Below, piece after piece: positions 1-43,906 of a stretch of 43,906 nt of DNA. Origin of the DNA: Candidatus Methylomirabilis sp. (GTDB lineage Bacteria; Methylomirabilota; Methylomirabilia; Methylomirabilales; JACPAU01); the NCBI GenBank assembly GCA_036000645.1, contig DASYVA010000226.1, forward strand, positions 1-43,906, given 5' to 3'. Both the position numbers and the translations under genes were made by a program. The notes beneath the pieces were generated by a model. It was not told where the DNA came from and did not search any database. It saw nothing but the letters and a program-made list of their open reading frames with translations. The stretch's first letter is position 1. Each line of letters begins with the position of its first letter.

Positions 1-2
1 CG

Positions 3-464
3 CCCCTGACCGATGCGCTTCTGGCGAGTTCGGCCCTTCCCTTGCATTGTCCGGTGCTCGTGGGGGGAACCCCGTACTATGACGGGGGGCTCGCGGGCAA
101 TCTCCCGGCCCTCGTCGCGCTGGATCGGGGGTACCGGGTTCTCCTCTGTATGCCCCTCGGGGTCGTCTTCCGCCGGGAGCCGGGCTGGCGGGGGCTCCTG
201 CCGTGGAAGGCGGTGGATGCTCTCGGATGGGCCATGATGCGGCGCGAGATCCGGGCCTGTCGGGCGGCCGGGGCGAGGGTGCTGGAGGCCTACAGTGCAG
301 CGGTGGAAGCGGAGAGCGTTTTTGCCTTCGATCGCCTTGACAAGCTCGAGGAAGAAGGGTATAAGGCGGCGTCCTTCGTCGTCCCATGCCTCCAAAGAGT
401 GCTGGCGGCACGAGAGCCAGCGGGCGGCTGGCCACCTGTCTCGCCCGAGGAGAGGGATGTCTGA
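3..464 (+). CDS. patatin-like phospholipase, C-terminal part (5' end outside window)
   Basis: The reading frame is open to the left edge and ends at a TGA at 462-464, giving 153 visible residues. Near the start it reads SSALP, then YYDGGLAGNLP. This matches the end of a patatin-like phospholipase domain, where the Asp of the DGG/A motif completes the Ser-Asp dyad. The nucleophile motif GxSxG must lie outside the window. After the DGG motif come hydrophobic strands and a charged helical tail, as in bacterial patatins acting on phospholipids or acyl esters at the membrane. The next gene starts 8 bases before this stop, so the two are probably cotranscribed. Family placement rests on one motif and its context; substrate is unknown. 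Confidence 0.75.
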   Translation, partial: PLTDALLASSALPLHCPVLVGGTPYYDGGLAGNLPALVALDRGYRVLLCMPLGVVFRREPGWRGLLPWKAVDALGWAMMRREIRACRAAGARVLEAYSAAVEAESVFAFDRLDKLEEEGYKAASFVVPCLQRVLAAREPAGGWPPVSPEERDV

Positions 465-2007
465 CCCGATCCAAAGGCTCCGCCAGATCCTCCTGACCGT
501 TCTCCTCGTTCTTCTGCTCCCCTTCTCGTTCTCGGCGCCGGCCGCCGACGACGGACCGCCCGCCACGAGCATCCGCCCCGGCCCCGATGGCCCCACTGGA
601 GGCGAGGCGTCGAGGGGGGGTCCCCCTCCCGCGAGCGCCGAGACCGAGGGGCCATTGGCCAACGGTGGGCCGGCTGCCACTCCCGCGCACACCGAGGCCG
701 CCACCCCCGTGCCGGGCGAGGAGGAGACGGTCCCACCCGGCAGCGAGGAGAGCCAAGAACCCCTCCCCGGCGACGCCGTCCCCGCGGAGACGCTGGTCAC
801 ACCCGAGGACGCGAGCGTGCTGGACCAGGCTGAGGCGGAGACGGAGCCAGCGGAAGGCACCCCCGAGGAGGAGGCCTTCGGTGTTCCGATCGAGCTGAAC
901 GACAAGGTCCGGGCCTACCTCGATCTCTTCACCGGAGAACGCCGGGACCGGATCCAGGAGGCCTTCGACCGGGCCGGGCGCTACCTCCCCATGATGCGGG
1001 CCATCTTCCAGGAGCAGGGCCTCCCCCGCGACCTGGTGAACCTGGCCTACATCGAGAGCGCCTTCAAGGTCCGCGCCTACTCGCGGGCTCGGGCTGCCGG
1101 GATCTGGCAGTTCATTGCGGGGACGGGGCGGAAATACGGCCTGCGCGTCGATTGGTGGTTGGACGAGCGGCGGGACCCGGAGAAGGCCACCCGGGCGGCG
1201 GCGGAGTATCTCAGCGACCTCTACGGAATGTTCGGCTCCTGGCCGCTCGCCATCGCCGCCTACAACGCCGGCGAGGGCAAGGTCGCCGGCGCGATCCGCC
1301 GCCAGAAAACGACGGACTTTTGGCGCCTGCGCCTCCCCCGGGAGACGAAGATCTACGTCCCGGCGTTCATGGCCATGACGATCCTGGCGAAGGATCCCGC
1401 CCGGTATGGGTTCGTCCCTCCTGCCGAGGAGGTGACCCCCACCGAGCCGCTCATGCTCGGAGAGCCGCTCGACCTCCGCATCGTCGCTCAGGCCGCGGGG
1501 GTCGCGCTGGAGGACCTCCGGACCCTGAACCCGGAGCTGAACCACCTGGTGACGCCGCCCCACAGGTCTGACTATCGGCTGCGGGTCCCGGCCGGTTCCG
1601 CCGCGGAGTTTGCCGAGAACTTCGACGAGATCAAGAAGACGCGCCGGGTGACCTGGCAGCGTCACCTCATCCGCCGGGGGGAGACCCTCTCCCAGATCGC
1701 CCGGCGCTACGACACCTCCGTCCCGGTCCTGATGGACCTGAACCGCCTCCCGAGCCGCCATCGCCTCCGGGCTGGGCGCTCCCTCGTGGTTCCGCTGATG
1801 CACCTGGCGCTCGCCGAGGAGAACGGCTCCACCCGCCCCCTCCCGAGCGCGGAGAGCAGCCCCCGCACGTACGTCGTCAGGCGAGGGGACAGCCTCTGGC
1901 GGATCGCCCAGGTCTACGACGTGTCCACCGGTGAGCTCCAAAAGTGGAACGACCTCGAGGGTACGGTGATTCACCCCGGCCTCCGCCTCCGGATCCACCC
2001 CGAATAG
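457..2007 (+). CDS. mltD: membrane-bound lytic murein transglycosylase D-like (SLT plus LysM)
   Basis: A 516-residue exported enzyme expected to cleave the MurNAc-GlcNAc bond of peptidoglycan with 1,6-anhydro ring formation. The ATG at 457 is chosen because GAGGAGAGGG lies just upstream and the protein then opens with a signal segment (about residues 9-32). A low-complexity Pro/Glu/Ala linker runs to about residue 145. The SLT domain (about 155-310) carries the catalytic Glu200 in YIESAF, followed by AGIWQF and IAAYNAGEGK, all typical of the MltD family. A degenerate LysM-like stretch (about 340-385) precedes two clear LysM domains (about 403-448 and 472-516) that bind glycan. The start overlaps the patatin-like gene by 8 bases. 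Domain order matches MltD; the long linker is unusual. Confidence 0.92.
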   Translation: MSDPIQRLRQILLTVLLVLLLPFSFSAPAADDGPPATSIRPGPDGPTGGEASRGGPPPASAETEGPLANGGPAATPAHTEAATPVPGEEETVPPGSEESQEPLPGDAVPAETLVTPEDASVLDQAEAETEPAEGTPEEEAFGVPIELNDKVRAYLDLFTGERRDRIQEAFDRAGRYLPMMRAIFQEQGLPRDLVNLAYIESAFKVRAYSRARAAGIWQFIAGTGRKYGLRVDWWLDERRDPEKATRAAAEYLSDLYGMFGSWPLAIAAYNAGEGKVAGAIRRQKTTDFWRLRLPRETKIYVPAFMAMTILAKDPARYGFVPPAEEVTPTEPLMLGEPLDLRIVAQAAGVALEDLRTLNPELNHLVTPPHRSDYRLRVPAGSAAEFAENFDEIKKTRRVTWQRHLIRRGETLSQIARRYDTSVPVLMDLNRLPSRHRLRAGRSLVVPLMHLALAEENGSTRPLPSAESSPRTYVVRRGDSLWRIAQVYDVSTGELQKWNDLEGTVIHPGLRLRIHPE

Positions 2008-2034
2008 TCCCTCCCGCTCTCGACGCAAACCCCC

Positions 2035-2064
2035 TTGACAGGCTATACGTTTGTATAGTAAATT
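2035..2064 (+). promoter_or_regulatory. lexA promoter with probable LexA operator in the spacer
   Basis: TTGACA at 2035-2040 and TAAATT at 2059-2064 form a sigma70-type promoter with an 18-bp spacer. The spacer holds a 16-bp palindrome, CTATAC-GTTT-GTATAG (2043-2058), with perfect 6-bp arms. It sits 41 bp before the lexA start, exactly where a self-repressing LexA would block RNA polymerase. TATAGT at 2054-2059 could be an alternative -10. The sequence is neither the enterobacterial CTGT-N8-ACAG nor the Gram-positive GAAC-N4-GTTC box. Operator identity is inferred from position and symmetry. Confidence 0.65.
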
Positions 2065-2099
2065 CCTCCCGGCGGGCTTCCCGTCTCCGAGAGGGCACT

Positions 2100-2723
2100 A
2101 TGGCACAGGGACTGACGCCAAGACAGCGCGAGGTCCTGGAGTTCATCAAACGGTTCCTGGAGGAACAGGGCTATCCCCCCACGGTCCGGGAGATCGGCCG
2201 ACATTTCGGGTTTGTCCCCCGGTCGGTCTTCGATCACCTGAAAGCCCTGGAGCGAAAAGGATACCTGAAGCGGGAAGCGACCAAGTCCCGTTCTCTGCAA
2301 ATCACGGATCCCGCTTTCCCCGGCCGCCGCCTCCCCCGGCCTCGAGAGGTTCCCATCGTGGGACGGGTTGCGGCAGGGCGCCCTCTGCTCGCGGTGGAGA
2401 ACCTGGAGGGCGCGGTTCCCCTCCCGATGGAGTGGACCAACGGGGGCGAGGTCTTCCTCCTTCGCGTCCAGGGGGACAGCATGGTCGGCGCGCACATCCT
2501 CTCGGGGGACCTCGCGCTGGTGCGGCGCCAGGAGAGCGCGGAGAACGGCGACATCGTTGTGGCGCTGGTGGAGGAGGAGGCAACCGTCAAGCGCTTCCAG
2601 CGTTCCGGCCAAACGGTCACGCTTTTCCCCGAGAACCCCGCCATGGCCCCCATCACCCTCGTCCCGGGAGCCCGCTTCGAAATCCTGGGGAAGGTGATCG
2701 GCGTCTTCCGCCGCCTCCCATAG
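2100..2723 (+). CDS. lexA: SOS-response repressor LexA
   Basis: A 207-residue repressor, normal length for LexA, that represses DNA-damage genes and cleaves itself when RecA filaments form. Residues 1-65 are the winged helix-turn-helix (LTPRQREVLEFI, then TVREIGRHFGF and VFDHLKALERKGYL). The self-cleavage bond is Ala92-Gly93 in VGRVAAG. The peptidase dyad is Ser127 in GDSMVG and Lys164 in ATVKRF. All key residues are present, so the protein should be cleavable. The ATG at 2100 gives the standard LexA N terminus. A palindromic operator lies in its promoter. The gene stands alone; the next gene on the strand is about 120 bp away and is only weakly supported. Confidence 0.97.
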   Translation: MAQGLTPRQREVLEFIKRFLEEQGYPPTVREIGRHFGFVPRSVFDHLKALERKGYLKREATKSRSLQITDPAFPGRRLPRPREVPIVGRVAAGRPLLAVENLEGAVPLPMEWTNGGEVFLLRVQGDSMVGAHILSGDLALVRRQESAENGDIVVALVEEEATVKRFQRSGQTVTLFPENPAMAPITLVPGARFEILGKVIGVFRRLP

Positions 2724-2846
2724 CGCCGGCCTGAGCGCCGTCATCCCACCCGGGCACCCTTCTTGCACTCGTCCCTCCCGGCTCGCATCGTCCCCCGTTC
2801 GCCTCCGCGGACGGGCCGGGTCTCATCCCCGGGTCTGGAGGGTGGT

Positions 2847-3017
2847 ATGGCGGAGACGAGGCAGAAGGGAGCGGGGGAGGGGAACAGCATGTTCGGGCTT
2901 CTCCTCCCGGTCCTGCTCGCCCTGGTCCTTGCCTTGGTGCTGAATGCCTTCTCGGAGGTCCCGCCCTCGGCCCCGGACGCTCCCTCCTCGGCCCCCCGGA
3001 CGAGCGACAACCGGTGA
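2847..3017 (+). CDS. small single-pass membrane protein, hypothetical
   Basis: A 56-residue frame with one strongly hydrophobic segment (FGLLLPVLLALVLALVL) after a short charged N terminus, followed by a Pro/Ser/Ala-rich tail. ATG 2847 has GGAGGGTGG just upstream. A second in-frame ATG at 2889 has an even better site (GGGGGAGGGG, 6 bases away) and would give 42 residues starting directly before the membrane segment. I recognise no family. It follows lexA on the same strand. Two good ribosome-binding sites and a clean membrane segment argue that it is real, but a chance frame in GC-rich DNA cannot be excluded. Confidence 0.4.
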   Translation: MAETRQKGAGEGNSMFGLLLPVLLALVLALVLNAFSEVPPSAPDAPSSAPRTSDNR

Positions 3018-3102
3018 ACGGACCTGATTGGCCTGGGAAGCCCCCCGCCGCCGGGGTGGAGAAAGGTAACACGGGGTCTTCCGAGGCCGCTCTGTCAAGA
3101 GG

Positions 3103-3124
3103 GGCAGGGCTTTAAACCCCTGCC
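3103..3124. other. small hairpin in the gap before the 3252 gene
   Basis: GGCAGGG (3103-3109) and CCCTGCC (3118-3124) can form a 7-bp stem with an 8-base loop containing TTTAAA. It lies in the 234-bp gap between the small membrane protein and the coiled-coil gene. No T-tract follows, so it is not a standard terminator. It could be an operator or leader element. Confidence 0.25.
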
Positions 3125-3251
3125 AGTTCCCAGGGTCCAGCCGACCCCGGCCGGTTGCCCAGCCGGGAACGGAAGTTGCAACTCCCGCGAGCCAGCTGCG
3201 TACCACGCGCGAGTCCGGCCGGGCGCGGGACGCGAGATGGAGGCTGCTCCC

Positions 3252-3701
3252 ATGGTCCTCATCCATAGTTTCTCGTTCCTCAAGCAGGTGATGGTGCCTC
3301 ACGTCCGCCGTCTCGCAGAGCGCTACATTACCATCCTCGCCCTCTCCCCGGAGGGCCGGACGCGCCAGCTGCGGCTCTCCCGCCTGCGCCTCGCCGGCCT
3401 CGGGATGGCGGGAGCCCTGCTCCTGGGCGTGGCCGCCTGGGGGTTCCTCGGCGAGTTCCAGGTCCGCGCCCAGCAGTACCGCGTGGCCGCCCTCCGAGAG
3501 GAGAACCACCTCCTCCTGATCCAGCTCCAGCAACAGGCCGCCCTCATCCAGGCCCTCCAGGGGGAGATGGGGAAGCTGCAGGCCTTCGAGGGGCAGCTCC
3601 GGATCCTCTCGGGGCTGGAGCCGGGGACCGAGCCGCTCGTCGGGGTCGGCGCAGGGGGCGGGCGGGAACTCCACCAGCAGAAGCGCCAGGCACTGCGGTA
3701 G
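3252..3701 (+). CDS. membrane-anchored coiled-coil protein resembling an M23-peptidase N-terminal region without the peptidase
   Basis: A 149-residue protein with a basic N terminus, one transmembrane segment (about residues 48-68, AGLGMAGALLLGVAAWGFL) and a coiled coil (about 80-120, rich in Glu, Gln and Leu). It ends in a short Gly-rich tail. The layout 'basic strand, TM, heptad region, LRILSGLEPG' is what precedes the LytM domain in many membrane-bound M23 peptidases, but no HxGxD or HxH follows and the frame stops cleanly. ATG 3252 is preferred: GGAGG at 3239-3243 lies 8 bases upstream, whereas ATG 3237 has no such site. It may be a division or cell-wall scaffold, or a decayed peptidase; function unknown. 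Confidence 0.6.
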   Translation: MVLIHSFSFLKQVMVPHVRRLAERYITILALSPEGRTRQLRLSRLRLAGLGMAGALLLGVAAWGFLGEFQVRAQQYRVAALREENHLLLIQLQQQAALIQALQGEMGKLQAFEGQLRILSGLEPGTEPLVGVGAGGGRELHQQKRQALR

Positions 3702-3720
3702 CGGCCCGAACGAGCGGGCC

Positions 3721-4164
3721 ATGCGCTGTCCCCCCCGTCTGCTCCCCCTCCTGATTGCCCCCTTGCTCCTCGGCACCGGTTGTGTGGCCGCCTCCGCGGT
3801 CGGCTCCGCCCTCGGCGCCGCCTTCAGCGGCATGGCCTATCTCTCCAACGGAAACGCCGAGCGGACCTTCGTGGTCAGTCTGCCGGAGGTCTGGCAGGCC
3901 AGCGTCGCGGTCCTGCGCCTGATGGACCTGACCATCAGCGAGGGGACGCGGGACGAGCAGACGGGAGAGCTGAAGGGAGCCACTCCGGACCTGACGGTTA
4001 CCCTCACCATGAGCAGCGTCACTGCCCGGGCCACCCGGGTGACGATCGAGGCCGTCGAGGCATCCTACGGGAAGGACCGGGCCACGGCCGCCGAGATCCT
4101 CAACCAGCTCGCCCTCCTCCTCCCACCCACCCCGTCTGCTCCCCCGCGCCTCCAGGGCGATTGA
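3721..4164 (+). CDS. DUF3568-like lipoprotein
   Basis: A 147-residue protein with a short signal peptide and a lipobox ending in LGTGC (Cys21), so it is probably anchored to a membrane by lipid. After a Gly/Ala/Ser-rich segment the mature part reads AYLSNGNAERTF, then 'slpeVWQASVAVLRLMDLTI' and alternating strands with charged turns. This pattern is familiar from DUF3568, a family of small bacterial lipoproteins of unknown role. It starts 19 bases after the coiled-coil gene, so these two are likely one operon. A 62-bp gap with a hairpin separates it from the AAA+ gene at 4227. Confidence 0.7.
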   Translation: MRCPPRLLPLLIAPLLLGTGCVAASAVGSALGAAFSGMAYLSNGNAERTFVVSLPEVWQASVAVLRLMDLTISEGTRDEQTGELKGATPDLTVTLTMSSVTARATRVTIEAVEASYGKDRATAAEILNQLALLLPPTPSAPPRLQGD

Positions 4165-4187
4165 CCCACCCGGGGGGATATGGTAAG

Positions 4188-4204
4188 GGAGGGACAATCC
4201 CTCC
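4188..4204. other. tight hairpin between the DUF3568-like gene and the AAA+ gene
   Basis: GGAGGGA (4188-4194), loop CAA, TCCCTCC (4198-4204) forms a perfect 7-bp stem. There is no T-tract. It may reduce readthrough into the AAA+ gene or affect its leader. Its role is not established. Confidence 0.3.
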
Positions 4205-4226
4205 GGCGCCACGCCCAGGAGCCCCC

Positions 4227-5174
4227 ATGCCATCCCCCAAGTCGAGCCGCGCCGCACTCCCCGATGTGACCATCCGTCGTCTGGAAGATCTCCTGGCTAC
4301 CCTCGCGAAGCGCTTCGGCGATCTGCGGGGGAAGGTGGACATGGACCCGCGGCCGGGGGTTACTCTTCAGGAGATCGGGGGGCTGGCCGCGGCCAAGCGG
4401 GAGATCCAGAGCCTTGTCTTCGGCCTGCGCCAGCCGGACCTACACAAGCGGTGGGGGACCGTGCCAGCCAAGGGCGTGTTCCTGTACGGGCCCCCCGGCA
4501 CCGGAAAGACGCTTCTCGCCAGGGCGCTGGCCCACGAGGCGGAGGCGGTCTTTTACCACCTGCGGATCCGCCATATCGCCTTCAAGTGGTACGGGGACTC
4601 GGGCGACCTGATCCAGGAGGTCTTCCAGGCGCTCGGGGGCAACGGACGGTGCGTGCTCTACCTGGACGAGATTGAGGCGCTCTCCTTCGACCGGATGTTC
4701 CCGGGGGAGGAGGCCCGGGCGGCCAGCCGCCGCGTCATCACGGTGGTCCTGGAACGGCTGGAGGCCCTGGCGGGGATGGAGGAGACGCTGGCGGTCGCCT
4801 CCACGAATCGGCCCGATGCGGTGGACCCCAGCCTGGTGGGCCCCGGCCGGTTCGCCCGGCTCATCGAGGTCCCGCTCCCGGACGGGGACGAGAAGCGGGA
4901 GATCCTGGCCCTTCACCAGCGGCGCGCCGAGGCGGCCGCCGGGCGACCCCTGTTCCAGAACGTGGACTACGACGCCATCCTGGCGCGGACCGTGAAGCTG
5001 AGCGGGGGGGATTTGGCGGAGATCGTCCAGCGAGCGCTTGAGGAGAAGGCCCGGTGCGAGGGCGCGGGGGAGCAGCCCGGCCCCGTGGAGACCGACGATA
5101 TCCTCCGGGTCATCGAGGACTACCGCCGGATCAAGGAGGTGGTGGAGAAGATTCGCTACGGCCAGTATCTGTGA
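4227..5174 (+). CDS. single-domain AAA+ ATPase with Mpa-like GQYL C terminus
   Basis: A 315-residue AAA+ ATPase of the p97/FtsH/proteasomal-ATPase type, expected to act as a hexameric unfoldase. Walker A is GPPGTGKT (about residues 89-96), Walker B is VLYLDEIEAL, sensor 1 is in ASTNRPD, and an arginine-finger segment GPGRFARL follows. The C-terminal helical lid carries LSGGDLAEIVQRAL. Only about 45 residues precede the AAA domain, with no OB fold or long coiled coil. The last four residues are GQYL, the same tail I know from Mycobacterium Mpa, where it docks on the 20S proteasome. AGGAG at 4217-4221 supports the ATG at 4227. It ends 9 bases from the end of the convergent Ubl gene, so it is probably part of that system. 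Confidence 0.92.
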   Translation: MPSPKSSRAALPDVTIRRLEDLLATLAKRFGDLRGKVDMDPRPGVTLQEIGGLAAAKREIQSLVFGLRQPDLHKRWGTVPAKGVFLYGPPGTGKTLLARALAHEAEAVFYHLRIRHIAFKWYGDSGDLIQEVFQALGGNGRCVLYLDEIEALSFDRMFPGEEARAASRRVITVVLERLEALAGMEETLAVASTNRPDAVDPSLVGPGRFARLIEVPLPDGDEKREILALHQRRAEAAAGRPLFQNVDYDAILARTVKLSGGDLAEIVQRALEEKARCEGAGEQPGPVETDDILRVIEDYRRIKEVVEKIRYGQYL

Positions 5175-5183
5175 GGCCGCCCC

Positions 5184-5453
5184 TCACGCGCAGCCCTTCT
5201 CCCCCGCCAGCCGCACGAACTCGAGTTGCTGTCCCGCCTGCAGCAGGTGACCCTCCGCGACCACTTCCCCGCCCACGACCGCGACCGCCCGGGGGCTGAT
5301 GTTCAGGGGCTGGGCGAGGGCCTGCCGGATCTCTGCCACCGTCCGCCCGGCGACGTCCACCTCCAACGCGTGGATCCCATAGAGGATCCGCACCGTCGTC
5401 GCCGTCCGGCCCGCCGGGCCGGTCGCGCTCGCCTGCCGGAGCTCCTCACTCAC
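5184..5453 (-). CDS. ubiquitin-like beta-grasp protein (Prok_Ub-like)
   Basis: An 89-residue protein, last gene of the minus-strand operon. After about 19 linker residues come a strand VRILYG, a helix TVAEIRQALAQ and strands VAVVGGEVV and LEFVRLAG, the beta-grasp order of ThiS, MoaD and ubiquitin. The C terminus is GEKGCA. The G-x-K-G ending resembles the Prok_Ub/PRTRC protein C family rather than the GG of ThiS. Two residues, Cys-Ala, extend past Gly87 and might be trimmed by the JAMM peptidase. The start is GTG at 5453, overlapping the E1-like stop, with GGAGG 7 bases upstream; this indicates translational coupling. Family call rests on fold pattern, tail and neighbours. Confidence 0.75.
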   Translation of the reverse strand: MSEELRQASATGPAGRTATTVRILYGIHALEVDVAGRTVAEIRQALAQPLNISPRAVAVVGGEVVAEGHLLQAGQQLEFVRLAGEKGCA

Positions 5454-6126
5454 GGGAACGCCTCCGCTCCACTGGCTGGCTCCTGCCGGCCAGGATGTCG
5501 AGGTACACCTCGCCGTACCGGATCCCCCCCTGCTGCCAGGCGTAGAAGGCGTTCAGCATGGCCGACGCCACGGCCAGGTTCGTGAAGAGGAGTTGCGGGG
5601 CCCCCGCAGCGGCCGCCGCGTCGCAGGAGGCGTCGGCGGGGGAGCCGTCACCGGGGAATGCGATCTCGGGGTGGAACCGGGTGAGGGGAGCCGAGAGGTC
5701 CCGCCCCCCCTCGCGGCAGTAGACCTGCACGTTCCCGTCTGTCCACTCGTTCCCCCCCGAGATGAGGAGGAGGTCGGCCAGCCGCTCGCAGTGGTCACTG
5801 ATCACCTTCCGGGTCCGGTGGTTGTCCACCCCGAGGAACACCACGTCTCCACTCCGGATCCAATCGGCCGCATTGGCGGCCGTCACAAACTCCGGGACGG
5901 CCCGAACGGAGAGGCCGGGGAATTCCTGAGCCACCTCCTCCGCCTTCACGCGCGCCTTGTTCCCGGCGGCCCGGAAGCCTTGCCGCGGGAGGTTCCGCTG
6001 CTCGAAGGCGTCTCCGTCCACCAGAGTCAGGCGGCAGCCGGTCCCCGCGTAGTACAGGTACCGGGAGAGCGGCGGGAGGAGGGCGCAGCCGATCCCTCCC
6101 AAGCCGATCACCTTGATCTCGAGCAT
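5446..6126 (-). CDS. ThiF/E1-like adenylating enzyme (PRTRC-ThiF-type)
   Basis: A 226-residue E1-like enzyme expected to use ATP to adenylate the C terminus of the neighbouring Ubl. The Rossmann loop is GLGGIG (residues 8-13). DGD at 37-39, N45, R48 in NLPRQ and K57 match the nucleotide and Mg contacts of ThiF/MoeB/E1. GVDNH (99-103) is the usual second acidic site. A conserved-looking Cys168 in ASCDAAAA, followed by LLFTNLAVASAM, resembles the C-terminal half of PRTRC-type ThiF proteins and is the best candidate for the thioester cysteine. There are no CxxC zinc pairs. ATG 6126 has GAGGGGG upstream; the next upstream gene ends 10 bases away. Confidence 0.88.
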   Translation of the reverse strand: MLEIKVIGLGGIGCALLPPLSRYLYYAGTGCRLTLVDGDAFEQRNLPRQGFRAAGNKARVKAEEVAQEFPGLSVRAVPEFVTAANAADWIRSGDVVFLGVDNHRTRKVISDHCERLADLLLISGGNEWTDGNVQVYCREGGRDLSAPLTRFHPEIAFPGDGSPADASCDAAAAAGAPQLLFTNLAVASAMLNAFYAWQQGGIRYGEVYLDILAGRSQPVERRRSRE

Positions 6127-6136
6127 CCCCGCCCCC

Positions 6137-6805
6137 TCAGATGGCCGCCGGCGGCCCCTCTTCGTGGATGTCCCGGGGAACCTCCTCCACGTGCAGGCGG
6201 CGCAGCCACGCGGGATCGGCCGGCAGGCCCCCATCCCCGGGGAGGGCTTCGAAGACCTCTAACGGCGTGAGGGGAAACCGGCGGCCGTCCACCACCAGCG
6301 AGCAGGCGTAGGTGGGTCGCCGATCGAGCGTCCCCACGGTCACGTGGAGGCCATCCGAGTGCCGCTCGTCCCAATCGTCGAGATCCGAGTGGAAGGCCTG
6401 GGCCCCCGCATGACTGTGCAGGGTGCCGACCCGGATCAGGCCCGGGGGGCACGGCCCGATCTGATAGCGGGCATGTCCCCCGGCCACCACCTGCTCCGGC
6501 ACCTCCAGCTCGAAGGCCGGCCCCTCCGAGCGGCAGAGGAGGAGGGCGACCGCCTCGGCCTGATGGCGCCGGTAGACCTCCCGGAAGAACCCCAGGGCTC
6601 GGGCCAGGAGCGCGGCGGGGACCCGTGGGCCGCGCCAGCGGACCTCCTCCTGCGCTGGGGCGAGCCAGGGCAGGCCCCGAGCCGGCGTGCAGGAACTGAA
6701 GACGGGGGTCCGCTTGACCAGGAAGAGTCCGTCCCGGGTGAGGAGGTAGTAGACCGCATCGGCCGGCTCCGCAAAATCGGCCCCCTTGAGATAGAGGGGG
6801 ATCAC
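6137..6805 (-). CDS. JAMM/JAB (Prok-JAB) metalloprotease
   Basis: A 222-residue protein whose second half carries a complete zinc-protease motif: His130-x-His132, seven residues, Ser140, two residues, Asp143 (LHSHAGAQAFHSDLDD). Glu84 in AEAVALLL is the likely general-base Glu. The following DGLHVTVGTLD and SLVVDGRRF are typical of prokaryotic JAB domains encoded beside E1 and Ubl genes. Such enzymes remove C-terminal residues from Ubl precursors or cleave conjugates. The start is GTG at 6805 in a GTGA overlap with the AAA+ stop, with GGGGAGGG upstream. The first 80 residues are a strand-rich extension of unknown role. Confidence 0.9.
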   Translation of the reverse strand: MIPLYLKGADFAEPADAVYYLLTRDGLFLVKRTPVFSSCTPARGLPWLAPAQEEVRWRGPRVPAALLARALGFFREVYRRHQAEAVALLLCRSEGPAFELEVPEQVVAGGHARYQIGPCPPGLIRVGTLHSHAGAQAFHSDLDDWDERHSDGLHVTVGTLDRRPTYACSLVVDGRRFPLTPLEVFEALPGDGGLPADPAWLRRLHVEEVPRDIHEEGPPAAI

Positions 6806-8520
6806 GACCGCCCTCCCCGCTGATACCGGGGGGGAAGAAATCGGCGGGAGGAGCAGCAGGCCACCGCCATCGCCTCCTGAACCCGGAGACTCTCCGCGCT
6901 GAGCGCCGGGATGAAATCCTCGATGGCCCACCGGTAGTCCGCCTCCTCTATCGCCGGCTCCCCCCGCGCCCGCGCATGCCGGTAGGCGCGCAGGGAGATC
7001 TCCTCGATGTCCGCCCCCGTGATCTGGCCGGGATGCGAGGCGTCGCAGTGGGCCGCCAGTGCCGCGAAGTCCACCCGCCCCACCGGGAAGGCGTGCTTGC
7101 GCGGCATCACGGCAAAGATGCTGGCCATCTCGGCCGGGTCCGGGAGGACCAGCGGGATCCGCTCGGAGGCCCGCCCGGAGCGCTGCTCGGCCACGTCGAG
7201 CCGGTCGGGCCGATTGCTGATCCGGATCCAGAGAACCTGGCCCTGGATGCGGGGGTTGCCCGTGAAGTCGAAGCGCATCTGCCGGAGCCGGTTGGAGACG
7301 CCCGAATCGGCGGACGCCTCATCCCGGGAATGCTCGCTCTGGTCGGCCTCATCCTCCACCACCACCACGGGGGTCATGGACCGCAGGGCCTGGAGGATCT
7401 TCCAGTAGTTCCGCTCCGACTGCCCCACCCACCGCTCGCGCGCGTTGATCACCTTCACGAAGTTGAAGCCACACTCGTACGCGAGCGCCTCCGCGAGGGC
7501 CGTCTTCCCCACGCCGGGGGGCCCGACGAGGGTGATCCCGCGTGGGACCAGCTTGACCTCCCCCTCCCGGAGGGCTGCGATGACCTCGCGGAAGAAGGCC
7601 TTGACCGGCTCCAGGCCGCCGATGGACTCCAGGCCGAACGCGGGCTCCAGGACCTCCAACATCCCCTGGAACTCCTGGCGGAGGAGCTCCCCTTTCCGGG
7701 CCTTCACCTCCTCATGGGCGAGGGGCCGGGCGCGCCCCGCCGCCTCCTTCAGCAGGCCCTCCAGCTGGACGCGGGAGAGGCCGGCCGAGGCGGTGGCCAG
7801 CTCCTCCACGGTGAGCCCCCCGTCCCGCCCGTCTCCGGCTGCCCGCGCCCGGAGGAAGGTGAGGCGCTCGCCGTGGTTCGGCAGGGGGATCTCGAGGGCC
7901 TCCACCCGGGAGCTGGGATCTCGCAGGCGTGGGTGCAGGTCGGTCAGGGCACTCACCAGGAGGAGAATCGCGGTCCCGACCGCCGCGAGCCGTGGTTCCT
8001 CCGCCCAGCGGAGGAGGGCAACCAGCGTCCCGCGATCCTCCTCCGACAGCGCGGCCAACTCGCCCGCCGGCACCAGCGTCTCGGCGAACTCCAGGATGAG
8101 GAGCACCTGCTCCTGCTCCTCGTCCGGGAGACAGAAGCTCCGGAGCGCGCGGTCCAGGAGCGGGACCACCTGGGCGGGCGCAGTCGGGAGCCGGCGCGTC
8201 CCCTCGGGCTCCCCCAGCGCCTGGGCGGCCCGCTCTCGGAGGGCCTCGGGGGAGCCCGGAGGGGGCGGTCCGTAGCCTACGAGGGCCCGGAAGCGGGCCT
8301 CGGTCGTCCCGTCGAGGAAGGAGAGACCCGCCGACCGGTTGTAGCAGATGACGCGGGCCCGATGCCCGAACCGCCGGGTGAGGAAGGTCCGCAGCAGGAC
8401 AAACTCCCCCCCGAGCGGGACGTAGTCCGCCACGTTCCCGTGCAGGAGGAAGACGGAGCCGGTCCCCGCCCCGACCTTCGCCTCGAGGGACGCGACCCAG
8501 TCCGGTGAACCATCCCGCAT
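6802..8520 (-). CDS. AAA+ ATPase with degenerate first AAA-like half, first gene of the Ubl operon
   Basis: A 572-residue protein. Residues 1-260 resemble an AAA domain that has lost its P-loop: SVFLLHGNVADYV stands where Walker A would be, yet strands LILEFAETL and AILLLVSALTDLHPRLR followed by 'EIPLPNHGERLTFL' keep the fold. The second half (about 295-545) is active-looking: Walker A GPPGVGKT (333-340), Walker B VVVVEDEAD (385-393) with an extra acidic residue, and RSGRASERI for the arginine finger (R447/R450). ATG 8520 follows AGAGGAA, and a near-consensus promoter lies upstream. It leads the JAMM/E1/Ubl operon, so it probably remodels proteins linked to, or recognised through, the Ubl. 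Confidence 0.9.
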   Translation of the reverse strand: MRDGSPDWVASLEAKVGAGTGSVFLLHGNVADYVPLGGEFVLLRTFLTRRFGHRARVICYNRSAGLSFLDGTTEARFRALVGYGPPPPGSPEALRERAAQALGEPEGTRRLPTAPAQVVPLLDRALRSFCLPDEEQEQVLLILEFAETLVPAGELAALSEEDRGTLVALLRWAEEPRLAAVGTAILLLVSALTDLHPRLRDPSSRVEALEIPLPNHGERLTFLRARAAGDGRDGGLTVEELATASAGLSRVQLEGLLKEAAGRARPLAHEEVKARKGELLRQEFQGMLEVLEPAFGLESIGGLEPVKAFFREVIAALREGEVKLVPRGITLVGPPGVGKTALAEALAYECGFNFVKVINARERWVGQSERNYWKILQALRSMTPVVVVEDEADQSEHSRDEASADSGVSNRLRQMRFDFTGNPRIQGQVLWIRISNRPDRLDVAEQRSGRASERIPLVLPDPAEMASIFAVMPRKHAFPVGRVDFAALAAHCDASHPGQITGADIEEISLRAYRHARARGEPAIEEADYRWAIEDFIPALSAESLRVQEAMAVACCSSRRFLPPRYQRGGRS

Positions 8521-8566
8521 CGCCGGTTCCTCTTCTCCCTAACTAGCGGATTTTCCTCGCGCCGCC

Positions 8567-8596
8567 ACTATAGCGGAGCGAGGCCGTCCGTGTCAA
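8567..8596 (-). promoter_or_regulatory. promoter of the AAA+/JAMM/E1/Ubl operon
   Basis: On the minus strand TTGACA (plus 8591-8596) and TATAGT (plus 8567-8572) are separated by 18 bp, a near-consensus sigma70 promoter. Transcription would start near 8560, leaving a leader of about 40 bases before the ATG at 8520. The strong match suggests housekeeping expression. Confidence 0.75.
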
Positions 8597-8626
8597 CGGC
8601 GGCGCCGGACCGTCCGAGAGCCTGCC

Positions 8627-8650
8627 TTGACAGGGCCGGATGAGTATGTT
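8627..8650 (+). promoter_or_regulatory. possible promoter of the LytM gene
   Basis: TTGACA at 8627-8632 is a perfect -35 box divergent from the Ubl operon promoter. The only -10-like hexamer close by is TATGTT at 8645-8650, 12 bp away, which is too close for a standard promoter. The assignment is weak. Confidence 0.25.
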
Positions 8651-8664
8651 TTCCTGACCCCGCC

Positions 8665-9555
8665 ATGCACCGAGCGGCGGCATCTCGATCCTTGACCCTC
8701 CTGACGCTCGCGGTGCTCCTCGTCCCCCGGGGGGCGGCGGCGGGTCTGGCCGCGACCATCTCCCATGCGGAGGCCCGCCAGGGGGACATTCTCGTCGTGC
8801 GCGTCAGCGTCCCGGAGGCCCCCGAAACCCTCCAGGGGAGCTTCGCCGGGCGGCCCCTCCTCTTTGTTCCGGAGGGGGACGGCGCGTACCGGGCCCTCGC
8901 CGGGATCGACCTGCAACAGCCGCCCGGAACCTATTCGGTCACCCTCCACTGGCGTCCCCCGGAGGGCGACGTGACGCACGAGGTCCCGGTCACGGTGCGG
9001 GATGGGGCGTTCCCGATCCAGCGGCTCACCCTCCCGCCGCGGATGGTGGACCCGGATCCAGCAGACCTCCCCCGGATCCAAGCAGAGCAGGAGCTCCTGG
9101 AGACGGTGTTCGCCGGTTCGGACCACACCGCCCACTTCTCGGGACCGTTCCTGCCCCCCCTCGACCCCGCCTTCCAGCCCTCGGGGACCTTCGGCCGCCG
9201 CCGCCTCCTGAACGGGCGCCTCCGGAGCCCGCACTCGGGGGAGGACTTCGCTGCGCCCGTGGGGACGCCGGTGGTGGCGAGTCACCAGGGCCGGGTGGCC
9301 CACGTCGGCGAAATGTATTTCGCCGGCATGAGTGTCATCCTGGACCACGGCCTCGGCCTCTTCACCATCTATTTTCACCTGGACGCCACCGACGTGGAGC
9401 CGGGTCAACTGCTCGGGCAGGGCCAGCTCCTCGGACGAGTCGGGGCCACGGGGCGGGTCACGGGCCCCCACCTGCACTGGGGGGCGCGGCTCGGCCCCGC
9501 CCGCGTGGATCCCATGGCCCTGCTCCGGCTTGGCGCCGCACCGGCCCGGCCGTAG
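8665..9555 (+). CDS. secreted M23 (LytM) family metallopeptidase
   Basis: A 296-residue exported protein with a signal peptide (residues 1-26). An Ig-like/TapA-like strand region (about 30-120) precedes the C-terminal LytM domain (about 170-290). The zinc site is intact: His190 and Asp194 in HSGEDF, and His269/His271 in HLHWG. It should therefore cut peptide cross-links of peptidoglycan in the periplasm, unlike the degenerate LytM protein encoded at 31225. No strong ribosome-binding site precedes ATG 8665. The next gene begins 9 bases after the stop, so both are likely one transcript. Confidence 0.92.
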   Translation: MHRAAASRSLTLLTLAVLLVPRGAAAGLAATISHAEARQGDILVVRVSVPEAPETLQGSFAGRPLLFVPEGDGAYRALAGIDLQQPPGTYSVTLHWRPPEGDVTHEVPVTVRDGAFPIQRLTLPPRMVDPDPADLPRIQAEQELLETVFAGSDHTAHFSGPFLPPLDPAFQPSGTFGRRRLLNGRLRSPHSGEDFAAPVGTPVVASHQGRVAHVGEMYFAGMSVILDHGLGLFTIYFHLDATDVEPGQLLGQGQLLGRVGATGRVTGPHLHWGARLGPARVDPMALLRLGAAPARP

Positions 9556-9564
9556 GAACGCGCC

Positions 9565-10497
9565 ATGGGACCCCGGCCCTTCTGTGGTTGCCTCGCCCTC
9601 CTCCTCGCCGCCTGCGCGCCCGGGCCCATCCCGGCCCCGGAGCGAGCGGCTCCAGCCCCTCCCACCGTGACCGGCGCTGCCTCGCCGGTCGACGCGGTCC
9701 GCGGCTACGTGCGGGGCCTCTACGCGCGGGACTATGCCGCCGCCTACCGTTTCCTGACCTCGGCCGACCAGCGCCTGAAGTCTGAGGCGGAATATGTGGA
9801 GGAGAACCTGGGCTTCGCGGGCTTCCCCCTGGAGCTGAGCCGGCGCCTCGCCGACCTCATTCGGTTCCGGGAGCGAAAGGTGGAGGTCCAGGGGGACCGC
9901 GCGACCGTCACGGTGCATCTGACGCTCCCGGATGCGAGCGCGCCCCTTCTCCAGAAGCTCCTCGACGAAGCCGAGAGGCCCGACCTGACGGCGGAGGGGA
10001 AGGCTCGGCTCCTCCGGCAGGTAGCGGCCCTGGAGCGGTCCGGGCAGTTCCCGGTCGTGATCGGCGAGGAGTCCTTCTCCCTGCTCAACGAGGGGGAGCG
10101 CTGGGGCGTGTTCCTGAACTTCGCGGAGGCCGTCGTCGTGCGCCTCGAGGGCGCGGTGATGGAGGGCCTGCCCTTTACGTTCACCCCCGCCAGGCCCCTG
10201 ATGCGGGTCAAACCCGGGGAGACGGTCCAGACCACGTTCCGGGTCAAGAACGTCGGGAAGGGGACCGTGACGGGGAAGGCGCGGCACCTCATCCTGCCCG
10301 GCGACGCGACCGCATTCGTGACGGTGGTGCAGTGTTTCTGCTTCCTGCACCAGACCCTGGCGCCGGGCGAGGAGCTCAGCCTCCCGGTCATTTTCCGGGT
10401 CGAGTTCGACGCGCCCGAGCCGCTCCGCGCCCTCACCCTGCGCTACGAGTTCTACCCGCTCGAGCGCTTCCGCCCGGAGTGGGAACCGAAGGGCTGA
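9565..10497 (+). CDS. lipoprotein with NTF2-like region and C-terminal CtaG/Cox11-like copper domain
   Basis: A 310-residue protein. A short signal peptide ends in LLAAC (Cys17), so it is probably lipid-anchored. Residues 41-100 (DAVRGYVRGLYARDYAAAYRFL) look like a DUF4878/NTF2-type helix region, followed by a charged middle. Residues 210-300 resemble Cox11: RVKPGE, then TFRVKNVGKGTVTGKARHLI, then VQCFCFLHQTLAPGE with Cys257-x-Cys259, then LPVIFRVEF and LTLRYEFYP. In Cox11/CtaG the CFCF cysteines bind Cu(I) for insertion into the CuB site of cytochrome oxidase. Here the domain sits on a lipoprotein and no oxidase genes are nearby. Its partner and metal are unproven. Confidence 0.8.
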   Translation: MGPRPFCGCLALLLAACAPGPIPAPERAAPAPPTVTGAASPVDAVRGYVRGLYARDYAAAYRFLTSADQRLKSEAEYVEENLGFAGFPLELSRRLADLIRFRERKVEVQGDRATVTVHLTLPDASAPLLQKLLDEAERPDLTAEGKARLLRQVAALERSGQFPVVIGEESFSLLNEGERWGVFLNFAEAVVVRLEGAVMEGLPFTFTPARPLMRVKPGETVQTTFRVKNVGKGTVTGKARHLILPGDATAFVTVVQCFCFLHQTLAPGEELSLPVIFRVEFDAPEPLRALTLRYEFYPLERFRPEWEPKG

Positions 10498-10614
10498 CGG
10501 CGCCGGGGCGGTCCAGCAGGGAGTCCCTGAGGCAAGCGATACGGAAGGGACGAGTATGGGAAGTCGGGGGTGTCCGGGCGAAGGCGCGCGAGGCAACGCC
10601 CGGAGCGGGTGGGA

Positions 10615-10989
10615 CTAGCCGGGTTGACCGCTCGGGGCCGGGGGGCTTTCCTGCGCCCCGCCCTTGAGCACCCGGGCGATTTCGGGGTTGTCGACGAAGG
10701 GTTGATAGGCCCCCAGGACGAAGGCGACCTCGTCCCCCTCGTCCACCAGGAGACGGACCTTCTCGGCACCCTCGTCGGTGAAGCTGGCGAGGAGCGCTCC
10801 CCACTCCGTCTCCACCACCAGGCGCACCGCCTCCTCCCGCTCCGCCTTCTGGAGGACCTCTCCCACGATCAGGGTCTGCGTCGGCCGCCACCCGTCGGGG
10901 AGGTGCGGGCCGAGCCAGCGCGGCAGGAGCGCCGTCCCGGCGATCCCGAGGGCGAGCCCGATCCCGAATGCGACAGCCAAGTGGCGCAT
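10615..10989 (-). CDS. hypothetical small membrane or exported protein
   Basis: A 124-residue protein beginning MRHLAVAFGIGLALGIAG, a signal anchor or uncleaved signal peptide (about residues 4-25). A mixed charged region follows with predicted strands (TLIVGEVLQ, AVRLVVETEWGALLASF, EVAFVLGAYQPF) and a Pro-rich end. I recognise no family. It is transcribed away from the MoxR gene and toward the Cox11-like gene, whose stop is 117 bp away. Codon usage looks like its neighbours. Confidence 0.65.
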   Translation of the reverse strand: MRHLAVAFGIGLALGIAGTALLPRWLGPHLPDGWRPTQTLIVGEVLQKAEREEAVRLVVETEWGALLASFTDEGAEKVRLLVDEGDEVAFVLGAYQPFVDNPEIARVLKGGAQESPPAPSGQPG

Positions 10990-11128
10990 GCCATCTCCCG
11001 GCGGGGGGCGCCCATGATATGGCGGCCCCCACCCCCGTTCAAGGAAAATCGCCGCACCGGCTGGTACGAATATTGCTGCCTTTGCTCATGACGTCCCGGC
11101 CATGCAGGCCTCCGACCATGGAGCCGCG

Positions 11129-12064
11129 ATGAATCCTTCCCCTGTTCCGCACGGGACCATCGGCCGCCTCCGGGCCCAGCTCGAGGGCGTGCTGGTGGGG
11201 AAGCCGGAGCAGGTCCGCCTCGCCCTCATCGCGCTGTTCGCCCGGGGGCACCTGCTCATCGAGGATGTCCCGGGGGTGGGCAAGACCACGCTGGCCCAGG
11301 GCCTGGCGCGCTCGCTCGGATGCTCCTTCCAGCGGATCCAGTTCACCAGCGATCTTCTCCCGTCCGACATCCTCGGGGTCAACGTCTGGAGCGCCCAGGC
11401 CGGAACCTTCGAGTTCAAGCCAGGGCCGCTGTTCGCCCACATCGTCCTGGCCGACGAGATCAACCGGACGAGTCCCAAGACCCAGTCCTGCCTGCTCGAG
11501 GCCATGAACGAGGCCCAGGTCTCGCTGGACCACCAGACCCACCCCCTCCCGCGACCCTTCATGGTCATCGCGACCCAGAACCCGCTCGAGTACCACGGGA
11601 CCCACCCGCTCCCCGAGTCCCAGATGGACCGGTTCCTCATGCGGATCCACATCGGCTACCCCGCCCCCGAGGCCGAGCGGCGCATCGTGACGGGGGAGGC
11701 CGGAGGGGTCCCGCCGAGCCTGCCGCCGATCCTCTCGACTGCGGAGGTCTGCGGCATCCAGGAGGCGGCCGAACGGGTGGAGGTGGACGTCGCCCTCACC
11801 GGGTACGTGATGGCCGTTGCCCAGGCCACCCGGGGGAGCGACGCCTTTGCCCTCGGCGCCAGCCCCCGCGCGGCCCGCGCCCACTTCCGCGCGGCGCAGG
11901 CCGCCGCGCTCCTGGCCGGCCGGTCCTACTGCGTCCCCGACGACGTGAAGGGACTGGCCATCCCGGTCCTGGCCCACCGGCTCCTCCCCAGCGCGCGGGG
12001 GGAGGCATCGGGGGGCGCCGAGGCGGCTCTCGCGGCCCTGCTCGACGGAATCCCGGTCCCGTAA
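11129..12064 (+). CDS. MoxR-family AAA+ ATPase
   Basis: About 311 residues. MoxR ATPases act as chaperones that help assemble metal or cell-envelope complexes, usually with DUF58/VWA partners. Walker A is EDVPGVGKTTLA, Walker B is IVLADEINRTSP, sensor 1 is in IATQNPLEYHGTHPLPESQMDRF, and the C-terminal lid contains GASPRAARA. Every hallmark is present. ATG 11129 has GGAG at 11120-11123 five bases upstream; an earlier ATG at 11102 in the same frame would add nine residues but lacks a ribosome-binding site. The DUF58 gene starts 10 bases after the stop, forming the classic MoxR-DUF58-transglutaminase operon. Confidence 0.95.
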   Translation: MNPSPVPHGTIGRLRAQLEGVLVGKPEQVRLALIALFARGHLLIEDVPGVGKTTLAQGLARSLGCSFQRIQFTSDLLPSDILGVNVWSAQAGTFEFKPGPLFAHIVLADEINRTSPKTQSCLLEAMNEAQVSLDHQTHPLPRPFMVIATQNPLEYHGTHPLPESQMDRFLMRIHIGYPAPEAERRIVTGEAGGVPPSLPPILSTAEVCGIQEAAERVEVDVALTGYVMAVAQATRGSDAFALGASPRAARAHFRAAQAAALLAGRSYCVPDDVKGLAIPVLAHRLLPSARGEASGGAEAALAALLDGIPVP

Positions 12065-12074
12065 CCCGGCTGCC

Positions 12075-13076
12075 ATGCGGTTCGGCTCCTTCCCCCGCGC
12101 CCTCCATCCCACCCAGGAGGGGTGGGGTTTCCTCGGCCTCACGGTGCTCCTCGGGGTAGCCGCGCTGAATTCGGGGAACAACCTCCTCTACCTCGCGGTC
12201 GCCCTGTTTCTCAGCCTCATCGTGCTCTCCGGCCTTCTCTCGGAGCAGGGATTCCGGAAGGTCCGGGTCAGTGTCCGCTTGCCCCGCCGTTGCTTCGCCG
12301 GGACGCCGGCACCCGTTCGGGTCACGGTCCAGAACGGCAAGCGCCGCCTGCCCTCATACGCCCTCCAGCTCCGCCTGGCCGGCCAGGCCGGCGGCCCGCA
12401 GCTCCTGCGCCTGGGACCGGGGGAGGCGGCCACGGCGACCGTGGAGCGCATCTTCCCCCGCCGGGGTCTCCACATGCTCCCGGCGCTCCGCCTGGCCACT
12501 CGCTACCCCTTCGGGATTTTCGCCAAGAGCGCCCCCGCCGCGCCGCAGCGGCCGATCCTGGTCTACCCGGCCCTGGCTCCCCAGGCGACAACGCCGGCGC
12601 TGGAGACGGGGGACCAGCAGACGGCCCGGCGGCGGGGAGCCGGCAGCGAGCTCTTCGACATCCGTCCGTACCGGCCGGGAGAGGACATGCGCCTCATCCA
12701 CTGGCCGGTCACGGCCAAGGCGGGCCGCCTGATGCTGCGGGAGACCGCGGGGGAGACCGGGGGGCGCCTCACCATCATCCTGGAGCGGGCTGCCGGCGCC
12801 AGCGTGGAGTCGGTGGAGGCAGACGTGAGCCGGGCGGCGGGGGCGGCCGTGGAGGCCTGCGCCCGGGGGGCGGCGGTCCGGCTCCTGGCCGGCCGGCGCC
12901 AGGTGTCCTGGGGAACGGGGGAGCGCCATGCGGACCGGATCCTGCGGGAGCTGGCCCTCCTCGACCCCGCGGGGGACGGCCTCCCCGCGGCGGGGGAAAC
13001 CCGCGTCCCGGGGGAGCGAGGCGGAACGCTGCGGCTCGCCCTCGGGGCCGGCCGGCCCGGAGCGGAGGGACGATGA
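12075..13076 (+). CDS. DUF58 domain protein
   Basis: A 333-residue membrane protein. Two hydrophobic segments near the N terminus (about residues 16-55, GFLGLTVLLGVAALNSGNN and LYLAVALFLSLIVL) precede a beta-rich periplasmic or cytosolic region. The DUF58 signature is IRPYRPGEDMRLIHWPVTAK at about 198-217, normally 'yrpGDd.R.IhW..sAr'. DUF58 proteins are VWA-related partners of MoxR ATPases. Its stop overlaps the start of the transglutaminase gene (ATGA at 13073), so the products are probably made together. Confidence 0.93.
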   Translation: MRFGSFPRALHPTQEGWGFLGLTVLLGVAALNSGNNLLYLAVALFLSLIVLSGLLSEQGFRKVRVSVRLPRRCFAGTPAPVRVTVQNGKRRLPSYALQLRLAGQAGGPQLLRLGPGEAATATVERIFPRRGLHMLPALRLATRYPFGIFAKSAPAAPQRPILVYPALAPQATTPALETGDQQTARRRGAGSELFDIRPYRPGEDMRLIHWPVTAKAGRLMLRETAGETGGRLTIILERAAGASVESVEADVSRAAGAAVEACARGAAVRLLAGRRQVSWGTGERHADRILRELALLDPAGDGLPAAGETRVPGERGGTLRLALGAGRPGAEGR

Positions 13077-15136
13077 CCTTCGGCTCCGCCCTCAAGTTGG
13101 TCCTCTTCCTGCTCGCCGGCGACGGCCTGCTCGCCCTCTGGCTCACGGGGGAGCTCCCACCCCCCCTGGCCGCCGCGGCAGGGCTGCTCCTCCTCCTTGG
13201 CTGGTGGGCCGAGCCGCTCCGGAGCCGCGGCCTCCCCCCCACCCCCCTCCTCGCGGCGATCCCCGGCCTGCTCGCCATCGGGGCAATCCTCGATTTCCTG
13301 TTCGCGGCCGAGGCCCTCCTCATTGTGGCCGTCCGCCTCCTCCTCGGCCTCACCCTCTACACCTGCTGGACGATGCGGACACCGCAGGATCGGTGGCGGC
13401 TCGCCCTCCTGAGTCTGATGGCGGTGGTCGCGGCGGCGGGTCTCACGACCCGGCCGGCCTTCCTCGCCGCCTTCGCCGCAGCCGGCCTGCTCAGCGTCTG
13501 GGTCCTCGCCCTCCTGCATCTCGAAGGGGCAGCTCCCCCGGCGGCGGGCCTCTGGGCGCGCCGCGACGTGGCGACGGCCGGCTTCTTCCTGGGGACCGGC
13601 CTGCTTGCCTTCACTGCCTTCGCCCTCACCGCCCTGTTCTTTGTGCTCCTCCCGCGCCTGGGGGGGAGCCTCGCCCTCGGACCGGGCGGAGGGGCGAGCG
13701 CCACCGGCTTCGCCGAGCGCGTCACGCTCGGGACATTCGGCCGCCTCACCCAGGACGAGACGGTGATCCTCCGAGTGGCCTTCCCCGAGGGCCGGCCGGG
13801 GGGGCGGATCTACTGGCGGGGACTCGCTCTCGACACGTTTGACGGGGAGGGCTGGGACCAACGCGACGCCCGGCGAATGCCGCTCGCCAGGCTCCCGAAT
13901 GGCTTCACCCCGGTCGCGCGCCCCCGCTCGCGTCGGCTCCTCCGCCAGGAGATCTCGCGGGAGGCGCTGGACACCCGGGTCCTGTTCGGCGCGGGCTGGC
14001 CGGTGGCACTGTCCGGCCTCCCTCCGGGCCTGAGCCAGGACACGGGGGGCGCCCTCTACCTGCCCGCGGGGCGCGCCGTCCCGATTCAGTACGTGGTCCT
14101 CTCGGATCCGACCCCCCCCGGCGACGGGGAGCAGGCCCTCCCGACAGCCGAGCGCGAACGCCACCTCACCCTCCCATCCCTCGACCCCGCGATTCCCGCC
14201 CTCGCCCGGGAGGTCGCCGGCGCGGGGGCGACTCCCGCGGAGGCAGCCGCCCGGGTCGAGGCGTACCTCTCTACCCAGTTCACCTACAGCCTGGACCTCA
14301 CCCGGCCGGCCGGCCGGGGGATCCTGGAGGACTTCCTCTTCGGGCGGCGGGAGGGGTACTGCGAGGTATTCGCGACCGCGCTGGCGGTGCTGCTCCGGAG
14401 CCTGGGGATCCCGGCGCGGCTGGTGGTGGGCTTCCTCGACGGGACCTGGAACGAATACGGGGAGTACCTGGCGGTCCGGCAGGCGGACGCGCACGCCTGG
14501 GTGGAGGCGTTCCTGCCGGGCGAGGGATGGCGGACGTTCGATCCCTCCCCGCGGGCTGCCTTCGACGCCGCCCGACCGCCCCCACTCCTCGGAGGAGCCG
14601 GAGGCTACCTCGATTTCCTGTGGCTCCGCTGGAACCGCTACGTGGTGGGCTTCTCGGACGCGGACCAGCTCGGGCTCGCCGTGCGCCTGCGCGCCCAGTC
14701 TTTCGGCTGGGGCGAGGAGGCTGCCCGCGGGTGGGAGCGGCTGCGGGCCGCGGCGAGGGCAGCGCGGCCGGTCCTCCTCCTGGTCCTGGCCGCCGCGGTC
14801 GGCGCGGCGGGCCTTCTCGCCTGGCGGCGGAGGGGATCGGGCACCCCGGCTCGCTCAACTGCCGCTGCCCCGACCCCTTTTTACGCTCTCGCCCTCCGGC
14901 GCGTGAAGCGTGCCGGCTTCCCGAAGCCGCCTGGCCTCACCCCCGCCGAGTTCGCCGAGTCGGTCGTGAGCCGAGGCGGGGAACCCTTCACCCCGCTGCG
15001 GGAGCTGACGCTCGCCTACTACGCCGCCCGGTTCGGGGGAGTGCGCCTGTCGGCAGAGGCGGAAACCCGCCTCCTCGCCCTCGCCCGGGCTCTCCCCCGC
15101 CGCCCCCTCGCTCCCCTCCCCCGACGGACCCGGTAG
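13073..15136 (+). CDS. transglutaminase-like membrane protein (TgpA family)
   Basis: A 687-residue protein with about six N-terminal membrane segments (residues 1-200) and a periplasmic loop. The transglutaminase-like core carries the triad Cys430 in GYCEVFATA, His474 in DAHAWVEAF and Asp490 in TFDPSP. Another membrane helix follows near residue 565, and a C-terminal DUF4129-like tail (FYALALRRVKRAGF, LTLAYYAARFGG). This is the TgpA (DUF3488) layout. The ATG at 13073 overlaps the DUF58 stop, with GGAGGGA just before it. TgpA-type proteins are thought to act on envelope proteins or peptidoglycan; the substrate is unknown. It meets rpe tail to tail with 4 bases between stops. Confidence 0.94.
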   Translation: MTFGSALKLVLFLLAGDGLLALWLTGELPPPLAAAAGLLLLLGWWAEPLRSRGLPPTPLLAAIPGLLAIGAILDFLFAAEALLIVAVRLLLGLTLYTCWTMRTPQDRWRLALLSLMAVVAAAGLTTRPAFLAAFAAAGLLSVWVLALLHLEGAAPPAAGLWARRDVATAGFFLGTGLLAFTAFALTALFFVLLPRLGGSLALGPGGGASATGFAERVTLGTFGRLTQDETVILRVAFPEGRPGGRIYWRGLALDTFDGEGWDQRDARRMPLARLPNGFTPVARPRSRRLLRQEISREALDTRVLFGAGWPVALSGLPPGLSQDTGGALYLPAGRAVPIQYVVLSDPTPPGDGEQALPTAERERHLTLPSLDPAIPALAREVAGAGATPAEAAARVEAYLSTQFTYSLDLTRPAGRGILEDFLFGRREGYCEVFATALAVLLRSLGIPARLVVGFLDGTWNEYGEYLAVRQADAHAWVEAFLPGEGWRTFDPSPRAAFDAARPPPLLGGAGGYLDFLWLRWNRYVVGFSDADQLGLAVRLRAQSFGWGEEAARGWERLRAAARAARPVLLLVLAAAVGAAGLLAWRRRGSGTPARSTAAAPTPFYALALRRVKRAGFPKPPGLTPAEFAESVVSRGGEPFTPLRELTLAYYAARFGGVRLSAEAETRLLALARALPRRPLAPLPRRTR

Positions 15137-15140
15137 GGGA

Positions 15141-15800
15141 TCACGGCTCCCCCCGAAGCCGCCGCCGGATCTCCCGCAGGGTGGCGGTCCGGTCGGGGCT
15201 GGTGAACACCGCGGAACCGATGACCAGAATCGAGGCCCCGGCGGCGGCGACGGCCTGGCAGTTCTCGGGCTTGATCCCGCCGTCCACCTCCAGCTCACAG
15301 GAGGCCCCCAGGGCCTGGAGGCGTCCCCGGGCGGCCGCGATCTTGGCCTCCACGAAGGGGATGAAGCGCTGCCCCCCGAACCCCGGGTTCACCGACATGA
15401 GCAGGATCAGGCCGCAGTCCCCGAGGACCTGCTCGACATGGCCGAAGGGGGTGGACGGGTTCAGAGCCACCCCCGCCTTCGCCCCCGCCTCCCGGATCTG
15501 CTGGAGGGTCCGGTGCAGGTGGGGGCAGACTTCCACGTGCACGGTGAGGCCGTCGGCCCCCGCCTCCACGAAGGGGCCGAGATGGCGGTCCGGGTTCTGG
15601 ACCATGAGGTGGACGTCGAGGAAGAGGCGGGTCCGCTTCCGGATGGCCCGCACCACGTCGGCCCCGAAGGAGATGGCGGGGACGAAGTGGCCGTCCATCA
15701 CGTCGAGGTGGAGGAGGTCGGCTTCGGGCTCCACCGCCGCGATCTCCTCCGCCAGCCGGCCGAAATCGGCGCTCAGGATCGAGACCCCCAGCTTCGCCAT
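15141..15800 (-). CDS. rpe: ribulose-phosphate 3-epimerase
   Basis: A 219-residue TIM-barrel enzyme that interconverts ribulose 5-phosphate and xylulose 5-phosphate in the pentose phosphate and Calvin pathways. The opening SILSADFGRL, the metal-site strand LLHLDVMDGHFVP, HLMVQNPD, LMSVNPGFGGQRF and the phosphate-binding EVDGGI and GSAVF are all as in Rpe. Length is typical. It is the last gene of the minus-strand Mut7-C/fmt/rsmB/PASTA/rpe run, beginning 10 bases after the PASTA gene ends. The order rsmB-PASTA-rpe occurs in other bacteria. Confidence 0.97.
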   Translation of the reverse strand: MAKLGVSILSADFGRLAEEIAAVEPEADLLHLDVMDGHFVPAISFGADVVRAIRKRTRLFLDVHLMVQNPDRHLGPFVEAGADGLTVHVEVCPHLHRTLQQIREAGAKAGVALNPSTPFGHVEQVLGDCGLILLMSVNPGFGGQRFIPFVEAKIAAARGRLQALGASCELEVDGGIKPENCQAVAAAGASILVIGSAVFTSPDRTATLREIRRRLRGEP

Positions 15801-15810
15801 GGGACCTCCG

Positions 15811-16539
15811 CTAGTTCCCGACGGTGAGGGCGACCCGTTCCTTGGCCTGGATCCGGGCGCCGGGGGGCGGATCCTGCGTCACCACGAAGCCCTCCCATCC
15901 GAAGTGGGGCTCGTAGCTGACCCGGGCCTCCAGGTTCAGGCGCTTGAGGAATGCGAGGGCGTCGGAGGCGCGGCTCCCCACCAGGGAGGGCATGACGTAG
16001 TACGGTTCCTCCCGCCCCAGGCTCACCAGCAGGTTCATGGCGCTGCCCCGCCGGGCAGGGAACCCCGGCAGCGGGTCCTGGGCGATGACCTCGCCGCCCG
16101 GGAAGGTCCCGGAGTGGACCCGGGCGACCAGGCCCACCGTCATGCCGTGCTCCGCCAGGATCCGCTGGGCCCGGGTGAGGGGCCCGCCCGTCACGCTCGG
16201 GGCCAGGATTTCGTCCGTCCCCCGGCTCACCGTGAGGCGGACCTCCTTGTTCTTCCGGACCCGGGTCCCACCCGACGGCACCTGCGAGACCACCGCCCCC
16301 CGGGGAATGGTCCGGCTGTACTCCTCGGCCACCATCCGCGGCTGCAGCCCCACCTCCCGCACGAGCGCGGCGGCATCCTTCAGGTCCATCCCGATCGCGT
16401 TGGGCACCTGGACCTTGTCCTTCTCCAGGGCCAGGTTCATGGCCACATAGCCGGCCAGGATCGCGAGACCCGCCATCCCCAAGAGGACCCCCGACCCCCT
16501 CAGCGCGAGGCCAAGCCACGGGCGCAGGCGTGGATTCAT
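15811..16539 (-). CDS. PASTA-domain membrane protein
   Basis: A 242-residue protein with one transmembrane helix (about residues 12-36) and three PASTA repeats (about 41-106, 107-173 and 178-242). Each repeat has the pattern 'vPnv.g....A...l...gl' followed by 'V..Q.P..G..v..g..v.l.vs'. PASTA domains bind peptidoglycan fragments or beta-lactams. Usually they sit on Ser/Thr kinases or PBPs, but no kinase or PBP domain is present here, so it may be a wall sensor or scaffold. ATG 16539 overlaps the rsmB stop as ATGA, and a G-rich ribosome-binding site precedes it. Confidence 0.92.
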   Translation of the reverse strand: MNPRLRPWLGLALRGSGVLLGMAGLAILAGYVAMNLALEKDKVQVPNAIGMDLKDAAALVREVGLQPRMVAEEYSRTIPRGAVVSQVPSGGTRVRKNKEVRLTVSRGTDEILAPSVTGGPLTRAQRILAEHGMTVGLVARVHSGTFPGGEVIAQDPLPGFPARRGSAMNLLVSLGREEPYYVMPSLVGSRASDALAFLKRLNLEARVSYEPHFGWEGFVVTQDPPPGARIQAKERVALTVGN

Positions 16540-17891
16540 GCTCCCCCCCGGCGCCACCGGATGAAGTAGAAGCCGTCGCAGCCCTGGCGGTGAGGGAAGG
16601 TCCGAAGGCCCGCGCCCGGGAGGCGCGTCACGGACGTGGCCGGGAAGCCGGCCGGGACCTCCTCGCGGAATCCGGGGAAGGCCCGCCCGAAGGCCTCCGC
16701 CACCGCTTCTCCCTCCTCGGGCTCCGTGCTGCAGACCGCGTACACCAGACACCCGCCCGGCCGGACCGCCTGCGCTGCGCCCCGGACGAGCTCCCGCTGC
16801 AGCGCCGCCAGGCGGGTGAGGTCGGCCTCGGGCACGCGCCAGCGGATCTCGGGGTGGCGGCGGAGCGTCCCCAGGCCGGTGCAGGGGGCATCTACCAGAA
16901 CCCGGTCAGCGCCCCCGGGGACGTGGCGCGCCGCCTCCCGGGCGTCCCCGGCCGTCGACTCCACGCTGGTTGCCCCGAGCCGCCCGCAGGCCTCGCGGAG
17001 GCGGCGCAACGCCCGCTCGCCCACGTCCAGCGCCACGATGCGGCCGGTGTTCCCCATCAGCGCCGCCATCCGGATCGCCTTGTTGCCCCCGCCCGCGCAG
17101 GCGTCCAGAACCGTCTCTTCGGGCTGTGGGTCCAGCAGGGCCACCGCCAACGCCGCTCCGTCGTCCATCACCTGAACGTGCCCCTCCGCCACCAGGGGAT
17201 CGTGCCGAACCCTCCCCCCCTCGCGGACCCGCAGGGCCTCGGGGAGGAGCGGGCTCGGCACGGCCGACACCCCGGACGCCGCCAGGTACCTCGCCACGGC
17301 CTGCGCATCCGTCCGGAGCCGGTTCACCAGCAGCACCGTCGGGGCGGGGGCCTGGTTCGCCTCGAGCAGGGCGGTGGCCTCCGCCTGCCCGAAGCGGGCG
17401 AGCCAGCGCCGGACGAGCCACGCGGGGTGGGAGAACTGCAGAGCCAGCCGTTCCACCGGGTCCTGCATGTCCAGCACCGGGAGGGCGGCCCGGCGGTCCG
17501 CCAGGCGTCGGAGGAGCGCGTTCGCCAGGCTGGCCCACCCCTCATGGCCGCCCGGCCCCTTGGCCAGGGCCACCGCCTCGCTGACCGCCGCGTACGCCGG
17601 GACGCGGTCGAGGAACCGGAGCTGGTAGGCACCCACCCGGAGGATCTGCCGGAGGCGGACCGGGAGGTCGGCGACGCGCCGGCGCCCCACGGTCTCCACC
17701 AGCCAGTCGAGGGTTCCCCGCCAGCGCAGGACGCCGTAGGTCAGCTCCGTGAGGAGCGCGGCCTCCTTTCCCGGGAGTCCCCCCCGCGCGAGGGTCGCGT
17801 CCAGGAGAACGGATGCGTAGGCCCGGTCCCGCTCCACCCGGGTGAGGAGGTCTACGGCGAGGGCCCGGGCCCCGGCGGGCCGGTCAGCCAA
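16536..17891 (-). CDS. rsmB: 16S rRNA m5C967 methyltransferase RsmB
   Basis: A 451-residue protein with the NusB-like RNA-binding N domain (ARALAVDLLTRV to about residue 130) and a C-terminal SAM-dependent NOL1/NOP2/Sun methyltransferase. SAM-binding DACAGGGNKA, VDAPCTGLGTLRRHPE (about residue 335) and YAVCSTEPEEGE (about 385) hold the two catalytic cysteines. The start appears to be TTG at 17891, overlapping the fmt stop, because conserved N-terminal residues begin at once and no ATG or GTG lies upstream in frame. Translational coupling to fmt is likely; the fmt-rsmB pairing is widespread. Confidence 0.95.
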   Translation of the reverse strand: MADRPAGARALAVDLLTRVERDRAYASVLLDATLARGGLPGKEAALLTELTYGVLRWRGTLDWLVETVGRRRVADLPVRLRQILRVGAYQLRFLDRVPAYAAVSEAVALAKGPGGHEGWASLANALLRRLADRRAALPVLDMQDPVERLALQFSHPAWLVRRWLARFGQAEATALLEANQAPAPTVLLVNRLRTDAQAVARYLAASGVSAVPSPLLPEALRVREGGRVRHDPLVAEGHVQVMDDGAALAVALLDPQPEETVLDACAGGGNKAIRMAALMGNTGRIVALDVGERALRRLREACGRLGATSVESTAGDAREAARHVPGGADRVLVDAPCTGLGTLRRHPEIRWRVPEADLTRLAALQRELVRGAAQAVRPGGCLVYAVCSTEPEEGEAVAEAFGRAFPGFREEVPAGFPATSVTRLPGAGLRTFPHRQGCDGFYFIRWRRGGA

Positions 17892-18813
17892 AGCGCGCCC
17901 CCGGCGTCAGCCGACGGCCTCGGGCGAACGCGGCCCCATCCATCGGCCGCTTCCCCTCGGGCTGAACCCGCAGGAGGCGGAGCCGTCCTCGCCCCGTGGC
18001 CACCACCGGGCCCCTCCGGTCGACAGCCACGAGGGTCCCGGGCGGTGCCCCTGCGTCCTTCTCCTCCACGACCGCTTCCAGCACCCGGAGCGTCTCCCCG
18101 CCGTGGGCGGTGAGGGCTCCGGGCTCGGGCGTGAGGCCGCGGACCCGGTTGCGCAGCGCCGCCGCCGCCTCCGTCCAGTTCAGGCGCTGGTCCGCCGCGG
18201 TGAGCTTCGGCGCGGATGTTGCCAGGGCCTCGTCCTGCGGGATGCCGCGTGCCTCCCCCCGCTCCAGGGCCAGCAGAACCTCCGCGAGCGCCGCGGCACC
18301 GAGGCAAGACAGGCGCTCCCCGAGCGTCCCGGCCGTATCCTCCTCCCGGATTCGCTCGGCCCGCTGCAGGAGGATGGGCCCGGCGTCCACCAGTTCGGTC
18401 ATCCGGATGACGCTGACCCCGGTCTCCTGCTCTCCCCGGATCAGGGCCCACGCGATGGGGGCCGCCCCCCGGTACCGGGGGAGGAGCGAGGCGTGCACGT
18501 TGAAGCACCCGTGGCGAGCCAGGCCGAGGAGGGCTGGCGGGAGGATCTGCCCGAAGGCAACCACCAGGATGGCGTCGGGCAAGAGGGCCGCGAGGGCCGC
18601 CTGCGTCTCCGGGTCCTTCAGGGTGGCGGGCTGCAGGATGGGCACGCCGGCCCGCATCGCCGCGCGCTTGACCGGTGAAGCCGCCAGCGCCTGTCCCCGG
18701 CCCGCCGGCCGATCGGGGCGCGTCACGACGGCGGCGACCTGGTGGCCGTCCTTCAGCACCCGCTCGAGGGACGGCACGGCGAACGCCGGCGTCCCCATGA
18801 AGATCACCCGCAT
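17884..18813 (-). CDS. fmt: methionyl-tRNA formyltransferase
   Basis: A 309-residue enzyme, normal length, that formylates initiator Met-tRNA using 10-formyl-THF. MRVIFMGTPAFAVPSL opens the Rossmann domain. NVHASLLPRYRGAAPI holds the catalytic Asn-His, and GVSVIRMTELVDAGPIL the catalytic Asp. The C-terminal OB-like domain (about 205-305) binds tRNA. ATG 18813 lies inside the last codons of the Mut7-C gene (10-base overlap), and rsmB overlaps its end. No def gene is seen next to it in this window, unlike in many bacteria. Confidence 0.97.
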   Translation of the reverse strand: MRVIFMGTPAFAVPSLERVLKDGHQVAAVVTRPDRPAGRGQALAASPVKRAAMRAGVPILQPATLKDPETQAALAALLPDAILVVAFGQILPPALLGLARHGCFNVHASLLPRYRGAAPIAWALIRGEQETGVSVIRMTELVDAGPILLQRAERIREEDTAGTLGERLSCLGAAALAEVLLALERGEARGIPQDEALATSAPKLTAADQRLNWTEAAAALRNRVRGLTPEPGALTAHGGETLRVLEAVVEEKDAGAPPGTLVAVDRRGPVVATGRGRLRLLRVQPEGKRPMDGAAFARGRRLTPGARFG

Positions 18814-19253
18814 AGGCGGGCCAGGACCTCGGCCATCCGGGCCCGGTGGGTCCCGGGCCAGTAGACGCGGCGGCAGGCCGGGCAGGTGCGGAAGGCGGCG
18901 TGACGGGTGAGCACGAAATCGGGAACCCTCCCGGCCGCCGCCTCCCGGGGGAGCGGGGCCAGGAGCGTGTTGCAGCGGAGGCAGCGCGTCCCCGGGGCCG
19001 CCGGCCGGAGGCCGTAGGCCTGCAGGACCTCGCGGATCTGATCCTCCACGCGGTCGCTCCGGATGAAGATGCTCCCGGCGGGGAGGTGCGCCCGCGGCAG
19101 GCGGGTGTCCCGGGTCAGGAGCACGCGCCGCTCGGCCACGGCGGTCGCCAGGAGGGCCTCGTCATCCCCGTCCCGGTGGTAGAGCGTGTCGTACCCCAGG
19201 GCGCGGAGCCACTTGGCGAGCCGGCCCACCATGGCATCGGCGAGGAAGCGCAT
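18804..19253 (-). CDS. Mut7-C RNase domain protein with zinc ribbon
   Basis: A 149-residue protein of the Mut7-C family (PF01927), a PIN-like fold with predicted RNase activity. The acidic residues are in MRFLADAMVGRLAKWLR, GDDEALL and LTRDTRL. The C-terminal zinc ribbon has RCLRCN and RTCPACRRVYWPGTH, giving four cysteines. In-frame ATGs exist at 19274, 19259 and 19253; 19253 gives the usual family N terminus, with GGGGGATGG upstream. It heads the minus-strand operon and overlaps fmt by 10 bases, suggesting a link to translation or RNA turnover. Substrate unknown. Confidence 0.9.
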   Translation of the reverse strand: MRFLADAMVGRLAKWLRALGYDTLYHRDGDDEALLATAVAERRVLLTRDTRLPRAHLPAGSIFIRSDRVEDQIREVLQAYGLRPAAPGTRCLRCNTLLAPLPREAAAGRVPDFVLTRHAAFRTCPACRRVYWPGTHRARMAEVLARLCG

Positions 19254-19316
19254 CGCCATCCCCCAAAAAACCATAGCACAGGGCCCGGGGACCCTCCAGG
19301 AGAAAAGGGCCGGGGA

Positions 19317-19346
19317 TTGACACGCTCCCCGCCCGCATACTAAGAA
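19317..19346 (+). promoter_or_regulatory. promoter of the MgtE-like/Nramp/radC genes
   Basis: TTGACA at 19317-19322 is a perfect -35. The -10 is TACTAA (19338-19343, spacer 15) or TAAGAA (19341-19346, spacer 18). Transcription would begin near 19350, about 35 bases before ATG 19385. Confidence 0.5.
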
Positions 19347-19384
19347 GGCCCTGCGCGCCGGACAGCGCCCGGCGCCATCCGACG

Positions 19385-20674
19385 ATGGCCGACATCATCC
19401 CGCACGCCGACATCACCCTCGCGGAGCTCCGCCACCGGCCGGTCGTGGACGCCGCCGGAGTCCCGGTGGGGCGGCTCAAGGACCTGGTGATCCTCTTCCG
19501 AGGGATCTTCCCCCGGGTCACCAAGCTCCTCGTGGCCCGCCCGAAGGAGGCGGACCTGCTCGTGGGCTGGGAACAGGTCGCCGGCCTCGACCCGGCGCCG
19601 GGGGGCCCGCTGCGCCTGGCCTGCCCGGCTGACAGCATCCGGCCCCAGTGGCTCCGGCTCAGCGAGATCCTCCTCGCCAAGGACATCCTGGACAAGAAGG
19701 TGATGGACACGGCCCGGCGCCGGGTGGTGCGGGTCAACGACGTGGGGCTCAAGGAGCAGGACGGACACTACCTGGTGGTCCGGGTGGATGCGGGGCTGCG
19801 GGGGTTACTGCGCCACTTCCTCCCGGAGGCGGCTCTCGAGCGCCTCACCCGGGTGCTGCACTTGCCCATTCCGCGGGACGTGGTCTCCTGGGAGCACGTG
19901 GAACCGATCGAGACCGAGCTGACCCGCGCGAAGCGGCAGGCGGTCTACACGAAGTTGGCCCGCCTTCATCCGGCCGACATCGCGGACATCGTCGAGGAGC
20001 TCAACCCCAGCGAGCGGGCCACCATCCTCCAGGCCCTGGACGCGGAAACGGCGGGGGAGGCGCTGGCAGAGGCGGAGGCGGCAGTGCAGGCCTCGGTGCT
20101 CCAGATGCTGGAGCCGGAGAAAGCCTCCGATCTCCTGGAGCGGATGGAGCCGGACGAGGCAGCCGATGTCCTCTCGGAGATGCCCGAGCCCCGTGCCCAG
20201 GAGATCCTGGAGGGCATGGAGCCGGAAGAGGCGGAAGAGGTGGCGGAGCTCCTGGAGCACCCAGAGGGGAGCGCCGGCGGCCTCATGACCACCGAGTTCG
20301 TCGCCTTCCCGCCCTCCGTGACGGCGGCCGCCGCCATCGAGCAGCTCCGGGAGCGGTCGGCGGAGGCGGAGACCATCTACTACCTCTACGTCACGGATCC
20401 CGACGGGCGGCTCCTCGGTGTCCTCAGTCTCCGGCAGCTCCTCACGGCGCAGCCCACGCGGACGCTCGAGGAGCTGATGGAGAAACAGGTCATCCGGGTC
20501 CCCCCGGACGCCGACCTGAAGGAGGTGGCGGAGACCCTCTCGAAGTACAACCTCCTGGCCCTGCCCGTGGTGGGCGGCAGCGAGATCCTGGAGGGCATCA
20601 TCACCGTCGATGACGTGATCAGCCGCCTCGTCCCGCTGATCTGGAAGCAGCGCGCGGCGAAGAAGTACCTCTAG
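19385..20674 (+). CDS. MgtE-type cytosolic sensor protein (PRC barrel, MgtE_N, CBS pair) without a channel domain
   Basis: A 429-residue soluble protein. Residues about 10-180 contain PRC-barrel-like units (VVDAAGVPVGRLKDLV; KVMDTARRRVVRVNDV). Residues about 190-290 are an MgtE N-domain: a helical superhelix with repeats such as LHPADIADIVEELNPSE and LERMEPDEAADVLSEMPE. Residues about 295-425 are two CBS domains (LMTTEFVAFPPSVTAAAAIE; ITVDDVISRLVPLI). In MgtE these parts sense Mg2+ and gate the pore, but the five-helix pore is absent here and the protein ends with KKYL. An Nramp-related transporter gene follows, so it probably regulates that transporter. Confidence 0.92.
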   Translation: MADIIPHADITLAELRHRPVVDAAGVPVGRLKDLVILFRGIFPRVTKLLVARPKEADLLVGWEQVAGLDPAPGGPLRLACPADSIRPQWLRLSEILLAKDILDKKVMDTARRRVVRVNDVGLKEQDGHYLVVRVDAGLRGLLRHFLPEAALERLTRVLHLPIPRDVVSWEHVEPIETELTRAKRQAVYTKLARLHPADIADIVEELNPSERATILQALDAETAGEALAEAEAAVQASVLQMLEPEKASDLLERMEPDEAADVLSEMPEPRAQEILEGMEPEEAEEVAELLEHPEGSAGGLMTTEFVAFPPSVTAAAAIEQLRERSAEAETIYYLYVTDPDGRLLGVLSLRQLLTAQPTRTLEELMEKQVIRVPPDADLKEVAETLSKYNLLALPVVGGSEILEGIITVDDVISRLVPLIWKQRAAKKYL

Positions 20675-20871
20675 TGTGACTCCAACCAATTGCAGCTCAT
20701 GCTCAGGCGACGGCTGGGGTGCGGGGCCAAATGACGAGCATCACGAGGCCCGAGGGAGGAGGCGGCCGGAGGCGTACGCCGTTGGTACGCTCCGGACCGC
20801 CGACGACCGAGAACGAAGAGAGGCGAAGTCAGGTGGCCCGGCACTAGCGGTCCCGGTCAGCCGGAGCGTAC
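20675..20871 (+). other. structured 197-base leader before the Nramp-related gene, with a long hairpin at 20761-20801
   Basis: This is a long gap within what otherwise looks like one operon. At 20761-20801 the RNA can fold into an imperfect stem: GGCGG with CCGCC, CGGA with TCCG, and GCGTAC with GTACGC, closed by the loop GCCGTTG. A second GC-rich stem may form near 20850-20865. I do not see the consensus of the yybP-ykoY Mn2+ riboswitch or the Mg2+ M-box. A processing site or an unrecognised metal-responsive leader are both possible. Confidence 0.45.
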
Positions 20872-22113
20872 ATGCCCTTCCCCCGGATCCGGAGGCGGCG
20901 CCTCCTCCTGTTCCTGTCCATCATGGGTCCGGGCATCATCACCGCCAGCGTGGACCAGGACGCGGGGGGCATTGCCACCTACTCCCTCGCCGGCGCGCAC
21001 TACGGCACCTCCCTCCTCTGGTCGCTCTTCTTCATCGCCATCAGCCTGGCGGTGGTCCAGGAGATGGGGAGCCGGATGGGGGTCGTCACCGGGAAGGGGC
21101 TGGCGGAACTGATCCGGGAGGCCTACGGTATCCGGTTCACGGCGGCCGTGCTGGCGGTCCTGGTCCTGGCCAACTGGGCCAACACGGTGGCCAACTTCGC
21201 GGGCGTCGCCGCCGCCCTGGAGATCTTCGGCGTCCCCCGCCTCCTCTCGGTCCCCGCAGTGGCCGGCCTGGTGGGCTGGCTGATCATCAAAGGCACCTAC
21301 CGGCGGGTCGAGCGGGTCTTCCTCCTGGCCAGCGCCGGCTATCTCGTCTACGTGATCTCGGGCTTCCTGGCCCGACCGGCCTGGGGGGAGGTGCTGCTGG
21401 CAACTGTGACCCCCACCTTCCGGCTGCAACCCGACTACCTCACGATGCTCATCGCGCTGGTCGGGACCACCATCGCCCCGTGGATGCAGTTCTACCTCCA
21501 GTCCTCGGTGGTGGACAAGGGGATCCGGGTCAAGGAGTACCCCTTCGCCCGCCTGGACGTCTTCCTCGGGAGCCTGGCCGCCGCCGTCATCGCCTTCTTC
21601 ATCATCGTGGCCTGCGCCGTGACCCTGCACGTGCATGGGGTCCGGATCGAGACGGCGGCGGATGCGGCCCTCGCCCTCGAGCCCTTTGCCGGGCGCTACG
21701 CCACGATCCTCTTCGCCGTCGGCCTCTTCAATGCCTCGACGTTTGCCGCCGCCATCGTCCCCCTCTCCACCGCCTACGCCGCCTGCGAGGCCCTGGGGTG
21801 GGCCAGCGGGGTAGATCGGGGGCTGCAGGAGGCCCCGGGGTTCTTCGCCATCTTTCTCGCGCTGGTCGGCACGGGCGCCGCCGCGATCCTCTGGCCGGGC
21901 GCCCCCCTGATCGAGATCATGGTCGCCTCCCAGGTGCTGAACGGGATCCTCCTCCCCGCCGTCCTCCTCCTCATGCTCCGCCTGATCAATGACCGGGAGG
22001 TCATGGGGACCCACGTCAATTCGCCCCTGTTCAATCTCATCGCCTGGAGCACCGCGGGCATCATGATCGCGCTGAGCGTCCTGCTCCTCATCCTCACGCT
22101 GCGGGGGGTCTGA
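20872..22113 (+). CDS. Nramp-related divalent metal transporter, probably magnesium-type
   Basis: A 413-residue integral membrane protein with about 11 hydrophobic segments of the Nramp/SLC11 fold, COG1914-like. In helix 1 the usual DPGN is replaced by DAGG (Asp30 to Gly33, in GPGIITASVDQDAGG). In helix 6 the usual MPH is replaced by IAPWM, putting Ala202 where the soft-metal-binding Met normally sits. Glycine and a non-Met residue at these positions are known from NRMT-type Mg2+ transporters of this family. The neighbouring MgtE-type sensor supports a Mg2+ role; Mn2+ remains possible. The stop overlaps the radC start. Confidence 0.88.
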   Translation: MPFPRIRRRRLLLFLSIMGPGIITASVDQDAGGIATYSLAGAHYGTSLLWSLFFIAISLAVVQEMGSRMGVVTGKGLAELIREAYGIRFTAAVLAVLVLANWANTVANFAGVAAALEIFGVPRLLSVPAVAGLVGWLIIKGTYRRVERVFLLASAGYLVYVISGFLARPAWGEVLLATVTPTFRLQPDYLTMLIALVGTTIAPWMQFYLQSSVVDKGIRVKEYPFARLDVFLGSLAAAVIAFFIIVACAVTLHVHGVRIETAADAALALEPFAGRYATILFAVGLFNASTFAAAIVPLSTAYAACEALGWASGVDRGLQEAPGFFAIFLALVGTGAAAILWPGAPLIEIMVASQVLNGILLPAVLLLMLRLINDREVMGTHVNSPLFNLIAWSTAGIMIALSVLLLILTLRGV

Positions 22114-22856
22114 TGGCCTCCGGGCCCCGGCGCACGGTCCCGATCCGGAAGTGGCCCCCGGCGGAGCGCCCGCGGGAGCGCCTCCTCCGGGACGGCCCGG
22201 CCACCCTGACCGACGGGGAGCTCCTGGCCATCCTCTGCCGCACCGGGCGGGCGGGGGCGAGCGCTCTCGCGCTGGCCCGCCACCTGCTCGCCCGCTTCGG
22301 CTCGCTGCGCGGCCTGGACGCTGCCCCGGCGGAGGCCCTCCGCGAGCTCTCCGGCCTCGGGCCGGCCAAAATCGCCCAGCTCAAAGCCGCCTTCGAGGTG
22401 GGGCGCCGGGCCATCAGCGAAGCGAAGCGCCCGAAGGGGGCGGCCACCTCCTCCCGGGCGGTCTACGCGTTCCTGCAGCCTCTCCTGCGGGACCGGCCCC
22501 GGGAAGCGTTCCTGGTCCTCCTGTTGAACCGACGCCACGCCATCCTGGACGTGCTCACGGTGAGCGAGGGCTCCCTCGCGGAATCCCCCGTCTACCCCCG
22601 GGAGGTGCTGGCGGCGGCCCAGCGGGGGCGCGCCGCCGCCCTCCTCTGCGCCCACAACCACCCGTCGGGCCATCCCGCCCCTTCTCCGGAGGACGAGGCG
22701 GTGACCGAGGAGCTGGTCTACGCGGGGCGGTTGCTCCAGATCCCGGTCCTCGATCACCTGATCGTGGGGGAGGGAGGCTACTTCTCGTTCGCGGACGCCG
22801 GCCTCATCGCGCGCTACAACGCGGCGTTCGACCGGGCCTGGCCGCGGCGGCGGTAG
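22113..22856 (+). CDS. radC: RadC family JAMM-domain protein
   Basis: A 247-residue protein. The N-terminal half has a helix-hairpin-helix (LSGLGPAKIAQLKAAFEVGRR). The C-terminal JAMM fold has the motif HNHPSGHPAPSPED, so the zinc ligands are intact. Despite the name, RadC is not firmly tied to DNA repair and its substrate is unknown. ATG 22113 overlaps the transporter stop (TGATG), indicating cotranscription. It converges with the giant secreted-protein gene 55 bp downstream, where a CCCGGGCCCGGG palindrome lies. Confidence 0.95.
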   Translation: MASGPRRTVPIRKWPPAERPRERLLRDGPATLTDGELLAILCRTGRAGASALALARHLLARFGSLRGLDAAPAEALRELSGLGPAKIAQLKAAFEVGRRAISEAKRPKGAATSSRAVYAFLQPLLRDRPREAFLVLLLNRRHAILDVLTVSEGSLAESPVYPREVLAAAQRGRAAALLCAHNHPSGHPAPSPEDEAVTEELVYAGRLLQIPVLDHLIVGEGGYFSFADAGLIARYNAAFDRAWPRRR

Positions 22857-22911
22857 GCGCTCCACCCGGGCCCGGGGAAGCCGGGGATGACGGCGGCAGG
22901 ATCCCCCTCCC

Positions 22912-25900
22912 TCACCGCCCCGCCACCGCATCGAACCACGCCGAGCCGCTCCCGTCGGCGGTGACGTAGCAGAAGATCCGCAGCTGCGCCGTCCCAGGCG
23001 GGGCCGTCTGGGTGGTGCTCTGCACCGTCCAGGGGGTGGTTCCCGTGGTATCGCCGAAGTAGAGGGACTCGATTTTGCTCCCGGTGCTGGTCAGCCACTC
23101 GATCCGGCCCCGCCCCACGCTCGTGGTCAGGGTGGTCCGCAGGGCGAAGCTGACCGTGTAGCTCGTCCCCGGCGTGGCCGGGATCGTCTGGTACACGTAG
23201 CGGTTTGAGGAGCCGGCGTCGATCTGCAGGGCGAAGGCCCCCGCGTAGGGCGTAAGCGTGGTCACGTACCGCGAGGTGCTGCTCCAGTTCACCCACCCCA
23301 CCTGGCCGTCTTCGAACCCGCCGTTGGTCAGGAGCTGGGGGGAGGCCGGGGGGGGAGCGTCGACCGTGACGACCCGACTGGCCGGGATGGGATCGGCGAG
23401 GCCGAGCCCATCCGTCACCGTGAACGTCACCGTGTAGGTGCCCGGGGTGGCGAAGGTGACCCCTCCCGGATCCTCCACCGTCTGGAGACCCGCCCCGCCC
23501 CCGAAGTCCCAGCGGTAGGTCAGGGGGAGGGGCCCGTCCGGATCGCTCCCGGTGCCGCTGAAGCTCACGGACTGCCCCGCCAGGATGGTCACATTGCCCC
23601 CGGGGGTGTCTATGGCGCCGTCGGGGGGCAGGTTGCCGGTCACGGTGACGACCTGCGTGACCGTGCCGGTCGCCCCCGCGTCGTCCGTCACCGTGAGGCT
23701 GGCTGTCCAGGCGCCGGCGCCGTAGGTATGGGTTGCCGTTGCCCCCGCCTGCGGGCCGACGACGGTGCCGTCCCCAAAGTCGAACCGATACGAGACGATG
23801 GTCCCATCCGGATCGCTCGAGCCCGAGGCGTCTGCGGTCACCGCGAGCGGGGCCGGCCCGGAAGAGGGGGTCATCGTCAGAAGCGCGGTGGGCCGCTGGG
23901 TGAACGGCGTCACCGTCACCGCCAGGCTCCCCGGGCTGGGGTCGGCGAGCCCGAGACTGTCCGTCACCGTGAACGTCACCGTGTAGGTGCCCGGGGTGGC
24001 GAAGGCCACCGGTCCCGGGTCCTCCACCGTCTGATTGCCCGCCCCACCCCCGAAGTCCCACAAAAAGCTCAAGGGCAGGTCGCCGTCCGGATCAGTTCCG
24101 GTGCCGGCGAAGCTCACGCTCTGCCCCGCCATGACGGTCACATTGGCCAGGGGACTGTCGATCACCCCGTTGGGGGGGAGGTCCACGGCGCTTATCGTGA
24201 AGCTGTCCACGATGCTGCCTTCGGCGCAATTCACATCGTTTACCCCGCCGCCGGGGGGCCCACAAATGAAGGAACCCTCAATCGCGGTCGCTGTGAATCG
24301 GAGCTTGAGAGGCCCCAGATGCATGGCGCGAAAGGCGGACCACGCAGGTTGGGCGCACGTGAGCCAGAGGCACGTGCCGTCCTGCTCGAGGCTCGCACCG
24401 CCCGTGCCAGCGGTGACGTGGACCACCCCGTTCTGCGGATAGGTGCGCTCGTAGTTGTGGCTGTGTCCATTCAGGTTCAGCACGTACTTGCTGTGGCTGG
24501 CCCCCAGGGCATCGAGATAGCCCTTCAGTGTCAAGCTCCCCTGATGGTGGCCAGAAGAGTAGGCCGGTCGGTGGCCGAAGGTGACGATGAACTTGATGCT
24601 GGGATCGGCCTGCGCTTCCTCCATCAAAGCGTTGGCCCTGGTATTCCAGTCCGCCCACGCGCCGGACCAGGGCTCGGGATACGCGATGAAGCGGACGTTG
24701 CCGTAGTCGAACCAGTGCCAGTCTTCGCCAGCGCAGCTTTGCGGTTTCCCAGAGCAGGTGTTATCAGCAGTCGGCGGCGAGGTCTGCCCATTCGCAAAGT
24801 CGAAGCGCCCCTTATAGTTCCTCAGGTCGTCTGCACTCGGTACGTCCCACTCGTGATTGCCCCAGGCTGGCATATAGGCTGCGTCCCGAGACCAGAGCAT
24901 GACATCGTTGAAATGCTGATCAACATGTGCCTGGCCGTGGGAATTGCCATAAGTGAGATCACCGAGGGCCAAGACGAAGGCCGGCATGTCCGCGGCAATC
25001 AGCCGCTGGACGACCCCCATGCTGGCGTAGGAGGTCGTATCGCCAATGTCCCCCTCCGCATAGACGGTGAAGCCGGCGGCCCCCCTGGGGGGCGGGGTCC
25101 ACAATGTGTGATCCGGCCCATTTCCGATCGCGTAGTGATAGACGGTGTTCTCCTGCAGCCCGGTGAGCTTCGCTTCCCAGAAGGGCCCGCTGGAGGAGAA
25201 GGGGAGCGGGCTGGGAGTCTGCGCCGTTCCCACCTCTCCATAGGCCGTGGTCAGGCCGTAGCGGATGGTATTCTCGGAGCCGCGCCAGTGAACGGTCACC
25301 GAGGTCTGGCCGGTGATATTCCAGTGGACCTCGTCCACAGGCGTTTCGGTGAGCTCGGCCAGCACGACCACGCTAGCCGAGTCGGTCGCGGCGGCGTCGT
25401 CGGTCACCATCACGCTCGCGGTCCAGGTCCCCGCCGCGTAGGTGTGGCTCACCGTCGCCCCAGCCTGCGGGCCGACGACGGTCCCGTCGCCGAAGTCAAA
25501 CCGGTAGGAGACGATGCTTCCGTCGGGATCACGAGAGCCTGACCCGTCCGCTGTCACCGTGAGCGGGGCAGGTCCCGTGGCAGGGTTGACACTGAGGGCG
25601 GCTCCGGGCGGCTGATTCGGCGTGGCGACGAGGACGGCCGCTGCGGCCGAGCCGCTCGCTCCCCCGTCGTCGGTCACCATCACGCTCGCGGTCCAGGTCC
25701 CCGCCGCGTAGGTGTGGCTCGCCGTCGCCCCAGCCTGCGGGCCGACGACGGTCCCGTCGCCGAAGTCGAAGCGGTACGCCACGAGGACCCCGTCGGGATC
25801 GCAGGAGGCCGACGCGTCGGCCAGGACGTCGAGGGGGGGCGGTCCGGAAGAGGGGGTGACCGTCAGGGCTGCCACGAGCGGCGGCGCGCAGGGCAGGAAT

Positions 25901-27441
25901 TCCAGCGCTCCCCGGTCCGCGTAGGAGACGGGGCCCACTCCGGAATTGGGCGTGGCCGGGTCGTCCTCCCGCCCATGGCCTTCGGCATCGGTCGCCGGCC
26001 AGCTCGGCACGGACGAGTTCGCGGAATCGATCGCGGACGATCCGGCCCGGAGGTGGAAGTCCCCGGCGACGGGGTCCACGAACCGCGGATCGGCTTGGAT
26101 CGACTGGGCGTCGTAACCGGTGGCCGCCGTGAAGGCGGCGACCGTCGCGTACTCGGTGGACCCATACTTGATCGGGACCTGGCTGGCGGCGTTCCAGAAG
26201 ATGTTGTAATTCGAGACGAACCCGGACGCCGAGTCAGCGTCCACCCAGAGGTCAAACTCGTTCGTCGTCAGCCCGTTGTTGACCGCAATCGAATTGAAGA
26301 GTCTCGTGCCGGTGGCAGTGCCCTCAATGGAGAAGCCGTCCTTGTAGTTTCCCCAGGCGACGTTCCCGACGTTGAGGGTGCCCTTGGATCCGAGATGATC
26401 GAAGCCATGGTCGCCGTTGTTCCAGGAGAGGTTCTGCAGCGAGATGTTGTCGTTCGAGGACGAGCGGATATTCAGCCCGGTGTCCTGGTTGTCGTGGAAG
26501 CGGTTCCGCTGGATGAGGTTGCCCGAGGACCCGTAGACATCGAGCCCGTTGGCCGCCCGCGAGCCGGGCCGGGCGTTGCGGAAGGACTCGTTGTCCTGGA
26601 CCGTCGAGCCGGTCACCCCCGAGGTCAGGGTGATGCCGTGGTCGTTGTGGTCCGAGACCACATTGGACCCGATCAGGACCCCCGAGGAGCCGGCCACGTG
26701 AATCCCATACCGGTTGGCGAAGGTCACGGTGTTGCGCGTGATGCTGCTGTTGTTTGAGGAGCTGGAGAGATAGATCGCGCGGTCCTCGGTCCGGGTGACG
26801 GTGAAGCCGTCAATGGTGACCCAGGACCGCCCGGAGAGCCGGAAGCCGTAGCTGCGGCGGCCCACCAGGATCTGATGGGTCCCCGGGTTCCCTCCCCCCG
26901 CATTGACGTAGAGCCCCGTCCCGCTGACGTAGCGGAAGCTCCGCGGCGGGAGGGAGGCCGGCGAGGCGCTGGAGCGGATCAGGCGGGCGCCATCGGCGAA
27001 GACCTGCTTGGGGCTCCAGGTGACACTGGCCCCCAGCCAGACGTCCCCTGCGGTGGCGACCCACTTCTCCGGAGCGGAGAAATCGTTTGCGCCATCGACC
27101 ACGACGGGCGACCCCAGGGCCTGGAAGACGAATGGATTGCCCGGCGCCCCCGACGCCGGCACGGTGACCTGCTCCCGGTAGACAGCCGGCTTGATGGAGA
27201 GGGTCGTGCCGGGCCCGCCCCGGGCCGCCGCTGCCGCCGAAATGCTGCAGTAGGGCGTCCCGGCCGTGCCGGGCCCGGCATCCGAGCACCCTGGGTCTGC
27301 GCCATCGACGTAGAAAGTCCCGGCAGCGACGGCGCTCCCCACGCCCGCTGCCCAGAAAGCCCCCGTCAGGACCCAACTCGCAACCTTCGGGGCGAATCGG
27401 CCCCTCTCCCGCGCAGTCGCCATCGAGTCCCGCCGCTCCAT
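22912..27441 (-). CDS. giant secreted protein: beta-helix, PKD repeats, purple-acid-phosphatase-like domain, PKD repeats, C-terminal sandwich
   Basis: A 1509-residue exported protein. The signal peptide is about residues 1-40. A right-handed beta-helix (about 60-510) has repeats such as SSNNSSITRNTVTFANRYG. Two PKD domains follow (about 523-697; FDFGDGT, SHTYAAGTW). An FN3-like lead and purple-acid-phosphatase-type metallophosphatase come next (about 698-1087) with GDIGDT, ALGDLTYGN, WGNHEWD, FGHRPAYSS and NGHSHNYERT, all metal-site motifs intact. Three PKD-like domains (about 1087-1363) and a carbohydrate-binding-type sandwich (about 1365-1509) end it. ATG 27441 has GGAGG six bases upstream. 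The phosphatase part has visibly lower GC than its flanks. It probably acts on phosphoesters or glycans at the cell surface. Confidence 0.9.
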   Translation of the reverse strand: MERRDSMATARERGRFAPKVASWVLTGAFWAAGVGSAVAAGTFYVDGADPGCSDAGPGTAGTPYCSISAAAAARGGPGTTLSIKPAVYREQVTVPASGAPGNPFVFQALGSPVVVDGANDFSAPEKWVATAGDVWLGASVTWSPKQVFADGARLIRSSASPASLPPRSFRYVSGTGLYVNAGGGNPGTHQILVGRRSYGFRLSGRSWVTIDGFTVTRTEDRAIYLSSSSNNSSITRNTVTFANRYGIHVAGSSGVLIGSNVVSDHNDHGITLTSGVTGSTVQDNESFRNARPGSRAANGLDVYGSSGNLIQRNRFHDNQDTGLNIRSSSNDNISLQNLSWNNGDHGFDHLGSKGTLNVGNVAWGNYKDGFSIEGTATGTRLFNSIAVNNGLTTNEFDLWVDADSASGFVSNYNIFWNAASQVPIKYGSTEYATVAAFTAATGYDAQSIQADPRFVDPVAGDFHLRAGSSAIDSANSSVPSWPATDAEGHGREDDPATPNSGVGPVSYADRGALEFLPCAPPLVAALTVTPSSGPPPLDVLADASASCDPDGVLVAYRFDFGDGTVVGPQAGATASHTYAAGTWTASVMVTDDGGASGSAAAAVLVATPNQPPGAALSVNPATGPAPLTVTADGSGSRDPDGSIVSYRFDFGDGTVVGPQAGATVSHTYAAGTWTASVMVTDDAAATDSASVVVLAELTETPVDEVHWNITGQTSVTVHWRGSENTIRYGLTTAYGEVGTAQTPSPLPFSSSGPFWEAKLTGLQENTVYHYAIGNGPDHTLWTPPPRGAAGFTVYAEGDIGDTTSYASMGVVQRLIAADMPAFVLALGDLTYGNSHGQAHVDQHFNDVMLWSRDAAYMPAWGNHEWDVPSADDLRNYKGRFDFANGQTSPPTADNTCSGKPQSCAGEDWHWFDYGNVRFIAYPEPWSGAWADWNTRANALMEEAQADPSIKFIVTFGHRPAYSSGHHQGSLTLKGYLDALGASHSKYVLNLNGHSHNYERTYPQNGVVHVTAGTGGASLEQDGTCLWLTCAQPAWSAFRAMHLGPLKLRFTATAIEGSFICGPPGGGVNDVNCAEGSIVDSFTISAVDLPPNGVIDSPLANVTVMAGQSVSFAGTGTDPDGDLPLSFLWDFGGGAGNQTVEDPGPVAFATPGTYTVTFTVTDSLGLADPSPGSLAVTVTPFTQRPTALLTMTPSSGPAPLAVTADASGSSDPDGTIVSYRFDFGDGTVVGPQAGATATHTYGAGAWTASLTVTDDAGATGTVTQVVTVTGNLPPDGAIDTPGGNVTILAGQSVSFSGTGSDPDGPLPLTYRWDFGGGAGLQTVEDPGGVTFATPGTYTVTFTVTDGLGLADPIPASRVVTVDAPPPASPQLLTNGGFEDGQVGWVNWSSTSRYVTTLTPYAGAFALQIDAGSSNRYVYQTIPATPGTSYTVSFALRTTLTTSVGRGRIEWLTSTGSKIESLYFGDTTGTTPWTVQSTTQTAPPGTAQLRIFCYVTADGSGSAWFDAVAGR
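23411..23456. repeat. 46-bp exact repeat inside the giant gene, copy 1
   Basis: Identical to 23960-24005, in direct orientation at 549-bp spacing. Both lie in the 'FATPGTYTVTFTVTD' strand of PKD-like modules, so a duplicated module is the simplest explanation. Confidence 0.8.
23960..24005. repeat. 46-bp exact repeat inside the giant gene, copy 2
   Basis: Identical to 23411-23456 and in the same reading frame (549 = 3 x 183). Confidence 0.8.
25395..25506. repeat. 112-bp near-identical direct repeat in PKD modules, copy 1
   Basis: Differs from 25665-25776 at three positions by my reading. Spacing is 270 bp, exactly 90 codons, one PKD module. A more diverged third copy lies around 23685-23797. 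This indicates recent tandem duplication or gene conversion. Confidence 0.8.
25665..25776. repeat. 112-bp near-identical direct repeat in PKD modules, copy 2
   Basis: Partner of 25395-25506; it codes for the 'FDFGDGTVVGPQAGAT' part of the first PKD domain. Confidence 0.8.
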
Positions 27442-27936
27442 GGTCAGCCTCCATCACCTGCACAGACCGCCTTCCGGTCCCGGACGGATCCTCACAGAGG
27501 GCGCTTCAGAGGCCAGGCGAGCCCTCCTTACAACCACTTCAGGGCACGGGGAAAAGGCGGAGGTTCCCTTCCCGCGCCGTAGGCTGCGGCATGAAAAAGA
27601 TTACCGTCCAGGAGGCAGCTTTTCCCTGGAGGGCGTTTGAAGAATAGCTGGAGCGCCGACGGGTGCCTGAGGTGGGCCAGGGACTATGACTACCCCGATT
27701 CCATGAGGTCACCAATGAAGGATCTTACATATGTCATATGTATTACTCTACATAATATGTCAAACAAATTTCATAGTCGGCAAAGGACGCGGAACGTGGT
27801 TTTGATCCGGTCGAGGGAAGGAGGAGGAGCGGGCGCCTCCTCCCTAAAGGTGGGCTCTGACCGGACGCGGCGAGCGTTCGACCGCCTTCTCGATCAGACT
27901 GGAAGGATCGCGCGCGACGTCAGCCCGGCGAGGGCG
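27442..27936. other. 495-bp intergenic region with an AT-rich island (27711-27780)
   Basis: No convincing gene lies here. A plus-strand frame over its right half has no recognisable domain and runs over the small zinc-ribbon gene, so I treat it as chance. Between 27711 and 27780 I count 21 G/C in 70 bases (30%), against roughly 70% around it. The island holds two palindromes and a -35 box facing the giant gene. At 27607-27630 a 6-bp stem (TCCAGG/CCTGGA) with a 12-base loop is possible. Confidence 0.6.
27726..27763 (-). promoter_or_regulatory. candidate promoter with two palindromic operators for the giant secreted protein
   Basis: On the minus strand TTGACA (plus 27758-27763) is followed 17 bp later by CATATG (27735-27740), or 15 bp later by TACATA. 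The palindrome TACATATG-T-CATATGTA (27726-27742) covers the -10 region. A second, ACATA-A-TATGT (27750-27760), overlaps the -35. Their centres are 21 bp apart, two helical turns. Transcription here would give a leader of about 290 bases. The -10 match is weak. Confidence 0.4.
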
Positions 27937-28065
27937 CTACGCGGAGGGCTTCGGGGGCCGGCTGGCCTGCTTCGCGAGGGGGGCGCCGCAGGCGTCGCAG
28001 TACCGGGCGGGGGGGAGGATCTTCGTCGCGCAGGCAGGGCAGGAGATCGGCTCCGGGGCGCTCAT
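27937..28065 (-). CDS. tiny zinc-ribbon protein
   Basis: A 42-residue protein: MSAPEPISCPACATKILPPA, then RYCDACGAPLAK and a basic tail. Two CxxC pairs (SCPAC and YCDAC) form a zinc ribbon of the kind found in many small bacterial proteins. ATG 28065 overlaps the stop of the SH3 lipoprotein gene as ATGA, which strongly supports both start and coexpression. Function unknown; such ribbons often mediate protein or nucleic-acid contacts. Confidence 0.7.
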   Translation of the reverse strand: MSAPEPISCPACATKILPPARYCDACGAPLAKQASRPPKPSA

Positions 28066-28532
28066 TCCAGGAACTCCTCCTTGTAGGTTTCCGCGGGGGC
28101 CGGCCGAGCCGGGGTGGAGGGCTTCGGGGCCGACGCCACCGGGCTGTCCCCCAGGAACCGGGCCGCCACCCAGCCCGTCTCCCCCGTCTTCACCACCCGG
28201 ACCTCGACCCACTCCCCATCCTCCCGGAGCCGGAGGACAACCTCGTTCAGCGGGAGGACAGTCACCCGGCTGCACGTGACCCCCGGGCAGCGGCGGACGT
28301 TCAGCGACGGGACCATCACGTACCAGGGGCTGAGGGAGGGGAGAGCCGGGGGCGCGGGGCGGCTCGCCGGGGCAGGCGCGGGCTTGGTCGGAGCCCTGGG
28401 CGACGAGGGGGGGCGGCGGGCTGTGGGCGTCGGCGCGGCGCAGGCCGCGGCGAAGAGGGCGACAAGGGCCACCACCCGGAGCGGGCAGCGGTTACGCCCG
28501 GCGGAGACGGGCAATCTTGCGCGCAATCTCAT
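28062..28532 (-). CDS. SH3b-domain lipoprotein
   Basis: A 156-residue protein with an N-terminal hydrophobic segment ending in LFAAAC (a lipobox), so it is likely lipid-anchored. A Pro/Ala-rich linker leads to a bacterial SH3 domain (SLNVRRCPGVTCSRV, LREDGEWVEVRV, GETGWVAARFL, about residues 70-128). Such domains bind peptidoglycan peptides or proteins. The ATG at 28532 overlaps the TPR gene by 41 bases and lacks a good ribosome-binding site; GTG at 28475 is an alternative that keeps the lipobox. The order TPR, SH3, zinc ribbon suggests an envelope-linked complex. Confidence 0.8.
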   Translation of the reverse strand: MRLRARLPVSAGRNRCPLRVVALVALFAAACAAPTPTARRPPSSPRAPTKPAPAPASRPAPPALPSLSPWYVMVPSLNVRRCPGVTCSRVTVLPLNEVVLRLREDGEWVEVRVVKTGETGWVAARFLGDSPVASAPKPSTPARPAPAETYKEEFLE

Positions 28533-29313
28533 CGGCGTCCGGGGCGTCGGGTCGCAGCGTCCGGTACCGCTCGAAGTGCCGGATCGCCTCGGCGCGCCGC
28601 CCCCGCTCCTCGTAGATGAGCCCCAGGTTCTTGTGGGGGATGGGGTTCGTCGGATCCACCGCGATGGCCTGCCCGTACATCGTGATTGCCTCCTCGATCC
28701 GGCCCAACCGCCGGTAGAGGATGCCGAGGTTGTTGCGGGCCTTGGGGCTGTCCGGCTCCGCCTCGAGCGCTGCCAGGAAGGCCCGCTCCGCTTCGGCGAA
28801 CCGGCCCGCCCTGGCGTCGGCGATTCCCTCGGCGTTCAGCCGTTCCGCCTCGGCCGCACCCGCCTGGACCGCGGGAGCCTGGCCGCGCACCGCCCGACTC
28901 GCGCCGGGCCGCAGGGCCAGGAAGGTGGCGGTGAGAATCAGGAGGGGCACCACGGCCAACGCGGCCAGGACCTTCCAATCCATCCAGGCTGCATTCAGCG
29001 GCGGGCGGGAGTGGGGGACCGCCGCCGCCCCGGGCGGGGGCGCGGGGCGCGGCGGGTCCGGGGGGGCAGGCCGCGTTCCTCCCGGGGGGTGCGGAACCGT
29101 CGCCACCTCGGTCGGCGCTTCGCGGAGGACCCGGAGTTTCCCCCCGCAGAAGGCGCAGCGCCGGCTCACGCCCCCGTGGAGCAGGCGGCACCGAGCGCAG
29201 ACCTTCGCCGGCTCCGAGAGGGCCGCGTGGGCCAGGGGATGGCCGCAGAGCTTGCAGTAGGCCTTCCCCTGTTCAAAGTAGAGACTGCAGTTCTCGCAGA
29301 GTCGGAATCGCAT
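28492..29313 (-). CDS. zinc-ribbon and TPR membrane protein
   Basis: A 273-residue protein. Two N-terminal zinc ribbons (CENCSLYF with YCKLCG; CARCRLLH with RCAFCG; residues 6-58) precede a Pro-rich stretch, a transmembrane helix (about 113-135, VLAALAVVPLLILTATFLA) and three TPR repeats (about 155-255) with NNLGILYRRLGRIEEAITMY as the clearest. The ribbons would be cytosolic and the TPRs extracytoplasmic. ATG 29313 has GAGG five bases upstream and a near-consensus promoter about 220 bases away. It leads the three-gene operon; role unknown. Confidence 0.85.
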   Translation of the reverse strand: MRFRLCENCSLYFEQGKAYCKLCGHPLAHAALSEPAKVCARCRLLHGGVSRRCAFCGGKLRVLREAPTEVATVPHPPGGTRPAPPDPPRPAPPPGAAAVPHSRPPLNAAWMDWKVLAALAVVPLLILTATFLALRPGASRAVRGQAPAVQAGAAEAERLNAEGIADARAGRFAEAERAFLAALEAEPDSPKARNNLGILYRRLGRIEEAITMYGQAIAVDPTNPIPHKNLGLIYEERGRRAEAIRHFERYRTLRPDAPDADEIARKIARLRRA

Positions 29314-29529
29314 GGTGCCTCGTGACGCGCCCCCTGAACCGCCAGGGCTCGGCGGGCCCGGAGCGCGCTCGCCACCGTTCCGGCGTTCCGGAAGTTGGCC
29401 TGCGTCTCGGGGAGGGGAGGCGGGAACGCAGGGCGCGGGGAGGGGAACCGCCAGCCGCGCGGGAGACCTACGAGCAGGCCGGATGCACTTGCCGATCCCG
29501 GTCTGGCAGCGGCGCATCTCTCTCACGTG

Positions 29530-29558
29530 ACTATAGAAGCGGGCCCCGGCCCTGTCAA
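29530..29558 (-). promoter_or_regulatory. promoter of the TPR/SH3/zinc-ribbon operon
   Basis: Minus-strand TTGACA (plus 29553-29558), 17-bp spacer, TATAGT (plus 29530-29535): a near-consensus sigma70 promoter and the same hexamers as at 8567-8596. The leader to ATG 29313 would be about 210 bases. It lies in the 350-bp divergent gap 29314-29663, where I see only promoters. Confidence 0.7.
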
Positions 29559-29591
29559 CCGCGCCCGGGATCTGGACGGACAGCTTTTCCC

Positions 29592-29620
29592 TTGCAAACG
29601 CCGTGCGCATCCTCTAGTTT
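29592..29620 (+). promoter_or_regulatory. possible promoter of ftsE operon
   Basis: TTGCAA at 29592-29597 and TAGTTT at 29615-29620, 17 bp apart, 43 bp before the ftsE start. The hexamers are imperfect but placement and spacing fit. Confidence 0.4.
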
Positions 29621-29663
29621 AGGGCAGTTAGCCGGCCAGCCTGCGGGAGGGGCCCGTCCAGGG

Positions 29664-30329
29664 ATGATCCAGCTCTTCCGGGTCGACAAGACCTTCGGCA
29701 AGGACGTGGAAGCCCTGACGGACGTGTCCCTGGACATCCGCAAAGGGGAGTTCATCTTCCTCACGGGCTCGAGCGGGGCCGGGAAGACCACGCTCCTGCG
29801 CCTGATCTTTCGGGACCTGCTCCCCAGCAGCGGGCAGATCCTGGTGGCTGGCCGCAACGTGGCCCGCCTGCCGGAGCGCCAGGTGCCGGCCCTCCGCCGG
29901 ATGGTGGGGGTCATCTTTCAGGATTTCAAGCTCCTCATGGACCGGACCGTCGCCGACAACCTGCACCTGGTGGCCAGGGCGCTCGGGACCCCCGAGGCCG
30001 CGGCCCGTCGGAAGATCGGCTACCTGCTCCGGCAGGTCGGGCTTCTGCACCGGGCGAATCAGACGCCCTACCGCCTCTCCGGAGGAGAGCAGCAGCGGGT
30101 GGCCATCGCCCGGGCCCTCATGAACGATCCCCTCATCCTCCTGGCGGACGAGCCCACGGGGAACCTGGACGCCGAGCTGGCGGCCGACGTCATCCGCCTC
30201 CTCCGGGAGGTGAACGCTCGGGGGACGACCATCCTGCTCGCCACCCACAACGCGACCCTGGTGAAGGAGCAGGCCAAACGGACGGTCGTCCTGAAGGCTG
30301 GTCGGGTCGTGGAAGACAACGGAGCCTGA
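29664..30329 (+). CDS. ftsE: cell division ATP-binding protein FtsE
   Basis: A 221-residue ABC ATPase, normal for FtsE, which with FtsX couples cytokinesis to septal peptidoglycan hydrolysis. Walker A is GSSGAGKTT (35-43), the Q-loop is VIFQDFKLL, the signature is [15 protein letters not shown], Walker B is [13 protein letters not shown], and the switch histidine is in ATHN. ATG 29664 follows a weak upstream G-rich site. ftsX starts at the last base of the stop region (TGATG), so FtsE and FtsX are coupled. Confidence 0.96.
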
Positions 30330-31228
30330 TGCGCCTCACGCGCCTGTGGACACTCCTGGGGGATACGCTGGGGAACCTCCGGCGCGGCGGGTGGGCCGGG
30401 CTCGCCGCGGTCGGCGCCATCACCGTCTCGTCCCTGATCCTCGGGGGCCTCTGGCTGCTCACGGTGAACCTCCAGGCGATCCTCAGCGACTGGCGGGCCC
30501 AGTTCGAGGTGGTGGTCTTCCTGCGGGACGACATCACCCCCGACCAGCAGGAGCTCCTCCGTCGGCGCCTGCAGGCCGAGACGGCGGTGGCGGCCGTCCA
30601 GTACAGCTCCAAGGAGGAGGCGCTCGCCCTCTTCAAGCGGGACCTGCACGGTCAGGCGAGTCTCCTGGAGGGCCTGGGGGACAACCCGCTCCCCGCGTCC
30701 TTCCAGCTCCGCATCCGGGAGGAGCACCAGACCGGCCCCGGCATGCGGGCCCTCGTGGGCGCCCTCGAGCGGCTCGAGGGGGTGGAGGAGGTCCTGTACG
30801 GGCATGAGTGGGTGGAGCAGATCGGCCGGCTGGTCTCGGTGTTGCAAGTGGGAGGATGGGCGTTCGGCATCATCCTGGGTGGAGGTGCCCTCTTCATCGT
30901 GGCGAACACCATTCGCCTGGCGGTCTATGCCCGGGCCGACGAGATCGAAATCCTCCGCCTGGTCGGAGCGACGCGGGCCTATATCCGCGCCCCCTTCATC
31001 CTGGAGGGGCTCTTCCAGGGGCTCCTGGGAGCGCTCCTGGCGCTCCTGTTCCTCTTCGCCGGTCACCAGCTCGTTGTCTGGCGCCTCGGTCTGGCCCCTG
31101 CCGGCCTCCTGGCGCTGGGGGCCGGGCGATTCCTGGAGCCGCTCCACGTCGCCGGCCTGCTCGTCGCGGGGGCGGCGCTGGGCGGGATGGGGAGTCTCCT
31201 ATCGGTGCGTCGGTTCCTGAAGGCATGA
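30329..31228 (+). CDS. ftsX: cell division protein FtsX
   Basis: A 299-residue FtsX with a first transmembrane helix (about residues 25-50), an extracytoplasmic domain (about 55-170) and three C-terminal helices (about 172-200, 230-255 and 270-290). [10 protein letters not shown] and [12 protein letters not shown] are typical of the family. The external loop is expected to contact the EnvC-like protein encoded next, whose start overlaps this stop (ATGA at 31225). Confidence 0.95.
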
Positions 31229-32430
31229 GGCGCCTCAGATCTCCCCGGCTTCTGCTCGGCGGCAGCCTCCTCCTGGTGTGCCTGCTCCCGCTCGGGGACG
31301 CTCCAGCGGCGCGCCAGACGGCACGGCTCTCCGAAACCCAGAAGGAGCTGCAGGCGGTTCAGCGGGAGCTGGCCGAAGAGCGCCGGCGGGCCCAGGAGGC
31401 CGGCCGCCGTGAGGGGGCGCTCGCCCGGGATCTCGAGCGGGTGGAGGCCGTGCTGGCAGCCAAGACCGGCGAGCTCAAGCGCCTCGAGGCCCGGGCCGCC
31501 GCCGAAAGCCGCGAGGTGGCTGCACTGACCCGGGAGCTCGCGCGGGCGGACCGGCGCCTGAAACGGACCGAGCACCTGCTCGCCCAGCGCCTCCGGGCCC
31601 TCTACAAGCAGGGTCGCCTCGGGACGGTGCAGGTTCTGCTCACGGCGGGTTCCGCGGAGGAGGTGGCCCGGCGGGCCAAATACCTGGCCGCGATCGCGGT
31701 GCAGGACCGGGAGTTGATCGCCAGGCACCGGGCAGCTCTGGCGGAGCTCGGCGAGCAGCGAAAGGCCGTCCGGGCGGGGGTCACGCAGCTGGCGGAGCGG
31801 CGGAACGCGCTGCAGGACGCCCGGCAGGAGATTGCCAGCGAGCAGTGGAGACGGCGGATCCTCCTGGCGAAGGTCCGGGAGGAGAGGCAGGGCCACCTGA
31901 CCGCTGTCCGGGAACTCGAGGCGGCGGCGGGCGAGCTCCAGGCCCTGCTGAACCGGTTGCGACTCGAGGAGCGGGCGCGCCGCCGGCCCGCCGCACCAGG
32001 GGAATCGCCGCTCGACGGAGCCCTGGCGGCGCTGCGGGGGCGCCTCCCCTGGCCCACGGCGGGCCGGGTCATCTCCGCCTTCGGACGCCAGGACCACCCC
32101 CGGTTCCGGACCGTGACCTTCAACCGCGGGGTCGGGATCCGGGCCACCGCCGGAGAGGGGGTCCGGGCGGTCTTCCGGGGCACCGTGGCTTTCGCCGACT
32201 GGTTCCAGGGGTACGGCAGGCTCGTCATCCTGGACCACGGCGGCGGGATGTACACCCTCTACGCCCACCTGGCAGACCTTCTGATCCGGGCGGGCCAGGA
32301 GGTCCAGGCGGGGCAACTCATCGGGACCGTTGGGGAAAGCGGGTCCCTCGACGGCCCCCAGCTCTACTTCGAGATCCGGGTCCGGGGGAAGCCCGAGGAT
32401 CCCCTGGTCTGGTTGCAGTCCCGGCCCTAG
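31225..32430 (+). CDS. envC: EnvC-like murein hydrolase activator with degenerate LytM domain
   Basis: A 401-residue exported protein: signal peptide (about 1-29), long coiled coil (about 30-250) and C-terminal LytM domain (about 275-400). The LytM zinc site is lost: NRGVGI stands where HxGxD should be, and LYFEIR replaces HLHFEIR. YAHL is kept. That is the signature of EnvC/NlpD-type activators, which switch on amidases without cutting wall themselves. The coupling to ftsEX fits EnvC, which FtsX recruits. No AmiA/B-type amidase is in the window. Confidence 0.93.
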   Translation: MRRLRSPRLLLGGSLLLVCLLPLGDAPAARQTARLSETQKELQAVQRELAEERRRAQEAGRREGALARDLERVEAVLAAKTGELKRLEARAAAESREVAALTRELARADRRLKRTEHLLAQRLRALYKQGRLGTVQVLLTAGSAEEVARRAKYLAAIAVQDRELIARHRAALAELGEQRKAVRAGVTQLAERRNALQDARQEIASEQWRRRILLAKVREERQGHLTAVRELEAAAGELQALLNRLRLEERARRRPAAPGESPLDGALAALRGRLPWPTAGRVISAFGRQDHPRFRTVTFNRGVGIRATAGEGVRAVFRGTVAFADWFQGYGRLVILDHGGGMYTLYAHLADLLIRAGQEVQAGQLIGTVGESGSLDGPQLYFEIRVRGKPEDPLVWLQSRP

Positions 32431-32491
32431 CGGTCGGGGCGGTGGGCGGCAGGAGCCGCCGGCGCGCCGGGCAGGCGCGGGAGGAGTGGGC

Positions 32492-33805
32492 ATGGGATCG
32501 CAGCGGTGGCGGGGCAAGGCCCGGACAGCCGTGGTGGGCCTCGCCCTCATCCTGGTCATCATTGCGAGTGGCGCACGCCATGGGGTGGTCGCCACCGACG
32601 AGGCGTACGAGAAGCTCAAAGTCTTCACGGAGGTCCTGACCCTCATTCAGGCCAACTACGTGGAGGAGGTGCACTCCAAGGATCTGGTCTACGGCGCGAT
32701 CCGCGGGATGCTGGAGACGTTGGACCCGCATTCCTCCTTCATGCCCCCCGAGGTCTACCGGGAGATGCAGGTGGAGACCCAGGGCTCCTTCGGAGGGCTC
32801 GGGATCGAGATCACGGTCCGGGACCGGCAGCTCACCGTGGTCTCCCCCATCGAGGGGACACCCGCGGACCAGGCCGGCATCCTGACCGGGGACCGGATCG
32901 TGAAGATCAACGGCGAGCCGACCAAGGACATGACCCTCATCGAGGCGGTGCGGAAACTCCGGGGGCCGCGGGGGAGCCAGGTCACCATTACCATCATGCG
33001 GGAGGGGTTCACCGAGGGACGGGACTTCGCCATCACCCGGGAGATCATCGAGGTCCACAGCGTCCGATCCTTCGACCTGGGGGACAAGATCGGCTACATC
33101 CGGCTGGGCTCCTTTCAGGAGAAGACCGCGCGCGACCTGGAGCGGGCGCTGGAGCAGTTCCAATCGAGCGGGGCGCAGGCGCTGGTTCTGGACCTCCGCA
33201 ATAACCCCGGCGGCCTCCTGAGCCAGGCGGTCCAGGTCGCGGACCTCTTCCTCAAGAAGGGGCAGCTCATCGTCTACACCGAGGGGCGGGCCCGGAACCA
33301 GGATCTCCGCTTCAGCGCGGAGCACACCAAGAACCTCCCCCAGGTTCCCATGGTCCTCCTGGTGAACGGGGGCTCGGCCAGTGCCTCGGAGATCGTCGCC
33401 GGGGCCCTGCAAGACCATAAGCGGGCCGTCATCCTCGGCACCACGACCTTCGGGAAGGGCTCGGTCCAGACGGTAATCCCCCTGAACGACGGGTCGGGGC
33501 TGCGCCTGACCACGGCCAAGTACTTCACGCCGCGCGGCGAGACCATCCACGGGAAGGGGATCACGCCGGACATCCTCGTGGAGCCGCCCAAGCCCACCGT
33601 GACCGCCCAGGCTCCCCCCCGGCCTGAGGGGGGGCCCTCCCCGCGGGAGCGAAAGATCGGTGAGGAGGAGGGGGACACCTCCCAGCCGCTCGGCCGGCGG
33701 GCCCCGGACCTGAAGGCCGACATCCAGCTGGCCCGGGCGGTGGATATCCTGAAGGCCAACCTCATCCTGGATCGGGGAGGGACCGGCACCCAGGCGTCCC
33801 GGTGA
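32492..33805 (+). CDS. ctpA: C-terminal processing peptidase (S41 family)
   Basis: A 437-residue exported protease with an N-terminal signal anchor (about 12-30). A cap helix region ending LDPHSSFMPPEVY leads into a PDZ domain (about 100-175, GGLGIEITVRDRQL) and the S41 core. The catalytic Ser is in NGGSASASEIVAGAL, and the Lys is in TTFGKGSVQT. The C terminus is Pro- and Glu-rich. GGAGG-like sequence precedes ATG 32492. Such proteases cut C termini of envelope proteins or wall hydrolases, and the genes commonly lie downstream of ftsEX-envC. Confidence 0.96.
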   Translation: MGSQRWRGKARTAVVGLALILVIIASGARHGVVATDEAYEKLKVFTEVLTLIQANYVEEVHSKDLVYGAIRGMLETLDPHSSFMPPEVYREMQVETQGSFGGLGIEITVRDRQLTVVSPIEGTPADQAGILTGDRIVKINGEPTKDMTLIEAVRKLRGPRGSQVTITIMREGFTEGRDFAITREIIEVHSVRSFDLGDKIGYIRLGSFQEKTARDLERALEQFQSSGAQALVLDLRNNPGGLLSQAVQVADLFLKKGQLIVYTEGRARNQDLRFSAEHTKNLPQVPMVLLVNGGSASASEIVAGALQDHKRAVILGTTTFGKGSVQTVIPLNDGSGLRLTTAKYFTPRGETIHGKGITPDILVEPPKPTVTAQAPPRPEGGPSPRERKIGEEEGDTSQPLGRRAPDLKADIQLARAVDILKANLILDRGGTGTQASR

Positions 33806-33830
33806 CAGCGCCCGGGACTCCCCGCGAGCC

Positions 33831-34931
<1,101 letters not shown>

Positions 34932-35000
34932 CCAGCCTCCCCCAAAACCTCCCGTGGCCGGCCGGCGCGGGGACCGCCCGAGGGGTGGAGGGGGAACGCG

Positions 35001-35027
35001 TCCGGTGTGCGGAATGCACCGCACGGA
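35001..35027. terminator. hairpin between convergent tsaD and the SurA-like gene
   Basis: TCCG (35001-35004) and TGCGG (35008-35012), loop AATGCA, CCGCA (35019-35023) and CGGA (35024-35027) make a 9-bp stem with a 3-base bulge. It lies in the 139-bp gap between two converging genes, where a two-way terminator would be expected. No T-tract follows on either strand, so intrinsic termination is uncertain. Confidence 0.35.
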
Positions 35028-35070
35028 TCGGCGAGGCCGACGCAGCAGATGGGTCCCGTTCAAGGACAGC

Positions 35071-36045
35071 CTAGGGGAATTTGACTTCGATGTAGGCCTT
35101 CTGGCGGAGCTCGGCGAGGTAGTCCTGGTAGCGCTTCTGGACCTTCTGCCGGAAGAGCCGGTCGCGGATCCGGTCGCGCGCCTGCGCGAAAGAGACGATC
35201 GGGGCCTCCTTGGCCTCGACGAGGAGGATGTTGTACCCGGCGGCCGTCCGGATCGGCGTGCTCATTTCCCCTGGGAGCAGGGCGAACGCCACGCGCTCCA
35301 GCTCGGGGGCCAACTCCCCCTGGCGCAGGACGCCGAGCTCGCCCCCCTGCGCCGCCGTCGGCGCGTCGGAGTATCGGGTGGCCACCGCCGCGAAGGGTGT
35401 GCCCGCCATCAGGGCCGCCAGCGCCTCCGACGTCCGGCTGGCCGCTGCCGCCTCGGCCTCGGGATCCCCCGCCTTCGGCACCGCCACCAGGAGATGCCGG
35501 AGCTGCACCTGGCCGGTCAGGGCGAACTCCTGGGGGTGGGTCCGATAGTGGGTCTCCAGCTCCGCGTCGGTCAGGATGATGCTCCCCCGGACCTTGCGGG
35601 CCAGGAGCTTCCCGATCGCCAGCTGGTGCTGGAGGCGCTGGCGGAACTGGGGGGGGGTGAGGCGCTCCCGACGAAGCGCCGCCTCCAGCGCCGCGTCGTC
35701 CGGCAGGGCATTCTGGGCCTTGAGCTCTTCCAGGGCGGCGGTCACCTCCGCCGGCTCCACCCGGATCGCCTCCCGCGCAACCTCCTGGAGGAGGAGGCGC
35801 CGCTCGATGAGCTCCTCCAGGATCTGTCGCTCCGGGGCGGTGGGGGCAAGCGGGGCCGGGCCTTCCCCCGCGGCGACGAGGCGCGCCGCGGCCGCCCGAC
35901 CCTCCTCCTGCAGCTCGGTGAGGGTGATGACCTCCTCATTCACCACGGCCACCACCCGCTCGACGGTCACGGCAGAGGCGTGGCCGAGCAGGAGGGCTGG
36001 GGCGGCAACGGCCCCGAGGCCCAGAGCCCTGATGCGCCGCCTCAC
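35071..36045 (-). CDS. SurA-like periplasmic peptidyl-prolyl isomerase
   Basis: A 324-residue exported chaperone: signal peptide (about 1-25), SurA-type N domain (VVNEEVITLTELQ to about 170, helical) and one rotamase domain (about 180-290, QLRHLLVAVP, GGELGVLRQGELAPE and TAAGYNILLVE). SurA helps outer-membrane proteins fold, supporting a diderm cell. The start is GTG 36045 in a GTGA overlap with the upstream rotamase gene, so they are co-translated. E. coli SurA has two rotamase domains; this has one. Confidence 0.92.
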   Translation of the reverse strand: MRRRIRALGLGAVAAPALLLGHASAVTVERVVAVVNEEVITLTELQEEGRAAAARLVAAGEGPAPLAPTAPERQILEELIERRLLLQEVAREAIRVEPAEVTAALEELKAQNALPDDAALEAALRRERLTPPQFRQRLQHQLAIGKLLARKVRGSIILTDAELETHYRTHPQEFALTGQVQLRHLLVAVPKAGDPEAEAAAASRTSEALAALMAGTPFAAVATRYSDAPTAAQGGELGVLRQGELAPELERVAFALLPGEMSTPIRTAAGYNILLVEAKEAPIVSFAQARDRIRDRLFRQKVQKRYQDYLAELRQKAYIEVKFP

Positions 36046-36950
36046 TTGGCCTCCGCGGGCGGGGGAGGGGTTGCCGGCAGGTCCGGGCCCGCCGGAGCGG
36101 CCCCCGGGGCCGCGATCGGGAGGAGCTGCTCCTGCACCTCGACCGTCGCGTGCTGCCGCAGTCCCTCCACGAAGGCGTCGAAGGCCGTCTGCTGGCGCTC
36201 CCCCAGGAGCCGCTGCTGCAGTTCCTCCCGGATCTGGGCGAGGGGGGCGGCGGGGCGCTCCTCCCGCCTCGTGACCCGGATGATATGGAACCCGAAGCGG
36301 GTCTTCACGGGAGCGCTCACCTCCCCCACCTTCAGGGCGTAGGCGGCCTTCTCGAACTCGGGGACCATAGTCCCACGCTCGATCGTCCCCAGGTCCCCCC
36401 CCTTCGCGCCGCTGACCTTGTCCAGAGAGAGGCGCCGGGCCAATCCCTCGAACGCCTCCTTCCCCTTCAGCCGCTCCACGACCTGCTGTGCCTCCCCCTC
36501 CGTCGCTACCAGGATGTGGCCGGCCCGAAGCCGATCCCGGCTGAACTCCTCCGGATGCCCCTCGTAGTAGGCCTGCACGTCCCCCTCCGGCACTTGGACC
36601 TTATCGGAGATCTCCTCCTTGAGGAGGGTCTGGAGCATCATCTGCTCCTTCACCTGCCGCACCCGATCCGTCACCACGGGGCGGCTGTCGATCTGGCGTC
36701 GCGCCGCCTCCTGCAGAAGGATCTCCCGCCGGATGAGGTCCTGGGCGTACCGCTTCTGTACATCGGCAGATTCCATCAGCATGTGCAGGTGGGCCGGGAT
36801 CCGCTCCCGCTCCAGGTCCAGCCGGCGGCGGAATTCCGCCACCGTCACGCGGGTCTGGTTCACCCGAACCACCACCTGCTCCTCGGACCCGCCGGTGCAG
36901 GCCGCCAGGACGACTCCCCCCACCAGGACCCCCCACCGCCACCCTGTCAC
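36042..36950 (-). CDS. lipid-anchored PpiC-type rotamase/SurA-like chaperone
   Basis: A 302-residue protein with a lipobox (VLAAC, Cys18). A SurA/PrsA-like helical domain (about 28-135) leads to a rotamase domain (about 140-235, LRAGHILVATEG, GGDLGTIERGTMVPEFEKA, RFGFHIIRV) and a Pro-rich tail. The lipid anchor makes it PrsA-like in style. GTG 36950 has GGAGG seven bases upstream. The gene follows mfd by 63 bp and overlaps the SurA-like gene, so two related chaperones, one anchored and one free, are made together. Confidence 0.92.
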   Translation of the reverse strand: MTGWRWGVLVGGVVLAACTGGSEEQVVVRVNQTRVTVAEFRRRLDLERERIPAHLHMLMESADVQKRYAQDLIRREILLQEAARRQIDSRPVVTDRVRQVKEQMMLQTLLKEEISDKVQVPEGDVQAYYEGHPEEFSRDRLRAGHILVATEGEAQQVVERLKGKEAFEGLARRLSLDKVSGAKGGDLGTIERGTMVPEFEKAAYALKVGEVSAPVKTRFGFHIIRVTRREERPAAPLAQIREELQQRLLGERQQTAFDAFVEGLRQHATVEVQEQLLPIAAPGAAPAGPDLPATPPPPAEAK

Positions 36951-37013
36951 CGATCTGCCTCCTGCGCGGCTCCGCCGCGCCGTGCCTGCCCTGCCCGCAT
37001 GGGTTGGGGCACC

Positions 37014-40000
37014 CTAACAGGTCCCCGCCAGCCGCCGCAATAGGTTTTTGACCGCAGCGGCCCGGGCTGCAGGGTCCTCCTCGCCCGAGTGCCACGTGAG
37101 CGTGTCCGCCGGGCCGTAGCGGAGGCGCCCGCGGGCCTCCCGGAGCAGCGCCGCCGCGGCCGCCCCGTCCACGGCCGGCTTCCCGTCCAGGCGGATCCGG
37201 ACGGCGGAAGGCCGGAGGTCCACCTCCACGGCACGCAGGCGGCGGGCGGCCAGGCGGAGCCCCATGCCGGTCAGCAGCCAGGTCGCCTCGGGCGGGAGGG
37301 GACCGAACCGGTCGCGGAGCTCCGCCCGAAGCTCCTCCAGGCCCTCCTCCCCCTCCGCCGCCGCCAGCCGCTTGTAGAGGGCGAGGCGGATCGCGGGGTC
37401 GTCCACGTAGGTGTCCGGGAGGAGCGCCTCGGCCGGGAGCCGGATGGCCGGGTCGACGGGACTTTCGGGGAGCTGGCCCCGAAGCTCCTGGATGGTCTCC
37501 TGGATGAGGCGGCAGTACAGATCGAAGCCCACCGCGGCGATCTGCCCGTGCTGCTCCGCCCCCAGGAGATTCCCCGCCCCCCGGATCTCCAGATCCCGGG
37601 CCGCGATCTTGAACCCGGAGCCCAGCTCGGTGAGCTCGGCGAGCGCCTGCAGGCGCCGGCGGGCCGCCTCGCTCAGCGCCTCCTCGCGGGGGACGAGGAG
37701 GTAGGCGTGGGCGCGGTGCCGGTCCCGCCCCACCCGCCCCCGGAGCTGGTAGAGCTGCGCGAGCCCGAAGCGGTCGGCCCGGTTCACGATGATGGTGTTG
37801 GCCGTGGGGATGTCCAGGCCGGACTCGATGATGGTGGTGCAGAGGAGCAGGTCGTACTTGCGGGCGTAGAAGTCCACCATGATCTTCTCGAGCGCCGCCT
37901 CCGGCTGCTGCCCGTGCGCGATGGCGACGCGCACGGTGGGGAGGAGCCGCTTCAGGTAGCGGCCCAGCGTCTGGATGCTCTCCACCCGGTTGTGGACGAA
38001 GAAGACCTGCCCCCCCCGGCCCAGTTCCTGCTCCACCGCCTCCTGGATCACGGCCGGGTCGAAGCGGCAGACGTAGGTCCGGATCGCCAGGCGATCCTCG
38101 GGGGGCGTCTCGATGGTGCTCATGTCCCGCACCCCGAGCATGCCCATGTGCAGCGTCCGGGGGATCGGGGTCGCGGTGAGGGTAAGGACGTCCACCTCCC
38201 GGCGGAGCTGCTTCAGCCGCTCCTTCGCCGCCACGCCGAAGCGCTGCTCCTCGTCCACCACGAGGAGGCCCAGATCGCGGAACCGGATATCCCGCTGGAG
38301 GAGCCGGTGCGTCCCGATGACGATGTCCACGGTCCCGTCCCGGAGGCCCTGGAGGACCGCCTCCTGCTCGCGGCGGCTCCGGAAGCGGGAGAGCATCTCG
38401 ACCCGGAGGGGGAAGGGCCCGAACCGCTCGCGGAAGGAGGCGAAATGCTGCATGGCGAGGACCGTGGTCGGAACCAGGACCGCCACCTGCTTGCCGTCCA
38501 TCGCGGCCTTGAAGGCGGCCCGCATGGCCACCTCGGTCTTCCCATAGCCCACGTCTCCACAGATGAGGCGGTCCATGGGGCCGGGCCGCTCCATGTCCGC
38601 CTTCACCGCCTGGATGGCCATGAGCTGATCCGCCGTCTCCTCGTAGGGGAAGGAGGCCTCGAACTCCCGCTGCCAGGGGGTGTCGGGGCTGAAGGCGTGC
38701 CCCGGCAGAATCTGCCGGGCGGCGTAGAGCTGCAGCAGTTCCTTCGCGAGGGCCCGGACCGTGGCCTTCACCCGAGCCTTGGCCTTGCCCCAGGCGGTCC
38801 CGCCGAGCCGGTCCAGCGCCGGCGGGGCGGCCGCCGCCCCGACGTACCGCTGGACCAGGCCCATCTTCTCCACGGGCACGTAGAGGCGGTCGCCGCTCGC
38901 GTACTCCAGGATCAGGTAGTCCCCGTCTCGCTCGCCGACGGTGAGGCGCTGCAATCCCTGGTAGCGGCCAATCCCGTGGTCCACGTGCACCACCAGGTCG
39001 CCGGGGACCATCTCCTCCAGGACGCGGAGGGCGGCGCCGGGCCGGGCGGCCTTGCGGGGAGGCGGCAGGCGGCGCGTCCCGAAGAGCTCCGCCTCCGTCA
39101 CCAGGATGGCCTTCAGGGCCGGGAACCGGAAGCCGCGGCTCACCTCGCCGATGGCGATGGTGAGCGGCCGCTCCGGCCCGGCCGCCACCCCCAGCGCGGC
39201 CCCGAGGGTGTGCTCCCGGAGGATCTCCTGGAGGCGGCGGGCCTGCGCGACGCTGCGCGCCACCAGCGTCACGGCGATGCCCTCCCGGAGCCATCGGGTC
39301 AGGTCCTCGAGGAACGGCTGAAGCCTCCCCTGATACGCCGGGATCGCCTCCGTCGCGCAGGCAAGCACCTCTCCCGGGACTCCCCCGGGGAGGGGAAAGG
39401 GGGAGAGGGCGACCCGGAGGCGGGAGGCGAGGCCGCCATGGAGCGTCTCCCAGGAGACGAGGCGGGAGCTCGCCGGAGGGACGGCGACGTCGGCTGCTGC
39501 CCACCGCGCATCCGCCAGGACGGCGGCCTCGTGGGCGGCCGCCGCCCTCGCTGCCACCTGGTCCGGGTCGTCCAGGAGGCAGAGGGCGTCTGCGGGGAGG
39601 TAATCGAGGAGGCTCGCCCCGCCGCCAGGAAAGCACGCCCGGTAGGCCGCGAGGCCCGGCGCGGCGCGCCCCTCCTCCAGCGCCTCCCGCAGGGAGGGAG
39701 GAACTCGGCCGTCCGGAAGGCGATCCAGGGCGGCAAGCGCTCCCTGCCGGGAATCCGGGTCGAGGAGGGTCTCCATCACCGGAAGGGCGAGGGCGCGCGG
39801 GAGGGGACCCAGCGAGCGCTGGCTCTCCGGGTCGAAGGTCCGAAGCGACTCGATGGCATCCCCGACGAACTCGACCCGGACGGGATGAGCCGCGAGGGGA
39901 GGGTACAGATCCAAGATCCCCCCTCGGAGGCTGAACTCCCCCGGCTCGGTGACCTGGGGGGAGCGGCGGTAGCCGATCCAGGTGAGGCGCTCCGCCAGCT

Positions 40001-40448
40001 CCTGGGGGGCAACGAGGCGCAGGGGGTACAGGTGAACGAGGGCCCGCTCGAGGGCCTCGGGCGTGAGGAAGCGGCCGATGGCGGCGGCGGCGGATGTCGT
40101 CACCAACCCCCGCCCTTCCCGCAGAAGCCTGAGCGCGTGCAGGCGCTCCGCGGTGAGCTCCGGGGGGAGGACGGCCCGGGCCGCGGGGTCGCCCGGGAGC
40201 TCGGGCAGGTGCCCCACGGCCGGGGCGCCCAGGTAGAAGCGGCAGTCGCGCGCGGCGGCCTCCGCCTCGGGGGCGGTTCCGGTCAGGAGCAGGGCCGCCC
40301 GGCCCGTGGCGCGGACACAGGCGGTCGCGAGCAATGCCCGGGAGGCCCCAGTGAGGCCGTGCAGGGTGAGGGTGGCCGGCGCCTGCACCTCCAGGCGGTG
40401 CGGCAGATCGAGGGCCGCCATCGTCCGTTTCAGGAGTGTCTCAGGCAT
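37014..40448 (-). CDS. mfd: transcription-repair coupling factor Mfd
   Basis: A 1144-residue translocase that removes stalled RNA polymerase and recruits UvrA. The UvrB-like N region is followed by the polymerase-interaction domain (VPGDLVVHVDHGIGRYQGLQ). The RecG-like motor has Walker A in CGDVGYGKTEVAMRAAF (about 628-644), DEEQRFG (about 730), TATPIPRTLHMG and RVGRDRHRAHAYLL. The TRCF domain ends it. ATG 40448 is taken; a GTG directly before it is an alternative. A G-rich site lies rather far upstream (about 17 bases). Length is normal. Confidence 0.97.
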   Translation of the reverse strand: MPETLLKRTMAALDLPHRLEVQAPATLTLHGLTGASRALLATACVRATGRAALLLTGTAPEAEAAARDCRFYLGAPAVGHLPELPGDPAARAVLPPELTAERLHALRLLREGRGLVTTSAAAAIGRFLTPEALERALVHLYPLRLVAPQELAERLTWIGYRRSPQVTEPGEFSLRGGILDLYPPLAAHPVRVEFVGDAIESLRTFDPESQRSLGPLPRALALPVMETLLDPDSRQGALAALDRLPDGRVPPSLREALEEGRAAPGLAAYRACFPGGGASLLDYLPADALCLLDDPDQVAARAAAAHEAAVLADARWAAADVAVPPASSRLVSWETLHGGLASRLRVALSPFPLPGGVPGEVLACATEAIPAYQGRLQPFLEDLTRWLREGIAVTLVARSVAQARRLQEILREHTLGAALGVAAGPERPLTIAIGEVSRGFRFPALKAILVTEAELFGTRRLPPPRKAARPGAALRVLEEMVPGDLVVHVDHGIGRYQGLQRLTVGERDGDYLILEYASGDRLYVPVEKMGLVQRYVGAAAAPPALDRLGGTAWGKAKARVKATVRALAKELLQLYAARQILPGHAFSPDTPWQREFEASFPYEETADQLMAIQAVKADMERPGPMDRLICGDVGYGKTEVAMRAAFKAAMDGKQVAVLVPTTVLAMQHFASFRERFGPFPLRVEMLSRFRSRREQEAVLQGLRDGTVDIVIGTHRLLQRDIRFRDLGLLVVDEEQRFGVAAKERLKQLRREVDVLTLTATPIPRTLHMGMLGVRDMSTIETPPEDRLAIRTYVCRFDPAVIQEAVEQELGRGGQVFFVHNRVESIQTLGRYLKRLLPTVRVAIAHGQQPEAALEKIMVDFYARKYDLLLCTTIIESGLDIPTANTIIVNRADRFGLAQLYQLRGRVGRDRHRAHAYLLVPREEALSEAARRRLQALAELTELGSGFKIAARDLEIRGAGNLLGAEQHGQIAAVGFDLYCRLIQETIQELRGQLPESPVDPAIRLPAEALLPDTYVDDPAIRLALYKRLAAAEGEEGLEELRAELRDRFGPLPPEATWLLTGMGLRLAARRLRAVEVDLRPSAVRIRLDGKPAVDGAAAAALLREARGRLRYGPADTLTWHSGEEDPAARAAAVKNLLRRLAGTC

Positions 40449-40520
40449 CACACCAACACAAATACCCCTCCCCGCCAGGGGCTCGCGGGGAGCCCCGGCA
40501 GCGAGGGGAGGCGCACCGCC

Positions 40521-41048
40521 CTACCGCTGACGGTGCCGCTCCAGGATGCGGGCGATGAGACCGGAGGTGGAGGCCCCCGGGGTCAGGGGAACCGACGTCA
40601 CCACCCCGCCCCGCGCCTCCACCGCCTCCCGCCCGATGATCTGGTCGGGGGCCCAGTCGGCCCCCTTCACCAGGACGTCCGGCTGCAGGGCCGCGACCAG
40701 CGCGGCCGGGTCCGGCTCGTCGAAGAGGACCACGAGGTCCACGGCGCCGAGCGCGGCCAGCACCTCGGCCCGCTCCGCCGCCGGGACGATGGGGCGACCG
40801 GGGCCCTTCGCCAGGCGGACGGAGGCGTCGCTGTTGAGTCCGACGACCAGGAGGTCCCCGAGGGCCCGGGCCGCGTCCAGGTACCGGACGTGACCGAGGT
40901 GCAGGAGGTCGAAGCACCCGTTGGTGAAGACGACCGTCTTCCCCGCGCGCTGCCACCGCCGCACGGCCGCAACGGCCGCCTTCCGATCCCGGATCTTCGC
41001 CGCAGAGCGGGAGACCGGACGCAGAGCGCCCTCGCGGCGGCGCCTCAC
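40521..41048 (-). CDS. rfaE2: heptose-1-phosphate adenylyltransferase-like protein (RfaE2 domain)
   Basis: A 175-residue nucleotidyltransferase. [20 protein letters not shown] contains the HxGH motif for nucleotide transfer, and [14 protein letters not shown] and [16 protein letters not shown] match the RfaE domain II that makes ADP-heptose from D-glycero-beta-D-manno-heptose 1-phosphate. It implies an LPS-type or other heptose glycan. The kinase half of HldE is not here. GTG 41048 overlaps the DUF2007 stop (GTGA). No other LPS genes are in the window, so a related glycerol- or sugar-phosphate substrate cannot be excluded. Confidence 0.88.
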
Positions 41049-41302
41049 TCCCCCTCCACCGGCGCCCCGCAGGGCCAGAGCACGCCGTCCGCCATGGCCT
41101 GGGCGATCAGGCGCTTCGCCTTCGCCACATACGGAGGCGGGACCAGCACCTGGATCTCCCCGAGGGGGCCGAGGCTGAGTCCGGCGTAGCCCGCCACGCG
41201 CATCGAGCGGAGGCGGCAGGGCACGCTTCCCCCCTGCAGGACCTGGCGGATCCGCTCGGCGTGGAGCTCCTCGTACGTCACGTATGCGGGCGTGAATTCC
41301 AT
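41045..41302 (-). CDS. DUF2007-type putative signal-transducing protein
   Basis: An 85-residue soluble protein: [18 protein letters not shown], then a strand-turn region and [19 protein letters not shown], the ferredoxin-like pattern of DUF2007, where two halves flank a variable turn. The ATG at 41302 gives the family start. A -10 box ends only 11 bases before it, so the mRNA may be nearly leaderless. It is first in the run with rfaE2, mfd and the two chaperones. Biochemical role unknown. Confidence 0.75.
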
Positions 41303-41312
41303 CCGGCGGAAC

Positions 41313-41341
41313 ACTATAGCACGCGGGGGCCGGGGCGCCAA
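41313..41341 (-). promoter_or_regulatory. promoter of the DUF2007/rfaE2/mfd operon
   Basis: Minus-strand TTGGCG (plus 41336-41341), 17-bp spacer, TATAGT (plus 41313-41318). The predicted start near 41306 leaves only about four bases before ATG 41302, so translation may be leaderless. Confidence 0.6.
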
Positions 41342-41346
41342 CGGCC

Positions 41347-41375
41347 TTGCCTTTCGCGTCGGCCGGCCCTATAAG
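41347..41375 (+). promoter_or_regulatory. promoter of the ECF sigma factor operon
   Basis: TTGCCT (41347-41352), 17-bp spacer, TATAAG (41370-41375). Its -35 is only 5 bp from the -35 of the divergent DUF2007 promoter, so the two may compete or share regulation. The leader would be about 100 bases. Confidence 0.6.
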
Positions 41376-41477
41376 CCGGCAGAGGGGAAGCTAAGCGGCC
41401 GGGGGCCGAACGGGTCTAAAAGTATTGAAGAAATCCGGGGGACGGCGACGGGGACGGCGGTCGCCGGGAGGGGCTGG

Positions 41478-42038
41478 GTGCACGAACCAGACGAGGTGCT
41501 CCTGACCCGCCTCCGGGCGGGGGATGCCAGCGCCTTCGAGGGGATGGTCCGCACCTACCAGCGGAACCTCTACCGGCTGGCCTACCGGTTCACCCGGAAC
41601 ATGGAGGACGCGAAAGACCTGGCCCAGGAGGCCTTCCTCAGGGCCCACCGCGCGCTGTCCCGCTTCGATGGCCGCTCGAGCCTGTACACCTGGCTCTACC
41701 GGATCACCCTGAACCTCTGCCTCAATCACCGGCGGGGACGAGGCCCGGAAGAGACGGTTGAAGCGGGAGGGTTGGCCGACCCGGCGCCCGGGGCGCTCGA
41801 GGCCCTGGTGGAAGCCGAGCGGCAGGCCGCAGTGGCGGCTGCCATAGCGAGCCTCCCCCCGCAGCAGCGGGCAACGGTCATCCTCCGGGTGCAGGAGGGC
41901 CTCCCCCACAAGGCCATTGCCGAGATCCTGGAATGCTCGGAGGGAACGGTGAAGGCCAACTTCTTCCACGCGGTCCGGAACCTGCGGGCACGGCTCCAGC
42001 GATACGGGGCAGGAGAGGGATGCGATGCGATGCGATGA
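41478..42038 (+). CDS. ECF-type RNA polymerase sigma factor (RpoE-like)
   Basis: A 186-residue sigma factor. Region 2 (about residues 10-80) has YRLAYRFTRNMEDAKDLAQE, FLRAHRALSRFDGRSSLYTW and LYRITLNLCLNHRR. Region 4 (about 115-175) has LPPQQRATVILRVQEGLPHK and AIAEILECSEGTVKANFFHA. No region 1 or 3. The GTG at 41478 is preferred: GGGAGGGG lies four bases upstream and the protein then begins as ECF factors do; longer starts would add a Gly/Arg tail. The stop overlaps the anti-sigma gene through a GATGC repeat. Confidence 0.94.
   Translation: MHEPDEVLLTRLRAGDASAFEGMVRTYQRNLYRLAYRFTRNMEDAKDLAQEAFLRAHRALSRFDGRSSLYTWLYRITLNLCLNHRRGRGPEETVEAGGLADPAPGALEALVEAERQAAVAAAIASLPPQQRATVILRVQEGLPHKAIAEILECSEGTVKANFFHAVRNLRARLQRYGAGEGCDAMR
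42019..42037. repeat. GATGC tandem repeat at the sigma/anti-sigma junction
   Basis: Three GATGC units plus a partial fourth (GATG) run from 42019 into the sigma stop. They create ATGs at 42020, 42025, 42030 and 42035 in all three frames. Loss or gain of one 5-bp unit would change the end of the sigma factor and its overlap with the anti-sigma start. Confidence 0.8.
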
Positions 42039-42525
42039 GGTCCAGGCTCTCTTGATCGAGGCGGCCGACGGGAGCCTGCCCGGCCCGCTGCGGGCCGAGA
42101 TGGAAGGGCACCTGGCCGCCTGCCCCGCCTGCCGGGCCGAGGCGGGCGCCCTCCGGGAGCTGCTGCAGGCGGCAGCCGCGGACCCGGTGCCGGAGCCCCC
42201 GGCTCCCTACTGGGCGGCGGCGCGGCAGGACCTGGCCCGGCGCCTCGGCCTCAAGCCGCCGCCCTCCTCCCGGCCGGCCGGCTTCCTGCCCCGGCGCGCG
42301 TGGGTCCTGGGGGGAGCTGCCGCCGCCCTCCTCCTTGCCCTCGCCGCCGCCTTCCTGGCCGGCCGAGGCCCCGCGCCCCTCGCTCCGACCGCCCCGAGCC
42401 CGGAAGAGCTCGCCCTCCTCCGCAACCTCGAGGTCGTCCAGGACCTCGAGCTCCTGGAGCAGGTGGACATCCTGGAGCACTACGAGCTGCTGCGCACCTT
42501 CGTCCAGGAGGGCCGGGCCACATGA
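42025..42525 (+). CDS. zinc-finger (ZAS) anti-sigma factor, membrane-anchored
   Basis: A 166-residue protein. The zinc-containing anti-sigma motif is His29-x3-Cys33-x2-Cys36 (EGHLAACPACRAEA), followed by an amphipathic helix that would hold the sigma factor. One transmembrane helix (about 92-112) follows a basic turn. The extracytoplasmic tail has a Glu/Leu-rich helix (LALLRNLEVVQDLELLEQ). Start at ATG 42025 gives MRCDEVQALL, usual for zf-HC2 proteins, with AGGAGAGGG upstream. It overlaps both neighbours, as expected for a sigma/anti-sigma operon. Confidence 0.92.
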   Translation: MRCDEVQALLIEAADGSLPGPLRAEMEGHLAACPACRAEAGALRELLQAAAADPVPEPPAPYWAAARQDLARRLGLKPPPSSRPAGFLPRRAWVLGGAAAALLLALAAAFLAGRGPAPLAPTAPSPEELALLRNLEVVQDLELLEQVDILEHYELLRTFVQEGRAT

Positions 42526-43106
42526 GGCGGACCCTGGGCCGGGTGTTCCGGGCGGCCATCGGTCTGGCCGGCGCCCTCCTCCTGGCAGAGGCCACGTGCG
42601 CGCCGCTCCTCCTACCGGACGCGCGGGCGGAGTCCCCGCCCGCCACCGCGCCCCTGGCGCCGGACGACCGTGCGCGGCTCGAGGAGGCGTGGCAACGGTG
42701 GCGGAGCCTCCCCCCCGAGGAGCGCGTCCGGATCCGCCGGAACTTCGAGCGATGGCAGCACCTCAGCCCCGAAGAGCGGGAGGCCGTCCGGGACCGGCAG
42801 GAAGCGCTGCGCCGCCTCAGTCCGGCGGAGCGGGAGCGTCTCCGGGAGAACCTGCGACGGTGGGAGGGGTTGAGCGACGCGGAACGGGAGGCCCTCCGGA
42901 GAACCCTCCGGGCCTGGCAGGCCCTGCCGCCGGAGGAACGCCTGCGGCTCCGGGAGGAGTGGCGGGAGTTCCGGGACCGCAGCCCCGCGGAGCGGCGACG
43001 CCTGCGGGAGACCCTGCGGGGAACGCGGGAGCGGGGCCGACCGGGCCCCCGGCAGAATCCCCCGGGGCAGGGGGCGCCCGGACGCCGGCGGCCGGAGGAG
43101 CCCTGA
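42522..43106 (+). CDS. DUF3106-type periplasmic helical repeat protein
   Basis: A 194-residue exported protein: signal peptide to about residue 36, then five or six copies of a 12-residue-core repeat such as LSPEEREAVRDR, LSPAERERLREN, LSDAEREALRRT and LPPEERLRLREE, and a Gly/Pro/Arg-rich tail. This is the DUF3106 pattern, a highly charged helical array with no enzyme motif. ATG 42522 overlaps the anti-sigma stop (ATGA). Its place as third gene suggests a periplasmic sensor or effector of the sigma factor pathway, comparable in position, not in sequence, to RseB. Function unknown. Confidence 0.85.
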   Translation: MRRTLGRVFRAAIGLAGALLLAEATCAPLLLPDARAESPPATAPLAPDDRARLEEAWQRWRSLPPEERVRIRRNFERWQHLSPEEREAVRDRQEALRRLSPAERERLRENLRRWEGLSDAEREALRRTLRAWQALPPEERLRLREEWREFRDRSPAERRRLRETLRGTRERGRPGPRQNPPGQGAPGRRRPEEP

Positions 43107-43111
43107 GGCCG

Positions 43112-43906
43112 CTACCCCTCCCAACCCTCGACGAGGGCGGCACACAGGAGCGGGAGGAGGAGCTCGTGGTGGCCGGTGAGGGCGTACCCCTGCCCGGCCC
43201 CGCCGGCCACCGGCCGCCGGACGACGTTCTGGGTCGGGCGGTAGTGCTGCAGGAAATCACAATTGACGGTGGTGAAGTCGGTCACCGGATGTCCGGCGTT
43301 CCGGGCCACGGTGAGGGCCTTCACGAACACCTCGGGGAGCAGGACGGCCGAACCCAGATTGAGGTACACCCCGCCCCCGCCCATCGCCGCCACGACAGCC
43401 GTGAGGAGGTGGAAGTCCCTGAGCGTCGCTTCCCCGACCGCGGCCCCGTCGCAGGAGGGATGCATGTGGACGATGTCGGTCCCGATGGCGACGTGCACGG
43501 TGGCCGGGCACTGCAGGCGGGTAGCCGCCGCGAAGAGACTGAGCCCCTCGTGCGGCATCTTCAGGGCTCGGATCTTCTCCCCGAGCGCGCGGCCGAATCC
43601 CCAGCCCTTCGCCCGCCCCTCCAGCACCGCCTGGTTGATGACCTCCCCCGTCTCGGCGGCCATCCCGAACTCCCCGGCCGCCACCCCCGCCTCCACCTCC
43701 TCAGAGGTAAAGCCGGCGTACGCCAGCTCGAAGTCGTGGATGGCGCAGGCGCCATTCATGGCCAAAGCCGTGAGGAGGCCCCGCTCCATCAGGTCGATGA
43801 GATGGGGGGAGCAGCCGACCTTGATGACGTGCCCCCCCAGGCCGGCGATGACCGGCTTGTTGCGTCGGCGCGCCGCCAGGACCGCGCGGACCACCGCGCG
43901 GAAGTC
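43112..43906 (-). CDS. deoxyhypusine synthase-like protein (5' end outside window)
   Basis: 264 residues are visible, open to the right edge. AGLGGHVIKVGCSPHLIDLM, ERGLLTALAMNGACAIHDFE, AYAGFTSEEV, EFGMAAETG, HPSCDGAAVGEATLRDFHLL and GGGGVYLNLGSAVLLPEVF follow the bacterial branch of the deoxyhypusine synthase (DHS) family, NAD-dependent aminobutyl transferases. Bacteria lack eIF5A, so these homologues probably act on small polyamines (homospermidine synthase-like) or other substrates. The stop is 5 bases from the convergent DUF3106 stop. The N-terminal NAD-binding part is not visible. Confidence 0.8.
   Translation of the reverse strand, partial: DFRAVVRAVLAARRRNKPVIAGLGGHVIKVGCSPHLIDLMERGLLTALAMNGACAIHDFELAYAGFTSEEVEAGVAAGEFGMAAETGEVINQAVLEGRAKGWGFGRALGEKIRALKMPHEGLSLFAAATRLQCPATVHVAIGTDIVHMHPSCDGAAVGEATLRDFHLLTAVVAAMGGGGVYLNLGSAVLLPEVFVKALTVARNAGHPVTDFTTVNCDFLQHYRPTQNVVRRPVAGGAGQGYALTGHHELLLPLLCAALVEGWEG

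Follow-up and report, generated by a model that had tools for sequence, protein, structure and literature searches.

Conjugation of beta-grasp ubiquitin-like proteins (Ubls) in bacteria has been demonstrated mainly for defence systems. A further class, type-6d/PRTRC, was predicted in 2006, and our literature search found no functional study of it. According to the original description (Iyer, Burroughs and Aravind 2006, PMC1779556), type-6d operons combine a JAB protein that has an N-terminal domain, a separate E1, a small Ubl whose C-terminal Gly is conserved, and an E2-like protein in which a Cys is conserved. PRTRC modules, which reside on proteobacterial plasmids, encode proteins A, B, C and ThiF in the order B-A-ThiF and include the families PF14460 and Prok_Ub (PF14454). 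A third system for comparison is the Caldiarchaeum operon (CsUb/E1/E2/E3/CsRpn11; PMC6043591), in which the Ubl has a short tail past its reactive Gly and is matured by a JAMM peptidase.

The operon and its core proteins

The window, by which we mean the whole 43,906-nucleotide stretch of DNA that was analysed, corresponds to contig C226 of a Methylomirabilota (NC10) MAG that is 2.67 Mb in size and 97% complete. The host is a soil and groundwater bacterium and has been little studied. As the preliminary description had it, four genes form an operon on the minus strand, with two overlaps and one 10-base gap: AAA-B (6802-8520; 572 aa), the first gene; a JAMM/JAB metallopeptidase (6137-6805; 222 aa), which overlaps AAA-B by 4 bp; an E1-like (ThiF) enzyme (5446-6126; 226 aa), separated from JAMM by the 10-base gap; and a beta-grasp ubiquitin-like protein, Ubl (5184-5453; 89 aa), overlapping the E1 gene by 8 bp. 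The second AAA+ gene reported there, AAA-A (4227-5174, plus strand; 315 aa), is convergent with the operon and does end 9 bp from the Ubl stop. The survey of related genomes that had been proposed found the neighbourhood conserved: counted by JAMM orthologues, the module is present in 17 of the 95 phylum genomes compared, all fragmented MAGs, and is confined to five families of one order (an 18th JAMM match, in G066, was weak and was left out of the count). Because the orthologues in these 17 genomes are intact, share 46-66% identity and keep the same gene order, the operon is not a chance arrangement. The order AAA-B/(E2-like)/JAMM/E1/Ubl recurs across several families, and AAA-B leads every module neighbourhood that is long enough to reach it.

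Profile searches of the encoded proteins confirmed the ThiF (78.6 bits) and AAA (74.6 and 93.6 bits) assignments above the Pfam cut-offs, and the matches to Prok-JAB (20.2 vs 25 bits) and, for Ubl, to ThiS (18.7 vs 22.5 bits; its sole Pfam match) stayed below them. A PF14454 search of the genome itself returned zero matches, and the controls were equally without a match. AAA-B consists of a degenerate AAA-like N-terminal half and a Cdc48/VCP-type AAA domain with a Walker A motif GPPGVGKT, a Walker B motif VVxEDEAD and an Arg pair (RSGRxSERIP); its nearest PDB relatives are Cdc48/VCP. The sequence comparisons support AAA-B as the dedicated ATPase partner of the E1/JAMM/Ubl module. JAMM has an N-terminal extension followed by a JAB domain, in which the Glu and the HSHx7SxxD motif are intact; alignment with PRTRC_A and plasmid JABs showed that the catalytic Glu, HSH, Ser and Asp are all retained, in agreement with the initial reading, and the nearest curated model is PRTRC_A (29.2 bits vs a cut-off of 101.8). 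The E1-like enzyme is collinear with a Methylomonas PRTRC ThiF protein through to the C-terminus, and Cys168, the candidate residue singled out at the outset, is invariant across PRTRC-type E1s together with the GxGG motif. Each genome has a single E1 of this type, located at the operon described here, hereafter locus 1.

The structural model of Ubl (eight orthologues; mean pLDDT 66.6, about 78 in the core) has a MoaD as its top match in the PDB, and its best matches, MoaD, TtuB, NEDD8, SUMO and ubiquitin, are all beta-grasp proteins; the match probability was 1.00, despite E-values of 2e-3 to 1e-2. The beta-grasp fold suggested earlier for the 89-residue protein is, on this modelling, well supported, though not proven. 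Its core ends in LEFVRLAGEKG, which is invariant among relatives and is followed directly by a stop in several of them, by Cys-Ala in the window and by up to ~25 residues in others. This end is Lys-Gly, not Gly-Gly; in the window, residues 86-89 (5187-5198, minus strand) are this conserved Lys-Gly and the Cys-Ala tail, which is presumably removable. The same KG end is found in PRTRC_C, and in Alicyclobacillus and Rubrobacter plasmids a Ubl-like segment is fused to JAMM at KKG.

An E2-like protein and a second locus

Between AAA-B and JAMM, families f2, f4, f6 and part of f3 carry a further gene of ~260 aa, which is absent from the operon in all four genomes of the window genus and in G008 and G013. 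The profile of its product can be aligned over the full length with that of PRTRC protein B (Prok-E2_D, PF14460); in a shuffle-controlled profile comparison (17 and 11 sequences) the score was 31.4, whereas 60 column shuffles reached 19.0 at most and the reversed profile 16.6. Since the HHsuite probability of this alignment is only 23% (an earlier hhalign comparison with few sequences gave 10%, with E 0.003), we call the protein E2-like with moderate confidence. A Pfam search gave no match, one unrelated sub-threshold match being disregarded; the AlphaFold model was poor (pLDDT 55.9), Foldseek searches with it gave meaningless matches, and a PDB profile search came back empty, so that the case for an E2 is built on a weak profile match, the position of the gene and a single Cys. 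This residue, C157 (ACLRGRP), does not vary among the NC10 members read, paralogues included, and falls near the PRTRC_B cysteine in the alignment.

Searching with the E2-like alignment showed that many of these genomes, the window genome among them (G000:C215:42746-43528; 45% identity), have paralogues at another place. The preliminary description had stated that no E2 is present, which holds for the window's operon but not for its genome, because the genus keeps this paralogue on another contig; comparison with the relatives' operons indicates that the window genus lost its operon copy. In G016 (95% complete), the E2-like gene was found nowhere in the genome. The second locus, locus 2, contains one or two E2-like genes, often together with a Ubl, and it encodes a 111-aa protein X, a ~460-aa protein Y and a TPR protein; in the window genus the neighbour of the E2-like gene encodes a ChlI/MoxR-type AAA protein. 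A VWA protein is present at locus 2 in G015. Neither E1 nor JAMM was found at locus 2.

What locus 1 lacks is found at locus 2: the window genus has no E2-like gene at locus 1, but three of its four genomes have one at locus 2, and in G001 and G003 (f2) Ubl is missing from locus 1 and present at locus 2. In G003 and G002 the locus-2 Ubl is fused in frame to protein X after AGEKG. Locus 1 is present in 12 of the 14 genomes with locus 2 (Fisher p 0.0005, without correction for phylogeny), the other two being G002 (82% complete) and G009 (68% complete), and co-occurrence is also seen inside family f6 (p 0.029). As the part missing in each lineage, Ubl or E2, sits at locus 2, both loci probably belong to a single pathway. 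Split loci with complementary losses also allow a clear test: does one E1 serve Ubl and E2-like proteins encoded elsewhere?

Taken against the described systems, the module shares with type-6d operons adjacent JAB and E1 genes, the JAB having an N-terminal domain and the E1 being separate, and a small beta-grasp Ubl with a C-terminal Gly. An E2-like gene stands in most relatives' operons, though not in those of the window genus, G008 and G013, and is recognised by a PRTRC_B similarity above shuffles, with no Pfam match and a poor model. No candidate was found for the alpha-helical 6d partner, as the operon genes have no others between them. The module differs in that a Cdc48-like tandem AAA protein heads the operon, whereas the available portion of the type-6d description (PMC1779556) is without an AAA partner, and in that the E2-like gene was copied to a second locus and, in some lineages, has disappeared from the operon. 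With PRTRC it has in common the gene order, an E1 that is similar from end to end including the Cys, the KG end of Ubl and the alignment of the E2-like protein with protein B; it differs in being chromosomal and in the addition of AAA-B. The scores stay below the NCBIfam PRTRC cut-offs (ThiF, 46.5 vs 144.75 bits; A, 29.2 vs 101.8 bits), Ubl and the E2-like protein have no match among the curated PRTRC models, and no candidates for a ParB-family protein or proteins D, E and F were seen inside the operon or its conserved order; for these reasons we do not class the module as PRTRC. The earlier remark that PRTRC partners are absent agrees with what was seen inside the operon, but the nearest known relatives of the module are nonetheless PRTRC A, B, C and ThiF. 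The likeness to the Caldiarchaeum operon lies in the short Ubl tail, the E1, an E2 and a JAMM suited to maturation, and the differences are that no E3 was found here, that Ubl ends in Lys-Gly and that the sequence families are bacterial. By sequence, then, the module is probably related to type-6d/PRTRC systems; what sets it apart from the known ones is that AAA-B is its partner, that it has a second locus and that the losses at the two loci are complementary. Its interest lies in these same features, a chromosomal module of a Pup-proteasome lineage with its own Cdc48-like ATPase and two loci with complementary losses.

AAA-A and the Pup-proteasome

AAA-A has a single Cdc48/PAN-like AAA domain preceded by about 35-45 residues with a short N-terminal helix. 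All orthologue tails read (31/31) end in KIRYGQYL, and the GQYL of the window protein (5160-5171, plus strand) is the motif of 20S proteasome activators, by which Mpa/ARC and Bpa/PafE dock on the bacterial 20S core and open its gate, the Gln being freely changeable (PMC6017811; PMC12288473). AAA-A resembles these activators in its C-terminal GQYL and in belonging to a Pup-proteasome phylum, and Mpa/ARC also in its AAA ring; it differs from Mpa/ARC in having one AAA domain and none of the ARC N-terminal domains (74.6 bits vs a cut-off of 504.75 for the curated ARC model TIGR03689). Orthologues occur in 68 of the 95 phylum genomes, mostly without the Ubl module; Pup ligase is found in 78 of the 95, and most have further proteasome-family genes beyond HslV. 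In G001 and G002, AAA-A converges on a Pup gene (...YVQRGGE). The window genome encodes an ARC with a GHYL end and has a Dop/PafA piece at a contig end. No 20S subunit genes were found in the four window-genus assemblies; the apparent cause is that contigs end within that operon, which is also the case in G008.

In five f3 genomes (G008, G013, G010, G014 and G011), AAA-A has decayed, and only remnants of it lie next to the intact module. Given its GQYL tail, its distribution over 68 of 95 genomes, its adjacency to Pup and this decay, AAA-A is most likely a proteasome ATPase separate from the Ubl module; its place beside the module dates back to f1/f3, to judge from the genomes compared, and may be incidental. 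The pathway had initially been described as paired with two unfoldases, and this stands for AAA-B, which appears dedicated to the module, but not for AAA-A, for which we rejected it on distribution, decay and Pup adjacency. As an ATPase that occurs across the phylum, ends in GQYL and differs from Mpa/ARC, Bpa and Cpa, AAA-A is a candidate new bacterial proteasome regulator.

Proposed pathway and alternatives

We consider it rather probable that the operon encodes a chromosomal Ubl conjugation and deconjugation pathway, a relative of type-6d/PRTRC with its own Cdc48-like ATPase, and that AAA-A is separate from it. Points that weigh against this reading are that Ubl ends in Lys-Gly and not Gly-Gly, that the E2-like protein has no Pfam match and a poor model, that G016 shows no E2-like gene, that G002 and G009 have locus 2 without locus 1, and that the assemblies are fragmented. 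From the anatomy of the module and the literature on 6d operons (PMC1779556) and CsRpn11 (PMC6043591), we infer the individual reactions, their targets and the action of E2 in trans as follows. JAMM would trim Ubl to its conserved Lys-Gly end; the E1 would adenylate the Gly and take Ubl as a thioester on Cys168; and the E2-like protein, supplied in trans from the unlinked second locus in the window genus, would pass Ubl to targets through C157. AAA-B could then unfold or remodel the tagged proteins, and JAMM, acting later as a deconjugase, may remove Ubl from them.

Ubl might instead be a sulfur carrier like ThiS or MoaD, with no protein conjugation at all and with a Mec+-like JAMM hydrolysing an aminoacyl-carrier adduct, a reading to which the ThiS match (18.7 bits), the MoaD fold match and the ThiF-like E1 would lend themselves. 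We think it unlikely: the conserved neighbourhood contains no sulfurtransferase, rhodanese or cofactor gene, and what it has instead is a dedicated unfoldase and an E2-like protein whose Cys is invariant; in 6d/PRTRC relatives, moreover, JAMM is either fused to Ubl or adjacent to it. A role in anti-phage defence, of the CBASS Cap2/Cap3 or Bil/Bub kind, is similarly doubtful. Weak E1 matches to the PADLOC E1-E2 and BilD models (best E 2e-6) and to Cap2/BubCD structures, as well as the patchy occurrence in family f6 (3/15), point that way; PADLOC, however, matched neither JAMM nor Ubl and recognised the ATPases only by generic AAA models, and the E1/JAB/Ubl models of the defence library did not place the module in either group. 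No sensor or effector gene was recognised, and the families keep their own chromosomal contexts, the divergence fitting shared descent with losses.

The conjugation pathway that we favour could also be extended to AAA-A, such that Ubl-tagged proteins reach the 20S proteasome through it and Pup and Ubl share one protease. AAA-A is convergent with the module in all four window-genus genomes, lies one gene away from it in G012, of another family, and has left remnants adjoining it in the five f3 genomes; it ends in the 20S docking motif, and eukaryotic Rpn11-type JAMMs work at proteasomal ATPases (PMC6043591). This extension is nevertheless improbable in our judgement, as AAA-A is found in 68 of 95 genomes vs 17 of 95 for the module, its presence is uncorrelated with the module inside the order (7/17 with, 4/18 without; p 0.29), the four window-genus assemblies have no core 20S genes, and AAA-A adjoins Pup in G001 and G002. 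That Pup, via ARC, and Ubl, via AAA-A, meet at one 20S proteasome we regard as unlikely; if true, it would be a bacterial counterpart of the ubiquitin-proteasome system. The 67-aa deletion product of AAA-A in G008 and G013 shows 6 synonymous and 6 non-synonymous differences, a count that points neither to a functional product nor to a non-functional one. The decay of AAA-A beside intact modules is a further argument against a shared role.

AAA-A as a candidate proteasome regulator

Orthologues of AAA-A, the 315-aa single-AAA ATPase encoded at positions 4227 to 5174 of the window, were found in relatives at loci L038 to L044 and L067 to L086; the family is set apart from Mpa/ARC, Bpa, and Cpa and is a candidate for an uncharacterised proteasome regulator. 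This phylum-wide family ends C-terminally in KIRYGQYL, and Pup adjoins AAA-A in L041 and L042. A shortened, 67-aa derivative ORF (L028, 11705 to 11908; L025, 2678 to 2881) has the AAA domain deleted and the N-terminal helix and GQYL tail joined in frame, and tail remnants are also present in L029 to L031.

Pup-proteasome operon and ARC

In the MAGs, contig breaks fall within the Pup-proteasome operon or next to it, both in the window's own genome (G000, C139 [L032] and the end of C4 [L045]) and in G008 (ends of C4 and C16; L033 and L034). Two ARC genes, one adjoining a cysteine desulfurase-like gene, are present in G008; the complete ARC tails read end in GHYL, not GQYL.

The unlinked second locus and other window genes

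The second locus (L051, L052, L054 to L060, L062, and L063) encodes E2-like, Ubl, TPR, and DUF4177-like proteins, a 111-aa protein X, fused to Ubl in L062 and L063, and a protein Y of about 460 aa with no Pfam match; a VWA gene is also present in L058.

The genes flanking the window module (SLT/LysM transglycosylase, LexA, and M23 peptidase; 295 to 2723 and 8665 to 9555) are ordinary. A transglycosylase upstream of AAA-A is common to the window and family f3. Consecutive MoxR AAA, DUF58, and TgpA-type transglutaminase genes (11102 to 15136) form a cluster common in bacteria.
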